Origin: an uncultured Campylobacterales bacterium | GTDB lineage: Bacteria; Campylobacterota; Campylobacteria; Campylobacterales; Arcobacteraceae | DNA length: 64,000 nucleotides | Direction: 5' to 3' | NCBI GenBank assembly: GCA_947494995.1 | Contig: CANLWY010000001.1 | Coordinates: 248,001 to 312,000, forward strand | Shown: one piece after another, positions 1 through 64,000 of the stretch | Layout of the letters: each line of letters starts with the position of its first letter | Position numbering within the stretch: the first letter of the stretch is position 1 | Notes under the pieces: generated by a model | What the model saw: only the letters and a program-made list of their open reading frames with translations | Told to the model about the DNA's origin: nothing | Databases searched by the model: none | Program-made: the position numbers and the translations under genes

Positions 1-485
1 GCAACTGCTTTTGCTTTACCCATACCAGAAGTATTAGAGTTTCTAGTCATAGATGCAATTTTTACTCTTACACCTTTTTTAAGACCTTCCTCTCCTAAAT
101 ATGCTCCCCATTCCCATGCTGAAATAGAAACATTTACAGGTGCTTCTTTATGGTAAAGTCCCATAACACCATATCCTAAATAAACAAGAGGTCTAATATA
201 AGCACCTTCAGTTAATTCATTTTTTTGTAATAATTCAATTTGAGCTTTATTTAATTCATCTTCAGTAAAAGGAACATCAATTAATGTCATCTTAGCTGAG
301 TTAATAAGTCTTTTTGTATGCTCTTTTAATTTGAAGATTGCACATCTACCATCATGAGTTTTATATGCTTTAGTACCTTCAATTGCACCATTACCGTAGT
401 GTAATGTGTGGCTTAATACATGAACTTTAGCGTCATGCCAGTCAACAAATTTTCCATCCATCCAGATGTATTTTGCTTCAGTCAT
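1..485 (-). CDS. ilvE: Branched-chain amino acid aminotransferase, N-terminal part (cut by window edge)
   Basis: This is the first 161 codons of a fold-type IV PLP aminotransferase, which makes valine, leucine and isoleucine from their 2-oxo acids with glutamate as amino donor. I translated it from the minus strand: it starts MTEAKYIWMDGKFVDW and carries the typical HTLHYGNGAIEG stretch of IlvE. The ATG at 485-483 has an upstream AGGA. The reading frame runs open to base 1, so the catalytic lysine and the C-terminus lie outside the window. Assignment to IlvE rather than D-amino acid transaminase rests on the N-terminal sequence. Confidence 0.9.
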   Translation of the reverse strand, partial: MTEAKYIWMDGKFVDWHDAKVHVLSHTLHYGNGAIEGTKAYKTHDGRCAIFKLKEHTKRLINSAKMTLIDVPFTEDELNKAQIELLQKNELTEGAYIRPLVYLGYGVMGLYHKEAPVNVSISAWEWGAYLGEEGLKKGVRVKIASMTRNSNTSGMGKAKAV

Positions 486-637
486 CTAAAATATCCTAAG
501 TTAAAAATTTTAGCTAATAGTGTATCCAAGCTTTTATTAAATATAAGTGAGAAGAAAAAATTAGCCAATAAGGGATAAGCTTCTTTTATGATTGCTTGAA
601 TAAACTTACAAATATTTTTATAGGAGTACTATTTATC

Positions 638-1237
638 ATGAGTCAACAAGAGTTTTGGAATAGTAAGTTTTCAAGAGAAGGTTTTTTATATGGTTTAAAA
701 CCAAATAGTTTTATTGCATCAAAAATCAAAGAGTTTCCACGAAGTTCAAAAGTACTTTGTCTTGGAGAAGGTGAGGGACGAAATGCAATATTTTTGGCAC
801 GTAAAGGTTTTGAGGTTACTGCTATCGATGCTTCTGATATAGGACTTAAAAAATTAGAACAAAGAGCAAAAGAAGAAAATCTTGATATTAAAACAATTTG
901 TATGGATTTAAATGATTGGGAAGCAAATGAAAAATATGATGTAATTGTTGCTTCTTATTTGCATTTGTATAAAAATGAAAGGGCAGTACTTTTTGAAAAT
1001 ATTGACGACTCTTTGGGATTTGATGGTGTTTTTGTAGGTGAATTTTTCTCTGTAAAACAGTTATCATATGAGAGTGGTGGACCAAAAGATGCTGATTTAC
1101 TTTATACAGTTGAGGATTTTAAATCACACTATGCATTTAGTGATGCAGAAGTAAAAGAACAAGTTACAATTTTAGATGAAGGAAAAGGACATCAAGGTGA
1201 GGCTTGTGTAATTAGAGTTCTATCTAAAAAAAATTAA
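638..1237 (+). CDS. SAM-dependent class I methyltransferase, TehB/UbiE-like
   Basis: A 199-residue soluble methyltransferase. Motif I is LGEGEGRN at residues 42-49, followed by the acidic end of beta-2 (VTAIDAS), as in small TehB-like and methyltransf_25 proteins. An open frame begins at a TTG at 596, but the ATG at 638 is preferred: TAGGAG sits 11 bases upstream and the protein then starts MSQQEFWNSKFS, a normal family N-terminus. The substrate cannot be told from sequence; members act on thiols, metalloids or small metabolites. It stands alone between divergent ilvE and metH. Confidence 0.8.
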   Translation: MSQQEFWNSKFSREGFLYGLKPNSFIASKIKEFPRSSKVLCLGEGEGRNAIFLARKGFEVTAIDASDIGLKKLEQRAKEENLDIKTICMDLNDWEANEKYDVIVASYLHLYKNERAVLFENIDDSLGFDGVFVGEFFSVKQLSYESGGPKDADLLYTVEDFKSHYAFSDAEVKEQVTILDEGKGHQGEACVIRVLSKKN

Positions 1238-1253
1238 TTAGTGATTATAAAAC

Positions 1254-1283
1254 GAAGTAGGTAGGGCTTTGCTCTACTTCTTT
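1254..1283 (+). terminator. Likely terminator after the methyltransferase gene
   Basis: The 7-bp stem GAAGTAG (1254-1260) pairs with CTACTTC (1274-1280), followed by a short T-rich stretch. It is weak because the loop is 13 bases. Confidence 0.45.
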
Positions 1284-1334
1284 ACAACTAAGTTGCATAA
1301 AATTTCTAAATCTTTTACTTAACAACTTTTTAAC

Positions 1335-1340
1335 TATAAT
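1335..1340 (+). promoter_or_regulatory. Putative -10 of metH
   Basis: TATAAT lies 55 bases before the metH ATG in a T/A-rich stretch, with no visible -35, as is usual in Campylobacterota. I found no cobalamin-riboswitch-like structure in this short leader. Confidence 0.4.
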
Positions 1341-1395
1341 TTAAATATACTATCTAACTTAAATAAAGCTTACTAAATTTATAAAGATTAAAAGA

Positions 1396-4300
1396 ATGAC
1401 AGAAAAAATTAAAGAATTAATCAAAGACAGAGTTATAATAATTGATGGAGCTATGGGAACACAGCTTCAAATTGCAGATATAAAACCAGAATATTGGATA
1501 TATGAAGGTGAAGATTTAGAAGGGTGTAATGAGCTTTTAAATTTAACAGCACCTCATATTTTAGAGCAGATACATGATAATTATGCAAAAGCAGGTGCTG
1601 ATTTAATCACTACAAATACTTTTGGTTCTATGTCATGGGTTTTAGATGAGTATGATATTCCTCAAACTTCATATGAACTTTCAAGACTTGGAGCTGCAAT
1701 AGCCAAAAAATCATGTGAAAAATATGGGACAGTTGAAAGCCCTAAATATGTTTTAGGTTCTATTGGACCAGGAACTAAACTACCATCTCTATCTCATATT
1801 GGATATGATGCAATGTTTGAAGGTTATAAAACAATGGCTCAAGGTTTAGTTGATGGGGGAACAGATATTTTCTTACTTGAAACTTGTCAGGATCCACTTC
1901 AAATAAAAGCTGCTCTTCACGCACTAAATGAAGTGGCACCTCATATTCCAATTATGGTTTCTGTAACAATTGAGTTAAGTGGTACTATGCTTATAGGAAC
2001 TGATGCAACAACAATTGCTGCTATTATGGAGCCATTTAATATTATGTCTTTAGGTTTTAACTGTGGAACAGGACCTAAGCAAGTACATAAGCATGTAAAA
2101 ACTTTAAGTGAGGTTTGTAAGTTTCCAATTTCAGTTCATGCAAATGCAGGACTTCCTCAAAATAAAGGCGGACAAACTTATTATCCAATGGGACCAGATG
2201 AATTTTCAAAACTTCAAAAAGAGTTTTTAGATTTTAATGGAGTTTCATTTTTAGGTGGATGTTGTGGAACAACACCTGGACATATTGAAGTTTTAGCAAA
2301 AGAAGTAGCTAATATAGCACCAAAAGATCCAAAAGGGCATATTCAGACTTCATTGGCTTCTTTATTTAATACTATACCTCTTAAACAAGAAGTAGGGCCT
2401 TTACTTATTGGAGAGAGATCTAATGCTACAGGTTCAAAAGCTTTTAGGGAACTTCTTAAAGATAATGATTATGAAGGAACTCTTTCGGTTGGACAACAAC
2501 AAGTAAGAGCAGGAGCTCATGTAATTGATGTTTCAGTTGGATTTGCTGGACGGGATGAAAGAGAAGATATGGATAAGGTTGTATCTTTATACTCTCAAAA
2601 AGTTGGGCTTCCTCTTATGCCAGATTCAACTCAAATTCCAGCACTTGAAGCTGCATTAAAACAAATTGGTGGAAAAGCAATTGTAAACTCTGTAAACCTA
2701 GAAGATGGAGAAGATAAGTTTGATGAGATTTGTGTTCTAGCTAAAAAGTTTGGAGCCTCACTTGTATGTCTTGTTATTGATGAAGTAGGTATGGCAAAAA
2801 CTTGTGATCGAAAACTTGAAGTAGCTGAACGAATTTATGACTTATGCGTAAATAGACATGGGATTAACCCAGAAGATTTAGTATTTGACATGCTTACATT
2901 TACTATTGGTTCAGGGGACGATGAGTATAGAACAGCTGGTATTGAAACTCTTGAAGCAATTAGAGAATTCCAAATAAGACACCCTGAGGTGGGAACTACT
3001 TTAGGTTTATCTAATATCTCTTTTGGACTTGATATTAAAGCAAGAGTTTATTTAAATTCAATCTATTTAGACCATTGTGTACAAGCTGGTCTTACATCGG
3101 CAATTGTAAATGTAAAACACATTTTACCATTAAATAAAATTTCAGATGAAGATAGAAAAGCTTGTGATGATTTAATATTTAATAATCAAGAAAATGGTGA
3201 TCCTCTTTTTGCTTTTATTGAACATTTTTCAAATGTAGATGCCCAAGAAGATACAAGTGATGAAGAGTTTCAAAAACTTGAACCAATTGAAAAAGTTAAA
3301 AAACTTCTTTTAGATGGTGATAAAGAGAGAATGTTACCACTTGTTGAAGAGTTAAGACATGAAGTAAAACCAGAAACTATTGTAAATGAATGGTTGATTG
3401 ATGGTATGAAAGTTATTGGAGAATTATTTGGTTCGGGTCAAATGCAATTACCATTTGTACTTCAAAGTGCAGAGACAATGAAAGCAACAGTTGATGCACT
3501 AAACCCATATCTACCAAAAGAAGAAAAGGCCTCAGAAACTGTTTTAGTAATTGGAACTGTTAAAGGTGATGTTCATGATGTTGGTAAGAATCTAGTTGAT
3601 ATTATTCTTTCAAATAACGGATTTAAGGTAATCAATATTGGTATTAAAGCCGATTTAAATGACTTTATTATTGCAGTAAAAGAGCATAAAGCAGATGCAA
3701 TTGGTATGAGTGGATTACTTGTAAAATCAACTGCTGTTATGAAAGACAATCTTGAAGAACTTCAAAATCAAGGAATAGATATTCCTGTACTTTTAGGTGG
3801 AGCAGCACTTACTAAAGGTTTTGTAAATGATTATTGTAGACCAATTTATGATGGTCCGATTTTTTATTGTAGAGATGCTTTTGATGGTGTTGTTTCAATG
3901 CAAAGAATTGAAGAAGGTGATGCCCAGAATACAGCACTTGCAGCAGATTTGGTGGAGGGTGATGATGGTGAGATAAAAAAAGAAAAAGAAGAAATAATCA
4001 TTAAAGAAGAAGATGTCGAACTTCCAGAAAAAGGGACATTTACTTTTCCTCCACTTTGGGGAAAAGTTGTTAAAACAGGTAGTCAAATAGATAGTGAATT
4101 AGTTTTTAAATGGATTAATCATAGAGTTTTATTTAGACAAAGATGGGGGTATAAAAGAGCAAAACAATCAAGTGAAGATTTCTTAAAGCATGAAGAAGAA
4201 GTTGTAAAACCCTTGTATGAAAAGTTGAAAGAAGAGTTTATTGAAAAAGAGTTATTTAATCCAATTTCAATATTAGCTTATTATCCTTGTATTTCAAAAG

Positions 4301-4869
4301 AGGACAAACTTTATATTTTTTCTCCTGAGTATGCCTTCCATTCTGAAGAAGAGGCGAAAAACGTTCCACCTTTAGATAAAGCTATTAAAGTAATGCAATT
4401 TCCTAGACAAAAGAAAAAGCCACATAGATGTATAGCTGATTTTTTTGCAAATGATAGATTAGATGTTATTGCGTTTACTTTAGCAAGTGCAGGATTGGAA
4501 ATTACTCCTTATGAATCAGATTTATACAAACAAAGTAAGTTTACAGAGTATTATCAGGTTCACGGTCTTGGCGTTGAATTAGCAGAGGCTTTAGCAGAAG
4601 TACTTCATAAGCAAGTAAGACTTGATTTAGATATTGTTCCAAAAGAGGGACATACTTTAAATGATGTTCAAATGAAACAATATATAGGATGTAGATACTC
4701 TCCAGGATATGCAGCTTGTCCTGATTTATCACAAAATAGAGATATCTTTGATTTATTAAACCCTGAAGAATTAGGAATAGAACTTTCAGAAACATTCCAA
4801 ATTCATCCCGAACAATCAACTGTGGCAATAGTAGTGCCACATCATAAAGCAAACTACTACAACGTATAA
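1396..4869 (+). CDS. metH: Cobalamin-dependent methionine synthase
   Basis: Transfers the methyl group of 5-methyltetrahydrofolate to homocysteine through cobalamin. All four modules are present in 1157 residues. The homocysteine domain (about 1-320) has zinc ligands C223, C289 and C290 (GGCCGT). The pterin-binding domain is about 335-600. The B12 cap and B12 domain (about 650-870) carry GDVHDVGKN, with H727 as the lower axial ligand. The C-terminal reactivation domain (about 900-1157) has an RYSPGYAACPD AdoMet-binding motif. It is slightly shorter than the E. coli enzyme. Its stop codon is one base before the next gene, so the EamA gene is probably co-transcribed. Confidence 0.97.
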   Translation: MTEKIKELIKDRVIIIDGAMGTQLQIADIKPEYWIYEGEDLEGCNELLNLTAPHILEQIHDNYAKAGADLITTNTFGSMSWVLDEYDIPQTSYELSRLGAAIAKKSCEKYGTVESPKYVLGSIGPGTKLPSLSHIGYDAMFEGYKTMAQGLVDGGTDIFLLETCQDPLQIKAALHALNEVAPHIPIMVSVTIELSGTMLIGTDATTIAAIMEPFNIMSLGFNCGTGPKQVHKHVKTLSEVCKFPISVHANAGLPQNKGGQTYYPMGPDEFSKLQKEFLDFNGVSFLGGCCGTTPGHIEVLAKEVANIAPKDPKGHIQTSLASLFNTIPLKQEVGPLLIGERSNATGSKAFRELLKDNDYEGTLSVGQQQVRAGAHVIDVSVGFAGRDEREDMDKVVSLYSQKVGLPLMPDSTQIPALEAALKQIGGKAIVNSVNLEDGEDKFDEICVLAKKFGASLVCLVIDEVGMAKTCDRKLEVAERIYDLCVNRHGINPEDLVFDMLTFTIGSGDDEYRTAGIETLEAIREFQIRHPEVGTTLGLSNISFGLDIKARVYLNSIYLDHCVQAGLTSAIVNVKHILPLNKISDEDRKACDDLIFNNQENGDPLFAFIEHFSNVDAQEDTSDEEFQKLEPIEKVKKLLLDGDKERMLPLVEELRHEVKPETIVNEWLIDGMKVIGELFGSGQMQLPFVLQSAETMKATVDALNPYLPKEEKASETVLVIGTVKGDVHDVGKNLVDIILSNNGFKVINIGIKADLNDFIIAVKEHKADAIGMSGLLVKSTAVMKDNLEELQNQGIDIPVLLGGAALTKGFVNDYCRPIYDGPIFYCRDAFDGVVSMQRIEEGDAQNTALAADLVEGDDGEIKKEKEEIIIKEEDVELPEKGTFTFPPLWGKVVKTGSQIDSELVFKWINHRVLFRQRWGYKRAKQSSEDFLKHEEEVVKPLYEKLKEEFIEKELFNPISILAYYPCISKEDKLYIFSPEYAFHSEEEAKNVPPLDKAIKVMQFPRQKKKPHRCIADFFANDRLDVIAFTLASAGLEITPYESDLYKQSKFTEYYQVHGLGVELAEALAEVLHKQVRLDLDIVPKEGHTLNDVQMKQYIGCRYSPGYAACPDLSQNRDIFDLLNPEELGIELSETFQIHPEQSTVAIVVPHHKANYYNV

Positions 4870-4870
4870 A

Positions 4871-5731
4871 ATGACAAACACTTCAAAAGGCTTATTAATA
4901 ACCTCTTTAGGGGTTTTAATAATGAGCCTTGAATCACTATTTATAAAACTTACTTCTATATCTGCAATGACATTCTCTTTTTATATTGGAATTTTTATGT
5001 TCCTTTCCACAGCTGGAACGCTTTTTTTTAAGCAGAGTATTAAAAAAAAAGATATATATTCAAAGACTTTTAAGTATGTAGTTTTATGTGCATTTTTTAT
5101 GGCTTTATCAAATATACTTTTTATATCTGCAATTAAAAATACTCAAGTTGCAAATGTTGTAATTATATTAAGTACTTCAGCACTATTTTCTTCCTTTTTT
5201 GCTTATTTACTATATAGAAAAAAACCTAGTAAAAATATCTTTATTTCATCTTTTTTTATATTTATAGGCTTGATTATAATCTTTAAGGAAGAGTTGTCTT
5301 TAGGTAATTTTGAAGGGAATTTGTATGCTCTTTTATGTACCATTATCTTTTCTATATCTTTTGTTGTACTATCAAGACATAAAGATGCAAATAGGGTTCT
5401 TTTAATAGCAATTAGTGGTTTAATGCTTAGTTTTATTGCTTATTTATTAGCAGATGATTTATTAATCGATTTAAAAACTCTTTTTATTGTAATGACAATG
5501 GGATTCGTAATTACTCCAATATCTAGAGTTTTGGTAAGTAGTGGTACGAAATATATTAATGCTAGTGAAGTAAGTCTTCTTATGATTATAGAAACTATAA
5601 TGGCTCCTGTATGGGTTTGGATGTTTTTAAATGAAATACCTAGCTCTTACACTTTTATTGGAGGTAGTTTGATTGTTACTACACTTATTTTAAATTCAAT
5701 CTACAGTATGAAAAAAGCTAGAAGAGTATAA
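4871..5731 (+). CDS. EamA/DMT-family drug or metabolite exporter
   Basis: A 286-residue inner-membrane protein with about ten hydrophobic segments in two homologous halves, as in the EamA (DUF6) drug/metabolite transporter superfamily. The ATG starts one base after the metH stop, implying translational coupling. The substrate is unknown. The link to metH is positional only. Confidence 0.8.
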   Translation: MTNTSKGLLITSLGVLIMSLESLFIKLTSISAMTFSFYIGIFMFLSTAGTLFFKQSIKKKDIYSKTFKYVVLCAFFMALSNILFISAIKNTQVANVVIILSTSALFSSFFAYLLYRKKPSKNIFISSFFIFIGLIIIFKEELSLGNFEGNLYALLCTIIFSISFVVLSRHKDANRVLLIAISGLMLSFIAYLLADDLLIDLKTLFIVMTMGFVITPISRVLVSSGTKYINASEVSLLMIIETIMAPVWVWMFLNEIPSSYTFIGGSLIVTTLILNSIYSMKKARRV

Positions 5732-5758
5732 AAGTCACCTTTTTTTAATAAGGAGAGT

Positions 5759-5797
5759 ATGAAAGATGACTTCTATATGGTCGTTTCAAGAAAGTAA
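5759..5797 (+). other. Possible 12-residue micro-ORF (leader or gene remnant)
   Basis: A strong ribosome-binding site (AAGGAG, 5749-5754) precedes an ATG encoding MKDDFYMVVSRK and a stop. I do not recognise it. It may be the decayed 5' end of a lost gene or a true short peptide; nothing beyond the ribosome-binding site supports translation. Confidence 0.25.
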
Positions 5798-5906
5798 ATT
5801 GTCTTAAAAGGTAAATGGAGTATAGGTAAAAAAAGTAGAAAAAAAATAGATAAATAGATAAATTAAAATAAATTTATAAAATTTTGAGTGTAATAAATAA
5901 TTATAT

Positions 5907-5969
5907 ACTAAAGCTGTCAGCAAAACTTAGGAGAACAAATGAAAATAAAGTTATTATGACAGCTTTAGT
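5907..5969 (+). other. 13-bp perfect inverted repeat enclosing a ribosome-binding site and micro-ORF
   Basis: ACTAAAGCTGTCA (5907-5919) is exactly complementary to TGACAGCTTTAGT (5957-5969). The loop holds AGGAG (5929-5933) and an ATG at 5939 that encodes only MKIKLL before a TGA lying in the right arm. A 14-base perfect palindrome, TAGTTTATAAACTA, follows at 5966-5979. The function is unknown. Confidence 0.4.
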
Positions 5970-5973
5970 TTAT

Positions 5974-6006
5974 AAACTAAGTCCCTCAAAGAGGGATTAT
6001 TAGTTT
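5974..6006 (-). terminator. Terminator of the porin gene
   Basis: TCCCTC (5982-5987) and GAGGGA (5991-5996) form a tight stem with loop AAA. The stem is extended by AACTAA and TTAGTT on either side, directly after the porin stop codon on the minus strand. Confidence 0.7.
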
Positions 6007-7158
6007 TTAGAAAGAATAAGTTAACGTAAAGTTAAGTTGCTTATAGTCTTCATGCCAATCATTTTCACCATTAACATCTGTATAACCTAAGTTAGCTTTT
6101 AAATCTTTAGTAACAGGATATCCTAACCATAAAGTAGTCTCATTTACTGTATACTCTTCTGCTGCTTCAAAGTTCATTCTTCCATATAATAAAGTTGCAC
6201 TTAAATCACCAAATGATTTTGAAACACCTACATAGATAGTATCTGCACCTTTTCTATAGATATGATCACCTTCTTCCATTGGGTCAATTGTTTCACCAGT
6301 ACTTGTCCATCCTGGGAAATCTGCATCATCATCAACTTTAATATATCCAAGATATGGAGAGAATCCAGCAATTGAAGTACTAGCAGTTAAATGTACTAGA
6401 CTAGAATCATTATCAGAAGTCTTGTCATCTTTGCTTACTGCATAGTGTCCACCAAGAGAAACTGAACCTAATTTAGCATTGATTTTAGCACCATAGATAT
6501 CATTTACATCATCCTCTATTCTATCATATACTGCAAGAGAAAGTGCATCATTGAATTTATGAGATAATGCAACTTGAAAAGCTCCATCGCCATTAGCTAA
6601 TTTTTTTAATGGTCTATGATCTCTTGAGTAAACTCTACCATGTTTTTGTACCCAAATAGCTTCTAAAGATGTATTTCCAAATCCAGCATTGATTTTTAAG
6701 GCATCGTTAGTTTTGTTTACCCAGTGAGATGAGATAAATTGTCTACCAGCTTTTACTGAGAAGTTATCATTTGGTTCATATGTTAAGAAGAATTCTTCTA
6801 AATCAACAGACTCATTACTTCCATCGTCGTAAAATCTTTCTCTTGAATCACCAGTACCATGAGAAGTTGTTGATTGATCATCATCTTCAAAAAGTGTTAG
6901 ATATGCTCTTACTTTAGCAGTTAAACTTAAATCATTCCATACACCACTTTCATATTTTAATGCAAATGAACCAACACCATACTCAGTATTTTGATAATAA
7001 GTACTTTCAGGATTATCAAAATCTCTTTTTTCATAAGTAGCTGTAAATTCACCACTTACTTTACCATCTGTTAAAGCCTCTTGTAAACTTTGTGCATTTA
7101 CATTACTATATAGTGACAGTGCCGCAACAACCGCTAAGCTAATATTGAACTTTTTCAT
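6007..7158 (-). CDS. Outer-membrane porin (Opr/major OMP type)
   Basis: A 383-residue exported beta-barrel protein. Residues 1-22 form a signal peptide ending in NVNA-Q. The rest alternates short amphipathic strands with acidic loops and ends LNFTLTYSF, with the C-terminal aromatic residue recognised by the BAM machinery. This resembles the Opr-like and MOMP porins of Campylobacterota. The ribosome-binding site is AAGGAG before the ATG. Its promoter is nearly the same as that of torA, suggesting expression under the same conditions and perhaps passage of small neutral or zwitterionic substrates; that part is inference. Confidence 0.8.
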   Translation of the reverse strand: MKKFNISLAVVAALSLYSNVNAQSLQEALTDGKVSGEFTATYEKRDFDNPESTYYQNTEYGVGSFALKYESGVWNDLSLTAKVRAYLTLFEDDDQSTTSHGTGDSRERFYDDGSNESVDLEEFFLTYEPNDNFSVKAGRQFISSHWVNKTNDALKINAGFGNTSLEAIWVQKHGRVYSRDHRPLKKLANGDGAFQVALSHKFNDALSLAVYDRIEDDVNDIYGAKINAKLGSVSLGGHYAVSKDDKTSDNDSSLVHLTASTSIAGFSPYLGYIKVDDDADFPGWTSTGETIDPMEEGDHIYRKGADTIYVGVSKSFGDLSATLLYGRMNFEAAEEYTVNETTLWLGYPVTKDLKANLGYTDVNGENDWHEDYKQLNFTLTYSF

Positions 7159-7208
7159 GTTCTTATCTCCTTGATTTTTAAATTAGATAAAATTCTAATT
7201 TTGTGATT

Positions 7209-7246
7209 TTGAAATGGTAGTTTAAAAAAATCGCAAAAAAATCGAT
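7209..7246 (-). promoter_or_regulatory. Porin promoter with 11-base-phased CGA repeats, shared with torA
   Basis: On the minus strand, CGA followed by seven T occurs twice, with the CGA cores at 7244-7242 and 7233-7231, exactly 11 bases apart. An 11-base gap leads to TACCAT (7219-7214) as -10, then TTCA. Aligned with the torA upstream region, 32 of 39 positions agree. This looks like a tandem activator site abutting a core promoter. Confidence 0.6.
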
Positions 7247-7361
7247 TAAGTTAAAAGTTTAAGAAAAATATAAAAGTAATCTATTCAATGACTAATTGAA
7301 ATTTGTAGAAATTGTAATGTTATTTGTAAAAATTGGTATTCAAAAAAGTTTTAGAAGTTCA

Positions 7362-7367
7362 TATAAT
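7362..7367 (+). promoter_or_regulatory. Putative -10 of the yqhD-like gene
   Basis: TATAAT lies 34 bases before the ATG at 7402. Confidence 0.4.
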
Positions 7368-7401
7368 TCTGGCACAAAAAAATTAAAAGGAATTAAAAAA
7401 T

Positions 7402-8541
7402 ATGGAATTTTCATATCACAACCCAACAGCAATTGAATTTGGAGAAGGTAAAATATCTGCTATCTCTAATTTGATTAAAAAAGATCAAAAAGTATTATTT
7501 GTATATGGTTTTGGTTCAATTAAAAAAAATGGTGCATATGACCAAGTTGTTAAAGCTTTAGAAAATCATACATTCTTTGAGTTTTCAGGAGTAGAAGCTA
7601 ATCCAACTGTTGAAACTATGAATAAAGCATTAGAAATTGTAAAAAAAGAGAACATTAACTTCATTTTAGCAGTTGGTGGTGGTTCAGTTATTGATGGATG
7701 TAAATATCTAGCAGCAGCTGCAAAATATGATGGTGATGCTTGGGATTTTTTAGATGGAACTGCTGAGGTTCAAGATGCATTACCATTAGGAGCAGTTTTA
7801 ACATTAGCTGCAACAGGAAGTGAATCTAATAACTTAACAGTTGTATCAAGAAAATCAACAAATGAAAAAAGATTATACTTCTCAAATCATTCATATCCAC
7901 AATTTGCAATTTTAGATGCAAGTTTTATGAGTACATTAAGTGATCAGCAACTTTCAAATGGTTTAGTAGATGCTTTTGTTCATGTTTCTGAACAATATTT
8001 AACAAAACCAAATACTACTTTAGTAAATGATGGTTATGCTGAGACATTATATAGAGGTCTAGTTAAACTAGCTAAAAGATGGGAAGATAGAAGAACTTAT
8101 CTTTGGCAAGAAAATTTAATGCATATTTGTAATCAAGCATTAAACTTCCAAATAGGAGCAGGTGTTGTTCAAGACTGGTCAACTCATTTAATTGGTCATG
8201 AGTTAACAGCATTTTATGGTTTAGATCATGGTAGATCATTAACAGTTGTATTACCTCATTTATTAAGAGAAATGATTGATGAAAAAGGTGAAAAAATAGC
8301 TCAAATGGGGGAAAATGTATTTGGAATCAAAGATGATAATGAAGCAATAATTCAAAAAATTGAAGAGACATTCCATAGTGTTGGAGTTGCTACAAAACTA
8401 TCTGATTATGAAATTGATGATAAAGTTATTGAAAATGTACAAAATGCATTTAGGTCACATGGTTACTTAGAAATTGGAGAAAATGGAACAGTTACTTTAG
8501 AAAAAGTAGCTAATATTTTAACTAGATCTATCTCTTCATAG
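7402..8541 (+). CDS. yqhD: Iron-containing alcohol dehydrogenase / aldehyde reductase, YqhD-like
   Basis: An NADPH-dependent reductase of short aldehydes, acting in the cytoplasm. It has 379 residues, near the 387 of E. coli YqhD, and similar sequence throughout. The nucleotide loop is GGGSVIDG (92-99). Metal ligands fall at D190 and H194 (VDAFVH), H266 (GHELTA) and H276 (GLDHG). A convergent AraC-family gene follows, matching the E. coli pairing of yqhD with its activator yqhC. The likely role is detoxifying reactive aldehydes under control of that regulator. Confidence 0.88.
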   Translation: MEFSYHNPTAIEFGEGKISAISNLIKKDQKVLFVYGFGSIKKNGAYDQVVKALENHTFFEFSGVEANPTVETMNKALEIVKKENINFILAVGGGSVIDGCKYLAAAAKYDGDAWDFLDGTAEVQDALPLGAVLTLAATGSESNNLTVVSRKSTNEKRLYFSNHSYPQFAILDASFMSTLSDQQLSNGLVDAFVHVSEQYLTKPNTTLVNDGYAETLYRGLVKLAKRWEDRRTYLWQENLMHICNQALNFQIGAGVVQDWSTHLIGHELTAFYGLDHGRSLTVVLPHLLREMIDEKGEKIAQMGENVFGIKDDNEAIIQKIEETFHSVGVATKLSDYEIDDKVIENVQNAFRSHGYLEIGENGTVTLEKVANILTRSISS

Positions 8542-8549
8542 AACATTCA

Positions 8550-9416
8550 TTATAAAGAGGCTTTTGCCTCTTTTGGTGGGTATCCAAAATAGTTTTTAAA
8601 ATCTCTTGAAAATTGTGAGGCACTGTCGTAACCCATCTCATAAGCTGCATCAACTACTTTGTATTTATGCTTTACAATTAAATCCTTTCCTTTATTTAAT
8701 CTAATTTTTTTTATATATTGTAAAGGCGTATGTGAAGTAACTTTTTTAAAATGTGTATGAAAAGAAGATACACTCATATCTTCATTTCTTGCTAAATTAG
8801 AGATATCTAAATTTGTTTCACATTGAGTGTGAATAATTTTTAAAGTATTTGCAATTTTAGCTTCATTATTATTGTCTAAGAACATTTTATGCAAAAAATT
8901 AGAGTTTTGACCAATTGCAATTCTATAGAATAGTTCTTTTAAAATTGAAGTTCCTAAAATATTTGATTCTTCTTTAGATTCAAGCATATTAAGAAGTCTT
9001 AATGTAATTTCTTCAATATTATTATTAACTGAATCTGAAAAAATTCCTAAAGAATTCTTATGCGAATCAATAAGCTCTTTTTTTGCAACCATATCAATTA
9101 TTTCATACATTACTTTTTTATTAATAGATATTATTAATCCAATAAAAGGTTCTTCTTTAGATGCGTAAGTCTCACATTCTAAAGGTAATGTTGTAGGTAC
9201 AACTAAATAGTTTTTAGAATCATATACCAAGGTGTTTTGTGCAAGATGTCCAATTTTTTTACCTTGTAATACAAGTATTAAACAAACATCATAAATAAAT
9301 GGACTTAAAGGATCATATTTTGAAGTAGTATATATTTTTATATCTTCTAAAAAAGTATCATGAACGCCATCACCTTTAAAAAGTTTATTTACTTGTGTTA
9401 GAATTTGTTGATTCAT
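8550..9416 (-). CDS. yqhC: AraC-family regulator with AraC_N domain, YqhC-like
   Basis: A 288-residue transcription factor. The N-terminal half (about 20-180) matches the AraC_N cupin type seen in YqhC. The C-terminal 95 residues hold the two helix-turn-helix motifs, including the family signature around YDSASQFSRDFKNYFGYPP. It converges on the yqhD-like gene; in E. coli YqhC activates yqhD in response to aldehydes. Orthology is inferred from domain type and neighbourhood. The promoter is in the 9417-9643 region. Confidence 0.75.
   Translation of the reverse strand: MNQQILTQVNKLFKGDGVHDTFLEDIKIYTTSKYDPLSPFIYDVCLILVLQGKKIGHLAQNTLVYDSKNYLVVPTTLPLECETYASKEEPFIGLIISINKKVMYEIIDMVAKKELIDSHKNSLGIFSDSVNNNIEEITLRLLNMLESKEESNILGTSILKELFYRIAIGQNSNFLHKMFLDNNNEAKIANTLKIIHTQCETNLDISNLARNEDMSVSSFHTHFKKVTSHTPLQYIKKIRLNKGKDLIVKHKYKVVDAAYEMGYDSASQFSRDFKNYFGYPPKEAKASL
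8554..8574. terminator. Terminator hairpin overlapping the end of the AraC-family gene
   Basis: AAAGAGGC (8554-8561) pairs perfectly with GCCTCTTT (8566-8573) around a TTTT loop. It terminates yqhD on the plus strand. The same bases encode the last codons (KEAKAS) of the convergent regulator. Confidence 0.7.
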
Positions 9417-9450
9417 ATTCGTCCTTTTCCCTAATCTCTTTAGTTTTAAA

Positions 9451-9466
9451 ATTGTAATTTAAAAAA
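9451..9466 (-). promoter_or_regulatory. Core promoter of the yqhC-like gene
   Basis: The minus strand reads TTTTTTAAATTACAAT, with TACAAT at 9456-9451. The same 16-base core occurs in the torA promoter, but without the CGA repeats, so the shared part is probably the basal promoter. Confidence 0.45.
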
Positions 9467-9580
9467 ATATAAAAATAGTAGATTAGTAAAAAAACTAATT
9501 AAATATTTATATTTATAGAATATCATTTATATATAAGAACAGTTTTATATTATTTTATTTTTTTATTGATTTTATATATA

Positions 9581-9617
9581 TTCGATTTTTTTTCGACTTT
9601 TTTAAATTACAATTTCA
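9581..9617 (+). promoter_or_regulatory. torA promoter with 11-base-phased CGA repeats
   Basis: TTCGATTTTTT at 9581 is followed by TTCGACTTTTT at 9592, an 11-base period. The second CGA (9594-9596) is 11 bases from TACAAT (9608-9613). The porin promoter has the same repeats and the same spacing. A direct repeat close to the -10 is the usual layout for OmpR/PhoB-type response regulators. Confidence 0.6.
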
Positions 9618-9643
9618 CCATATAGATTGAAAAAGGATAGAAA

Positions 9644-12049
9644 ATGAATAATTCAAGAAGAGACTTTCTTAAGAAAGGTGCACTTGGAACTGCAGCAATC
9701 GCAGCAAGTGGTACGTTAAGTGGTGCAGCAGCAAAAGAGTTCGCTGCAAGAACTAAAAAGATCCCGCATGCGTCACACTTTGGTCCATTTCATGCACATG
9801 TAAGAGATGGGAAAGTTGTTGACATTACTCCTCAACTTGATTCTGATGCAAATCCTACTATTATGGTAAAAGGTTTAGCTGATAGAATGTATACACCTAA
9901 TAGAGTAAAATACCCTGTAGTAAGAAAATCATACTTAGAAGGAAAAGGTAGAGGTGATTTAAGAGGTAAAGAAGAGTTTGTTAGAGTTTCATGGGATGAA
10001 GCTTTAGACTTAGCTTCTAAAGCTATTAAAAAAGCTCAAGCTAAAGGTGGAAATAAAGCACTTTATAACTCTGCATATTCTGGATGGGCACACCCAGGTG
10101 CTTTTAAACCAAATGCTTTAGCCGGAAGATTCTTTAATCAAATTGGTGGTGCTGTTGGTACTGCTGGTGAGTATTCAAATGGTGCGGCAGGTCCAACTAA
10201 CCCAGTTATTGTTGGAGATATGGAAGTTTATTCTATTCAAACTGCACATAAGCAAATAATTGAAAATACAAAAGTTATGATTTTATGGGGAGCTGATTTA
10301 TATAAAACTAATAGAATTGGTTGGGCTGTACCAAATCATAGAAATATTGATGCTTATGAAGAGTATAAAAAAGCTGGAATTAAATTTATCTCAATTGATC
10401 CAATTTATACACAATCTGCGCAAGAGTTTAAAGCTGATTGGGTAAAAGTTAGACCTGGTTCTGATGTTGCATTAATGTTAGGTATGATGAACTATCTTTA
10501 TAAATCAAAAAAATATGACAGTAAATTTATCAAGAAATATACTTATGGATTTGATAAGTTCTTACCTTACCTTTTAGGTAAAACTGATGGTATTGATAAA
10601 ACTGTTGAGTGGGCATCTAAATTATCAGAAGTTCCAGCAGAAAAAATCAAAGAAATTGCAGATATTATGGTTGATAATAGAACTTTCATTGCTGGTAACT
10701 GGGCAATGCAAAGAGCACATCATGGTGAGCAAGTTGACTGGACAATTATTACATTAGCTTCAATGGTGGGGCAAGTAGGTCTTCCAGGTGGAGGTTTTGG
10801 TTTTTCAATGCATTATGCAGGTGGTGGTGATGCAAACTCTGGAAAAACTACTGTTGGTGGAATGAGCCAAGGTGGTGGAAACAAAGTTAATATTAATATT
10901 CCAGCATCAAGAATGAGTGATTTAATTAATAATCCTGGTAAAACTGTTACTTTTAAAGGTGCAAAAGTTACCTATCCTAAAGTTGAAGTAATGTTTTGTA
11001 CAGGTTCTTCTCCAATTGGGCACCAACCAGATGTAAATGAGTTAGTTGAAGCAATGAGAACTCTTGACACAATTATTACAGTTGATCCATGGTGGACTCC
11101 AACAGCAAAAATGTCAGATATTGTTTTCCCTGCGACAAATACTATGGAAAGAGATGATATTACATCTGGTATGTCTTACTCTCAAGATAGAATCTTTGCA
11201 ATGAAAAAAGTTGTAGAACCTAAATATGAATCAAAAGATGATTATGAAATTTTTGCAGAATTAGCTGGAAGATTTGGTAAAAAGAAAAAATTTACTAGAG
11301 GTAGAACAGCATTACAATGGATTGAAAGATTATATAAAAGATCAAGTGCAGCTAAAGAGATGAAAATTTCATTTAAAGAGTTCTGGGAAAAAGGTGTTAT
11401 TAAATATGATATTCCAGCAGAAGCTCATAATTATGTAAGACATGAAGCGTTTAGAAAAGATCCAGTTAATAATCCTCTAAAAACAGAGACTGGTAAAATT
11501 CAAATTTTCTCTGATAAATTTGCAAGTTTTGGATATGAAGATTTTAAAGGTCATCCTATTTGGAGAGAACCAGCTGAGTGGTTAGGTTCTAAAGAAGCTA
11601 AAAAATTCCCATTACACTTAGTATCTCCTCATCCAACATATAGAGTTCACTCTCAGTTAGATAATACTTGGGTACAAAATGTACATAAAGTACAAGGAAG
11701 AGAGCCAATTAGAATTTCTCCAAATGATGCTAAGAAGTTTGGTGTGAAAGATGGTGAAGTTGTAGAAGTTTATAATGACAGAGGAAGTTTACTTGCTGGT
11801 GTTGTTGTAACAAATACAATTAGAGATGGCGTTGTTGCAATTGAAGAGGGAGCATGGTACTCTCCTGAAGATGCAAATAAAAAGAATACAAGATGTAATT
11901 CTGGACAAGCAAACTTATTAACTTCGTCTAGACCAACATCTTCAATGGCACAAGCAACTACTGCAAATACTTGTTTAGTGTCAATTAGAAAAGCTGGAAC
12001 AGTTAAACCAAATATGGCTTATCAACCACCAGTAATTATAGGAGCTTAA
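9644..12049 (+). CDS. torA: Periplasmic TMAO/DMSO reductase, molybdenum enzyme
   Basis: Reduces trimethylamine N-oxide (and possibly S-oxides) as a respiratory electron acceptor. It has 801 residues with a Tat signal at the start (SRRDFLKKGALG). There is no N-terminal iron-sulfur motif, as expected for TorA/BisC-type enzymes. The Mo ligand is the serine at about position 178 (GEYSNGAAG), and similarity to E. coli TorA runs along the whole chain (GQVGLPGGGFGF, HSQLDNTW). A cytochrome c gene follows after two bases, the same arrangement as Campylobacter jejuni Cj0264c-Cj0265c. The preferred substrate cannot be fixed from sequence. Confidence 0.92.
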   Translation: MNNSRRDFLKKGALGTAAIAASGTLSGAAAKEFAARTKKIPHASHFGPFHAHVRDGKVVDITPQLDSDANPTIMVKGLADRMYTPNRVKYPVVRKSYLEGKGRGDLRGKEEFVRVSWDEALDLASKAIKKAQAKGGNKALYNSAYSGWAHPGAFKPNALAGRFFNQIGGAVGTAGEYSNGAAGPTNPVIVGDMEVYSIQTAHKQIIENTKVMILWGADLYKTNRIGWAVPNHRNIDAYEEYKKAGIKFISIDPIYTQSAQEFKADWVKVRPGSDVALMLGMMNYLYKSKKYDSKFIKKYTYGFDKFLPYLLGKTDGIDKTVEWASKLSEVPAEKIKEIADIMVDNRTFIAGNWAMQRAHHGEQVDWTIITLASMVGQVGLPGGGFGFSMHYAGGGDANSGKTTVGGMSQGGGNKVNINIPASRMSDLINNPGKTVTFKGAKVTYPKVEVMFCTGSSPIGHQPDVNELVEAMRTLDTIITVDPWWTPTAKMSDIVFPATNTMERDDITSGMSYSQDRIFAMKKVVEPKYESKDDYEIFAELAGRFGKKKKFTRGRTALQWIERLYKRSSAAKEMKISFKEFWEKGVIKYDIPAEAHNYVRHEAFRKDPVNNPLKTETGKIQIFSDKFASFGYEDFKGHPIWREPAEWLGSKEAKKFPLHLVSPHPTYRVHSQLDNTWVQNVHKVQGREPIRISPNDAKKFGVKDGEVVEVYNDRGSLLAGVVVTNTIRDGVVAIEEGAWYSPEDANKKNTRCNSGQANLLTSSRPTSSMAQATTANTCLVSIRKAGTVKPNMAYQPPVIIGA

Positions 12050-12051
12050 TA

Positions 12052-12609
12052 ATGAAAGGTTTAATTAAATTTATAGCTTCTTTTGCACTTTTACTTGGGT
12101 TTTTTACCCAAGTAAATGCAGAAGAATTATATGTATTTCAAGATGCACAATTGAAAGCAGATAATGGAAAAAGTGCAAAGGTATTTTTAGGTGTTCCTGT
12201 TAAAGTTAAAAAAGATGGAGAAACTAGTGCAAAAGTTTCTATTCATGGTTTTTTAGATGGAACAAATGTATATTCAACAGCATCTAAAGAGCTTTTAATT
12301 GCTACTTTAGAAAAAGGTTTTAAAGTTAAAACTATCAAAGGTAATGAAGTAGAATTACTTGGTTCTATTGAGAAAGAGTCTTTAACTGAAAATGGAGCAG
12401 AAGTATGGGAAGAGCATGAAGAGTTTTTCTATGAAATGTGTACTCAATGCCATGCAGCACAAGCACCAACTCATCATACAATGATTGAATGGGAAGCTTT
12501 AATGTTACCAATGAAAGGTTTTGCAAAACTTGATGATGAAGAGAATGAGTATTTATTAAGATACTTAAAATCAAATGCCTCAAATGGATTAATGAAAGTA
12601 AAACATTAG
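12052..12609 (+). CDS. Monohaem cytochrome c, electron donor to TorA
   Basis: A 185-residue exported protein with a signal peptide (about 1-23, ending NAEE) and one haem motif, CTQCH, at 130-134 in the C-terminal part. The N-terminal part (24-110) is a beta-rich region seen in the C. jejuni Cj0265c type. It starts two bases after the torA stop, so it is co-expressed and most likely passes electrons to TorA from the quinol pool. It lacks the pentahaem NapC-like domain of E. coli TorC. Confidence 0.85.
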   Translation: MKGLIKFIASFALLLGFFTQVNAEELYVFQDAQLKADNGKSAKVFLGVPVKVKKDGETSAKVSIHGFLDGTNVYSTASKELLIATLEKGFKVKTIKGNEVELLGSIEKESLTENGAEVWEEHEEFFYEMCTQCHAAQAPTHHTMIEWEALMLPMKGFAKLDDEENEYLLRYLKSNASNGLMKVKH

Positions 12610-12652
12610 TAGTTAAAAAAAAATAGTATATAATAAAAGAAAAGGAGTTGTT

Positions 12653-13339
12653 ATGAATAAAGAGTTCTATGACAAGTTAAAAAACATGACAATTCTATAT
12701 GCTGAGGATGAGGTTGGGATAAGAGAGAATATTGCTGATTCTTTAAAGTATTATGTTAAGGACGTTTTTGAAGCCTCTGATGGAGAGGAAGCATATCAGA
12801 TATATGAAGAAGAGTCACCTGATATCATTCTAAGTGATATTCATATGCCAAAGGTAAATGGTATTGAATTAGTAAAAAAAATTAGAAGTAAAAATAGAGA
12901 TGTCCCTGTTGTAATGATAACTGCTCATACTGATAAAGAGTATCTTTTAGAAGCAGTTGAGTTACATATGGAAAAATATATAGTAAAACCAGTTGATTTA
13001 GATGAATTGTTTGAAACTTTAGAAAAGTGTGTGAATGTGTTAGATTCAAACAGAAAAGTTTTACTAAAAGTTGATGAAAACTATATGTATGATTATGATG
13101 CAAAAGAGTTGAAATATAAAGATGAAATGGTTATCTTGAATAAAAAAGAGATGATGTTTCTAGAGGTATTAATCTCTAATCAAAATAGAGTTGTAAACTA
13201 TGATGAATTACAAGATAAAGTTTGGGGTGATGATGTCATGACAGATAGTGCGCTTCGCTCACTTGTTAGAAATCTTAGAAAAAAGCTACCTACAGATATA
13301 ATATTTAATTTGTCTGGTGTGGGGTATAGACTTGTGTAG
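12653..13339 (+). CDS. OmpR-family response regulator, likely controller of the tor genes
   Basis: A 228-residue regulator. The receiver domain (12-128) has an acidic pocket (ED around 18-19), phosphorylation site D62 (LSDIHMP) and K112 (VKP). The OmpR/PhoB winged helix is at about 135-228 and ends GVGYRLV. AAGGAG precedes the ATG. It forms an overlapping unit with a periplasmic binding protein and a histidine kinase. By position it should regulate torA, like TorR in Enterobacteria. The 11-base direct repeats at the torA and porin promoters are candidate sites. Confidence 0.85.
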   Translation: MNKEFYDKLKNMTILYAEDEVGIRENIADSLKYYVKDVFEASDGEEAYQIYEEESPDIILSDIHMPKVNGIELVKKIRSKNRDVPVVMITAHTDKEYLLEAVELHMEKYIVKPVDLDELFETLEKCVNVLDSNRKVLLKVDENYMYDYDAKELKYKDEMVILNKKEMMFLEVLISNQNRVVNYDELQDKVWGDDVMTDSALRSLVRNLRKKLPTDIIFNLSGVGYRLV

Positions 13340-14972
13340 AATTTTATTTTTTATATTTCTATCTTATTTTTTATTAAATGCAAGTAGCTTTAGAGTTGAT
13401 GATTCTAAAGCACGGCTTGCAATGCCATTAAATACAAAATCTCATATAAAAGTGTTTTTGCCTTCTATTCCTTATTCTTATATCTCAAAAAATACAAATT
13501 CAGGTCTTATTCGTTCAACTGATAATGAAAAAAATTGGGAATATGATTTAGCAAAGTCACATACAAGAGTAGATGATCTAACTTATGTCTTTGAGATAAG
13601 AAGAGATTTAAAGTTTCAAGATGGAACAGATTTTACAATTGATAATGTAATAAGAAATTTAGAAAATTTTAGAAAATATCCTCTTTTATATACTAATATT
13701 GATAAAGTAAATTTTAGTATCGAAAGAGTAGATGATTATAGAATAAAAATAAAACTTGATAAAAAATATGAAATGTTTTTCCTTGATCTAGCAAGGGTGT
13801 ACTTTTATACAGATGAGTATTTAGAAAAGTATACTCCAAAAGGTGCTCAAACAGGAAGTGCAAATAGAATTCCAGGCCCATATGCAATGGGGCCATATAT
13901 TCTTGAAAGTGGATATGCTGTTGGAGAAAAGCAAACAGATAAGCTTGAGCTTATTGCAAACCCATATTATTGGGACAAAAGATATCCAAAGATTAAAAGA
14001 GTTACTGTATATACTCAACTTGATGTATCAAAAGCACTTAATTTTATAAAAAATCATGAGGGAAGGCTAGATATTATGCCAATACCTTTTAATAAAAAGA
14101 TTGATATTTTGATGTCAAAATATTCAAAGTTAGTTATAAAGAAGTCTACAAATAATTTTACAATATTTTTTAATCTAATAAATGGAAATAAGACTTTAGA
14201 AAATGATGAGGTAAGAATTGCTTTAAATGAGGCTATAAACCAAGAGAATCTACTTAATTTTGTTTATAAAAAGGAAGGAAGAATATCGCCTTTTTCAACT
14301 TCAATAAATTATAAAATAGTTGATAAAATAGCAAAGAAAAATAAGTATACAAAGTTTAATTTTAGTGAAGAGAAAAAGAAGAATCTTTTAAATGGACTAG
14401 AGTTGAATGTTTTTACTCAAGATAGGTTTATATTTTTATTTAAGGGAATAGAGTATCAGCTTAAAAAATATGGAGTAAAATTGAATTATACAATAACTAC
14501 AAGTGAAAAAGATATATATGAACAGTTATTAAACACAAGGAGTTCAAAAAATTCTAAAGAATGGGATCTTCTCATGTGGGGAAATGATGACTGGTATTAT
14601 CAAAATCCTTGGACAATGTTTTTTATTTATGAAAATGATTCCCCTTGGTCAACTATTAAAAATGATAAATATATGGATAAATATATAAAGAAGTTTTTTG
14701 AGACAAAAGTAGGAACAAGAGAGTATGAACAAATAGTGGAAAATATTTTAAATAGAGCTAGGAATAAAGCATATACTCTTAGAGTTCCTTCTCATAATAA
14801 GGTCATGGCTGTAAATAAAGAAGTAGTTTTTGAACCATATATTGGTGGACTTATCCCCTTGTGGAAAGTAGAGATTACAAGAGACCATTGGTCTTTGAGA
14901 GAAAAAGAGTATTTAAAGGAGTTTTATTCTCCAATAAAAACACAAAGAATTAAAAATGAACTTGATAAATAA
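13317..14972 (+). CDS. Periplasmic family-5 solute-binding protein, probable sensor partner
   Basis: A protein of about 550 residues of the SBP_bac_5 (DppA/OppA/NikA) fold, with a short hydrophobic signal segment (CRILFFIFLSYFLLNAS). No permease or ATPase genes are nearby. It overlaps the response regulator upstream and the kinase downstream. The start is unresolved: the open frame begins with a GTG at 13317, but a TTG at 13332, eight bases after GGGG, also fits and gives a compact signal peptide. The genes around it suggest it senses a ligand for the kinase, a role TorT plays with an unrelated fold in E. coli. Confidence 0.75.
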   Translation: MWGIDLCRILFFIFLSYFLLNASSFRVDDSKARLAMPLNTKSHIKVFLPSIPYSYISKNTNSGLIRSTDNEKNWEYDLAKSHTRVDDLTYVFEIRRDLKFQDGTDFTIDNVIRNLENFRKYPLLYTNIDKVNFSIERVDDYRIKIKLDKKYEMFFLDLARVYFYTDEYLEKYTPKGAQTGSANRIPGPYAMGPYILESGYAVGEKQTDKLELIANPYYWDKRYPKIKRVTVYTQLDVSKALNFIKNHEGRLDIMPIPFNKKIDILMSKYSKLVIKKSTNNFTIFFNLINGNKTLENDEVRIALNEAINQENLLNFVYKKEGRISPFSTSINYKIVDKIAKKNKYTKFNFSEEKKKNLLNGLELNVFTQDRFIFLFKGIEYQLKKYGVKLNYTITTSEKDIYEQLLNTRSSKNSKEWDLLMWGNDDWYYQNPWTMFFIYENDSPWSTIKNDKYMDKYIKKFFETKVGTREYEQIVENILNRARNKAYTLRVPSHNKVMAVNKEVVFEPYIGGLIPLWKVEITRDHWSLREKEYLKEFYSPIKTQRIKNELDK

Positions 14973-16620
14973 TATAAATATTAAAGTAAAGTTAGGCTTA
15001 TTATTCCTTGTTTTATGTATTTCAATAGCAGTATTGGCATATAAGTCTATAAACATTAGTGAATATAATAAACAAACTTTAAAAGAAGTACATAGTAAGT
15101 CTCAAACTGTATTGAATATGCAAGACAAAATCATAACACCTTTGTATAGATTAAGAGAATTGACTCAATCTTTAGTGATGGCTCCAAATAGTAAAATAAG
15201 AGTTTCTATTCAAGAAAAAATGAGTATTTTATCTTTAACATTAGAGCAAGAGTTTAAAAAGCTTGAGAGAAATAAAATTATTAAAGAATGGAATAGTTAT
15301 AAGGATGCAATAAACGTTACAAGAAGTTATCTAGATGAGGGATTTGAAGAGGGAGCATATATTAATGTAACAACTTCAAGTACTGAACAGTTTAATATAC
15401 TTTTAGAAGAGCTTCTAAAGGTTCAGAGCAGTTTTTTAAATAATTCTACAATTGCTTATGGAAAAGCATCTACAGAAGCTAGAGATATTAAACTTGAAGT
15501 TTTAATAGTTATTATAGTTGTTCTTATTTTAGCTACATTTATTGGATGGTTAATAACAGGTAATATAATAAACTCAATACATACTGTTCAACAAGGTTTA
15601 TCAAACTTTTTTGAGTATTTAAATAATAGAAAAGATGATGTTCAGAAAATTGAGATTAATTCAAAAGATGAGTTTTATCAAATGGCAAAAATGATTAATC
15701 AAAATGTTTCAACTATTCAAAAGAGTATTAAACAAAATGAAGAGTTAATTAAAAATGCTACAAAAGTTTTAGAAGATTTAAAAGGTGGAGATTTAAGTTC
15801 AAGGTTAACTAAAGAGAGTAATAATGATGCCTTAAATGAATTAAAAGTAATGATGAATAATATGATTGATAATCTTGAGTTTCAGATTCAAGAGCAGATT
15901 TATAAAAGGTTGGAACAAGAGCAAATCTTAATACAACAAAGTAAACTAGCTTCAATGGGGGAGATGATTGGTAATATTGCTCATCAATGGAGACAACCCT
16001 TAGCACAAATATCAGCAATTCATATGAATATGAAAGTTACATATGATTTTGATAAGTTTACAAAAGAGTATTTAGATACAAAAATAAAAGAGGCAAATAC
16101 TCTTACAAATTATATGTCTCAAACAATTTCAGATTTTCAAAACTTTTTTAAACCCCAAGGAGAAAAAGAGGAGTTTTCAGTAGAAAAAGCTTGTAGAGAC
16201 TCTTATTTTATTTTAGAGTCTTCTCTAAAGTATCATGGTATAAGTTTAAATTTTGATGTAAAAGAAGATTCTGTTGTGTATGGATATAAAAATGAGTATT
16301 CTCAAGTGATACTAAATGTTTTAAGTAATGCAAAAGATATTTTAATAGAGAGAGTAATTAAAAATCCAGAGATAAATATAGAAATAAAAACCGGAGATAA
16401 TTTTGCAATTGTTAAAATTCAAGACAATGCAGGAGGAATAAAAGAGGATATAATTGAAAAGGTTTTTGATCCTTATTTTACAACAAGACATAAAACTCAA
16501 GGCACAGGAATAGGACTATATATGGCTAAAAATATAATTGAAAGAAATATGAGTGGTTTTATAAATGTGCGAAACCAAAATGATGGTGCAATATTTACTA
16601 TTAAAGTAAAAAAGAAATAA
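14956..16620 (+). CDS. Membrane sensor histidine kinase, partner of the tor-linked regulator
   Basis: A 554-residue kinase. There is a transmembrane helix at about 13-30, a helical periplasmic domain (31-178), a second helix at about 180-201, a linker and coiled coil, the H-box with H343 (GNIAHQWRQPLAQ), then the HATPase domain with N, G1 (DNAGGI) and G2 (GTGIGLYM) boxes. The helical periplasmic domain resembles TorS-like four-helix sensors. The ATG lies 17 bases inside the end of the binding-protein gene, so the three genes form one translation-coupled unit. Confidence 0.85.
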   Translation: MNLINNINIKVKLGLLFLVLCISIAVLAYKSINISEYNKQTLKEVHSKSQTVLNMQDKIITPLYRLRELTQSLVMAPNSKIRVSIQEKMSILSLTLEQEFKKLERNKIIKEWNSYKDAINVTRSYLDEGFEEGAYINVTTSSTEQFNILLEELLKVQSSFLNNSTIAYGKASTEARDIKLEVLIVIIVVLILATFIGWLITGNIINSIHTVQQGLSNFFEYLNNRKDDVQKIEINSKDEFYQMAKMINQNVSTIQKSIKQNEELIKNATKVLEDLKGGDLSSRLTKESNNDALNELKVMMNNMIDNLEFQIQEQIYKRLEQEQILIQQSKLASMGEMIGNIAHQWRQPLAQISAIHMNMKVTYDFDKFTKEYLDTKIKEANTLTNYMSQTISDFQNFFKPQGEKEEFSVEKACRDSYFILESSLKYHGISLNFDVKEDSVVYGYKNEYSQVILNVLSNAKDILIERVIKNPEINIEIKTGDNFAIVKIQDNAGGIKEDIIEKVFDPYFTTRHKTQGTGIGLYMAKNIIERNMSGFINVRNQNDGAIFTIKVKKK

Positions 16621-16671
16621 GCAAGAGATTTTTTGATAAAATATTTATGACTAAAAATAGGACGTGAAAAA

Positions 16672-17172
16672 ATGCCACAAGAAAAAAACTTAAAGAACAA
16701 AATTTTAGATTATATTTATATTCTTTCAAAGCAACCAATTCTTCTAAGAGACTTATTAGAAGCTAATAGACAGTATAATGAAGGAATGCATGTAGACCCT
16801 GCAAAACTAGGCTTTAGATTAAAGTTAAGAAATGCATACCTTGTATATATAGCAATAGTTTTAGCAATATTAATTCCAATAACTGCAATTACTCATAAAG
16901 CTTTGGCTGGTATTGATTCCCATGTTTCTATTCTTGGAGCAATGGTTATAACTGCTTCTATTTTTATTGGATTTAATTTTTTTAGAGCAAAAATGAGAGA
17001 TGAAATTTCTCTAAGACAAATTAAAAAGTCATGGCAATTAAGATTTCCTTATTTTTCTTATGCAGAATATAATAAAAAAGTAGAAGAGATATATTTACAA
17101 TCTTTAAAAGAAGAGATTTCAAAGAAAGAATTAGAAAAATACATTTTAGATAATCTTGTTATAGAAGAGTAA
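16672..17172 (+). CDS. Small membrane protein of unknown function
   Basis: A 166-residue protein I do not recognise. It has a basic, soluble N-terminal part, two hydrophobic segments (about 59-76 and 86-103), then a charged C-terminal helix-rich tail ending in EE. It has a weak ribosome-binding site. It stands alone after the sensor kinase and converges on a Kunitz-type lipoprotein gene four bases away. Codon use is like its neighbours. Confidence 0.6.
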   Translation: MPQEKNLKNKILDYIYILSKQPILLRDLLEANRQYNEGMHVDPAKLGFRLKLRNAYLVYIAIVLAILIPITAITHKALAGIDSHVSILGAMVITASIFIGFNFFRAKMRDEISLRQIKKSWQLRFPYFSYAEYNKKVEEIYLQSLKEEISKKELEKYILDNLVIEE

Positions 17173-17185
17173 TCCTCTACTCTTC
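17164..17185. terminator. Shared hairpin across two convergent stop codons
   Basis: GAAGAGTA (17164-17171) pairs perfectly with TACTCTTC (17178-17185). It lies in the last codons of both convergent genes, and each protein ends in glutamate-glutamate encoded by this stem. There is no clear T-run. Confidence 0.45.
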
Positions 17186-17413
17186 ACAAGTTTGTTTACA
17201 CTCTTTTAGTGTATGAAAAGCAACCTCTCCACAACCTCCATAAATATATGATTCACACTTATTACTTTTTTGATTGAAATAATACTTTTTAAAATAGGCT
17301 TTGCACATACCTATATTGGCTTTTTGGTAACATTTATTTGGCAATTTATTATTTTTACTACAGCCAATAAATAAAAGTGTGAAAAAAATAATAGAAATGG
17401 TTTTAAAAAACAT
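17177..17413 (-). CDS. Kunitz/BPTI-type protease inhibitor lipoprotein
   Basis: A 78-residue protein. Residues 1-17 are a signal sequence ending in a lipobox (FIGC), so C18 is the lipidated cysteine. The rest is a complete Kunitz domain: cysteines 28, 37, 53, 61, 72 and 76 have the BPTI spacing (8, 15, 7, then 10 instead of 12, then 3). YGGC is conserved, and F65 matches BPTI F45. The expected disulfides are 28-76, 37-61 and 53-72. The residue after C37, the P1 position, is lysine followed by alanine, as in BPTI, which predicts inhibition of trypsin-like proteases. The domain is common in animals and rare in bacteria. Function here is inferred. Confidence 0.85.
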   Translation of the reverse strand: MFFKTISIIFFTLLFIGCSKNNKLPNKCYQKANIGMCKAYFKKYYFNQKSNKCESYIYGGCGEVAFHTLKECKQTCEE

Positions 17414-17479
17414 AATAATTCCTTAATTATAAAGTTATAAAATTGTACAATAAATAACATTAGCATAAATTGGATATTA

Positions 17480-18559
17480 ATGAACTTTGAAAAATTTGAT
17501 TCAGGTAATCACTTTAGTCTAGGTTTAGAGTTAGAACTACGAATTTTAGACAGATTTGATTTGACACTAAGAAATGAGTTTGATTATATATTAGAGAATT
17601 TAAACGATGAGTATAAGCAAAGACTTGCAAAGGAGTTTTTAGGCTCAATGATTGAGATAAATACTCCAGTTTTTCATTGTGAAAGAGATTTAATTGAATT
17701 TCTAAAAGAAATTATAAATGAACTTATGGTTATTGCTTCTAAAAAAAATCTTTGCTTACAAACAAGTGGTACCTTTTCACAGGAAAATTTAAATATAAAA
17801 ATCAACTCAAATGACAGATATGAAAAACTTTATGAAGAACATGCAATATTATTAGATAATTTTACTATATGTGGAACACACGTACATATAGGTTTTGAAA
17901 CATTTGAAAAAGCTTTAAAAGCTTATAATTACTCAATATATTATCTCCCTTTACTTATAGCATTAAATGCATCTTCTTTATTTTATAATGGAAAAAATAC
18001 TGGTATCCATTCATATAGAACAAAAATTTTTGAGAGGTTACCAAAAGCATCTCTTCCTGAATATTTTGATACTTATGAAGATATGAAAGCTTTGTATGAT
18101 TTATTAGAGAAGTCAAAAGTAATAAAGTCTGCAAAAGATATTTGGTGGGATGTTAGAATACAACCCCATTTTAAGACACTTGAATTTAGAGTTTGTGATG
18201 CAGTAAATGATTTTGATAGACTTGAAGTGACTATCGCAATAGTTAAGTCAATTTGTCAGCTCTCTGAAATAGAAGCACCAACTAAAATGCCAATGCAGGT
18301 TTTAAAGCAAAATATGTGGAGTGCTACTAGATATTCTATGGAAGGTAAAATGGTAACCACATGTGGAGAACTTAAACCAGTTAGAGATATGTTAAAAACA
18401 CTTATTTCAAAAGCTTATAAGAACTCTTTTCTGACAAAAGAGTTATATGAAAAATCTAAAAATATTATAGAAGAAAAATCAGTTTCTCAAAAGATGATAG
18501 AAGTATATGAAAGAACAAATAGTTTAAAAGAAATAGAACGATTAGGAGTATTTGAATGA
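17480..18559 (+). CDS. GCS2-family glutamate-cysteine ligase-like protein (YbdK type)
   Basis: A 359-residue ATP-dependent carboxylate-amine ligase. The family motifs are LGLELELRILD at the start, GTHVHIGF in the centre and TLEFRVCDA towards the end. YbdK-type members join glutamate to an amine, sometimes cysteine, giving gamma-glutamyl products. The stop overlaps the start of the following gamma-glutamyltransferase gene (ATGA), so the two act together. No glutathione synthetase is visible nearby, so the product need not be a glutathione precursor. Confidence 0.82.
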   Translation: MNFEKFDSGNHFSLGLELELRILDRFDLTLRNEFDYILENLNDEYKQRLAKEFLGSMIEINTPVFHCERDLIEFLKEIINELMVIASKKNLCLQTSGTFSQENLNIKINSNDRYEKLYEEHAILLDNFTICGTHVHIGFETFEKALKAYNYSIYYLPLLIALNASSLFYNGKNTGIHSYRTKIFERLPKASLPEYFDTYEDMKALYDLLEKSKVIKSAKDIWWDVRIQPHFKTLEFRVCDAVNDFDRLEVTIAIVKSICQLSEIEAPTKMPMQVLKQNMWSATRYSMEGKMVTTCGELKPVRDMLKTLISKAYKNSFLTKELYEKSKNIIEEKSVSQKMIEVYERTNSLKEIERLGVFE

Positions 18560-20076
18560 AAGGTGTTGTAGCCGCAGGAGACCCAAGAAGTGCACAATCA
18601 GGTGCTGATATTTTAAAAGCTGGAGGAAATGCCTATGATGCAGCATTAGCAGTTATGTTAGCTGCACCAATTTGTGAACCTCTTTTTACATCTCTTGGAG
18701 GAGGAGGTTTTTTATTAGGTTTAGAAAAGGGTAAGAAACCTGAACTTTATGACTTTTTTGTAGAAGTTCCTAAAAAAAGAGTAAATGAACCAGAGTTTTA
18801 TCCTATATATGTGGATTTTGGCGCGGCAGTTCAAGAGTTTCATATTGGTGCGGGAAGTATAGCAATTCCTGGTCTTGTAGCTGGAATTGAACAAGTTTAT
18901 AAAGAAAAATGTACTCTTCCTATGAAGGAAATTATAAAACCTGCTGTAAAGTATGCTAAAGAAGGTATTTATTTATCAAAAATGCAAGCGAGTTTTGTAA
19001 AACTTCTTGAACCTATATTTACTTCAACTGATTCTTCTATGGATGTATATGGTATGGATGATGGTAATCTTATAGATGAAACTCATTTATATAAAAATCC
19101 TCATTATGCAGATTTTTTAGAAGAGTTTGCTAAAGAAGGTGCAAAACTCTTTTATGAAGGTCATGTTGCAGATGAAATTGAAAAAATCTCAAAAGAGAAT
19201 GATGGACTTATTTTAAAAGAAGATTTGAAAAATTATAAAGTTATAAAAAGAGATCCTATTGATTTTAATTATAAAGGGTATGAAATAGTTACAAACCCAC
19301 CACCAAGTGGGGGTGGAATTTTAATTGCTTTCACGATGAAAATTTTAGAAAAATATGATTTAAAAGATTTTAGAAGTTTTGAATATGTAAAAGGCTTGAT
19401 AGAAGCTTTTAACACAACAAGTGATTTTAGACGGGAGCATGTTGATGAGTTTTTACATGATGAAAAATTAAAAGATATATTATCAAATGATCGACTTATA
19501 AAAAATTATTGTACTACAATGCATTCAAGACTGAATCTTTGGGGGAATACAACACACTTATCAGTTATTGATGAAGAGGGTAATGCTGTGTCTTGTACAA
19601 CTACAAATGGTGAAGGATGTGGGCATGTAATTCCTAGTTCGGGAATTATGTTAAATAATATGATGGGAGAAGAAGATTTAAATCCTCATGGTTGGTTTGC
19701 ATGGGAAGAGGGTATCAGATTACCATCTATGATGGCACCCACAGCTGTATTAAAAGATGGAGAACCTAAATTAATACTAGGAAGTGCTGGAAGTAATAGA
19801 ATAAGAAGTGCTATTACAACAACAATGATAAATAACCTTGAGTACAAGAAGAGTCTTCATGATAGTATAAACTCTCCAAGGATTCACTTTGAAAAGGGTT
19901 CTGTTTGTATGGAACCAAAATGTGATGAAACTATTTTAGAAGAGCTTAAAAAGCATTATGATTTACAATATTTTGATGACTTAAATGTATTTTTTGGTGG
20001 AGTTCAAGCAGTAAATGGAGAGCTTGAAGGTGGATGTGATACAAGAAGAGGTGCTGCAGTTATAAAAGTTGATTAA
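18556..20076 (+). CDS. ggt: Gamma-glutamyltransferase without signal peptide
   Basis: A 506-residue N-terminal nucleophile hydrolase. The autocleavage and catalytic threonine is T332 in GNTTHLSV, and the small subunit has SSGIMLNNMM and LGSAGSNRIRSA. Canonical bacterial enzymes (550-580 residues) are exported. This one starts directly at MKGVVAAGDPRSAQSG with no signal peptide, so it is probably cytoplasmic. It overlaps the GCS2-type ligase gene by four bases. It may cleave or transfer gamma-glutamyl groups made by that enzyme. A related acylase activity cannot be excluded. Confidence 0.85.
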   Translation: MKGVVAAGDPRSAQSGADILKAGGNAYDAALAVMLAAPICEPLFTSLGGGGFLLGLEKGKKPELYDFFVEVPKKRVNEPEFYPIYVDFGAAVQEFHIGAGSIAIPGLVAGIEQVYKEKCTLPMKEIIKPAVKYAKEGIYLSKMQASFVKLLEPIFTSTDSSMDVYGMDDGNLIDETHLYKNPHYADFLEEFAKEGAKLFYEGHVADEIEKISKENDGLILKEDLKNYKVIKRDPIDFNYKGYEIVTNPPPSGGGILIAFTMKILEKYDLKDFRSFEYVKGLIEAFNTTSDFRREHVDEFLHDEKLKDILSNDRLIKNYCTTMHSRLNLWGNTTHLSVIDEEGNAVSCTTTNGEGCGHVIPSSGIMLNNMMGEEDLNPHGWFAWEEGIRLPSMMAPTAVLKDGEPKLILGSAGSNRIRSAITTTMINNLEYKKSLHDSINSPRIHFEKGSVCMEPKCDETILEELKKHYDLQYFDDLNVFFGGVQAVNGELEGGCDTRRGAAVIKVD

Positions 20077-20140
20077 GGAATCAATAAAATAATATTAATA
20101 GAGATTTTAAAATTATTATTTTAAATAAAAAGCTTTATAT

Positions 20141-20172
20141 GAGACATTTTAGAGACATTTATTTGTTATAAT
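20141..20172 (+). promoter_or_regulatory. Hemerythrin promoter with an 11-base direct repeat
   Basis: GAGACATTT occurs at 20141-20149 and again at 20152-20160, and TATAAT follows at 20167-20172. The repeat period (11) and closeness to the -10 match the torA and pst promoters, but the sequence differs, implying another OmpR-type regulator. Confidence 0.45.
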
Positions 20173-20200
20173 CATTAGATAATTTAAATAAGGAGTTTCT

Positions 20201-21016
20201 ATGAATGCTCAAATACATAATTCTTCAATTGTTTATTGGGATAAGGCTTATTGTCTTGGAAATGAAAAAATTGATAGTGAACATAAGAGACTTTTTGAAA
20301 TCGCTTCTGAGATTCCTAAATACTCAGAAGATTCTAAAATGATTATGAAAATAGTTAGAGAATTAATTAAATATACTAAAATTCATTTTAAAAATGAAGA
20401 AGATTTTATGTCATTAATAGATTATAAAAAGTTAGAAGATCATAAGCAACTTCATAAAGAATTAATTGATAAACTAAATGAAATAATTAAAGATATAAAC
20501 TCTAATCCTCTTGAAAAAACTGTTATAAGATTAAATAAGTTTGTTAGTAAAGAAATTTTACATCATATTTTGGTAGAAGATAAAAAAGTTCATCATGCTA
20601 TAAAAGATAGAAAAGAGTTAAAAAAGCAGTTTATGTGGAGAAGTGACTACAAATTAAGAAATGAACTTTTAGATGAAGAGCATATGAAACTGTTTGAGAT
20701 TGCTATGAGAGCTTTAGATTATAATAATACAGATATAAAATCACATATAAAAATTGTTATAAAAGAACTTTATGATTATATGAAAACTCATTTTGAACAT
20801 GAAGAAGCTTACATGGAAGAAGTTAATTATCCAGAGTTTGAAGAGCATAAACTTTTACATGAAGAGATTATTTTACAAATGAATCAGTTTATTAAACAAC
20901 TTCCAACACTTAAAATTGTTGAATTTGAAAGAAAACTAATTGAATATATGGATGTTTGGTTGATCAATCATATTTTATACGAAGATAGAAAAATTACGAA
21001 GTTTCTTAAGGGCTAA
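20201..21016 (+). CDS. Double-domain bacteriohemerythrin
   Basis: A 271-residue cytoplasmic protein made of two complete hemerythrin domains (about 10-135 and 145-270). Each has the full di-iron set: an early EH histidine (DSEH, DEEH), HFKNEE or HFEHEE, DHKQLH or EHKLLH, and HILVED or HILYED. Such proteins bind oxygen and are common in microaerophilic Campylobacterota, where they protect oxygen-labile enzymes or sense oxygen. The tandem fusion is less common than the single domain of about 130-200 residues. It is monocistronic, with AAGGAG before the ATG. Confidence 0.88.
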   Translation: MNAQIHNSSIVYWDKAYCLGNEKIDSEHKRLFEIASEIPKYSEDSKMIMKIVRELIKYTKIHFKNEEDFMSLIDYKKLEDHKQLHKELIDKLNEIIKDINSNPLEKTVIRLNKFVSKEILHHILVEDKKVHHAIKDRKELKKQFMWRSDYKLRNELLDEEHMKLFEIAMRALDYNNTDIKSHIKIVIKELYDYMKTHFEHEEAYMEEVNYPEFEEHKLLHEEIILQMNQFIKQLPTLKIVEFERKLIEYMDVWLINHILYEDRKITKFLKG

Positions 21017-21034
21017 GATATTTTTAGTATGAGT

Positions 21035-21766
21035 TTAATCATGGATAGCTTTTGCACTAGGATTTCTTAATTTTTTTAAATTCATATCTATATATTTAGC
21101 TTTTATATCTTTTTTATTTTTTAATGCAATGGTTTGCTTTTTTTTACCTATTGGTTTAACCTGGTAAATCTCAAACCCCGCTTCAAAAAGTGAAAGTCTA
21201 ACAGGAGTTGCAATAGAGTATGTAGTTAGTATACACTCTTTTGCACAAGCTTGATATATATCTTTAAAGTATTCAGTACTCCAAAGCTCTTTATTTACGT
21301 CCGCACTAAAAGCATCCTGATAAACAATATCCATATTTCTTAGGGTTTTAATATATTTTCTAGCATCACCTATAAAAAGTTCAATTTTGATATTTTCATC
21401 TTCATATTTAAAATGTTGTGAAATTGCTTTAATTATATGTTTTATATTATCAAACTCTTTTGGGTAGTTAAATTTTTCTAGAGAATTAATTAGTTCAAAA
21501 TCAAGTTCTGGAGAATATATATTGAGTTTAATATTTAAGTTATTTTCTTGAACATATTTTATAGTAGTAAAAGTATTGTATCCTAGTCCAAAACAGATAT
21601 CTAAAACATGTAAATGTTTAGAACCTTTATGATAGTCAAAAGCAGGAATAACATGTTTTGTAAGAGATTCTTCTATAGCACCTGTTTTTATATCATGAAA
21701 GTGTTGATTATACCTTTTAGAGAATAATGTGTTTGAACCATCTTCTGTTTGAATAAACTCTTCCAT
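21035..21766 (-). CDS. mnmD: tRNA mnm5U34 methyltransferase, MnmD type
   Basis: A 243-residue SAM enzyme matching the methyltransferase half of MnmC (DUF752): an N-terminal NTLFSKRYNQHFHD stretch, the SAM loop DICFGLGYNT and the signature YQDAFSADVNKELWS. It should methylate the aminomethyl group of wobble uridine in tRNA. The FAD oxidase half of bifunctional MnmC is absent, so this is the stand-alone form. It lies downstream of luxS on the same strand, with a hairpin between them. Confidence 0.8.
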   Translation of the reverse strand: MEEFIQTEDGSNTLFSKRYNQHFHDIKTGAIEESLTKHVIPAFDYHKGSKHLHVLDICFGLGYNTFTTIKYVQENNLNIKLNIYSPELDFELINSLEKFNYPKEFDNIKHIIKAISQHFKYEDENIKIELFIGDARKYIKTLRNMDIVYQDAFSADVNKELWSTEYFKDIYQACAKECILTTYSIATPVRLSLFEAGFEIYQVKPIGKKKQTIALKNKKDIKAKYIDMNLKKLRNPSAKAIHD

Positions 21767-21803
21767 AATTAAAGTTTATATCCTCATATCTATAGAGATA
21801 GTA

Positions 21804-21828
21804 TTAAAGGGCTTAGGTGGCCCTTTAA
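21804..21828. terminator. Terminator-like hairpin between luxS and mnmD
   Basis: TTAAAGGGC (21804-21812) pairs with GCCCTTTAA (21820-21828) around a 7-base loop. It could end luxS transcription or attenuate entry into mnmD. Confidence 0.55.
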
Positions 21829-21848
21829 GTATTTTGTCTTTTTTATAC

Positions 21849-22364
21849 CTAGCATCCTAAAGAGTTTAACTTCTCATCTGATAAATATAATTTTTCATTT
21901 GACATTACCCCAATCTCATTTGAAAGTACATCCTGTGCTATCTCTTTTGCTTCATCTAAAGAGTGCATTTTAAATGTCCCACATTGGAACTCATTTAGTT
22001 CTGGGATATCATTTTGTGATTCTACATTTAGTACATCTTCCATAGATAATTTCCATGACTCTGCTACTTTTTCTTCAGATGGACTTCCTAGTAAGCTCAT
22101 ATAAAAACCTGTTCTACATCCCATAGGTGAAACATCAATAATTTCAACAGAATCAGAATTTAAATGAGATCTAATAAAACCTGCAAAAAGATGTTCTAAA
22201 GTATGAATACCTTTTTCTCCTAGCATTTTTTCATTTGGAACACAGAATCTTAAATCAAATACTGTAATAACATCTCCTGATGGAGACTTCATAGTTTTTG
22301 CAACTCTTACAGCAGGTGCTGGCATAATTGTATGGTCTACTCGAAATGAATCTAATAATGGCAT
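21849..22364 (-). CDS. luxS: S-ribosylhomocysteine lyase
   Basis: Cleaves S-ribosylhomocysteine to homocysteine and DPD, the precursor of autoinducer-2, in the activated methyl cycle. It has 171 residues with metal ligands H54 and H58 (HTLEH) and C128 (FQCGT), and the catalytic cysteine C83 (MGCRTGFYM). It complements metH in this window by regenerating homocysteine for methionine synthesis. Confidence 0.96.
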
Positions 22365-22421
22365 GAAAAATCCTTATAACTTTATTTTTCGTGATTTTAT
22401 CTAAAAATCTGTTTTAAAGGC

Positions 22422-22961
22422 TTAAATTCCATAAGTAACTAAAAGTTTTGAATCTGCTATTTTAATATCTTTTACAAATCTTCCTTGAATTGACTCTTTT
22501 GGAATTTTATATATTGGATATTTTTTGAAAATTTCATTTATCATTACTTGTAAAGCATTTTTAAAAGTGTTAGAAAAATCATCACTAATTTTTAATCTTC
22601 CAAAGTTAAAATTTTCTAAGTGTACATTTTGAAGATGAATTGAAGATGTTTTTTTGTTAAATAAAGGCTCACCTGAAATTGAAAAGCTTCCTCTAATAGC
22701 ACCTGTAAAAACTGTTTTTAGTCCTAAGTCTATACTAGCTTGAAGTCTGTTTTTACTATTGTACATTTTAATATTAGGATTTGTTAAAGATAAGTCGCCA
22801 AATACAAAGTCTTTCTTAAATGGAAAAGATTCATTAAAAGAGTTACTAAGTTGGGACTCTGAAAGACTAAGTATAAGCCCTTGTTTATTTATTTGATGTA
22901 TACAACCTGTTGTAAAAAATATTAAAAATAGTAAACTCAATAACAAATTTATTTTTTTCAT
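22422..22961 (-). CDS. DUF1439 (YceB-like) lipoprotein
   Basis: A 179-residue protein with a lipoprotein signal ending FTTGC (C20). The rest is beta-rich with alternating hydrophobic residues, resembling DUF1439/YceB, a family with a lipid-binding-type fold. Its role is unknown. It is monocistronic between luxS and a divergent LysE-type exporter. Confidence 0.65.
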   Translation of the reverse strand: MKKINLLLSLLFLIFFTTGCIHQINKQGLILSLSESQLSNSFNESFPFKKDFVFGDLSLTNPNIKMYNSKNRLQASIDLGLKTVFTGAIRGSFSISGEPLFNKKTSSIHLQNVHLENFNFGRLKISDDFSNTFKNALQVMINEIFKKYPIYKIPKESIQGRFVKDIKIADSKLLVTYGI

Positions 22962-23087
22962 AAAAACCTTTCTTTAATGATTTATGAGATTTTATCAGTA
23001 AAAAGATTATAATTCAAATAATAAAAATAAGGATTTTATTTATAGAAACTTTTGATATGATTAGATATTCAAAATGAAGGATATATA

Positions 23088-23702
23088 ATGAGTAGTGAGT
23101 TTCTAATAACTTCTTTAATTGTTGTTCTTATGCCAGGAACAGGTGTAATATATACAATATCTATGGGACTTTTTGCAGGGAAAAAAGAGAGTTTTTTTGC
23201 TGCTTTAGGCTGTACTTTTGGAATAGTACCACATCTTTTAGCTTCAATCTTTGGTTTAGCGGCTATTTTACATACAAGTGCAATAGCATTTCAAATAGTT
23301 AAGATCATAGGTGTTTGTTATCTGTTCTATTTAGCCTATATGATGTACAAAGAGACAGGTTCTTTACAAATAGAGAATGAAGATCAAAAACAAAGAGGTT
23401 TAATTAAAATTGCAGTTCGTGGATTTTTAATAAATATTTTAAATCCAAAATTGTCAATATTTTTCTTAGCTTTTTTACCACAGTTTGTATCGTCAAATAG
23501 TACAGCTGTATTAAGTGAAATGCTAGTTTTATCTTTAACTTTTATGCTTATGACTTTTATAGTCTTTATAGTTTACGGATTCTTTGCTCATAAATCAAGA
23601 GTATTAATTCAAAATTCTCCAAAAATTATGGAAAGAATACAAAAAACATTTGCAGGCTTATTTGTCTTATTAGGAATGAAGTTAGCAACAGCAGAAAGAT
23701 AA
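23088..23702 (+). CDS. LysE/RhtB-family amino acid exporter
   Basis: A 204-residue inner-membrane protein with about six hydrophobic segments. It has the family N-terminal motif (LMPGTGVIYTISMGLFAG) and the central FLINILNPKLSIFFLAF stretch. It probably exports an amino acid such as homoserine or threonine; the substrate is not predictable. AAGGATATATA precedes the ATG. Confidence 0.85.
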   Translation: MSSEFLITSLIVVLMPGTGVIYTISMGLFAGKKESFFAALGCTFGIVPHLLASIFGLAAILHTSAIAFQIVKIIGVCYLFYLAYMMYKETGSLQIENEDQKQRGLIKIAVRGFLINILNPKLSIFFLAFLPQFVSSNSTAVLSEMLVLSLTFMLMTFIVFIVYGFFAHKSRVLIQNSPKIMERIQKTFAGLFVLLGMKLATAER

Positions 23703-24060
23703 AATAAGATTAGGCTTATTTAAATTAGATTTAAGATTAAGAGTCCTTTAAATAAGCTTAATTATTTCTTATAACTATCTTAAAAACTTATCAATTACTT
23801 TTATATTACAATCTCTCAACATATAAAAAAAACTTATAATACCATTTAAAATAATAAAATAATTGACTTAGAGAACTTCCCTAAAAAAAGGACTATAAGA
23901 TATTAATAACAGTAATTTTTTAGTAAAAAATCCCTAAAATCAATAATTCAAAAATTATAAATTTATTAATAAATTTATGTAATTTATCATTTGGTTTTTA
24001 TATTTAAATCATATAATAAATAGATAACAATTTGATAAGAGATATCATAAAGGAGAAACA
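23703..24060. other. 358-base intergenic region
   Basis: I see no gene. It holds an inverted repeat, GGCTTATTTAAA (23713-23724) and TTTAAATAAGCT (23748-23759), probably ending the LysE-type gene. Nearer the chemoreceptor there is a TATAAT at 24012-24017 and a GGAG ribosome-binding site. The middle is plain AT-rich sequence. Confidence 0.5.
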
Positions 24061-26229
24061 ATGTTTAAGGATATGTCAATTAAAATGAAGTTGATTAGTT
24101 CATTTACTGTTATTACCTTGCTATTTTTATTATTAGCAGGATATAACATACTTGGTGTAACAAAATCAAGTGGAGGTTTTACTAATTATAGAGAAATGGC
24201 AAAAGACACAGTCTTGTCCTCTAGAGTACAAGCGAATATGCTAATGGTTAGAATGAATGTAAAAGAGTATATCTCTACTCCATCACAAAAAGAAATTGAA
24301 CAATTTACGCATTATTATAATACAACTAAAAAATATGTTAAAAAAGCTTTAATTGAGATAGAAGAACCTTCAAGACATACCCTAGTAAAACAAATGAGTA
24401 ATGAGTTTACTCAATATAAAGAGAAGTTTTTAAAAGTAGTTGATTTTATGGATCAAAGAAATCTTGTATATGGAAATCTAGTAAAAAATGGTAGTGAGAT
24501 TGAAACACTTCTAACTTCAGTAATGATAACAGCTGATATAGATGAAAATTTAAGAGCTTCAATTGATACTGGTTCTGCAATTAGAACATTGTTATTAGCT
24601 AGACTTTATACAATGAAGTTTTTAGATTCAAACTCAGAAAGTGATAATAAAAGAGTATTAAAAGAGTTTAAAAGATTAGAAGAACAGTTATCAGATATAA
24701 AAGAAGAGCTTTTTAATAGAACAAGAATAGAAAAACTTAGCCGAGCAACAAAACTATTAAAAGAGTACGAAATAGATGTTGCAAAAATTGTTAATATTGT
24801 AAATAGTAGAAACAAATTGATTGATAAATTAAATATAAGTGGCTTAAAAATTGGAAAAATAGCTGAGGACATAAAACTATCAATTAAAAAAGAACAAGAT
24901 ACAATTGGACCTGAAGTAGCTGAATTAAATAGTAGTATTTTAAATATTTCAATTATAATAGCTGTTATTGTGTTATTAATAGTTATCTTATCGGCACTTG
25001 TTATTCCACGAGAGATTAGTATACAACTAGAAAAGTTCCAAAATGGACTATTAGGGTTTTTTAAGTATTTAAATAGAGAAACAAATAAAATAGAAATGTT
25101 AGATGATAGTTCTAAAAATGAAATAGGAACTATGTCAAAAGTAGTAAATGAAAATATAAATAAAACAAAAGAGGGTATTGAAGAGGATAGAAAGTTTATT
25201 GATAATACAGTTGCTATTCTTTCAGAGTTTGAGCAAGGAGACTTATCTCAAAGAATTACTTCAGAAGTTAATAACCCTGCATTAAATGATTTGAAAAAAG
25301 TATTAAACTCAATGGGGCAGAACTTAGAAGCGAATATTAATGAGATATTAAATGTTTTAGAAGAGTATACAAGTTATACGTACCAAAATAAAGTAGAAAC
25401 ATCAAATGTAAAACATCATCTATTTAAATTATCTGATGGAGTTAATAACTTAGGTTCTTCTATTACGATAATGTTAAAAGAAGAGAAGAATATTGGTGAA
25501 ACACTTGAGTCCTCATCAACAGAACTTTTAGAAAATGTTAATACTCTTAATGATGTATCAAATGAAGCTGCTGCATCATTAGAAGAGACAGCAGCTGCTC
25601 TTGAGGAGATAACAACTACTATTGTAAGTAATACTGAAAATGTAGTGGAAATGGCAAGTTTTGCAGAGAAAGTAATAACATCAGTTGACGAAGGTAACTC
25701 TTTGGCAAATAAAACAACTAAATCAATGGATGAGATAAATGAGCAAGTAACTTCTATTAATGAAGCAATTACCGTAATTGATCAAATTGCTTTTCAAACA
25801 AATATACTTTCACTAAATGCAGCAGTTGAAGCAGCCACAGCAGGAGAAGCAGGAAAAGGTTTTGCTGTTGTAGCTCAAGAAGTAAGAAATCTTGCAGCAA
25901 GATCAGCAGAAGCAGCAAGAGAGATAAAACTTCTAGTAGAAAGTGCAACATTAAAAGCTAATGATGGTAAGAATATTGCGGATAAAATGATTTATGGTTA
26001 TACTGATTTAAATGATAATATTAAAAAAACAATTGAGTTAATCAATCAAGTTGAAGCAGCTTCAAAAGAACAACAGTGTGGAATTGAACAAATAAATGAT
26101 GCAGTCTCAACTCAAGACCAGCAGACACAACAAATTGCAAGTGCAGCTAATAAAACTTATAATATTGCAGTTGATACATCAAATATATCTAAAACAATAG
26201 TTTCAAATGTTGAAAAGAAGAGTTTTTAA
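24061..26229 (+). CDS. Methyl-accepting chemotaxis protein
   Basis: A 722-residue chemoreceptor. There is a first membrane helix at about 12-30 and a long all-helical periplasmic domain (about 31-295) of the type seen in helical bimodular sensors. A second helix is at about 297-317. Linker/HAMP-like repeats follow, then the signalling hairpin with tip [20 protein letters not shown]. No C-terminal CheR/CheB pentapeptide is present (it ends EKKSF). The ligand is unknown. It is monocistronic, with its own promoter. Confidence 0.9.
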
Positions 26230-26244
26230 ATAGTTTAGAAAAGT

Positions 26245-26275
26245 AGTAATAAGGCAAAGTTTTTGCCTTATTACT
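26245..26275. terminator. Bidirectional terminator between mcp and nifJ
   Basis: AGTAATAAGGCAAA (26245-26258) pairs perfectly over 14 bp with its complement at 26262-26275, around a 3-base loop. It serves both convergent genes. Confidence 0.85.
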
Positions 26276-26292
26276 TATAGTTTTTAAGAGTC

Positions 26293-29200
26293 TTAATCTT
26301 CTAACTCATCAGAATAGTCAGCTGCTGCCATTCTTGTTAATTGTCTATATCTATATTGTGCATCTTTTTTATTTTGTTCTAATAAAAAGTCAGCTTTTTC
26401 TGGATTTAATTTTTTTAATGATCTATATCTATTTTCTCTTAATAAGAAATCTTCATATATATCCCATTTTGGTTTTTTACCAGAAATCTTGATTGGGTTT
26501 TTACCTTCTTCAATTTTTCGAGGGTCAAAAGTATAAATTGGCCAATATCCACAATCTGTTGCCATTTGTCCTTGGTCAACTGATTTCATTAGTCCACCTT
26601 GAATACCATGTGCAATACAAGGAGAATAGCAAATGATTAGTGACGGTCCATCATACTCTTCTGCTTCTTTCATAGCTTGTACAGCTTGTTTTTGATTAGC
26701 TCTAGAGTTAATTTGTGCAACATAAATATTTCCATAAGTCATAGAGATATAACCTAAGTCTTTCTTAGCACTTTGTTTTCCATCATTTGTAAAGTCTGCA
26801 ATAGAACCAGTTCTTGCTGATTTAGAAGATTGTCCACCAGTATTTGAGTAAACTTCTGTATCAACAACAAGAATATTTACATTTTCACCAGTTGAAAGTA
26901 CATGGTCAACTCCACCATAACCGATGTCATAAGCCCAACCGTCTCCACCAATCATCCATTGTGATTTTCTAACGATATACTTTTTAAGGTCATATAAATC
27001 TTGAACTCCTGGTAAGTCTAGGTTTTGTTCTAATTGAGGAACCATTTTGTCTCTAATCTCTTGAGTCATTTTACCATTTGATCTATTCTCTAACCACTCT
27101 TTATACAATGCTTTAAGAGGATTAGTTACTTCTTCCATAGTATCTTCCATGATTCTACCCATTCTGTTTCTGATAGTCTCATTTGCAGCATGCATACCAT
27201 AACCAAACTCAGCTGTATCTTCAAACAGTGAATTAGCCCATGCTGGACCTTCACCTTTATCATTTTTAGTATAAGGAGTAGATGGTGCTGATGCAGAATA
27301 AATAGAAGTACATCCTGTAGCATTCGCAATCATCATTCTATCACCAAATAGTTGCGTAGCTAGTGTAATATATGGAGTCTCTCCACATCCAGGACATGCA
27401 GAGTGGAACTCAAATAGAGGTTTAGCAAATTGTGAACCTTGAACTGTTTCTGTTTTAACTAAGTGATCTTTATAAGTTACTTTATCAAATAAGTAGTCTG
27501 CATTTTCTTGTTCACCTTGGTCAGCCATATTATTATATGGAACCATTTTAAGAGATTTCTCTTTTGTAGGACAGATATCAACACAAACATTACATCCCGT
27601 ACAGTCTAAAATAGAAACTTGAATTTTATATTTTAGACCAGAATCTTTAGTTCCTTTAGCTTTAGAGTCTAAAGAGTGTTCTTTTACACCTTCTGGTGCA
27701 TTTTCAAACTCTTCTTCATCCATTAAAAATGGCCTAATTACTGCGTGAGGACACTCAAATGCACATTGGTTACATTGGATACAAGTATCTTCAATCCATT
27801 CAGGAACCATAGTTGCGATTCCTCTTTTTTCGTATTTTGTTGTACCATTTTCCCATGTACCATCTTCTCTATCTGTAAAGATTGAAACTGGTAATTCATC
27901 ACCTTTCGCAGCATTTACAACTTTTGCAAAGTTTTCAACAAAGTCATTACCTTTGTATTCAGAGTTAACAACTAATGCCCCACCTTCAAGATTAGACCAT
28001 GATGGGTCAACATCAACTTTTACAATTCCACCTTCACCTGCATCAATTGCATCGTGGTTCATTGCAACAATTTGGTCACCTTTATTACCATAAGCTTTTG
28101 CTGCGTACTCTTTCATGTATTCTTTAGCTGTTTCATAATCAATAACTTCTGCAAGTTTAAAGAAAGCTGCTTGCATAATAGTATTTGTTCTTGTACCTAA
28201 ACCAATATCTCTTGCTAGTTTAGTGGCATTGATGATATAAAAATTAACTTTCTTGTCAGCTAGAATCTTTTTAACTCTATCAGGAATTCTAGGAATTAAT
28301 TCTTCTGGTGAGTAGATTGAATTAAGTAAGAATGTTCCACCTTCTCTAATTTCATCAATCATCTCATATTGTTCTAAATAAACTTCTTTTGAACAAGCAA
28401 CAAAAGCAGGAGTTGATACAAGGTAAGTTGATCTAATAGGATTTTTTGAAAACCTTAAGTGTGACCTTGTATATCCTCCTGATTTTTTAGAGTCATATGC
28501 AAAATATGCTTGTGCATATAAGTCAGTTTTATCACCAATAATTTTTACTGAGTTTTTATTTGCACCAACAGTACCATCTGCACCAAGGCCATAGAATAAG
28601 CACTCATTTACTTCTTCTGTAACTGCAATATGTTCACCAACTTCAATAGAAGTAAATGTTACGTCATCATTGATACCAAGTGTAAAGTTATCTTTTGGAG
28701 TTTGTGCCGCTAAATTGTCATATAGTGCAATAATATGTGAAGGAGGAACATCTTTAGAAGATAATCCATATCTACCACCAATAATCTTTGGTTGCTTTTC
28801 TTCATTGTAAAATACTGATTTAATATCTAAGAATAATGGTTCAGCTAGTGAACCAGGTTCTTTTGTTCTATCAATAACACAGATTCTTTCAACAGACTCT
28901 GGTAAAACATTCATAAAATATTTAGCTGAAAATGGTCTAAACAGGTGAACTGTTAATAAACCAACTTTTCTGCCTTCTACTTTTTGTAAGTAGTCAATAG
29001 TCTCTTTAATAGTTTCTGTTACAGAACCCATTGCTATAATAATATCAGTTGCATCTTTAGCACCATAGTAAGTAAATGGTGCATATTCTCTTCCTGTAAT
29101 TTTAGAGATTTCTTGCATATAATCATTTACAATGTCAGGAACAGCATCATAAAACTTGTTACATGCTTCTCTCCCTTGAAAGTAGATATCATCATTTTGT

Positions 29201-29856
29201 GCAGTACCTCTAGTAATAGGAGATTCTGGATTTAGTGAAGTATCTCTAAATTTTTGAACAGCTTCTTTATCTAGAAGTCTATCAAATTCTGCATAATCCA
29301 TAACTTCAATTTTATTAATCTCATGTGAAGTTCTAAATCCGTCAAAGAAATGCAAGAAAGGAACTCTACCTTTAACAGCAGCCAAGTGAGCTACTCCACC
29401 TAAATCCATAACCTCTTGTACTGAACCAGTTGCAAGCATGGCAAAACCTGTTGCTCTAGCACTCATTACATCTTGGTGATCACCAAAGATTGACAATGCA
29501 TGTGCAGCAAGGGCTCTTGCTGTAACATGGATAACACCAGGTAGTAATTGCCCTGCAACTTTATACATATTTGGAATTTTTAATAGTAAACCTTGAGATG
29601 CAGTATAAGTAGTAGTTAAAGCACCAGCTTGCAAAGAACCGTGAAAAGTTCCTGCTGCACCAGCTTCAGATTGCATTTCAATAACTTTTGGGATTCCTCC
29701 AAAAAGGTTTTTTTTCCCTTGTGTCGCCCATTTTTCAGTATTGTCACCCATTTGAGATGATGGAGTAATAGGGTACACTCCTGCTACTTCTGTAAATGCA
29801 TATGAAACATATGCAGCAGCTTCGTTACCGTCCATTGTAGCAAATTTCTTAGACAT
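26293..29856 (-). CDS. nifJ: Pyruvate:ferredoxin (flavodoxin) oxidoreductase
   Basis: Converts pyruvate and CoA to acetyl-CoA and CO2 with reduction of ferredoxin or flavodoxin. It is a single fused chain of 1187 residues. The N-terminal pyrimidine-binding and gamma-type domains are present. Two ferredoxin-like motifs follow, starting at C692 (CIQCNQCAFECP) and C752 (CTGCNVCVDICP). The C-terminal TPP domain has GCTSIYSASAPSTPYT and GGDGWAYDIGYGGVDH. This is the essential oxygen-sensitive entry to the TCA cycle in Campylobacterota (named por in some genomes). Confidence 0.96.
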   Translation of the reverse strand: MSKKFATMDGNEAAAYVSYAFTEVAGVYPITPSSQMGDNTEKWATQGKKNLFGGIPKVIEMQSEAGAAGTFHGSLQAGALTTTYTASQGLLLKIPNMYKVAGQLLPGVIHVTARALAAHALSIFGDHQDVMSARATGFAMLATGSVQEVMDLGGVAHLAAVKGRVPFLHFFDGFRTSHEINKIEVMDYAEFDRLLDKEAVQKFRDTSLNPESPITRGTAQNDDIYFQGREACNKFYDAVPDIVNDYMQEISKITGREYAPFTYYGAKDATDIIIAMGSVTETIKETIDYLQKVEGRKVGLLTVHLFRPFSAKYFMNVLPESVERICVIDRTKEPGSLAEPLFLDIKSVFYNEEKQPKIIGGRYGLSSKDVPPSHIIALYDNLAAQTPKDNFTLGINDDVTFTSIEVGEHIAVTEEVNECLFYGLGADGTVGANKNSVKIIGDKTDLYAQAYFAYDSKKSGGYTRSHLRFSKNPIRSTYLVSTPAFVACSKEVYLEQYEMIDEIREGGTFLLNSIYSPEELIPRIPDRVKKILADKKVNFYIINATKLARDIGLGTRTNTIMQAAFFKLAEVIDYETAKEYMKEYAAKAYGNKGDQIVAMNHDAIDAGEGGIVKVDVDPSWSNLEGGALVVNSEYKGNDFVENFAKVVNAAKGDELPVSIFTDREDGTWENGTTKYEKRGIATMVPEWIEDTCIQCNQCAFECPHAVIRPFLMDEEEFENAPEGVKEHSLDSKAKGTKDSGLKYKIQVSILDCTGCNVCVDICPTKEKSLKMVPYNNMADQGEQENADYLFDKVTYKDHLVKTETVQGSQFAKPLFEFHSACPGCGETPYITLATQLFGDRMMIANATGCTSIYSASAPSTPYTKNDKGEGPAWANSLFEDTAEFGYGMHAANETIRNRMGRIMEDTMEEVTNPLKALYKEWLENRSNGKMTQEIRDKMVPQLEQNLDLPGVQDLYDLKKYIVRKSQWMIGGDGWAYDIGYGGVDHVLSTGENVNILVVDTEVYSNTGGQSSKSARTGSIADFTNDGKQSAKKDLGYISMTYGNIYVAQINSRANQKQAVQAMKEAEEYDGPSLIICYSPCIAHGIQGGLMKSVDQGQMATDCGYWPIYTFDPRKIEEGKNPIKISGKKPKWDIYEDFLLRENRYRSLKKLNPEKADFLLEQNKKDAQYRYRQLTRMAAADYSDELED

Positions 29857-30084
29857 GTAATTTCCTTTATTATTCTATAATCTTTATTAACATATGTTCA
29901 CAATTATACCTAATTATTGCTCATATGTTCATCTTAAAAAGTAGAAAATAGTAAAAATCCTAAACTAATTAAAATATTTTTGCAAATCTTAAGATAAAGC
30001 AAGAAAATTATTATACTATTTATTTCTTATATATGTGGGGGTATTCAAGTTATTTGTATAAAAAATCAGATTTATAAGTATAAA

Positions 30085-30738
30085 TTATAAATCTGAAATA
30101 TTTTTGATGAGTTTTACAGCTTCAAGTGAGTTTGAGGCAATAAATGAAGTATGTTCTTTTAATGTCTCTTCTTTTCCATAACCACATAAAACTCCAACAG
30201 AGTTAATTCCTGCACCATTTGCAGCTATTAAATCAAGTTCAGTATCTCCAATCATCCAAATATCACTAGTTTCTTTAATATCCATTTTATCTAGTGTTGT
30301 ATGGATTGGTTCGGGATGAGGTTTAGGGTGTTCAACATGTTCTCGTCCTGTAACATGTTCAAAATACTGCTTTATATCCATATGCTCTAGAAGTTGTTCA
30401 CTATAAAGACCTGTCTTTGTTGTAACAATTGAAAGTCTTGCAAATGTATTTGCAAGTTCAATAGCCTCTTTTGCAAACTCTAAAAGCTCAGTTTGTTGTT
30501 TTGAAATTACTTTATATCTATCTTTATAGGCTTCTACATAATCCCAAACAATCTCTTGTGGTACGCCTAATTCTTGATACATGATATCTAAAGGATGACC
30601 AATTAAAGACTTTATATCTTCTTCGTTTCCACTAAAATTAAAGTCAAGTTTTTCAAATGTATGATAAAAAGTTGAAACTATCGCATCTGTTGAATCGATA
30701 AGTGTTCCATCTAAATCAAAAAGAATAATCTTTTCCAA
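30085..30738 (-). CDS. HAD-family phosphatase (phosphoglycolate phosphatase-like)
   Basis: A haloacid-dehalogenase hydrolase of about 217 residues. Motif I is LFDLDGTLIDS, motif II is the IVTTK region, and motif III/IV is the lysine and MIGDTELDLIAA. The preferred start is the TTG at 30738, with AAGGTG seven bases upstream, giving MEKIILFDLDGTL. The longer open frame from 30792 adds residues without a good ribosome-binding site. Gph-like phosphoglycolate phosphatase or PpaX-like pyrophosphatase are the likely roles. It lies downstream of a binding-protein gene on the same strand. Confidence 0.78.
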   Translation of the reverse strand: MEKIILFDLDGTLIDSTDAIVSTFYHTFEKLDFNFSGNEEDIKSLIGHPLDIMYQELGVPQEIVWDYVEAYKDRYKVISKQQTELLEFAKEAIELANTFARLSIVTTKTGLYSEQLLEHMDIKQYFEHVTGREHVEHPKPHPEPIHTTLDKMDIKETSDIWMIGDTELDLIAANGAGINSVGVLCGYGKEETLKEHTSFIASNSLEAVKLIKNISDL

Positions 30739-30838
30739 ATATACACCTTGTAATATTTTAAATTTTGAAATGAAGTTTAGTATATTATTCATTATAAATA
30801 GATATAAGATTATAATTAGTTATATATGGGGCAAAAAA

Positions 30839-32338
30839 TTAGGGTTTAATCCAGTCCTTATGGTTGTGCCATATACCTGTAAATTGAGGTTCAATGTTTT
30901 TTATATCTTTATTTACAGTGGTTATAGTATTGGGAATATACAAAAAGAGATAAGGAACATCTTCTGCAATTTTCTTAAATATTTTTTTATAATTATTTGA
31001 GAGTTCTTCTCTGTTAATAGTAACTTCTGCTTCTTCAATAAGTTCATCAACCTCTTTATTATTGTAACCTACTAAATTAAAACCACCCTTTTTATCTTGA
31101 TTTGAGTGCCATAAAGGTTTTGCATCAGGTACAAGAGCTAATCCCCAACCAAGAAGAATTGCTTCAAAGTTTCTTGGGTTTACCACTGTATTTAAAAATG
31201 CTTGCCACTCCATAACTCTAATTTTCATTTTTATTCCAGCTTTTGCTAATTGGTATTGCATAATTTCAGCTGCATTCCTTCTAATATCATTTCCTGTATT
31301 TGTTACAACTTCAAACTCAAAGGGATTATTCTTATCAAAGCCTAGTTCTTTTAAAAGAGTTTTTGCCTTTTTTATACTATATTCAAGGTTTTTAACATTT
31401 TCATTAAAAGCAAAAGTTTCAGGTAAAAAAGGTCCATTACAAATCGTACCATGTCCAAAGAATAGTATGTCAATAAGTTCTTGTCTGTTTATTGCATGGG
31501 ATAATGCTTTTCTTATTCTTATATCTTTAAACTTTTCATCTCTTAGGTTAAACCCTAAATAAGTATATCCAAAGTTAGGCTTTTCCAAAATCTTATAAAA
31601 TGACTTAAAATCTTTATTAATCTGTTTTTCTAATTGAAGGGGTTTTAGTGATGAAACATCTAATTTATGTTGTTTTTGAAATAAAAACTCGGTATTTGGA
31701 TCTGGAATATATTTGAATTTAATCTTATCAATTTTTGCTTTGCCTTCAAAATAATTTTCATTTGCATAAATAGTTACATCTTGGTTTATCTCAAACTCTT
31801 CTATATAATATGGTCCCGTACCCGTTGGCTTTTTATTAAAAAAACTTGACATAATGTTTTTTTCATCTTTCAAAATATGCCAAGGAATTATACTAAGAGT
31901 CCAGATATCAAGTGCTTTAAAGTAGGGTTTTTTATATTTTACTTCAATAGTGAAATCATCAATCATCTTAACGCTTTCAACTAATAAAAAGTTTGACTTT
32001 AATGGCGTAAATACTTTTGGACTCATAACTGTATTATAAGAGAACAATACATCTTTTGCTGTAAAAGGTTTTTTATCATGCCATTTTACATCCTCTCTTA
32101 ATTTAAACCTTAATGTAGTTTTATCAATAAATTTATAACTTTTTGCAAGTTCTGTTTTAATTTTTCCATGTTTATCATAAGTTAAAAGTCCATTAAAAAG
32201 AAAACCAGAAACACTACTACTTGCTGAATCAGCTGGTAAAATAGGATTTAATTTACTTGGACTAGAGGTCATAGATAGGTTTAATGTACTTGCTACCATT
32301 TGAGATATAAAAATTAGAATTGCTATTAGTTTTTTCAT
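30839..32338 (-). CDS. Orphan family-5 periplasmic peptide-binding protein
   Basis: A 499-residue SBP_bac_5 protein with signal peptide MKKLIAILIFISQMVAS. It starts the mature domain with the typical NLSMTSSPSKLNPILPADSA stretch and contains YKFIDKTTLRFKLREDVKWHD and KPTGTGPYYIEEF. No Dpp/Opp permease or ATPase genes adjoin it, so its transporter must be elsewhere. It is a different subgroup from the sensor-linked binding protein at 13.3 kb. Confidence 0.8.
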   Translation of the reverse strand: MKKLIAILIFISQMVASTLNLSMTSSPSKLNPILPADSASSSVSGFLFNGLLTYDKHGKIKTELAKSYKFIDKTTLRFKLREDVKWHDKKPFTAKDVLFSYNTVMSPKVFTPLKSNFLLVESVKMIDDFTIEVKYKKPYFKALDIWTLSIIPWHILKDEKNIMSSFFNKKPTGTGPYYIEEFEINQDVTIYANENYFEGKAKIDKIKFKYIPDPNTEFLFQKQHKLDVSSLKPLQLEKQINKDFKSFYKILEKPNFGYTYLGFNLRDEKFKDIRIRKALSHAINRQELIDILFFGHGTICNGPFLPETFAFNENVKNLEYSIKKAKTLLKELGFDKNNPFEFEVVTNTGNDIRRNAAEIMQYQLAKAGIKMKIRVMEWQAFLNTVVNPRNFEAILLGWGLALVPDAKPLWHSNQDKKGGFNLVGYNNKEVDELIEEAEVTINREELSNNYKKIFKKIAEDVPYLFLYIPNTITTVNKDIKNIEPQFTGIWHNHKDWIKP

Positions 32339-32383
32339 AGAGGAATTATATCTTATTCAAACTTTTAAATTTTTAGGCATAAA

Positions 32384-32411
32384 AAAAGGAGCAACTCTCG
32401 TCGCTCCTTTT
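32384..32411 (-). terminator. Terminator of the rplM-rpsI operon
   Basis: On the minus strand AAAAGGAGC pairs with GCTCCTTTT around a 10-base loop, followed by a run of seven T, directly after rpsI. Confidence 0.8.
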
Positions 32412-32450
32412 GAAAATATAATTGAAGTAAAAAACTTCTTTGAATACCAA

Positions 32451-32840
32451 TTATCTTTTTGAGAATTGAGTAGACTTTCTTGCTTTCTTTCTTCCGTATT
32501 TTTTTCTTTCAACAGATCTTGCATCTCTTGTTAATAATCCATAAGGCTTTAAGATAGTTCTGAATTGCTCATCATAAGCAACTAATGCTCTAGAAATACC
32601 ATGTCTAACAGCATCAGCTTGTGCAGAGTAACCTCCACCTAAAGTTTTTACAACAATATTTACAGAAGTTTCTTGCTTAGATACTTCTAAAGGTTGCATA
32701 ACTCTTTTTTTAATAGCTTCGTGTCCACCTAACCATGCATCTAAAGATTGACCGTTGATTGTAAGTTGACCGTTTCCGTTCTCTAACCATACTTTTGCGA
32801 TAGACGTTTTTCTTCTACCTGTTGCATATACTTTTGCCAT
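32451..32840 (-). CDS. rpsI: 30S ribosomal protein S9
   Basis: A 129-residue S9 protein. It starts [18 protein letters not shown], has the [20 protein letters not shown] core and ends in the conserved STQFSKR tail that reaches the ribosomal P site. It follows rplM after five bases, the universal L13-S9 operon. Confidence 0.97.
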
Positions 32841-32845
32841 TAGTC

Positions 32846-33265
32846 TTATCCTTTAATTTGCGCAGTGTGAGGGTGCTCAGCCTCTGCATATACTTTTAAT
32901 TTTTTTAACATAACTTTTCCAAGTTTTGTTTTAGGTAACATACCTCTAGTAGCTAGTTTATATAATTTTTCTGGGTTGTTTTCTAGCATGTCTGACATTT
33001 TGTGAGTTTTAGTACTTCCAAAATATCCTGAGTGTGTATAGTAATTTTTATCTTCTAATTTTGCACCTGTAAATCTTGCTTTTGAAGCATTGATAATAAT
33101 TACGTTATCTCCACAATCTACGTGAGGAGTGAATGAAGGCTTGTGCTTACCTCTTAATAATGTTGCAACTTCAGTAATAATTCTACCAAATACTTTATCT
33201 GTTGCATCAATCACTACCCAATCTCTTTCGATTTCGTTAGCTTTTGCCATTTGAGTAAATTTCAT
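32846..33265 (-). CDS. rplM: 50S ribosomal protein L13
   Basis: A 139-residue L13 protein. It contains [35 protein letters not shown] and the [10 protein letters not shown] motif. GGAGAAAATAA precedes the ATG. It is the first gene of the L13-S9 operon. Confidence 0.97.
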
Positions 33266-33341
33266 TTATTTTCTCCGATTTTGTTAATGAGGTGGAATAG
33301 TAGTGTATTAATACTTATAAAAAGCTTAAATTAAGTAGTAT

Positions 33342-34718
33342 TTAATATTTTATTATAAATTCAGAGCCTTCATGGATTTTGCTTTTTACTTCAAGTTCAA
33401 AATTGTGAAGTTTTAGAATTGATGCTACAATAAAAAGACCTAATCCAAGAGAGTTATTCCATCCATTTTGTGACACTCTATAGAATTTTTGGTTTATCAT
33501 TCTTAAATCATTTTCGTCAATACCTATTCCTTTATCACTGACTGATATAGAGTTTGGTTCAATTTTTATGATAACATCATCTTCTGAATATTTAAGAGCA
33601 TTTTCTATTAAGTTACTAAGAGCCATAGAAAAAAGGGTTTCATCTACTTTAATATTTTTATCTTCTCCTAAAATTAGGATATCTCTATTTTTATATTTCT
33701 CTTTTAAATCAGAAAGAACCTCTTCACTTATAGCTTTAAGTGAACAGTTTGTATGTATAATTTGTTGTTTACCCTCTTCAAGTTTTAGTGTCAATCTTAA
33801 CTTGTCAATAATATGTGACATTTTATTTCCACTTGTATATATTTTATTTAAAAATTTAATTTTCATACTTTCTGGTAAATCTTTGTCATTTAAAATAGTT
33901 TCAGAATAACCTGAAATAATAGCAATAGGGTTTTTAAATTCATGGGATATTGCTGAAATGATTTCATCTTTCTGTCTATTAGCAAGTTTTAGTTTTGCAG
34001 TTTGTTTTGCTTTTTGTCTCTCTTTTTTTGAAAGTTTTATAGCAACTTTGTTTAAAAGTCGAGTGATTTTATTAAACTCTTCTGAAAATTCTGAATGTAG
34101 TTCATAGTTTGGTTTTTTATTACTCATTTCTATTAGAAAATTCAAAATAGAGTTTGTTTCAACTTTTATTTTTAAACTTAGATAGTAGGTAATTGCAAAA
34201 AATAGAATAAGAAATATTGCAATAAGTCCTATTATTTGATACACAAGTTCTCCAAAGCTTTCTTGGATCTTTTCTGTATAGTCTGCTAATCTTATATAAT
34301 AGATTGAATCATCAATAGCAATTTTTTTTGCAACATATAAAAGCTCTTGCTTTACTGTATTTGAAAATCTTATTTTCTTTCCATATCCTTCATATTTTGC
34401 ATGAATTATTTCATACCTATTTAAATGGTTCCCCATTTTTTCCTTATCTTCATCACTATCAGCAACTACATTTCCTTTTTCATCAATAATTGTAATTCTT
34501 GTACCCGTCTTATTATTAAATGTTTTTATTATGTAATCCATATTATCAACACTAATTATTGAAAAAGATAGAGCATCAATATTTTGTGATAAGTTTTTTT
34601 CTACTTGATTAAGATAATTGTTTTTTGACCAGTAATATGTTGTTACACTTATAACGATAAGCATTACAAGAAATATAAGTGAAAAGGTACGCAAAAAAAG
34701 TTGATGTATTTTTAACAA
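33342..34718 (-). CDS. Sensor histidine kinase of the phosphate system (PhosS/PhoR-like)
   Basis: A 458-residue kinase. There is a membrane helix at about 10-28, a periplasmic domain of about 125 residues, a second helix at about 155-182, a linker, H259 in the H-box (AISHEFKNPIAI) and the HATPase boxes (SDKGIGID, LGLGLFIVAS). Its start overlaps the upstream response regulator gene by seven bases. Position at the end of the pst-phoU operon points to phosphate sensing, like PhosS of C. jejuni. Unlike E. coli PhoR it has a sizeable periplasmic sensor domain. Confidence 0.83.
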   Translation of the reverse strand: MLKIHQLFLRTFSLIFLVMLIVISVTTYYWSKNNYLNQVEKNLSQNIDALSFSIISVDNMDYIIKTFNNKTGTRITIIDEKGNVVADSDEDKEKMGNHLNRYEIIHAKYEGYGKKIRFSNTVKQELLYVAKKIAIDDSIYYIRLADYTEKIQESFGELVYQIIGLIAIFLILFFAITYYLSLKIKVETNSILNFLIEMSNKKPNYELHSEFSEEFNKITRLLNKVAIKLSKKERQKAKQTAKLKLANRQKDEIISAISHEFKNPIAIISGYSETILNDKDLPESMKIKFLNKIYTSGNKMSHIIDKLRLTLKLEEGKQQIIHTNCSLKAISEEVLSDLKEKYKNRDILILGEDKNIKVDETLFSMALSNLIENALKYSEDDVIIKIEPNSISVSDKGIGIDENDLRMINQKFYRVSQNGWNNSLGLGLFIVASILKLHNFELEVKSKIHEGSEFIIKY

Positions 34719-35401
34719 AATATGTAACCTTCTCCTCTAATAGATTTAATATACTCTTTTTTATGATCAGGGTCAATCTTAGATTTTAGTCTTTTTATTG
34801 CAACATTTACAGTTTTTAATTTTTTATCAAAAGAGTCTTCCCATACAGTTTGAAGCAAATGTTCCCTAGTCATAAGTATATCTTTATTTTTTATAAATTC
34901 TAAAAGTAAATCATGTTCTAAATGTGTTAAATCAATCTCTTTTTCTTCTATATAGAATTTTTTATTTGAAGACTTATACGTTATATCTCTTATTTTTAAG
35001 ATATCAACATCATTAGAGGCTCTTCTAATAATAGCTTTAATTCTTGCTAAAGTCTCTTTTACATTAAAAGGTTTTGTAATATAATCATCAGCATAGGCAT
35101 CAAACCCTTCTAAGATATCTTCATCTCTATCTTTTGCTGTTAAGTAAACAACAGGAATGTTGTATCCTTTTTGTTTGATTGAGTTAATGAAGTCTATTCC
35201 ATCAATATTAGGAAGGTTTCTATCCATTATAATAAGGTCTATTTTTTCTTCTTCTAAAATTTTTTCAACTTTTTCATTTATACATAAAAAACCAATAGTT
35301 TCATATCCTTCTTTTTGGAGGCTATACTCTAAAAGTTCTAATATATCTTCTTCATCTTCAACTATTAAAATCAATTTATCGTTTATCTCAGTACTTTTCA
35401 T
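34712..35401 (-). CDS. Phosphate response regulator (PhosR/PhoB-like)
   Basis: A 229-residue OmpR/PhoB-type regulator. The receiver has acidic residues near 15-18, phosphorylation site D60 (IIMDRNLP) and K110 or thereabouts (ITKPFN). The winged helix (about 135-229) ends SIRGEGYIFC. It lies 24 bases downstream of phoU and overlaps its kinase gene. It is the likely binder of the GTAACC-N5-GTAAYC repeats before pstS and pstC. Confidence 0.85.
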   Translation of the reverse strand: MKSTEINDKLILIVEDEEDILELLEYSLQKEGYETIGFLCINEKVEKILEEEKIDLIIMDRNLPNIDGIDFINSIKQKGYNIPVVYLTAKDRDEDILEGFDAYADDYITKPFNVKETLARIKAIIRRASNDVDILKIRDITYKSSNKKFYIEEKEIDLTHLEHDLLLEFIKNKDILMTREHLLQTVWEDSFDKKLKTVNVAIKRLKSKIDPDHKKEYIKSIRGEGYIFC

Positions 35402-35424
35402 TTAAAATGATAACCTTTATTATC

Positions 35425-36093
35425 TTAAGCTTGTTCTATTGTTCCACCAACTTCTGCAAATACAAGTAAATTTGCAATTGCTGCTGCTCTATCAGCTGTT
35501 TTTTCTAATCTTCTTAATGAACTTAATACATCAAAGTACTCTTTTGAAAGTTCAATATCTTTTGAGATAAGCTTTAAAATGTTTTTTTCTAACATTGCAT
35601 AAAGGTCATCAGTTTTACTCTCTTCAACAGTTACTTTTTTATATCCAGCTTCAACGATTTTTTCATCAGTTTCATTAACTAATTCAACAGCTGTTTGTAA
35701 GGCAAGATTTGATGCTTTTAATAAAGGAATAGCATACTCTAAAATTGTATGATGATCTAAATCACTTGAAAAAGATTTTTTAAATGTTTTTACAAAGGTC
35801 TTTGCATTTGCACCAGCTCTTAAAAGTTCATTTGTAATCTTAAGATATGAAACCATCTCTCTTAAATCTCTAGCCTCTGGAGAATATAGTGCTAAAGTTT
35901 TAACGATTAGGTTATCAATTTCATTTGATTTCATACCAAGAGTCTTAATTGATAAATTAACCTCTTTTAACATTGATATATCATTTTCTTTAAGTGCTGA
36001 TAGAGAAATTTTATTTGCATGAACAATCTCTTGTCCTATTGCATAGATATCACTTTTTATTTGTTCTACATTTTTTGTATATGGTTGTAACAT
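35425..36093 (-). CDS. phoU: Phosphate signalling protein PhoU
   Basis: A 222-residue all-helical protein with two PhoU repeats (about 12-105 and 115-210). It has the family acidic metal-binding positions (SNEIDNLI, ADRAAAIA). It links Pst transporter status to the kinase. The start overlaps the pstB stop by one base. Confidence 0.9.
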   Translation of the reverse strand: MLQPYTKNVEQIKSDIYAIGQEIVHANKISLSALKENDISMLKEVNLSIKTLGMKSNEIDNLIVKTLALYSPEARDLREMVSYLKITNELLRAGANAKTFVKTFKKSFSSDLDHHTILEYAIPLLKASNLALQTAVELVNETDEKIVEAGYKKVTVEESKTDDLYAMLEKNILKLISKDIELSKEYFDVLSSLRRLEKTADRAAAIANLLVFAEVGGTIEQA

Positions 36094-36869
36094 TATCCAA
36101 ACCTTCCTGTAATATAATCTTCTGTTTTTTTATTTGATGGGTTTACAAAGATAGTCTCTGTTTCATCATATTCAATTAATTTTCCAAGATGGAAAAAGGC
36201 CGTATAATCTGCAACTCTTGCTGCTTGTTGCATATTGTGAGTTACTGTGATAATTGTATATTTCTTTTTTAACTCCAACATAAGTGCTTCAATTTTTTCT
36301 GTTGATATTGGGTCAAGTGCAGAAGTTGGTTCATCCATTAAGATAACCTCAGGTTTAACGGCAATTGTTCTAGCTATACAAAGTCTTTGTTGTTGGCCAC
36401 CTGAAAGCGAAGTACCTGGGTCATTTAATTTATTTTTAACTTCTTCCCAAAGTCCTGCATCTCTTAAAGATTTTTCAACTAATTCATCACACTCTTTTCC
36501 TTTTTTAGTCAGCCCATGTTTTAATGGTGCATATGCAACATTATCATAGATAGATTTTGGAAAAGGGTTTGGTTGTTGGAAAACCATTCCAATTTTTTTT
36601 CTAACTGATACTTCATCAACATCTTTATCATAAATATTTTTTTGATCAATTACAACAGAACCATCAATTTTAACAATTGAGATTAGATCATTCATTCTAT
36701 TTAAACATCTTAAGAATGTAGATTTACCACATCCTGACGGTCCAATAAGTGCTGTAATTTTATTTGCGTAAAGTGGTACTGTAATATTATGAAGAGCATG
36801 GTTGTCTCCGTACCATAAGTTTAACTCTTTTACGTTAACTTTAATATTTTTTTCTTTATTTTTACCCAT
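36093..36869 (-). CDS. pstB: Phosphate ABC transporter ATP-binding protein
   Basis: A 258-residue ATPase. Walker A is GPSGCGKST, the Q-loop is [16 protein letters not shown], the signature is LSGGQQQR, Walker B is [13 protein letters not shown] and the switch histidine is TVTHNM. It is nearly the size of E. coli PstB (257). It lies between pstA and phoU in a tight operon. Confidence 0.96.
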
Positions 36870-36883
36870 AATCTTTTATTTCC

Positions 36884-38071
36884 TTACCATTTTACTTCAA
36901 ATTTTTTTCTAAGATAAATCGCTAATGAATTTAGCGAAATTAATATTGTTAATAATACCATGATACCAGCTGCCGTTTTTTCAACATACATTCTTTCTGG
37001 CATACCTGCCCATGTAAACAGTTGTGCTGGCATAACAGTTGCCGCCTCAAAAACTGAACTTGGAGTATCGGGGATATATGCAATCATTCCAATAATAATA
37101 AGTGGTGCAGTCTCCCCCATAGCTTGTGCAAGACCAATAATTGAACCTGTTAGGATTCCTGGGAAAGCTAATGGTAAAACATGGTCTCTTGTTACTTCAA
37201 TTTTTGTAAGACCTAATCCATATGCTGCTTGTCTAATTGAATCTGGAACAGCTCTTAATGCTGCTCTTGAACTTACAATAATAATTGGAAGAGTCATAAG
37301 AGCAAGTGTAAGACCACCAACAATAGGAGCTGACCTTGGAAGACCAAATAAATTAATAAATACGGCAAGACCTAAAAGACCAAAAAGTATTGAGGGAATA
37401 GCTGCTAAGTTATTTATATTTACTTCTACAATTTGAGTAAACTTATTATCATCTGCAAACTCTTCAAGATAAATTGCTGTCATAACTCCAATAGGAAATG
37501 CTATAAGCATCGTAATAATCATTGTTAATATTGAACCAACGATAGCTGAGTTTAAACCGGCATATTCTGGAGATTTTGAATCACCATTTTTAAAGAATAT
37601 TTCATTAAATCTAAGTTCAACATTTCCATTAGCTTTCATTTGGTCAACTAAAGCTCTATCTTTATCTTTCATATTATAATGATGACCTTTTAAGTATTGA
37701 TCAACTTGATCATCTGCAATAACCCATACCGATATAGTTTGTCCCATTAGTTGTGGATTTTCTTCAAGCATCATGGGAATAGTTCTTAAATAAGCTCTTG
37801 ATACAATTTTTCTATATTTTCTATCGATTGCTTTTCTATAATTCTTTTTAACTACTTCATTATAAGTTACGTCAACTTTTAAATATGCTTGTTTAAATGC
37901 AGGTGTTCCTTTTGATGTAATATCAAAAAGGAAAAAAGCTAAAAAAGCAATTGAAAAGATTAAAGATGAAAGTGTAAATCTCTTAAATCTTTTTGACTTT
38001 TTATGTCTTCCATTAAGTGATGGATCATAAAATGGATTATCTTTGTGTTTGTTTTTTTTCTTACCAATCAT
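36884..38071 (-). CDS. pstA: Phosphate ABC transporter permease PstA, long form
   Basis: A 395-residue permease. The C-terminal 220 residues hold the transport core with the coupling motif (PDSIRQAAYGLG). The N-terminal part has a first helix at about 28-48 and then about 125 charged residues outside the membrane (a DUF3333-like extension), making it about 100 residues longer than E. coli PstA. It overlaps the end of pstC by four bases. Confidence 0.92.
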   Translation of the reverse strand: MIGKKKNKHKDNPFYDPSLNGRHKKSKRFKRFTLSSLIFSIAFLAFFLFDITSKGTPAFKQAYLKVDVTYNEVVKKNYRKAIDRKYRKIVSRAYLRTIPMMLEENPQLMGQTISVWVIADDQVDQYLKGHHYNMKDKDRALVDQMKANGNVELRFNEIFFKNGDSKSPEYAGLNSAIVGSILTMIITMLIAFPIGVMTAIYLEEFADDNKFTQIVEVNINNLAAIPSILFGLLGLAVFINLFGLPRSAPIVGGLTLALMTLPIIIVSSRAALRAVPDSIRQAAYGLGLTKIEVTRDHVLPLAFPGILTGSIIGLAQAMGETAPLIIIGMIAYIPDTPSSVFEAATVMPAQLFTWAGMPERMYVEKTAAGIMVLLTILISLNSLAIYLRKKFEVKW

Positions 38072-38997
38072 AATGTATTCACTTTATATTTTTCTTTAAA
38101 TTTTCTAATCATCATTAGAGATAATATATTTAATCCTAATGTAACAATAAATAGTGCAAGTCCAAGTGCAAATGCAACTAAAGTTTCAGGAGAATTAAAC
38201 TCAAAATCTCCTACAAGAGAGTTTACAATTGTAACTGTAACTGTTGTCATATCTTCAAGTGGATTGAAAGAAAGATTTGGACGTAAACCTGCTGCCATAA
38301 CAACAATCATCGTTTCTCCAATTGCCTTAGAAAAACCAAGTAGACATGCTGAAATTATACCTGGAAGTGCTGATGGCAAAACTATATCTTTAATAGTCTC
38401 ACCTTGTGTCATACCAAGACCAAAAGCTGCTTTTCTTTGAGAATCTGGAACGGCTTTAATTACGTCATCCGATAATGATGAGATAACAGGGATAATCATA
38501 ATCCCCATAACAACACCAGATGCAAGTGCTGAGTTAAATGTAGCTTCTAAGCCAAACCACGCTGTAGCTTTTACAACAAAGGGAGCAACGGTTAATGCAG
38601 CAAAGAATCCATAAACTACGGTTGGAATACCTGCAAGAACTTCAAGTACAGGTTTTAGATAATCTCTTGTTTTATGAGAAGCATATTCACTCATGTAAAT
38701 TGCAGACCCTAAACCAATAGGAATAGCAACAGTCAGGGCAATTAGGGTAATCATAATTGTACCAGTAAAGATTGGAATAGCACCAAATTGACTATCAACT
38801 TGTCCTGGAGACCATGTTGTTCCTGTTAAGAAGTACCAAAAGCTTCTTAGTTCAAAGAAAGCAATTGCTTCAAATAGAATTGAGAAAAGAACACCAAATG
38901 TCGTTAATATTGAAATTGTTGCAGCTGCAATCAATGCAATTTTGATAGTTCTTTCTTTCAATTCATTTGATCTATTTTTTGATTCAAATGAATGCAA
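38068..38997 (-). CDS. pstC: Phosphate ABC transporter permease PstC
   Basis: A 309-residue inner-membrane permease with about six helices and the coupling loop PDSQRKAAFGLGMTQ. The start is a TTG at 38997 with AAGGTG just upstream. A direct-repeat Pho-box candidate and a TACCAT -10 lie upstream, inside the end of the EAL gene, so pstC has its own promoter as well as read-through from pstS. Confidence 0.93.
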   Translation of the reverse strand: MHSFESKNRSNELKERTIKIALIAAATISILTTFGVLFSILFEAIAFFELRSFWYFLTGTTWSPGQVDSQFGAIPIFTGTIMITLIALTVAIPIGLGSAIYMSEYASHKTRDYLKPVLEVLAGIPTVVYGFFAALTVAPFVVKATAWFGLEATFNSALASGVVMGIMIIPVISSLSDDVIKAVPDSQRKAAFGLGMTQGETIKDIVLPSALPGIISACLLGFSKAIGETMIVVMAAGLRPNLSFNPLEDMTTVTVTIVNSLVGDFEFNSPETLVAFALGLALFIVTLGLNILSLMMIRKFKEKYKVNTL

Positions 38998-39024
38998 AGT
39001 TCACCTTTAATATAAATTTTTGAA

Positions 39025-39056
39025 ATGGTATTTAAAAATGGTTACAATAAGGTTAC
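39025..39056 (-). promoter_or_regulatory. pstC promoter with Pho-box candidate
   Basis: The minus strand reads GTAACC-TTATT-GTAACC (39056-39040), two exact half sites 11 bases apart. Nine bases later comes TACCAT (39030-39025) as -10. The repeat overlaps the stop codon of the upstream gene. Confidence 0.65.
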
Positions 39057-40774
39057 AAGTTGATAGAAACACCTATAGGTAGGGAGTTTGTTTTTGATGC
39101 CTTTTTTATGTCAGTAAGTTGTATATTAAAAGTTTCTAGGGTAGATTTCTTATTGATTTCAAGTATAGCTGCACATACTGAAAGTAGCTTAAACTCTCTT
39201 GTTATTCCAAATCTATCTTTTGCAATCATGAAGTTGTTTTTTATATCTTCTTGTGAATAAAGACTTGAAACATTTATTTTAAACTCTTCTTGCGTTAAGG
39301 CAATTGTTTCATAAACTTTTTCATACTTTTCTTCTATGAAGCCTACAAAAAAATCATCTCCACCAATATGAGCAATAAAACTTCCTATTGGTAATACTTT
39401 TCTTAATATTTCAGAGAACATTAAAATGGCTCTATCTCCTTGTCTAAAACCATATTTATCATTAAAAGGTTTAAAATCATTAAAATCGAAATAGATTATA
39501 TGTGCATTTCGCTTTTTTTCAAAAACTTTTTTTATATATTCATCTATTTGATCATTTCCTGGAAGTTTTGTTAGTGGATTTTGGTTTTGTGCTATTTCAA
39601 GGTTTCTTTTATATGATAATGATAGTAAATTACTAAGACTGATAAATCCATAATACTTTGCATCTTTTGTTACAAAGATTCCTTTTGCATCATTTCTCAT
39701 ACTAAAAATTTCAAGTGCCTTATCAATACCCCATGTTAAATCAATTTCTAAAATAGGTTTAATATAAGATTTTAATTTCTCTTTTGATGAGTTGTTTTTT
39801 GCTAAAGATAATCCATATTGAGAATATGACATCTCTTTTATATCAACTTCATAGATGGCACCTAATATTTTTTTATTATTATTAATAATAGGGACAAAAG
39901 TATTTCTTGTATGCTCTTTAAAATAGATAAAAAGGTCAAGTAGTGAGGCATTTACATTTAAAGATTCAATTTTTTGAATGTAAGACTTGTCAATAAAGTC
40001 ATTACTTAATACTCTTCTATCTTTATCAAAAATTGGCCTTTTATCTGTATAAGATTTTTTAATTTTCTTTACATTTAGTGTTGGTTTTGCTATAAAATAA
40101 CCTTGGATAAAATCAACTTTCAACTCTTTACAAATATAGTATTCGTCAATATTCTCAACCCCTTCAGCAATTACTCTTATCCCCATAATATGTGCCATCT
40201 CAACTATTGAAGTACAAAAAAGTTTTTTCTTAGAGTCTAGGTTTATATCTTTTATAAAGAATTTATCTATTTTAATAAAATTTGTTTCAGATACGTAAAG
40301 TAAATGAAGTCCAGAAACTCCTGTTCCAAAATCATCAATAGCAATACAAAAGCCATTTTTTTTATATAATTGAATGACCTCTTTTAATCTATTTTCATCT
40401 TTATATGCGTAGTGTTCTGTCAATTCAAAACATAAAGTCTCTTTGTTTAAAGATAGTTTGTTTAATATTTTGAGTGTTTGAGTTACATCAAAATCAGGCA
40501 TTGTAAAAATTCTATTATCAATATTATAAAATATTTTTAAATTTTTTAAATCAATTTCTTTAAATTTTTTAAATGCCTTTTCTCTTAACAAAAGGTCAAT
40601 TTTAAATAACTTTTTATCTTCATATAGAGTATCAAAAAAGTTTTGTATTGAAGAAAAACCTAGTTTATCTGTATTTCGTATAAGTGCTTCAACTGCAAAT
40701 ATTTTACCAGAGTGAGTATTTACAATTGGCTGAAAAGCAAAATCTAATTTATCTATATCTATACCAAGAGACAT
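39053..40774 (-). CDS. EAL-CBS-GGDDF cyclic-di-GMP protein inside the pst operon
   Basis: A 573-residue soluble protein. The N-terminal EAL domain (about 10-235) keeps the catalytic set: E29 of EAL, N84, E117, D147-D148, K168 and E204. It is therefore probably an active cyclic-di-GMP phosphodiesterase. A CBS pair occupies about 260-390. The C-terminal GGDEF domain (400-560) reads GGDDF at 471-475, has an E-to-D change and lacks the RxxD inhibitory site, so cyclase activity is uncertain. It lies between pstS and pstC, which ties it to phosphate supply. Confidence 0.88.
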   Translation of the reverse strand: MSLGIDIDKLDFAFQPIVNTHSGKIFAVEALIRNTDKLGFSSIQNFFDTLYEDKKLFKIDLLLREKAFKKFKEIDLKNLKIFYNIDNRIFTMPDFDVTQTLKILNKLSLNKETLCFELTEHYAYKDENRLKEVIQLYKKNGFCIAIDDFGTGVSGLHLLYVSETNFIKIDKFFIKDINLDSKKKLFCTSIVEMAHIMGIRVIAEGVENIDEYYICKELKVDFIQGYFIAKPTLNVKKIKKSYTDKRPIFDKDRRVLSNDFIDKSYIQKIESLNVNASLLDLFIYFKEHTRNTFVPIINNNKKILGAIYEVDIKEMSYSQYGLSLAKNNSSKEKLKSYIKPILEIDLTWGIDKALEIFSMRNDAKGIFVTKDAKYYGFISLSNLLSLSYKRNLEIAQNQNPLTKLPGNDQIDEYIKKVFEKKRNAHIIYFDFNDFKPFNDKYGFRQGDRAILMFSEILRKVLPIGSFIAHIGGDDFFVGFIEEKYEKVYETIALTQEEFKINVSSLYSQEDIKNNFMIAKDRFGITREFKLLSVCAAILEINKKSTLETFNIQLTDIKKASKTNSLPIGVSINL

Positions 40775-40794
40775 AGTTGTAAAACCTTTTAGTA

Positions 40795-40860
40795 TAAAAT
40801 TATATATAGCTTATTACCTCTTCTGTCCGCTTAACAGATAATAAGCCATATATAATTTTA
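40795..40860 (-). other. Long 22-bp hairpin between pstS and the EAL gene
   Basis: Bases 40795-40816 pair with 40839-40860 with one mismatch, which becomes a U-G pair in minus-strand RNA. The 22-base loop has its own TCTGT/ACAGA stem. The arm nearer the EAL gene contains TATAAT on the minus strand. It could be an attenuator, RNA-stability element or palindromic promoter. Confidence 0.6.
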
Positions 40861-40861
40861 T

Positions 40862-40885
40862 AAAAGAGAGGTTTTCCTCTCTTTT
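40862..40885. terminator. Terminator after pstS
   Basis: AAAAGAGAGG (40862-40871) pairs perfectly with CCTCTCTTTT (40876-40885) around a 4-base loop, just after the pstS stop codon. Confidence 0.8.
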
Positions 40886-40895
40886 AATTATGTAA

Positions 40896-41957
40896 TTAGT
40901 GTTTTTTAGATAATTCGTCTAAAGTTAATTTTTTACCTGCAATTACATCTTTTCTAATTTGAGCTCTTTGAGCATCTGGTAATGCAATTAATCCGATTTC
41001 TCCTAAGATTCCATCATGACCTATCATATTTTCAGACATAAACATCTCAACATATTTACTCATTGCAGGAACGTCTTTTTTATGAGAGTTTTTAGTATAG
41101 AAGAATAAAGATCTTGAAATTGGGTATTTACCAGAAGAGATTGCATCTGGAGTTGGAGATACACCATCAACTTGTGAACCAGCCAATTTGTCATCATTTT
41201 CAATTAAGAAAGAGTAACCAAAGATTCCAAATGCTGCTTTATTTTTTGTTAATTTTTGAACAATGATGTTGTCATTTTCACCAGATTCTACGTAAACACC
41301 ATCAGTTCTAACAACTGCGTATTTTTTATATTTTTTGTTTTTCTTTTTGTCAGCTTTATAAAGGTCAGTATATACAGCCATTTTTTTGAAAGTTCCCTTC
41401 ATAACCATATCTTCAAAGGCATCTCTTGTACCAGAAGATTTTGGCGGTCCATAGATAATAATTTCTCTATTTGGTAATGATGCATCAATATCAGACCATT
41501 TTTTATATGGATTAGCAATTAATGACTTACCATCTTTTGAAGGAACTTCAGCAGCAACTGCTAAAGCGATTTGTTTTTTACTTACATTAAATGCATTATT
41601 TGATTTATCTTGAGCAAATGCAATACCATCAAATCCAACAACAGCTTCAGTGATATCTGTTACACCGTTTTTCTCACACATTTTGAACTCTTTTGCTTTC
41701 ATTCTTCTTGAAGCATTAGTGATATCTGGAGTATTCATGTCATTTCCAGCACAGAATAGTTTCATTCCTCCACCTGAACCAGTCGATTCAACTACTGGAG
41801 TTGGGTATTTAGTTGTAGCTCCTAATTCTTCAGCAACAGCAGAAGCGAAAGGATAAACAGTTGAAGAACCAACCATTTTGATTTGCTCTCTTGCACTAAG
41901 AGATACAGTTAAAGCAGCAGATGCTAATAAAGCAATTGTTGTTTTTTTTATTGTCAT
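40896..41957 (-). CDS. pstS: Phosphate-binding periplasmic protein PstS
   Basis: A 353-residue exported protein. The signal peptide is about 1-22 (LTVSLSA-R). The mature part starts EQIKMVGSSTVYPFA, and phosphate contacts are in GSSTVYP, ESTGSGGG and GPPKSSGTRDAF. It delivers phosphate to PstCAB. A Pho-box candidate sits upstream, and a strong hairpin follows the gene, so it is probably made in large excess over the permease. Confidence 0.95.
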   Translation of the reverse strand: MTIKKTTIALLASAALTVSLSAREQIKMVGSSTVYPFASAVAEELGATTKYPTPVVESTGSGGGMKLFCAGNDMNTPDITNASRRMKAKEFKMCEKNGVTDITEAVVGFDGIAFAQDKSNNAFNVSKKQIALAVAAEVPSKDGKSLIANPYKKWSDIDASLPNREIIIYGPPKSSGTRDAFEDMVMKGTFKKMAVYTDLYKADKKKNKKYKKYAVVRTDGVYVESGENDNIIVQKLTKNKAAFGIFGYSFLIENDDKLAGSQVDGVSPTPDAISSGKYPISRSLFFYTKNSHKKDVPAMSKYVEMFMSENMIGHDGILGEIGLIALPDAQRAQIRKDVIAGKKLTLDELSKKH

Positions 41958-41991
41958 TTTTTTGTCTCCGTAAAAATTTGATTTGTGAAAG

Positions 41992-42021
41992 TTTATATTT
42001 TTATGATTACATTTTGGTTAC
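41992..42021 (-). promoter_or_regulatory. pstS promoter with Pho-box candidate
   Basis: The minus strand reads GTAACC-AAAAT-GTAATC (42021-42005), followed seven bases later by TATAAA (41997-41992). The half site and 11-base period match the pstC promoter. Confidence 0.6.
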
Positions 42022-42109
42022 TAGTAAAATATCTTTATTTATAATATTAATTCTAAAATAAGTGGCTTTTTTGTATTGTATAAGTTATTAAAGAATTAAA
42101 AGGTTATTT

Positions 42110-42808
42110 ATGACTCCTCATATTGAAGCAAAAATTGGCGATATAGCAAAAACAGTACTAATGCCAGGGGACCCTTTAAGGGCAAAGTTTATGGCAGAGC
42201 GATATTTAGAAAATATAAAACAAGTAAATGGTGTAAGAAATATGCTTATGTACACTGGGACATATAAAGGTAAAGAAGTCTCTATTTGTGGTTCAGGTAT
42301 GGGAGTTCCTTCTATTGGAATTTATTCTTATGAACTTTTTAAGTTTTATGATGTTGATACTATTATTAGAGTTGGTTCTTCAGGAGCTTATAGTGAAGAT
42401 TTAAAGCTTTATGATGTTGTTTTAGTTACCGAAGCATATAGTGATTCTACAGCTTTTGCTAAACTTGTGTTAAATGAGTCATCTCATTTGGCATATCCTT
42501 CAAAAGAGACTAATGATAGCTTGCTAAATAGTGCAAAAGTTCTAAATATAAAGCTTCATGAGTGTAGAACCCACTCTTCAGATGTATTTTATTCAGCAAG
42601 ATCTTTAGAGGATACAGTAAAAGATACAGGTGCACAGTGTGTAGAGATGGAGTCAACAGGACTTTTTATAAATGCAAAAGCAACTGGCAAAAAGGCTGCT
42701 TGTTTATTAAGTATCTCAGACCATTTAGTTACAGGTGAAGAAACAACTGCTAAGCAAAGACAAACTACTTTTGATGATATGATGAAAGTAGCTTTAGAAG
42801 CTTTATAG
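42110..42808 (+). CDS. deoD: Purine-nucleoside phosphorylase DeoD
   Basis: Phosphorolysis of purine (deoxy)nucleosides. It has 232 residues in the hexameric bacterial class: MPGDPLRAKFMAERYL, CGSGMGVPSIGIYSYEL, IRVGSSGAY and VEMESTGLF. It converges on deoB with one base between the two stop codons. With deoB and deoC it makes a nucleoside salvage group. Confidence 0.95.
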   Translation: MTPHIEAKIGDIAKTVLMPGDPLRAKFMAERYLENIKQVNGVRNMLMYTGTYKGKEVSICGSGMGVPSIGIYSYELFKFYDVDTIIRVGSSGAYSEDLKLYDVVLVTEAYSDSTAFAKLVLNESSHLAYPSKETNDSLLNSAKVLNIKLHECRTHSSDVFYSARSLEDTVKDTGAQCVEMESTGLFINAKATGKKAACLLSISDHLVTGEETTAKQRQTTFDDMMKVALEAL

Positions 42809-42809
42809 A

Positions 42810-44006
42810 TTAATAAAAAGAAGTACCAAGTTTAGGCTTTGGTATTTCTAAATGTTCTGAAATAGTCGCTCCCATATCGGCAAAGCTTTCTCTAATACCA
42901 ATATTTTTAAGCTCTTTACTTTTTAACATACCAAAAACTGGAATATTTTCCCTTGTATGATCTGTTCCTTTAAAAGTAGGGTCGCAACCATGATCTGCTG
43001 TAAGAATTAATAAATCATCTTCTTTCAAGTTATCAATGATCTCTTTTAATTTTATATCAAACTCTTCTAAAGCTTTTGCATATCCAATTACATCTCGCCT
43101 ATGTCCATATTCCATATCAAAATCTACAAAATTTGTGTATATGATACCATCATCTTTAAGCTCTTGCATTTGATGTATAGTTTCATTTGCTAAACCATCA
43201 ATTTTATAGGCTAAAAGTTTTTTATTTATGCCGTGTCCTCCAAAAATATCTGAAATTTTCCCAATCCCTATAACCTCTTTTTGATGTTCTAAGGCAAGTT
43301 CTAAAACTGATTTTCCACTTGGTCTTATTGAATAATCTTTTCTATTTTTTGTTCTTTGAAAGCCATCTTCTTTATTTCCTAAAAACGGTCTTGCAATAAC
43401 TCTTCCTACCCCATGAGAAATTGTCATTTGCCTAACTTTTTCACATAGTTTGTAAAGATTTTCTAAGCCAAAATATTTTTCATGTGCTGCTATTTGGATA
43501 ACTGAATCTACACTTGTATAGAAGATTGGCTTATTTGTTTTTATATGTTCTTGTGCAAAAGTATCAATGGCTTCAATTCCATTGGCATGTCTATTACAAA
43601 GTGTTCCTTTTATATTGGTTTTTTCAATTATTTCATTAAGTGACTTTTGGGGAAAAGCAGGAATTTCATTTTTATAGAATTTTAATGGAACATCCATAAG
43701 TATTCCAGCCATTTCCCAATGTCCTGAAAGTGTGTCTTTGCCTAAAGATTTCTCCTTTGCAACACCATAGAAAGCATTTTTCAATGGAATAGTTTCATTT
43801 TTTAACTTTAACGTTTTTTGATGATTGATTACATAGCTTTTTAGTAAACCAAGTGAGCAAAGATTTGGAATATTTAGTTTGTAGTTCTTGGCAATATTAC
43901 CAAATGTATCTGCTCCTTCATCATCAAATTTTTTTGCATCATCTGCATTTCCAATTCCAAAAGAGTCAAGAACTAACCATATAACTCTTTTCATCTTAGT
44001 ATCCAT
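42810..44006 (-). CDS. deoB: Phosphopentomutase
   Basis: Interconverts (deoxy)ribose 1- and 5-phosphate. It has 398 residues in the alkaline-phosphatase superfamily: metal-binding WLVLDSFGIGNADDA at the start, the phosphorylated threonine region KDTLSGHWEMAG, and DHGCDPTFKGTDHTRE near the end. It overlaps the end of deoC by 11 bases, so the two are translated together. Confidence 0.95.
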   Translation of the reverse strand: MDTKMKRVIWLVLDSFGIGNADDAKKFDDEGADTFGNIAKNYKLNIPNLCSLGLLKSYVINHQKTLKLKNETIPLKNAFYGVAKEKSLGKDTLSGHWEMAGILMDVPLKFYKNEIPAFPQKSLNEIIEKTNIKGTLCNRHANGIEAIDTFAQEHIKTNKPIFYTSVDSVIQIAAHEKYFGLENLYKLCEKVRQMTISHGVGRVIARPFLGNKEDGFQRTKNRKDYSIRPSGKSVLELALEHQKEVIGIGKISDIFGGHGINKKLLAYKIDGLANETIHQMQELKDDGIIYTNFVDFDMEYGHRRDVIGYAKALEEFDIKLKEIIDNLKEDDLLILTADHGCDPTFKGTDHTRENIPVFGMLKSKELKNIGIRESFADMGATISEHLEIPKPKLGTSFY

Positions 44007-44664
44007 TTGAGTTTATTTTTTGACCAGTAACTATTTCAACTCCAGCACTCACACCCAATCTATCTGCTCCAGCTTCTATCATAGCTATAGCAGTTTCATA
44101 ATCTCTTATTCCCCCTGAAGCTTTTATTTTCACCTTGTCTTTAACACACTCTTTCATAATCTTTATATCTTCTAAACTGGCACCTCTTGTTGAAAAACCT
44201 GTAGAAGTTTTTATAAAATCAACGCCAATATCTTTACATAAAAAAGAGACTTCCTTTAACTCTTCTTTTGTTAATAATGCAGTTTCAAATATAACTTTCA
44301 AAATAGTACCATCACAAGCTTTGTATACAGACTCTATATCTTCTTTTACTCTGGTATACTCTTTTGACTTTAATAAACCAATATTTATTACCATATCAAT
44401 TTCGTCTGCTCCATCTTTTATTGCACTTTTAGCTTCAAAAGCTTTTGTTTGAGAATTAGAAGTACCTAGAGGGAAGCCAACTACAGTACAGATTTTTACT
44501 TCTGAATCTTTTAAGTATTGTTTTGCATCTTTTATAAAGCTTGAGTTTATACATACTGAACAAAAATTATACTCTTTTGCTTCTTCACATAGTTTTTTAA
44601 TATCTTCAAGTTTTGAATCTGCTTTAAGTAGAGTATGATCAATATATTTTGATATCTTATTCAT
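43996..44664 (-). CDS. deoC: Deoxyribose-phosphate aldolase
   Basis: Splits 2-deoxyribose 5-phosphate into acetaldehyde and glyceraldehyde 3-phosphate. It has 222 residues: YIDHTLLKAD at the start, KVIFETALL, and the Schiff-base lysine in DFIKTSTGF. The start at 44664 is chosen because AAGGAAAAAA precedes it and the protein then begins MNKISKYIDHTLL. An in-frame ATG at 44706 adds an unlikely tail. The acetaldehyde product could be handled by the YqhD-like reductase. Confidence 0.93.
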   Translation of the reverse strand: MNKISKYIDHTLLKADSKLEDIKKLCEEAKEYNFCSVCINSSFIKDAKQYLKDSEVKICTVVGFPLGTSNSQTKAFEAKSAIKDGADEIDMVINIGLLKSKEYTRVKEDIESVYKACDGTILKVIFETALLTKEELKEVSFLCKDIGVDFIKTSTGFSTRGASLEDIKIMKECVKDKVKIKASGGIRDYETAIAMIEAGADRLGVSAGVEIVTGQKINSNGY

Positions 44665-44738
44665 TTTTTTCCTTATTGGATATAAAAAGTAAAAGAAGTT
44701 ATACAAAAAACAAGCTTAGGAGAGCATAATAAAACTAT

Positions 44739-45041
44739 TTATATTTTGTTTATATTTGTAATAATTATATCTTCTTTTAATGAATACATGTGTGATTCTA
44801 ATCCATGAATAAAGATTTTAACAATGCTAGGATCTTCAAGTTTATCGTCAATAATTGAGACTTCAGCATTTGATGTTAAAAGAATGCAATTTTTTGGAAT
44901 TGTTCCATTTTTCATGGATTTTTCAATTTTTTTTGTATTGGTAATATCTTTATATGAATCACAAGCTAAAGTAAATTGTTTTACTTCATCACTAAATGAA
45001 AATGAGTATAAAAAGATTAATATGAGTAGAATTTTTTTCAT
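44739..45041 (-). CDS. Small exported protein of unknown function
   Basis: A 100-residue protein with a signal peptide (MKKILLILIFLYSFSFS). The mature part has two cysteines (LACDSY, PKNCIL), probably a disulfide. I do not recognise a family. AGGAG lies six bases before the ATG, and the gene begins ten bases after the family-3 binding protein gene, so it belongs to the same transcript. Confidence 0.6.
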   Translation of the reverse strand: MKKILLILIFLYSFSFSDEVKQFTLACDSYKDITNTKKIEKSMKNGTIPKNCILLTSNAEVSIIDDKLEDPSIVKIFIHGLESHMYSLKEDIIITNINKI

Positions 45042-45050
45042 AGGGAACTC

Positions 45051-45821
45051 CTATTGTTTATAATATTTATTCGCAAACTCTTTAACTTTTCCTTCTTGAA
45101 CAATATCTCTAACTATGTTACTAAGCTTATCAACCTCTTTTGCATGCTTTGATTTTTTAGAAACAGTAAGGTATAAATTTACATTGTTATTAGGTTTATA
45201 GAGTGCTTTTTCAATTTTATTTTGAAAACCCATATTTGCTATATCAAAGTCTACTTGACAATCTGTACCAATAATTACTTCAAGTCTATTAGCTACTAGC
45301 ATTCTAAGTAGTTGTATTTCACTTTTTACAGAACGCTTAAAAAGGTTTTTATCTGTATCAAATGGAGAAAAATATGCAGAGTTATCAACTTGACCAATTA
45401 AAAAGTTTTTTAAGTCTTCATATTTTTTTATTTTATGAGCATTTCCTTTTTTTACATAAAAAACAGTAGAACAAGTATAATATGGAGGTTCGATATAGTG
45501 TAAAAACTTTGCTCTTTCTTCTCTTTTTGCTACACCAGTCATAATATCAGTATCACCATTTCTCATATTAATTAAGCTTCTTGCCCAAGGAGTCCTTACG
45601 ACTTTCATTTTCTTATCATATCTTTTTTCTATTTCATTAATAAAATCAAAGTCAATTCCAGAATAACTGTTCTTTTCCATAATTCTAAAAGGAGCCCAAG
45701 AATCAGCACCAACAATAAGTTCATTATTCTCTTTTGCATATAAGGAAGTAGATATTAAAAAAACGTAGCTTAATATAGTAAGAGTTAAAGCTCTTAAAAT
45801 CAAAGATAAATAGGTTTTCAT
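45051..45821 (-). CDS. Family-3 periplasmic solute-binding protein
   Basis: A 256-residue SBP_bac_3 protein (amino-acid type): a signal peptide of about 32 residues, then ELIVGADSWAPFRI, YSGIDFDFINEI, and the TDIMTGVAKREERAKFLHY stretch. The start at 45821 has a perfect AGGAGG eight bases upstream; an in-frame ATG at 45845 has none. No permease genes are near. It follows a sensor kinase gene on the same strand, so it may be a sensor component rather than a transporter subunit. Confidence 0.8.
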   Translation of the reverse strand: MKTYLSLILRALTLTILSYVFLISTSLYAKENNELIVGADSWAPFRIMEKNSYSGIDFDFINEIEKRYDKKMKVVRTPWARSLINMRNGDTDIMTGVAKREERAKFLHYIEPPYYTCSTVFYVKKGNAHKIKKYEDLKNFLIGQVDNSAYFSPFDTDKNLFKRSVKSEIQLLRMLVANRLEVIIGTDCQVDFDIANMGFQNKIEKALYKPNNNVNLYLTVSKKSKHAKEVDKLSNIVRDIVQEGKVKEFANKYYKQ

Positions 45822-45910
45822 AATTATTCCTCCTGCATAAATCAAGGGATAATTAAATTATAAGGCAGAGTAGTTTAATTTAAAATAACAATATAAAATT
45901 ACTTTTTTCT

Positions 45911-47788
45911 TTAAATGTTTTTTATTGAAATTGTAAATTTTACTCCTTTATTTTCTTCACTTTCGCAAGTTATAGAACCATTAAGATTATTTGTTACAAT
46001 ATTATATATAATATTTAATCCAAGTCCTGTACCCCCATTAATTCTATTAGTAGTGAAAAAAGGATCAAATATTTTTGGAGTGTTTTCTTTAGGAATACCT
46101 TTACCATCATCTTTATATATTAATTCTAAACCTTTTTTAGTAAGTTTAGCACTTATTTTGATAACTCCTTTTTCTTTCTCTTCATAAGCATGATTTATAG
46201 AGTTTGTTATAAAATTAGTGATAATTTGTGAAAAAAGACCAGGAAAAGAGTTTATAATTAATTGTTCTTCTATATCTACTTTTATAATTAAGTTTGTTTT
46301 CTTTATTAAACTTGTTAATGAAATCAAAGTCTCTTCAATATACTCTTTTAAATTGAATTTTCTTTTTTCTTCTTCATTACTTTGATCAACTGCAACTTGT
46401 TTAAAACTTTTAATTAAGTGGGCAGTTTTTTTAAGGTTGGCGTTCGTTAATAAAGCTAACTCTTCTGAAGTTTTTAAAAATTCATTAAATTTTTCTTCAG
46501 ATAACGTGTCATTTTGAAAATCTTTTTTTAACTCTTGGTTTAGTTCAACAAAATGAGTAATTGCCGTAAGAGAAATTCCAACTGGAGTATTTATTTCATG
46601 GGCAACTCCGGCAACTAGTCCTCCAAGACTTGCCATTTTTTCTGATTCAATTAGTTTATCTCTAGTTACATTTAAATTGTGTATCATAGTCTGAAGCTCT
46701 TCATTAGACTCTTCTAGTTCTTCTGTCCTTTCATAAACTTTTTGTTGAAGTTCTTCATTAAATTTCTCTATTTTTTTCTTTGCTTTATTCATCTCTGTAA
46801 TATCAAAATAGGTTCCAACTATCCATTTTAATTTATTATTTGAATCAAAATAAGTATTTTTATATAATATTAAATCTTTAAGTTCATTGTGAACATTAGG
46901 AAGTTTTGTTTCAAAAATTTTAAAACCATGGCCATTAAATAGCTCTCTTTCAAGCTCTATTTGCTTTTTAAGATCTTCACCAGAAATAAGATCTTTCATC
47001 TCTTTTCCAATAATTTCTTTTTTTGTTTTTCCATAAAATTGAGAAAAAGAGCTATTACAATCTATATAAACACCTTTTTCATCTTTTATAAAAATAGGAG
47101 TGTTTACACTTTCTATTAACAGTTGCTGAAATTTTAATTGTTCATCAATTGTTGAAATTCTCTTTTTTAAAGAGTTTTTCATATCATTAAATTTATCAGC
47201 TAAGATACCTATTTCATCATTTGTTTTTATATTAATTTCATAATCTAGGTTTCCTGATGAAATCTCATTTGTTGCTTCTGTTAGTTTTTTAATTGATTTT
47301 GTAAATTTACTTATAAAGAAGAATATTACAATGGACATAAACATTAATAAAATTAAAGAAAACTCTAAAAGGTGCGCTTTGAATTCTTCAATATCATTTT
47401 TTATGATATCCCTCGTATACCAAATTATTAACTTTCCGAAAGTTTCATTATCAACAATTAAACTAATTTCACTTTTTATAAAATCATTATTTAAATCTTT
47501 TTTTTCTTTGTTGAATTGAATTGAATTACTATAATCTATAAGTTCAATTTTAATAATTTCCTTATCTTGGTAGAGGGCATTTAGGTTTGTTAGTAGTACT
47601 TCATTATTTAAATTATATAAAAGTTGTGATATTGTATTTTGATTAATTTTTTTTAAATATTCTATTTTTTCATAGAGTCTATTTGTAAGTTCATCTTCTT
47701 TATTCTTAAGTATGAAGTTTACAAAAAAGGTTATAAGTATTACTGTTGATAATATTGTTGTAAAAAATATTTTTAAAAAAATTTTCAT
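45911..47788 (-). CDS. Sensor histidine kinase with HAMP and PAS domains
   Basis: A 625-residue membrane kinase. There is a helix at about 5-27, a periplasmic domain of about 105 residues, a helix at about 138-160, HAMP (about 160-215), PAS with PAC (about 220-340) and a long coiled coil. The H-box is GLVAGVAHEINTPVGIS. The HATPase domain has DDGKGIPKE and GTGLGLNI. It is of the class with a HEINTP H-box seen in many chemosensory-like kinases. No response regulator gene is adjacent. A periplasmic binding protein gene follows after 89 bases. Confidence 0.83.
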   Translation of the reverse strand: MKIFLKIFFTTILSTVILITFFVNFILKNKEDELTNRLYEKIEYLKKINQNTISQLLYNLNNEVLLTNLNALYQDKEIIKIELIDYSNSIQFNKEKKDLNNDFIKSEISLIVDNETFGKLIIWYTRDIIKNDIEEFKAHLLEFSLILLMFMSIVIFFFISKFTKSIKKLTEATNEISSGNLDYEINIKTNDEIGILADKFNDMKNSLKKRISTIDEQLKFQQLLIESVNTPIFIKDEKGVYIDCNSSFSQFYGKTKKEIIGKEMKDLISGEDLKKQIELERELFNGHGFKIFETKLPNVHNELKDLILYKNTYFDSNNKLKWIVGTYFDITEMNKAKKKIEKFNEELQQKVYERTEELEESNEELQTMIHNLNVTRDKLIESEKMASLGGLVAGVAHEINTPVGISLTAITHFVELNQELKKDFQNDTLSEEKFNEFLKTSEELALLTNANLKKTAHLIKSFKQVAVDQSNEEEKRKFNLKEYIEETLISLTSLIKKTNLIIKVDIEEQLIINSFPGLFSQIITNFITNSINHAYEEKEKGVIKISAKLTKKGLELIYKDDGKGIPKENTPKIFDPFFTTNRINGGTGLGLNIIYNIVTNNLNGSITCESEENKGVKFTISIKNI

Positions 47789-47899
47789 AATATCTCCAAT
47801 TAGGAATTATTATAACTATTTTTATTTATTATTTTCCTTTAAAAAAAGAGTATGTTTTTCAAGAATAGTTGTTTAAAGTTATTTTAAAAGGTAAGTAAA

Positions 47900-47925
47900 G
47901 CAAATGGATATTATAATCCATTTGC
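47900..47925 (-). terminator. Terminator of prfA, overlapping its last codons
   Basis: GCAAATGGAT and ATCCATTTGC form a perfect 10-bp stem (47900-47909 with 47916-47925) around 6 bases. One arm encodes the final ANG of PrfA. The minus-strand tail is TTTACTT. Confidence 0.6.
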
Positions 47926-48978
47926 CTCAATAAGTTTTGCTTGATTATCTGCAATTAGAGGATCAATAACTTCATCAAATAATCCATCATTCATAATATA
48001 ATCAAGTCTATAAAGTGTTAAATTTATTCTATGGTCAGAGACCCTATTTTGTGGATAGTTATATGTTCTAATTCTTCCACTTCTATCACCAGTACCAACT
48101 TGTTCTTTTCTGTCAGCACCTTCTTTTTCCATTTTTTCTTGCATTTCTAAATCATAAAGTCTAGCTTTTAGAACTTTCATGGCTTTTTCTTTATTCTTAT
48201 GCTGAGATTTTTGGTCTTGGTTAGTTACAACAATACCTGATGGTAAGTGAGTAATTCTAACCGCAGAGTCAGTTGTATTTACTGATTGTCCACCACATCC
48301 TGATGATCTCATTACATCAATTTTTAAATCGTTTGCATTGATTTGTACATCAACATCATCAATTTCTGGCATAACTGCAACTGTAATTGCAGAGGTATGA
48401 ACTCTTCCTTGTGATTCAGTAGCTGGAACTCTTTGTACTCTGTGGGTACCACCTTCAAACTTTAGTTTTGAGAATACATGGTCACCTTTAAAAAGTGCAA
48501 CGATTTCTTTATATCCACCTGCTTCACTCTCACTTTGGTTCATGATTTCAACTTTCCAACCATTATTTTCTGCATATCTAAGGTACCCTCTAAATAGGTC
48601 ACCAACAAAGATTGCAGCTTCATCACCACCTGTTCCTGCTCTAAGCTCTAAGTAGATATTTTTATCATCATTAGGATCTTTAGGAATCATTAGGAATTTG
48701 ATGTCTTCTTCAAGTTCTGGTTTTACAGTTTCTAAATCTTTAAGTTCTTCTTTTGCAAGCTCACCTAACTCTTCATCTTCAAGCATTATTTTATTTTCTT
48801 CAATATCTTCTAAAACTTTAATATATTCTCTTGCTTTAGAAACAATTGGTTCAATACTCGATTGTTCTTTTGAAAGGTCAGTCATCTTTTTTATATCAGA
48901 TGTTATTTCAGGAGAGATCAATAAGTTATTGATCTCTTCATATCTGTCTATAAAAGGCTGTAGTTTATTTTGTAGCAT
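47911..48978 (-). CDS. prfA: Peptide chain release factor 1
   Basis: Terminates translation at UAA and UAG. It has 355 residues, with the peptide-anticodon motif PAT in [10 protein letters not shown] (RF1 type, not the SPF of RF2) and the GGQ catalytic motif in [17 protein letters not shown]. It follows rpsT on the same strand. Confidence 0.96.
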
Positions 48979-49025
48979 AATTGTTTGTATTTATAGTTAT
49001 AGACTAAAAAAATATTTAAATTTAA

Positions 49026-49286
49026 TTATATAGCGTTAACTTTAGTTTGTAACCTACTAACTTTTCTAGCTGCAGTACCCTTCTTTAAAATCCCTTTAGA
49101 TACACAGTGGTGTACATATTTGTTAGCAGCTTTCATTGCTTCAGTTGCTTTTTCTTTATCAGCAGCTTCAATTGCAACTAATACATCTTTAGTAACGTTT
49201 TTAATTCTTGTTTTATAGAATCTGTTTCTTTCAGTTCTAACTTTTGTTTGTCTCGCTCTTTTTTCAGCAGATTTATGATTTGCCAT
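49026..49286 (-). CDS. rpsT: 30S ribosomal protein S20
   Basis: An 86-residue, lysine-rich helical protein. It starts [17 protein letters not shown], with the conserved [16 protein letters not shown] near the end. A GAGGTTAAATA ribosome-binding site precedes the ATG. It is divergent from glmM. Confidence 0.96.
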
Positions 49287-49391
49287 AATTATTTAACCTC
49301 TTTGTAAAATTTTTAAGGGTAGAATAATATCCAATTAACTTTAAAGTTTGTTTAAAATAAGTTTAATTTAATAAAAAGATAGGAAAACTAG

Positions 49392-50726
49392 ATGAAATTA
49401 TTTGGTACTGATGGGGTTAGAGGATTAGCTGGTGAGTTTTTAGATGCAATGACAGTTTTAAAACTAGCAAAAGCAGCTGGTATATATTTTAGAAAACATT
49501 CAACTACAAAAAGAATTTTAGTTGGTAAAGATACTAGAAGAAGTGGTTATATGATTGAAAATGCACTTGTCTCTGGTCTTACTTCTGTTGGTTATGATGT
49601 AATTCAAATAGGACCAATGCCTACTCCTGCAATAGCATATTTAACAGAGTCAATGAGATGTGATGCAGGTATTATGATTTCCGCTTCACACAATCCATAT
49701 GAAGATAATGGAATTAAGTTTTTTGATAATCATGGAGATAAACTAGGAACTTCTTGTGAAGCTAATATTGAAGAAATCTTTAGAAATGAAGATCTTTTAA
49801 AAGAGGGCGCAGTTACTGGAAAAGAGATTGGTTCTTCAAAAAGAATTGATGACGTAATTGGAAGATATATTGTTTCTATTAAAAGTTCTTTTCCAAAAGA
49901 TTTATCGCTTCATGGAAAAAGAATTGTTCTTGATTGTGCAAATGGTGCAGCCTATAAAGTAGCTCCAACAATTTTAGATGAATTAGGTGCTGAAGTAATA
50001 ACTATTAATAATAAACCTGATGGATATAATATTAATGAGGCTTGCGGAGCACTTCATCCAAATCATGTTGGGAAAATTGTAAGAGAGTATAGAGCTGATA
50101 TTGGTATCGCTTTAGATGGTGATGCTGATAGACTGGTTGTAATTGATGATAAGGGTGAAGTAATAGATGGAGATAAACTTCTTGGTGCTTTAACTCTATT
50201 TTTAAAGGAAGAAGGTTCTTTAAAAGGTGATGCTTGTGTTGCAACAGTTATGTCAAATAAAGCTTTAGAAGATTTCTTAAACTCACATGACTTAGATTTA
50301 ATTAGAGCAAATGTTGGGGATAAGTATGTTTTAGAACAAATGAAAAATAGAGGTATTAACTTTGGTGGGGAACAAAGTGGACATATTATCTTTTCAGATG
50401 TTGCAAAAACAGGGGATGGTTTAGCCTCTGCACTTCAAGTATTAGCATTGATTTTAAGAACTGGTAAAAAAGCAAGTGAAGTTCTAAATCCATTTGAACT
50501 TTATCCACAACTATTAGTAAATGTAAATGTAAGTGAAAAACCACCATTGGAAGAGATTGAAGGATTAGAAGAGATTTTAGAAGCAATTAGAAAAAAAGGT
50601 ATTAGAGATCTAATAAGATACTCAGGGACTGAAAATAAAATCAGACTTCTTTTAGAAGGAAAAGATAAAAAAGAAGTAGAGTCTTCAATGAAAGAATTAG
50701 AGACTTTTATTAAAAGAGTTTTATGA
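49392..50726 (+). CDS. glmM: Phosphoglucosamine mutase
   Basis: Converts glucosamine 6-phosphate to the 1-phosphate for peptidoglycan and LPS synthesis. It has 444 residues. The phosphoserine loop is [16 protein letters not shown], the metal-binding loop is ALDGDADRL, the sugar loop is GGEQSGH and the phosphate-binding loop is [11 protein letters not shown]. Its stop overlaps the lspA start (ATGA). Confidence 0.96.
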
Positions 50727-51196
50727 AAAAAAAGTTAAAACTTAGTTTTTTAATTTTTCTTACTCTTTTTATAATAGATCAAGCTGTAAAGTATGGTTTT
50801 GCAAATCTTGGCTGGCATGTTGATGGGCCTGTTATGTCTTTGCAGCTTGCGTATAACTATGGAGTAGCATTTTCTATGTTTTCATTTTTAGCTGAATATT
50901 TAAAGTATATTCAGCTTATAATAGTTGCAATAGGAACTATTTATCTATTTAAAAACAAAGATGTTTTTCAAGACTATTATATTCCAATAACTTTATTATA
51001 TGTGGGTGGTTTATCAAATATTTTAGATAGATTTACATATGGTGCAGTTGTGGATTATTTTTATTGGCATTATGGCTTTGAATTTGCAATTTTTAATATA
51101 GCTGATGTCCTTATTAATATATCTGTAGGTCTTATTATCTTGAAACAGATTTTAGATGCACGAAAAGAGAAAAAAGAAAAAAAGGCAAATTCTTAA
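50723..51196 (+). CDS. lspA: Lipoprotein signal peptidase II
   Basis: A 157-residue inner-membrane aspartyl protease that cleaves prolipoprotein signals. It has four hydrophobic segments, with the catalytic aspartates in [17 protein letters not shown] and [12 protein letters not shown]. It would process the lipoproteins of this window, including the Kunitz-type one. It is coupled to glmM by a four-base overlap. Confidence 0.95.
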
Positions 51197-51270
51197 ATTT
51201 GGGACTTTATCAATTTTTAGATATAATCCCACAAAATCATAAAAAAAAATTAAATTAAAGTAGGGTATTT

Positions 51271-52551
51271 ATGGGTCAAACAATTACAGAAAAAATATTT
51301 AGTGAACATGTAGGGAAAGATGTTTACGCAGGAGAAATTGTAAGAAGTCCAATTGATATGGTAATTGGAAATGATATTACAACTCCTATCTCTATTAGAG
51401 CATTTGAAGAGGGTGGTTTTAAGGAATTAGCAAATCCAGATGGTTTTGCAATCGTTCTTGATCACTTTATTCCAGCAAAAGATATTGCATCTGCAAATCA
51501 AGCAAAAATCTCAAGGGAATTTGCAATGAAGCATGATTTAAAATATTTCTTTGATGAAAAAGATATGGGGATTGAGCACGCTTTATTACCAGAGAAAGGT
51601 TTAGTATTACCAGGTGATGTTATTATTGGTGCAGATTCACACACATGTACACATGGTGGTTTAGGAGCATTTTCAACAGGTATGGGTTCAACTGATATCT
51701 CATTTGGTATGATTACTGGTGGTAACTGGTTTAAAGTTCCAGAATCAATTAAAGTTGTAATGACAGGAAAGCCATCTGAGTATGTATCTGGAAAAGATAT
51801 TATCCTTGAGGTTATCAGACAATTAGGTGTTGATGGAGCTTTATATCAAGCATTAGAGTTTACAGGAGATACTGTAAAACATTTAACAATGGATGATAGA
51901 TTTTCTATTTGTAATATGGCAATTGAAGCTGGTGCAAAAAATGGTATTTTTGCATATGATGAAACAACAGAAGAGTTCTTAAAGAAAACTGCAGAATTAA
52001 ATGACGGACTAAGAGCAGAGCCAAAAATTCATTACTCTGACGAGGATGCAGTATATACTAGAGTTATTGAAATTGATGTTGCAGCATTAGAGCCTGTAAT
52101 TGCATATCCATTCTTACCAGATAATGGACACTCTGTTTCTCAAGCAGTTGAAGATAATATTAGAGTAGACCAAGTATTTATTGGTTCTTGTACAAATGGT
52201 AGATTATCTGATTTTAAAATTGCAGCAGAAATTTTAGAAGGTAAAAAAGTTGCAAGACATGTTAGAATGATTCTTACTCCAGGAACTCAAAAAATCTTAA
52301 GAGATGCTACGAAAGCAGGATATATTGATACTTTAGTAGATGCAGGTGCAGTTGTTTCAAATCCAACTTGTGGTGCATGTTTAGGTGGATATATGGGTAT
52401 TTTAGGAGATGAAGAAGTATGTATCTCTACAACAAACAGAAACTTTGTTGGTAGAATGGGATCAAGATCTTCTAAAATCTATTTAGCAAATTCAGCAGTT
52501 GCTGCTGCATCTGCAATTTCTGGTTATATAACAGATCCAAAAAGTTTATAA
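51271..52551 (+). CDS. leuC: 3-isopropylmalate dehydratase large subunit
   Basis: An aconitase-family enzyme of leucine synthesis. It has 426 residues, the shorter LeuC2/homoaconitase-like form. The iron-sulfur cysteines are in IGSCTNGR and in VVSNPTCGACLGGYMG, and GADSHTCTHGGLGAF is present. The small subunit (leuD) is not in the window. mobA follows after two bases. Confidence 0.92.
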   Translation: MGQTITEKIFSEHVGKDVYAGEIVRSPIDMVIGNDITTPISIRAFEEGGFKELANPDGFAIVLDHFIPAKDIASANQAKISREFAMKHDLKYFFDEKDMGIEHALLPEKGLVLPGDVIIGADSHTCTHGGLGAFSTGMGSTDISFGMITGGNWFKVPESIKVVMTGKPSEYVSGKDIILEVIRQLGVDGALYQALEFTGDTVKHLTMDDRFSICNMAIEAGAKNGIFAYDETTEEFLKKTAELNDGLRAEPKIHYSDEDAVYTRVIEIDVAALEPVIAYPFLPDNGHSVSQAVEDNIRVDQVFIGSCTNGRLSDFKIAAEILEGKKVARHVRMILTPGTQKILRDATKAGYIDTLVDAGAVVSNPTCGACLGGYMGILGDEEVCISTTNRNFVGRMGSRSSKIYLANSAVAAASAISGYITDPKSL

Positions 52552-52553
52552 TT

Positions 52554-53123
52554 ATGAAGAGGCCATTTGAAATTCCATGTGTAATTTTATGTGGTGGTAA
52601 AAGTTCAAGAATGGGAGAAGATAAAGCTCTTCTTCCTTTCTCTTCTTCAAACTCTCTTACTCAATATCAATATGAAAGATTAAAGCCTTTTTTTAAAGAA
52701 ATATTCATATCTTCAAAAATAGATAAATTTGATTTCCCTGTAAACCTTATATTAGATAAGGGTGAAGTATTTTCTCCTATAGTTGCTTTAGAAACTATTT
52801 TCGAATCATTAAACTTTGAAAAATTTTTTATTATAACTGTTGATACTCCTTTAGTAAAAATTGAAACAATTGCAAAACTAATAGAAGAATCAAAGGGTTA
52901 TGATATAACAGTTGCTAAGACTCAAAGAGTTCATAATCTTTGTGGTGTATTTAATAAGTCAACTTTATCACAAATTAAAACAATGCTTAATGAGGATATT
53001 CATAAAGTAGGTTTTTTATTAAAGAATCAAAATACAAGCATGATTGAATTTAGCGATGAAAACGAATTTATTAATCTAAATGATAAAGAAGAATATAAAA
53101 AAGCAAAGATGCTTATAAGTTAA
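52554..53123 (+). CDS. mobA: Molybdenum cofactor guanylyltransferase
   Basis: Attaches GMP to molybdopterin to form the guanine dinucleotide cofactor used by DMSO-reductase family enzymes. It has 189 residues with the nucleotide motif LCGGKSSRMGEDKALL and FIITVDTPLV for metal binding. It is needed for TorA and the PsrA-type enzyme of this window. Confidence 0.9.
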   Translation: MKRPFEIPCVILCGGKSSRMGEDKALLPFSSSNSLTQYQYERLKPFFKEIFISSKIDKFDFPVNLILDKGEVFSPIVALETIFESLNFEKFFIITVDTPLVKIETIAKLIEESKGYDITVAKTQRVHNLCGVFNKSTLSQIKTMLNEDIHKVGFLLKNQNTSMIEFSDENEFINLNDKEEYKKAKMLIS

Positions 53124-53169
53124 ACTAATAATTATAATCACAATAATTCAGCAACATTTAAGTAATCTA

Positions 53170-53187
53170 TTATCTCTTTTTAGATAA
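53170..53187 (+). terminator. Weak hairpin after mobA
   Basis: TTATCT and AGATAA (6 bp) flank a loop with a T-run. It may end the leuC-mobA transcript. Confidence 0.3.
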
Positions 53188-53227
53188 CCTATCCTTATAT
53201 CAAAAAAAATGGAAATAAGGACAGCTT

Positions 53228-54712
53228 ATGAAAAAGAGTGAGGAGTTAAAAAAAGCATTAGATATCTTAGATTCTGAATTAAAGAAAAAGGGAATATCAA
53301 GAAGAGATGCATTTAAAGTTGCAGGTTTGGGTTCTGCAGCATTTTTAATGGGAAGTCAAACTGAGGCAGAGGCTGCAACAGTTGCAAATGCGAGCGAAGC
53401 AAAAGGTAAAATTGTTATTGTAGGAGGAGGCTTAGCTGGGATTGCAACTGCTGCAAAACTAACAAATGATCTTGCCAATCCAGACATTACTATAATAGAA
53501 CCAAATCCACAATCAGTATCTTATCAACCAGGTCAAACACTAATTGGTGCTGGTATATGGGATAAGTCAGATATTATTTATGATACAAAAGATTTTGTAC
53601 CAAGTGGTGTAAAAATGGTTAAAGATAAGGTTATGGAGTTTGATCCAGAATCAAATAAAGTAAAGACTGAAGGTGGAGAGGTTATCTCTTATGATTTTTT
53701 AGTTGTTGCTACAGGACTAGTTTTAGACTTTGGAAAGATTAAAGGATTAGAAGGAGTTGGACTATCTTCTGAATCAAATCCAGAAGTATCAAAAAAAGTT
53801 GGTAAAAATGGAGTTCATTCTATTTATTATGCTGATGGAGCTGTGAATACTTGGAAAGGTATGCAAGAGTTAATCCAAGAGGCAAAAACAGGTAAGAAAT
53901 TAAAAGCCTTATTTACTCATCCAAATACACCAATTAAGTGTGGTGGAGCTCCAAAGAAAATTATGTATCTTACTAACTCAAGATTAACTGAGGCAGGTGT
54001 ACGAGACAATGTAGACTTATATTTCTATCCAAATGGTGGAAAAATGTTTGGTGTACCTCAATATCATGATGCAATAGTTAAGCAGTTTGAAGCTAGAAAT
54101 ATGAAATGGGATTACAAAAATAATTTAGTAGAAATTGACACAGATAAAAAGATTGCAACTTTTGAAAAAAGATGGTTGGAAAAAGGTGCATGGGATGAAG
54201 ATATAGAAGATTATGAAATGGTTCCAAGAGCTAAAAAGGTTGAAAGAGAATATGATTTTATTCATATAACTCCTCCAATGAGAGCACCAGATGCTGTAAA
54301 GAATTCTTCTTTAGCATGGCAAAGAGGTTCTGCTTCAAAAGGTGGATGGGTTGAGTTAGATAAAGATACTCTTCAGCATACAAGATATCCAAATGTTTTT
54401 GGTCTTGGAGATGTAGCTGGTATTCCAATGGGTAAAACAGGTGGTAGTACTAGAAAGCAATACAACGTATTAGTAGAAAACCTAATCTCAGCAATGGAAG
54501 GAAAATCTCTAACTTCAAAATATGCAGGATATACAGTATGTCCTTTAATTACTGATATAGGTTCAATTATGTTAGCAGAGTTTGACTGGACTAAAAAACC
54601 AACTCCTTCATTTCCTTTGGATCCAACTACGGAGAGATATATTTGGTGGTTATTAAAAGTTTATGCACTTAAGCCAATGACTATTTATGGGATGCTTTCT
54701 GGTAGAGCATAG
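53228..54712 (+). CDS. Exported SQR-type FAD-dependent sulfide oxidoreductase
   Basis: A 494-residue flavoprotein. A Tat-like signal lies at about 23-50 (SRRDAFKVAGLGSAAF) after an unusually long charged start. The FAD loop is VIVGGGLAG (64-71), and VVATGLVLDFG is the second motif. Cysteines C238 (NTPIKCGGAPKKIMYL) and C438 (YTVCPLITD) match the redox pair of sulfide:quinone oxidoreductases, and the hydrophobic C-terminus fits membrane attachment. It heads the sulfur locus. Flavocytochrome c sulfide dehydrogenase is an alternative. Confidence 0.78.
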   Translation: MKKSEELKKALDILDSELKKKGISRRDAFKVAGLGSAAFLMGSQTEAEAATVANASEAKGKIVIVGGGLAGIATAAKLTNDLANPDITIIEPNPQSVSYQPGQTLIGAGIWDKSDIIYDTKDFVPSGVKMVKDKVMEFDPESNKVKTEGGEVISYDFLVVATGLVLDFGKIKGLEGVGLSSESNPEVSKKVGKNGVHSIYYADGAVNTWKGMQELIQEAKTGKKLKALFTHPNTPIKCGGAPKKIMYLTNSRLTEAGVRDNVDLYFYPNGGKMFGVPQYHDAIVKQFEARNMKWDYKNNLVEIDTDKKIATFEKRWLEKGAWDEDIEDYEMVPRAKKVEREYDFIHITPPMRAPDAVKNSSLAWQRGSASKGGWVELDKDTLQHTRYPNVFGLGDVAGIPMGKTGGSTRKQYNVLVENLISAMEGKSLTSKYAGYTVCPLITDIGSIMLAEFDWTKKPTPSFPLDPTTERYIWWLLKVYALKPMTIYGMLSGRA

Positions 54713-54736
54713 TAAAAGATTTTAAAAGAGTAAAAG

Positions 54737-55306
54737 TTGAAAAAATTAATTGTATTTACTTGCCTTTTATTAGCAATTTTAGGTTTACAAGCAGAAGAAT
54801 TAACTTTAGAAAAAGTTAAAAAAATAGCATCAAAAGCTACTTCTGAGTTTAACTCTAAGTTAAAAAAAGAGTTAAAAAAATCAAAAAGAGCTGGTGGAAC
54901 AAAAGCAATGACTGATTATTGTATTGAAGATTCTAGAAAAATGCTTGAAGAGCTAGATAAAAAACTAGGTTCAAAAGTTTCAATAAAAAGAGTTAGCTTA
55001 AATAATAGAAATGAAAAAGCAAAAGCTTTAGAAGATGAAATAAAAATTCTTCAGTCATTTGAATTAATACAAAAATCTGATGCTTATGTACCAAAACAAA
55101 TTGTACAAATTGTTGATGATAATACTTATAAAGTATATTCACCAATAGAGATGAAAAGTAGAGATTGTAAAAAATGTCATGGTTTAGAGAAAAAAGTTAG
55201 TAAAGATTTAAAGAAAAGATTTTCACAAGTTTATAAAAATGACAAGGGTTATGGATATAAAAGTGCGGAAATCAGAGGTGCAGTTATAGTAACCATCTCA
55301 AAGTAA
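54737..55306 (+). CDS. Exported haem protein, DUF3365/Tll0287-like
   Basis: A 189-residue protein starting with TTG. The signal peptide is about 1-19, followed by a lysine-rich helical region resembling DUF3365 (Tll0287-like) sensor domains. One haem c motif, CKKCH, lies near residue 140. It is probably a periplasmic monohaem cytochrome with a sensing or electron-transfer role. It lies 24 bases after the flavoprotein gene in the same operon. Confidence 0.7.
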   Translation: MKKLIVFTCLLLAILGLQAEELTLEKVKKIASKATSEFNSKLKKELKKSKRAGGTKAMTDYCIEDSRKMLEELDKKLGSKVSIKRVSLNNRNEKAKALEDEIKILQSFELIQKSDAYVPKQIVQIVDDNTYKVYSPIEMKSRDCKKCHGLEKKVSKDLKKRFSQVYKNDKGYGYKSAEIRGAVIVTISK

Positions 55307-55325
55307 TACAAAAAAAGGGATATTT

Positions 55326-55988
55326 ATGTTAATGGGAAAAGTAATTTTATTGAGCTTTTTAAGTAGTATTTTTGTTCTAGGAGCAAATGCTGCTCAAATG
55401 AAATACTCAAATTCTGAAATTTATGAAAAAATGTGTTCAAAATGTCATGGTGCAAATGGCGAAGGAAATCCTAAAAAGAAAGGACCTGCATTAAATGATA
55501 TGACTGCACATGAATTAGAGATTAGTTTATTTGATTTAAAAAGTGGAGGAATGAATCAATCTTCTGGAACAGAACATGAAGTTATGGAACATAATATGAA
55601 GAAAATTATTGAAAAGGGAATGGATTATGATCCAAAATCGATGGCAGAGTATATTTTTGTATCATATAATCCAGAAGCAAAGTACTATAAAAAGTTTACA
55701 ACAGAAAGAACATATACGGTTTCAGAAATCTATGGAAGAATGTGTTCTAAATGTCATGGAATAAATGCTGAGGGAAATCCAAAGAAAAAAGGACCAGCAT
55801 TAAATGATATGACAGCACATGAAATAGAGTCAGAATTAATTGATATTCAAGATGCAGATATGAATCAATCTTCTGGAAGTGATCATGAAGTAATGGAGCA
55901 CAACCAGAAAAAGATTGAAGATAAAGGTATGAAGTACGACCCAAAAGAGATGGCTAAATATATAGCAGACCATTTCTACCAAAAATAA
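55326..55988 (+). CDS. Dihaem cytochrome c made of two tandem repeats
   Basis: A 220-residue exported protein (signal about 1-22). It consists of two nearly identical class I cytochrome units: repeat 1 is about 27-112 with CSKCH at 37-41, and repeat 2 is about 130-215 with CSKCH at 140-144. Both contain GNPKKKGPALNDMTAHE and the MNQSSG and EVMEHN stretches. The close match of the repeats suggests a recent internal duplication. It is a likely electron shuttle for the sulfur enzymes around it. Confidence 0.85.
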   Translation: MLMGKVILLSFLSSIFVLGANAAQMKYSNSEIYEKMCSKCHGANGEGNPKKKGPALNDMTAHELEISLFDLKSGGMNQSSGTEHEVMEHNMKKIIEKGMDYDPKSMAEYIFVSYNPEAKYYKKFTTERTYTVSEIYGRMCSKCHGINAEGNPKKKGPALNDMTAHEIESELIDIQDADMNQSSGSDHEVMEHNQKKIEDKGMKYDPKEMAKYIADHFYQK

Positions 55989-55996
55989 ATAAAATT

Positions 55997-56025
55997 TAAA
56001 GTAAAGGGAAAAATCCCTTTTACTT
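55997..56025 (+). terminator. Hairpin after the dihaem cytochrome
   Basis: AAAGTAAAGGGA pairs with TCCCTTTTACTTT with a single bulged T and an AAAA loop. No long T-run follows, so partial read-through is likely. Confidence 0.5.
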
Positions 56026-56042
56026 TATAATCAGGAAAAAGT

Positions 56043-56270
56043 TTGATTAAGTTAAAAAAAGAGTCAATAGTTTTTTTACTACTGTTTATAATATCATCAC
56101 TTGTTGTTCACAGTTCGGAGTGGTTTTCAAATCCAATTGAACATTTATCATCATTAACTTCTCACCCAATGCCATATCATCCTTTTTTATACGTAGTTTT
56201 AATATATATAATAGTTATCTTTTTAAGAAGTATCTTTGCACTTTTTAAGAAGTTATTTGTGAGAAGATAG
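56043..56270 (+). CDS. Small two-helix membrane protein, unknown
   Basis: A 75-residue protein starting at a TTG with AGGA upstream. It has two hydrophobic segments (about 8-24 and 48-66), a histidine-rich linker (HLSSLTSHPMPYHP) and a basic tail. No family is recognised. It lies between two cytochrome genes and may assist the membrane cytochrome. Confidence 0.5.
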   Translation: MIKLKKESIVFLLLFIISSLVVHSSEWFSNPIEHLSSLTSHPMPYHPFLYVVLIYIIVIFLRSIFALFKKLFVRR

Positions 56271-56308
56271 TCTTTTTAATCTATTTTAATGAATGAATAA
56301 TCATTTAA

Positions 56309-57439
56309 ATGAGTAATATGAAAAAAAATAAAACTTTTGTTTGGTCTTTTATTGGAAGGCTTAGTCACTGGATACTAGTGATTTCTTTTTTAACTTGTTT
56401 TATTACATCTTTTTACGAAGAGCTATTAACTTTGCATATTTCACTTGGTATTATTGTTTTTTCAATGCTTTTAATGAAAATTGTATGGGGTATTATAGGT
56501 CCCAAGTATGCAAGATGGAGTGATTTTAATTTTTCATTAAGTAGTTTGAAACTTTATTTTATAATAAAAGTAAAAGATAGATATCGAGAGATTGAAGCTG
56601 GACATAATCCCGCGTCATCATGGTTTGCCTTTTTACTTACATGGTTTGGTATTCTCTGTTGTATAAGTGGATTTGTTTTATATGGAATTCAAGAAGGAAA
56701 TGGACTCTTTTCTTTTATGAATGAAACCTACTTTTATTTGATGAATTTACTTGAAAATATACATGTTATATTAGTATATGTAATAATTGTTATAATAGTT
56801 TTGCACATTTCTGGAGTTATGATAGAACAGTTCTATCATAAAACAAATATGGTGATGGCTATGGTTACAGGATTCAAAAATGCTAAGGGTAAAGATATAA
56901 AAACTACTAGCTTTATGAATCTTCTTGGTGGTATGTATATTTTAGCAACTTGTTTACTTGCATTTTATTCTTATAATGTAGATAATAATATTTTTACTAA
57001 AAGTAAATTTGATAAAATAGATTACAAAGCTTTACATGAGGATTTTTATTTTGAGTGTTCTGATTGTCATAACTTATTTCCTCCTCATCTTTTACCTAAA
57101 GAATCATGGATAGCCCTTATGAAGAGTTTAGATAAGCATTATGAAGAAGATTTGGAGTTAGAAACTAGTCTAATAAAATCAATAGAAAAGTTTTTGATTG
57201 AAAATGCTTCTCATACTTCAACAAGGGAAGCTTCTTATAAGTTAGCACAAGAGATAAGAGACTCTAATAAGTTTACAATAACAAAAACAACTTATTGGAA
57301 AGAGACTCATAAAAATATATCAAAAGACGTTTTTAAAAGTGATGAAATTGAAACAAAATCTAATTGTGTAGCATGTCATAAAGATTTTGAATATGGAATC
57401 CTTTCTGACATAAATATTACACAACAACATAATAAATAA
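56309..57439 (+). CDS. Cytochrome b561-type membrane protein fused to a dihaem c domain
   Basis: A 376-residue protein. The N-terminal part (about 10-195) has four membrane helices with histidines placed as in prokaryotic cytochrome b561 and Ni,Fe-hydrogenase b subunits (GRLSHWILV, TLHISLGI, ENIHVILV, LHISGVM). A fifth helix is at about 207-223. The periplasmic C-terminal part has two haem c motifs, CSDCH (250-254) and CVACH (353-357). It should pass electrons between quinone and periplasmic c-type centres. The start may be the ATG at 56309 or 56318. Confidence 0.75.
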   Translation: MSNMKKNKTFVWSFIGRLSHWILVISFLTCFITSFYEELLTLHISLGIIVFSMLLMKIVWGIIGPKYARWSDFNFSLSSLKLYFIIKVKDRYREIEAGHNPASSWFAFLLTWFGILCCISGFVLYGIQEGNGLFSFMNETYFYLMNLLENIHVILVYVIIVIIVLHISGVMIEQFYHKTNMVMAMVTGFKNAKGKDIKTTSFMNLLGGMYILATCLLAFYSYNVDNNIFTKSKFDKIDYKALHEDFYFECSDCHNLFPPHLLPKESWIALMKSLDKHYEEDLELETSLIKSIEKFLIENASHTSTREASYKLAQEIRDSNKFTITKTTYWKETHKNISKDVFKSDEIETKSNCVACHKDFEYGILSDINITQQHNK

Positions 57440-57502
57440 TTTATTTTATTTTTAGAATCATTAAAAAATCTTATAATATAAGAAAAAAATCAAAAAATCT
57501 AA

Positions 57503-57569
57503 TGAATTTAGTGAATATTCATTCAGACATAAGAATTATTTATCAAAAAACATGTTAAAATTATACAAT
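57503..57569 (+). promoter_or_regulatory. Upstream region of the psrA-like gene
   Basis: It contains the perfect 10-base palindrome TGAATATTCA (57512-57521) and a TACAAT (57564-57569) that suits a -10 element. The 180-base gap suggests a separate promoter for the molybdoenzyme genes. Confidence 0.4.
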
Positions 57570-57619
57570 TAATTTATATAACTAAGTAAAAATTAATATA
57601 AATTGTTAGGAGAAAGAAA

Positions 57620-60064
57620 ATGCAAGTTGAAATTTCTAGAAGAAAATTTCTTCAAGGTACAGTTGCTTTATCAGTAGTGGCTGCATCAACATCGGCACTT
57701 TCAAGTACGACACAAGAAGATAAAAAAGTCTTAGGAACAACTAAAACAAATTTAGATAAAAATAAAATTAAAACAGTTCCTACACTATGTGAAATGTGCG
57801 TGAATAAGTGTGCGGCATATGCTAGAGTTGAAAATGATGTGGTTACCAAACTTGATCCAAATCCACATTTTCCAAAATCACAAAATATGCTTTGTGCAAG
57901 AGGAAATGCTGGTATTCAAGCTATATATGATCCAGATAGAATCAAGTATCCACTTATACGTGTGGGTGAAAGAGGTGATGGAAAATATAAAAGAGTCACA
58001 TGGGATGAAGCTTATACATATATTACTGAAAAAATGACAAAAATTCTTGATGAAGAAGAAGATAATAGATCATGTATTGGTTATTGTGCAGGTGAAGGTA
58101 TGGCAGAGCATACTTTTAAAGTATTTATGTCAGATAAATTTGGTTCAACAAACTTTGTTAATCACTCATCTATCTGTTTACAAACAACAGTTTCAGGATA
58201 TGCACTTACTATTGGTGGATATGGACAAGCTGATTTAGAGAATGCTGAATATGTTGTAATGGCAGGAGCTAATAGAGCTGAAGCTATTGTAACACCTGAT
58301 ACAATGGATATTTTTAAAAGAACAAAAGGTAGAGGCGCGAAACTTGTAGTTGTAGATCCAAGATTTACAAATACAGCTGCTCATGCAGATGAGTGGTTAC
58401 CAATTGAGGTTGGTACTGACTTAGCTTTAGTTCTTGCAATGACTCATGTAGTACTAACAGAGAACTTATATAATAAAAAGTTTGTTGATTTAAACTTTAA
58501 CAATTTTGAAGAGTATAAGAAACATGTACTAAGTAGTGGTTATACACCTGAGTGGGCTGAAAAAATTACTGGAATTAAAGTTGCTCAGATTAAAAAAGTA
58601 GCAAGAGACTTTATGCATCATGCACCAAGATCTATTTACTATCAAGGAAGAAGAACAGCTTGGAGTAAACAAGATTTCCAACTTAGACGTGCTCAAGCAA
58701 TTTTCACTGCATTAGGTGGCGGAATTGATAGAGAAGGTGGTATTGTATTTGGTAAGAAATTACCACTGGGAAGTCATGAAGTAAATGCACCAATGTATGC
58801 AAATGCTCAAGGAAGAATTGAGAAAAATGCAGCAGCAGTTATTGGTGGTTCTGGTTCTTGGATTGCTTGGAGAAATATGGTTCAAGAGGAGAAAACTCCT
58901 TATCCAATAAGAGGAATGTTTATTTATAAACAAAATCCAGTATTATCAGTTCCAAATTCTAAGAAAACAATTGAAATGTTCAAAAAAATGGATTTAATTG
59001 TTGCAATTGATACTATGCCTAGTGATTCTGCAATCTATGCAGATGTTATTTTACCAGAGTGTACTTACTTAGAAAGAGAAGACCCAGTTAAATCATTTGG
59101 TGGAACGCAGCCATCTATTGCTTTAAGACAAGCTGCTGTTAAACCAATGTATGAGACAAAACCTGTAATTGAAATTATGCATGGTTTAGCTTCAAAATTA
59201 TCTAAACCTCTATGGGAAATTACTAAGAAACACGATGAAGATGTTCAAGATGAGATTGATGGAATGTCTGAAAAAGAGATTGAAGAGTTTTATAAAGAAA
59301 ATGGTTTTGATTTAGCCGATGCCTTTTCACACTCTCAAGAAGAGATAAATAAACATATGGTTGAAGAAGTTTATGGGCATAAAGCTTGGGAAACTCTTAG
59401 AGAAAAAGGTGTTTTCTATCTAAATATGGATAAATATTTTAAAAAGCTATCAGCTAATGAGTATGAATGGTATCCAAAACAAAGAAGATTTTACTCTGTT
59501 GTAAAAGGAGAGTTTAAATCAGATGTATTCCATGATACTTGTGTTGATGAAAAAGAGATTGCAGTATTAAAGAAAAAATTTAAAACGCCAACAGGAAAAG
59601 TTGAGTGTTTCTTAGGAAATATGGCTAGAAAAGGTGTTGATCCTATGCCAGTATGGAGAGATGAAATGTTTACTCCTACTCCAAAAGGTAAGTTTAAATT
59701 TATTACTGGACGTCATGCACAGTTTACTCAAAATTCAACTGCAAATAATGCAATGTTACTTGATTTAATGCCAGAAAACTATTTATGGATAAATAAAAGA
59801 GTTGCAAAAGCAAGAGGAATTGAGTTTGCAGATTTAGTAGAAGTAGAAAGTAAAATTGGAAAGATTCAAATTAAAGCTTATCCAACTGAAAAAATTGGAC
59901 CAAATACGCTTTACTTTGTACATGGATTTGGTTCTAGTTCAGAGGGATTAACTTTAGCACATAATAATGGTGCGCCAGACAATATGATTATTGATGATGT
60001 TATAGAACCAGTATTTGGTAGTGCAGCGATGCATGAAACAATTGTTGATGTAAGGAAGGTGTGA
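57620..60064 (+). CDS. psrA: PsrA/PhsA-family molybdopterin oxidoreductase catalytic subunit
   Basis: An 814-residue periplasmic enzyme. It has a Tat signal (SRRKFLQGTVALSVV), a [4Fe-4S] site C57, C60, C64, C92, and a probable Mo-ligating cysteine C186 (NHSSICLQT), as in polysulfide and thiosulfate reductases and unlike the serine of TorA. The cofactor-binding C-terminal domain ends the chain. Subunits B and C follow at once. Direction and substrate (polysulfide, thiosulfate, tetrathionate or sulfite) are not settled by sequence; the sulfur-gene neighbours favour polysulfide or thiosulfate. Confidence 0.85.
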   Translation: MQVEISRRKFLQGTVALSVVAASTSALSSTTQEDKKVLGTTKTNLDKNKIKTVPTLCEMCVNKCAAYARVENDVVTKLDPNPHFPKSQNMLCARGNAGIQAIYDPDRIKYPLIRVGERGDGKYKRVTWDEAYTYITEKMTKILDEEEDNRSCIGYCAGEGMAEHTFKVFMSDKFGSTNFVNHSSICLQTTVSGYALTIGGYGQADLENAEYVVMAGANRAEAIVTPDTMDIFKRTKGRGAKLVVVDPRFTNTAAHADEWLPIEVGTDLALVLAMTHVVLTENLYNKKFVDLNFNNFEEYKKHVLSSGYTPEWAEKITGIKVAQIKKVARDFMHHAPRSIYYQGRRTAWSKQDFQLRRAQAIFTALGGGIDREGGIVFGKKLPLGSHEVNAPMYANAQGRIEKNAAAVIGGSGSWIAWRNMVQEEKTPYPIRGMFIYKQNPVLSVPNSKKTIEMFKKMDLIVAIDTMPSDSAIYADVILPECTYLEREDPVKSFGGTQPSIALRQAAVKPMYETKPVIEIMHGLASKLSKPLWEITKKHDEDVQDEIDGMSEKEIEEFYKENGFDLADAFSHSQEEINKHMVEEVYGHKAWETLREKGVFYLNMDKYFKKLSANEYEWYPKQRRFYSVVKGEFKSDVFHDTCVDEKEIAVLKKKFKTPTGKVECFLGNMARKGVDPMPVWRDEMFTPTPKGKFKFITGRHAQFTQNSTANNAMLLDLMPENYLWINKRVAKARGIEFADLVEVESKIGKIQIKAYPTEKIGPNTLYFVHGFGSSSEGLTLAHNNGAPDNMIIDDVIEPVFGSAAMHETIVDVRKV

Positions 60065-60065
60065 G

Positions 60066-60629
60066 ATGGCACGATATGGTATGGCACTAGATTATAAAGA
60101 CTGTATTAACTGTAAAGCGTGTGAAACAGCCTGTAAAGAAGAGAATGGAATTTTATTAGGTGCAGAGAGTCATAGGATTTGGGTAGGTGTAAAAGAGCTT
60201 GAAGGAGAATTTCCTTTATTGAATATTGCATCAGCAAATTTTATGCCAAGTCAATGTCAACAGTGTGATAATGCACCTTGTCAAAGTGTATGTCCTACAA
60301 ATGCAACTTACTATGATGAAAATGGTGTTGTAAGAGTTAATCCTGAACAATGTATTTTATGTTCATATTGTATGACAGCATGTCCTTATGACGCAAGATA
60401 TGTAGATAACAGAACACATACTGTTGATAAGTGTAACTTTTGTGCAGATACAAGAATTGCAAGAGGTGAGACAACTACAGCATGTCAATCAACTTGCCCT
60501 ACAAAAGTTAGAATTTTTGGTGATTTAGATGATCCAAATAGTGAGATTTCAAAAGTGTTAAGAACAAGAGAACATTATACTCTTAAGTCTCATGTTGGTA
60601 CTAAGCCTAAACTATTCTATTTAACGTAA
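60066..60629 (+). CDS. psrB: Four-cluster iron-sulfur electron-transfer subunit
   Basis: A 187-residue protein with sixteen cysteines in four ferredoxin-type groups: CINCKACETAC, CQQCDNAPCQSVC, CILCSYCMTAC and the CNFC/CQSTC pair. This is the DmsB/PsrB pattern. It carries electrons between the membrane subunit and the catalytic subunit. It starts one base after the psrA stop. Confidence 0.93.
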   Translation: MARYGMALDYKDCINCKACETACKEENGILLGAESHRIWVGVKELEGEFPLLNIASANFMPSQCQQCDNAPCQSVCPTNATYYDENGVVRVNPEQCILCSYCMTACPYDARYVDNRTHTVDKCNFCADTRIARGETTTACQSTCPTKVRIFGDLDDPNSEISKVLRTREHYTLKSHVGTKPKLFYLT

Positions 60630-60639
60630 GGAGGCTGTT

Positions 60640-61821
60640 ATGAATTTTATTAAATCAATTATACCTTATAGGGATGTCTCTTTAAAAGAGTTAGTTACAT
60701 TTAAACCTAGTTTTTCTAATGTAACAATGGCAATACTAACAGTTGGTCTTGTAGCAATTTTTATTGCAGGGGCTGTTATGTATTTTATTGAAGGACATGC
60801 AGCATACAATGTATATAAACAACATCCGTGGGGTTTAATTATTGGAATGTATGTATTCTTTGTTGTATCAAGTACAGGACTTTGTATTATGTCTTCACTT
60901 GGACACGTTTTTGGAATCAAAGAGTTTGAGATAATCGGGAAAAGAGCTATTCTAGGTGCAATTATTACTATTTCTACTGGATTTATTGTAATTGCGCTTG
61001 AAATTGGTCACCCTGTAACAATGGTAATTTACAATGTGTTAACTCCAAATTTTACATCTGCTATTTGGTGGATGGGAACTTTATATGGATTATATTTAGC
61101 ATTTATCATTTTTGAGTTTATCTTTCTTGTAAGAGATGACCATAAATGGTCAAAAATCTTTGGACTTGGTGGATTAATAGTTGGTATTGCAGCACACTCA
61201 AACTTAGGTGCTGTATTTGGATTTTTAATTGCAAGACCAATTGCAAATGGGGTTTTCTTCCCAATATATTTTATTTTATCAGCTATGATTACAGGTTCAT
61301 ATTTATTATTCATTATGTATGGATTTAGATATAAAATGAACTTCCCTGAAGAAGTAAAATTAATGCTTACAAAGTTAGCAAAAATTTTAGGATTGTTATT
61401 GGCAATTTTAATCTTCTTTGAAATTTGGAGAATGTTTACAACAATTTATGGTGGTATGCCTGAACGTTCAGTTGCAGCATGGCACATACTTAAAAGTCCA
61501 AATTTTTTAATTGGTGAAGTTTTATTAGGTATGTTAATTCCTTTTATTATTATTTTGGTAAGTAAAGGGAAAAATATAGTTGGTATGGTGTGGGCCTCTG
61601 TTTTAGGAATGATTGGTATTTTCTTTATGAGATATGATTTAGTTCATGATACTCAGTTAATGCCTCTTCAAACACTAAAAACTAGAGAGTATCAGTTGCC
61701 TCCATCATTTGTGGAGTATATGCCATCATTTGCTGAAATAGGTGTTTCAATCGGTGGTATTGGAGTGTGCTTTGTAATGTATTATTTTGCAGAGAAGTTT
61801 TTTAATTTAGATCATAAATAG
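60640..61821 (+). CDS. psrC: NrfD/PsrC-type membrane quinone subunit
   Basis: A 393-residue inner-membrane protein with about nine or ten helices, of the NrfD/PsrC family that anchors the complex and exchanges electrons with the quinone pool. Family landmarks include the FIALEIGHP and SAIWWMGT stretches. GGAGG precedes the ATG. It closes the three-subunit complex. Confidence 0.9.
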   Translation: MNFIKSIIPYRDVSLKELVTFKPSFSNVTMAILTVGLVAIFIAGAVMYFIEGHAAYNVYKQHPWGLIIGMYVFFVVSSTGLCIMSSLGHVFGIKEFEIIGKRAILGAIITISTGFIVIALEIGHPVTMVIYNVLTPNFTSAIWWMGTLYGLYLAFIIFEFIFLVRDDHKWSKIFGLGGLIVGIAAHSNLGAVFGFLIARPIANGVFFPIYFILSAMITGSYLLFIMYGFRYKMNFPEEVKLMLTKLAKILGLLLAILIFFEIWRMFTTIYGGMPERSVAAWHILKSPNFLIGEVLLGMLIPFIIILVSKGKNIVGMVWASVLGMIGIFFMRYDLVHDTQLMPLQTLKTREYQLPPSFVEYMPSFAEIGVSIGGIGVCFVMYYFAEKFFNLDHK

Positions 61822-61833
61822 AAAGGATATGTA

Positions 61834-63021
61834 ATGAAAGTAATTCTTAAAAGTTTAGTAGTAGTTGGTTTATTAACAACGGGTGTATTAGCAAATGACC
61901 CAGGTAACTTAACAAAACCTAGTCCTAAAGTTCAAAAGATGATTGACAAGTTTAATTTAAAAGTTGTTGATTATGATTATACAAAAGCAAGACTTGGTAA
62001 GGGAACTAGAAAAACAGCAAAAGTAATTTTAGTTGATGCTAGACCAGCAAAAAAATTTATGGCAGGAACAATTCCGTCATCAATTAATATTCCAGATACG
62101 GCATATGACAAGTTTATAGGACAATTAAAAGAGACTCCAAAAAATAAAGAAATCTTAGTATATTGTGGTGGATGGAAATGTGGTAAATCTCCAAAAGTTG
62201 CAAATATGCTTAAAAAAGATGGATTTACAAATGTAAAACTTTATCAAGCAGGTGAGCCAGAGTGGAAAAAGAAAAACTATAGAGATGTAGGACTTCCAGT
62301 TGTAAAATCAGCACAAAAGAAAAACTCTGCTGTGATCATTGATGCAAGACCATATAAAATGTTCTTAAAAGGTTCAATCCCTGGTGCAATTGCAATTCCT
62401 GATACAAAAGTTGAAGAGTTAAAAGGAAGATTCCCAGTTAATCATTCTCAAAAAATTATTACTTTTTGTGGTGGATACCATTGTGCAAAATCTCATAAAG
62501 TAGCTAAGAAACTAGTTTCTATGGGATATACTGATGTAAATGTATTTGCAGCAGGTATGCCAGCTTGGAAAAAAGCAGGACTTCCTACAACAGCAGGTGG
62601 TGGAAAAGCAGCTCCTAAATCAGATGCTCCAAAAAAACCAGCATTTTCTAAAAATGGTGCAAAATTAGGTTCAGATGAAGGAAGTATTGATGGTGAGTGG
62701 TTTAATGCATTTATCCAAAAAGGTAATGTACCTTCATATATTCAAATTGTAGATGTTAAGAGTGCTGAAGAGTTCAAAGATGGACACATCAAAGGTGCAA
62801 TTAATATTGAAGCTGAAAAATTTAAAGCAAAAGAGTTTTATGCAAAATTACCAAAAGGTAAAACTATAGTATTTAACTGTTCTGCAGGTGGTAGATCAAT
62901 TGAAGCTTGGACAAAATTAAAAGAAGCAGGATTAGATGTATCTGAAATCTTCTATTTTGATGCAAATATTGATTGTAAAGGAAATGAGTGTAAAATCGAG
63001 GTTAATGAGCCTATTGACTAA
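61834..63021 (+). CDS. Exported triple-rhodanese sulfurtransferase
   Basis: A 395-residue periplasmic protein (signal about 1-20, VLA-N) with three rhodanese domains. Domain 1 (about 60-152) has active loop CGGWKCGKS (C111); domain 2 (about 160-252) has CGGYHCAKS (C212); domain 3 (about 285-380) has CSAGGRS (C349). The first two loops share a second cysteine five residues on. An alanine/lysine/proline linker precedes domain 3. Placed 12 bases after psrC, it probably binds and delivers polysulfide sulfur to the molybdoenzyme, like Sud of Wolinella but with three sites. Confidence 0.88.
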   Translation: MKVILKSLVVVGLLTTGVLANDPGNLTKPSPKVQKMIDKFNLKVVDYDYTKARLGKGTRKTAKVILVDARPAKKFMAGTIPSSINIPDTAYDKFIGQLKETPKNKEILVYCGGWKCGKSPKVANMLKKDGFTNVKLYQAGEPEWKKKNYRDVGLPVVKSAQKKNSAVIIDARPYKMFLKGSIPGAIAIPDTKVEELKGRFPVNHSQKIITFCGGYHCAKSHKVAKKLVSMGYTDVNVFAAGMPAWKKAGLPTTAGGGKAAPKSDAPKKPAFSKNGAKLGSDEGSIDGEWFNAFIQKGNVPSYIQIVDVKSAEEFKDGHIKGAINIEAEKFKAKEFYAKLPKGKTIVFNCSAGGRSIEAWTKLKEAGLDVSEIFYFDANIDCKGNECKIEVNEPID

Positions 63022-63053
63022 TAGATTTTAGCTATTATTTTAAAATTAATGAT

Positions 63054-63088
63054 AAAGGGAAGAAATTGATTTTTCTTCCCTTTTTTTA
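63054..63088 (+). terminator. Terminator of the sulfur operon
   Basis: AAAGGGAAGAAA (63054-63065) pairs perfectly over 12 bp with TTTCTTCCCTTT (63072-63083) and is followed by a T-run. Confidence 0.85.
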
Positions 63089-63226
63089 TTTAATCATCTT
63101 AAAGAATCAATCTACTAAATTAGTACATATAAGTTTGAATTAGTTTTTGAAAAATATAGAGATATAAATAGATAGCTTATAAAAAAAGGGTTAAACTCTA
63201 AATTTTAAACCTTAATCTTCTATTTA

Positions 63227-64000
63227 TCATAAGTTATACCATTCACCCTCACTAGACTTTATATAAAACAACTCACTATTCCAATAAAAAACATCTTTTA
63301 AAGTCTTTGATGGAACAGTACAAGTAATTTTTTTTCTTCCCATACTCCAATCCGGTAATGCAACATTCACATGAAAAGCTTTTTCTTTTTCGTAAATACT
63401 TTTTTTTAATCTTTTCCCAGAAGCATCAAAACAGTTTAAGTTTTTAATTTTAAAATCATTTGTTTCTTTTATCGTAAAACTAAAAGATTTATTTTTTAAT
63501 TCATTCTCTTTAAATACTCTATTTTTTGTTTTAGTATTTTCTATATTCAATGGTTTCATATTTAAAAGTGATTTAAATCTTTCAATTTTTCCATAATTTG
63601 AATTCATAGGAAACCTAGGGATTTGAAATCTCTTAAAATTTTTATCAATACTACCTGATGATTGGGTAATTCCATAGTAATTAAACTCATTTAAAACATC
63701 TTTTAGTTTCTTATCATATTCGCCAAAAGGATAGGCAAATAGTTTTATATCAACATCTAGGTTTTCTTTTAAAGTTTTGTGAGATATGTTTAAATCTTTT
63801 TTAATAAACTCTTTAGACTCTCTTATTAAAAAATGATGATAATGACTGTGTGAGCCATAATGAATGAGTGGTTCCATCTTTTTTAACTCATTCCATGTAA
63901 GATATAAACTTGAACTATTTATTGCAGAAGTGTTTATAAAAACTGTAAAGGGAAGGTTATATTTTTTTAATACTTTGTAAGCATTTGTATAAACAGATTT
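63227..64000 (-). CDS. Polysaccharide deacetylase family protein, C-terminal part (cut by window edge)
   Basis: The reading frame is open from 64000 to the stop at 63227 (257 codons), so the true start is outside; an internal ATG at 63877 is not the start. The visible NodB-type part has LPFTVFINTSAINSS, the metal-binding histidines in YGSHSHYHH, and the FAYPFGEYD loop. About 110 further residues of beta-rich sequence follow, as in PgaB-like N-deacetylases of cell-surface polysaccharide systems. The substrate is not known. Confidence 0.8.
   Translation of the reverse strand, partial: KSVYTNAYKVLKKYNLPFTVFINTSAINSSSLYLTWNELKKMEPLIHYGSHSHYHHFLIRESKEFIKKDLNISHKTLKENLDVDIKLFAYPFGEYDKKLKDVLNEFNYYGITQSSGSIDKNFKRFQIPRFPMNSNYGKIERFKSLLNMKPLNIENTKTKNRVFKENELKNKSFSFTIKETNDFKIKNLNCFDASGKRLKKSIYEKEKAFHVNVALPDWSMGRKKITCTVPSKTLKDVFYWNSELFYIKSSEGEWYNL

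Follow-up and report, generated by a model that had tools for sequence, protein, structure and literature searches.

The Kunitz gene and its surroundings

The gene considered here occupies positions 17177..17413 on the reverse strand of the window, i.e., of the whole 64-kb stretch of DNA analysed, and its translated open reading frame, 78 amino acids long, matches the Kunitz/BPTI profile PF00014 with 43.7 bits. Six bases before the ATG, a possible ribosome-binding site, AAGGA, can be seen by eye (17420..17424, reverse strand). The reading frame is as the initial annotation described it: residues 1–18 (17360..17413, reverse strand) match the pattern of a signal peptide, with the lipobox FIGC at its end and Cys18 followed by Ser19 at position +2. 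By the lipobox rule, FIGC is read as a signal for lipidation, which is predicted to occur on Cys18; by the Lol rule, serine at +2 predicts the outer membrane, where the lipoprotein would then be located.

The mature part of the protein is a Kunitz/BPTI domain, with a linker of nine residues preceding the six-cysteine domain at residues 28–76 (17186..17332, reverse strand), as delimited by the Pfam profile, the alignment, and the predicted model. The cysteines of the translated frame, spaced as C-x8-C-x15-C-x7-C-x10-C-x3-C, follow the BPTI-like order, and the gap between the fourth and the fifth, x12 in BPTI, is two residues shorter. This shortening had been reported before, and can now be refined, as relatives of the protein are short by one residue only. 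Between the equivalents of Cys38 and Phe45 of BPTI, the shortened loop comprises, by alignment count, four residues, GEVA (17219..17230, reverse strand). YGGC, the equivalent of Phe45, and Lys-Ala at P1–P1′, all named in the initial annotation, are present. The latter pair, Lys38-Ala39 (17297..17302, reverse strand), is where the binding loop is predicted to have its reactive bond, judging by the alignments and a residue count; we assume that the P1 numbering of BPTI can be taken over for this protein, and lysine at P1 would, as annotated, be of the trypsin type.

The base composition, formerly described as native, is near native but not identical: GC is 26.2% in the gene vs. 29.4% in the whole window, and GC3, calculated from only 79 codons, is 21.5% vs. 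the mean of 15.5% (sd 2.4) in 52 unfiltered window ORFs of 150 amino acids or more. A scan for promoters and terminators yielded roughly what chance would give, namely, five promoter-like sites with 4.7 expected, and no terminator.

Four bases separate the Kunitz gene from a convergent gene (16672..17172, forward strand) for a protein of 166 amino acids, by eye a membrane protein, with no Pfam family in the Pfam scan. The divergent neighbor (17480..18559, forward strand) encodes a GCS2-family carboxylate-amine ligase and is not part of the inhibitor. Upstream in coordinates lies a TMAO/DMSO-reductase-like cluster (9644–16620) with a molybdopterin enzyme, a protein with, by eye, a CxxCH motif, and also an OmpR-type regulator, a histidine kinase, and a family-5 solute-binding protein, which stands where, presumably, a TorT-like sensor is to be expected. 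A mobile-element origin of the gene was rejected, as no relative of the window protein was found in phages or viral contigs, and no relative of a family member in plasmids. A cognate neighboring protease was rejected as well: the sole match in a motif scan of loci L001–L121 was one HtrA-like ORF of the own genome, and the motif, being narrow, missed the other two HtrA-like ORFs there. The gene context, read by eye in 18 loci, looks different between phyla and is common to several Alcanivoracaceae loci.

Family assignment and distribution in the Arcobacteraceae

Membership in the Kunitz/BPTI family (PF00014, which we take to be MEROPS I2) was borne out by the profile search that had been named as its check: given E = 3.2e-11 and a score of 43.7 bits vs. 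the curated cut-off of 21, chance is excluded. This is the sole Pfam match of the protein up to E of 1, and thus Ecotin (PF03974) is not matched. None of 14 control genomes had PF00014 at the cut-off, with four weak matches at E ≤ 1 and none at E ≤ 0.001; a scan of five proteins against NCBIfam gave no match. In a phmmer search, 105 PDB sequences matched, SmCI, TFPI, and boophilin ranking highest and BPTI being among them. Among five structure models, constructed from 38 aligned bacterial domains, the best has a mean pLDDT of 82.7 (58.6–63.8 for the remaining four) and Z of 9.0 to BPTI (2hex), TFPI-K2 (1tfx), and textilinin-1 (3byb); the fold so predicted is the Kunitz fold. Due to the four loop residues and valine at the place of Asn43, the protein falls outside the animal-type long-loop subtype.

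PF00014 was found by profile search in 10 of the 104 Arcobacteraceae genomes, representing five of 20 genera, in eight of 398 genomes sampled from the order (six of these eight from the same family), and in seven of 397 genomes of a phylum sample that overlaps the order sample. The 166-residue neighbor, a homologue of which is present in 101 of the 104 genomes, adjoins the Kunitz gene in nine of the ten carriers, whereas in the tenth (G088) the gene lies at a contig end; the same locus recurs in genomes of four genera. The old residence proposed in the initial annotation agrees with this constancy of the neighbor, and a recent animal donor is not supported.

In the genus of the window, three of 16 genomes carry the gene, and a congener (G065) retains a decayed copy at the same spot, with the cysteines lost and GEVSFHTLK still readable. 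In the other 12, no copy was detected by the profile or by tblastn at the locus (one locus, L087, is cut by a contig end), the stretches behind the neighbor gene being read by eye in seven of them. The second loop deletion is seen in the window copy and the decayed one. The gene is dispensable, with no match in 94 of the 104 Arcobacteraceae genomes and decay in one congener. This distribution suggests to us that the gene has been inherited vertically at a single locus and lost repeatedly.

Two close pairs of relatives indicate purifying selection, with pN/pS of 0.079, resting on 11 changes (eight synonymous and three other), and 0.286. Over all 45 pairs, pN/pS reaches 0.83, synonymous sites being near saturation in many distant pairs; between the window protein and its nine relatives, it is 0.40–0.59, again with synonymous changes near saturation.

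Short-loop and long-loop domains in bacteria

When 84,980 species genomes were scanned using a bacterial alignment and two short patterns derived from ten sequences, at least 57 Kunitz loci in many phyla were recovered, the locus counts and phyla being lower bounds biased toward near relatives. The rarity in bacteria claimed earlier holds in part: carriers are few in the family and the order, yet loci turn up in many phyla. Domains were taken from 53 of the 57 loci (L024–L027 were omitted as lying on the same contigs as L014, L019, L018, and L016), from 11 further loci, and from the window. The extraction gave 41 rows of a short type, 50 long-type domains in 22 loci, and one other domain (L059); one locus, L080, a cut long-type fragment, did not parse. 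Dropping L037 and L040 as repeats of L021 and L023 left 39 short-type rows.

Between the equivalents of Cys38 and Phe45, the long type has six residues in 50 out of 50 domains, with Asn two residues before Phe in all 50, whereas the short type has five residues in 38 out of 39 rows and four in the window protein, with Val, Ile, or Leu at the place of Asn43 in all 39. As the types are defined by the loop length, these figures are descriptive; the informative observation is that a single parsed domain falls outside both. Among the 60 of 111 matches listed in a profile search of the PDB, many of them variants of few proteins, the printed ranges give the chain one residue more than the profile in 58, and the other two are BPTI precursors, six residues longer; in the 11 domain alignments printed, the extra residue falls in the Cys38–Phe45 loop. 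Judged by their sequences, the bacterial Kunitz domains found here are of two kinds, and the window protein belongs to the short-loop set, having lost one more residue.

The proteins carrying the domains differ as well. Each short-type locus has one Kunitz domain; the protein is 77–132 residues long in 31 out of 38 cases (longest start, the window protein uncounted), and a simple pattern finds a lipobox in 30 of the 39 rows. Long-type proteins have 164–2820 residues, some being cut by contig ends, and 12 of the 22 loci encode more than one Kunitz domain. Lys or Arg occupies P1 in 33 out of 39 short-type rows (Glu, Met, Phe, or Leu in the other six) vs. nine out of 50 long-type domains. One of the two scan patterns demands Lys or Arg at P1, and the contrast was therefore recounted on the P1-blind pattern, yielding 27 out of 33 for the short type and five out of 31 for the long type (Fisher p 2e-7, relatedness ignored); outside the Arcobacteraceae, this pattern gives Lys or Arg at P1 in 18 out of 24 short-type rows (Fisher p 2e-5, relatedness ignored). 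Gly12, a small residue at P1′ (Ala, Gly, or Ser), and [YWF]GG before Cys38 are kept in all 39 short-type rows. Gly12, P1′, and the GG pair are nearly as strict in the long type, mostly combined with other residues at P1; therefore, they alone provide no argument for trypsin inhibition, and the P1 contrast is the sharper sign of function.

Several variants were observed. In two other families of the order, a short-type domain is fused to a region at the C-terminal side that contains the KPAIYLYP motif and matches no Pfam family (L022:5419–6273 and L023:3654–4457). Kunitz domains also lie within ankyrin-repeat proteins (L047:5119–6171 and L059:5854–6882), the domain of L059 being the further variant outside both loop types. 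Among the nine short-type rows of Bacteroidota, eight have the last two cysteines separated by two residues instead of three, and some have further cysteines (the rows concerned are L030, L033, L034, L036, L042, L044, L050, and L052); in L050, Tyr replaces the first cysteine. Finally, the large long-type proteins of L058, L060, L073, L074, and L076 combine Kunitz domains with repeats that, by eye, look like Kazal domains.

Beyond Campylobacterota, and going by the titles of its loci, the short type occurs in Pseudomonadota (Alcanivorax, Neptuniibacter, and Thiohalocapsa), Bacteroidota, Spirochaetota, Fidelibacterota, and Thermodesulfobacteriota. Many of the sources are metagenome-assembled genomes, in which misplaced contigs are possible; named strains include Poseidonibacter lekithochrous A1R12, Alcanivorax limicola JB21, Neptuniibacter caesariensis MED92, Fibrisoma limi BUZ 3, and Croceivirga thetidis DJ-13.

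In a tree of 99 domains, ten of them animal, built from 45 columns with the loop columns omitted, the short and long types still largely separate, requiring four changes, and the window row groups with Arcobacteraceae rows. The tree is poorly resolved, with 48 of its 96 inner branches open and a bootstrap that had not settled. Four of the ten animal rows (TFPI K1 and K2, bikunin 1, and SmCI 3) stand among the short-type rows, the short row L046 is placed among the long-type rows, and a Neptuniibacter row lies inside the Arcobacteraceae. Trees with all short rows constrained together (AU 0.506) or all ten Arcobacteraceae rows constrained together (AU 0.801) are not rejected, which is no proof of either clade. 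The comparison of animal and bacterial members suggested earlier thus places the window protein among its bacterial relatives and agrees with an old bacterial residence, while giving neither the root nor the direction of transfer.

A wider reading is that, within the BPTI family, the short type is an ancient lineage of essentially bacterial nature, present in these five phyla and Campylobacterota, and that it generally protects the envelope from the trypsins of grazers, hosts, or rivals where ecotin is missing. We regard it as a tentative possibility, on the doubtful side; if true, the direction of transfer between bacteria and animals would be open, perhaps not from animal to bacterium.

Predicted function and comparison with known inhibitors

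In our opinion, the gene probably encodes an outer-membrane lipoprotein with one short-loop bacterial Kunitz domain, inhibiting trypsin-like, most likely foreign, proteases. The protein would be exported, then lipidated on Cys18, and then oxidized to three disulfides in the periplasm, the pairs of the Kunitz/BPTI family being 5–55, 14–38, and 30–51; DsbA- and DsbB-like genes are present in the own genome. By analogy with the family, the loop around Cys37-Lys38-Ala39 would enter and block the active site of a trypsin-like S1A protease. The latter, met at or inside the outer membrane, would most likely be foreign, such as the trypsins that protists or animals use in digestion or defense, or a protease made by a competitor. 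Ecotin (PF03974) was found in none of the 104 Arcobacteraceae genomes, E. coli being positive as the control. Combined, the evidence favors a putative envelope inhibitor aimed at foreign trypsin-like proteases, which would be ecotin-like in its working and is not an ecotin.

Points against inhibition include the shortened Cys38–Phe45 segment and the absence of Asn43, a core residue of BPTI, N43G being listed among the “crevice-forming” mutants; hence, the stability may be lower. Moreover, no other member of the short-loop set is as reduced as the window copy, and a congener has a decayed copy, so the window protein may be weak or eroding.

It is rather unlikely that the Kunitz fold has been kept without protease inhibition, as a binding or structural module of the envelope, even though some animal Kunitz toxins act on channels. 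The loop is shortened and Asn43 missing throughout the short type, six of its 39 rows lack Lys or Arg at P1, long-type domains with other P1 residues likewise retain Gly12, the small P1′, and GG, and the domain occurs also in an ankyrin-repeat protein; however, Lys or Arg is retained at P1 across phyla (27 out of 33 vs. five out of 31 in the long type). It also seems unlikely that the window copy is the remnant, now eroding, of a formerly functional inhibitor. Its further loop deletion, the loss of the P-F proline, the GEV-F-HTLK stretch shared with the cysteine-less G065 copy, and the lack of detected copies in 12 others among the 16 genomes of the genus fit erosion, while the six cysteines, the lipobox, P1–P1′, and the open frame are all intact, and pN/pS of 0.40–0.59 to the nine relatives, with synonymous changes near saturation, argues against it.

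Restraint of own periplasmic HtrA/DegP-type proteases is very unlikely. The own genome has three PF00089 matches, proteins of 355, 450, and 502 amino acids with GNSGG, presumably as in HtrA-type proteases, and none with GDSGG. For Campylobacter ecotins, PMC7773321 reports inhibition of elastase, factor Xa, and trypsin, but none of HtrA or DegP. PF00089 is matched in 93 of the 104 Arcobacteraceae genomes, both carriers of the Kunitz gene and non-carriers, and so does not track that gene. Finally, although Kunitz domains are found chiefly in animals, animal proteins give the best PDB sequence matches, and GC3 of the gene is somewhat above that of the window ORFs, recent acquisition from an animal host is most improbable, given the same locus in four genera, the grouping with other bacterial domains in the tree, and the loop being shorter than in the 60 (of 111) PDB chains listed.

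The preferred reading, that of an inhibitor, has bacterial precedents, the Campylobacter ecotins being one. A five-Kunitz protein is annotated in Acinetobacter baumannii, and according to PMC11511053, its domains KABP1 and KABP5 (both P1 Arg) inhibit factors XIa and Xa, KABP1 with Ki of 12.4 and 7.1 nM, respectively; KABP4 (P1 Arg) has weak anticoagulant activity, and KABP2 and KABP3 (P1 Leu) inhibit elastase. Thus, inhibition by bacterial Kunitz domains is not new in itself. KABP1 is described there as a mixed, not a classical competitive, inhibitor, and, taken as an analogy, does not cleanly support the standard mechanism. Literature searches, with most subscription journals outside their reach, found nothing joining Kunitz domains with Arcobacter or Epsilonproteobacteria, and nothing naming the short-loop set; “bacterial Kunitz” led to PMC11511053 alone, and Kunitz with Alcanivorax, to a tapeworm genome paper only. 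The short-loop lipoprotein branch is new, as far as these searches reach. A conserved lipid-anchored form of the trypsin type in unrelated bacteria would add a class of envelope inhibitors besides ecotin and serpins; for studies of folding, the domain would provide a naturally occurring BPTI relative whose core loop is shortened and lacks Asn43, and its existence in bacteria would reopen the question of the origin of Kunitz domains.

With the Kunitz/BPTI family, the window protein shares the six-cysteine pattern, the predicted fold, and the equivalents of Gly12, Lys15-Ala16, Y/W-G-G-C, and Phe45; it differs in having four instead of six residues between the Cys38 and Phe45 equivalents, no Asn43, and a bacterial lipobox. 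The long-loop bacterial domains and the A. baumannii protein are likewise bacterial, but the long-loop domains belong to larger, often multi-domain proteins, with Asn43 in 50 out of 50 and Lys or Arg at P1 in nine out of 50. Ecotin, as described in PMC7773321, is similarly an envelope-located inhibitor of foreign serine proteases in Gram-negative bacteria, including Campylobacter; it represents a different Pfam family, not found in any of the 104 Arcobacteraceae genomes, so the window protein would resemble it in its working and is no member.
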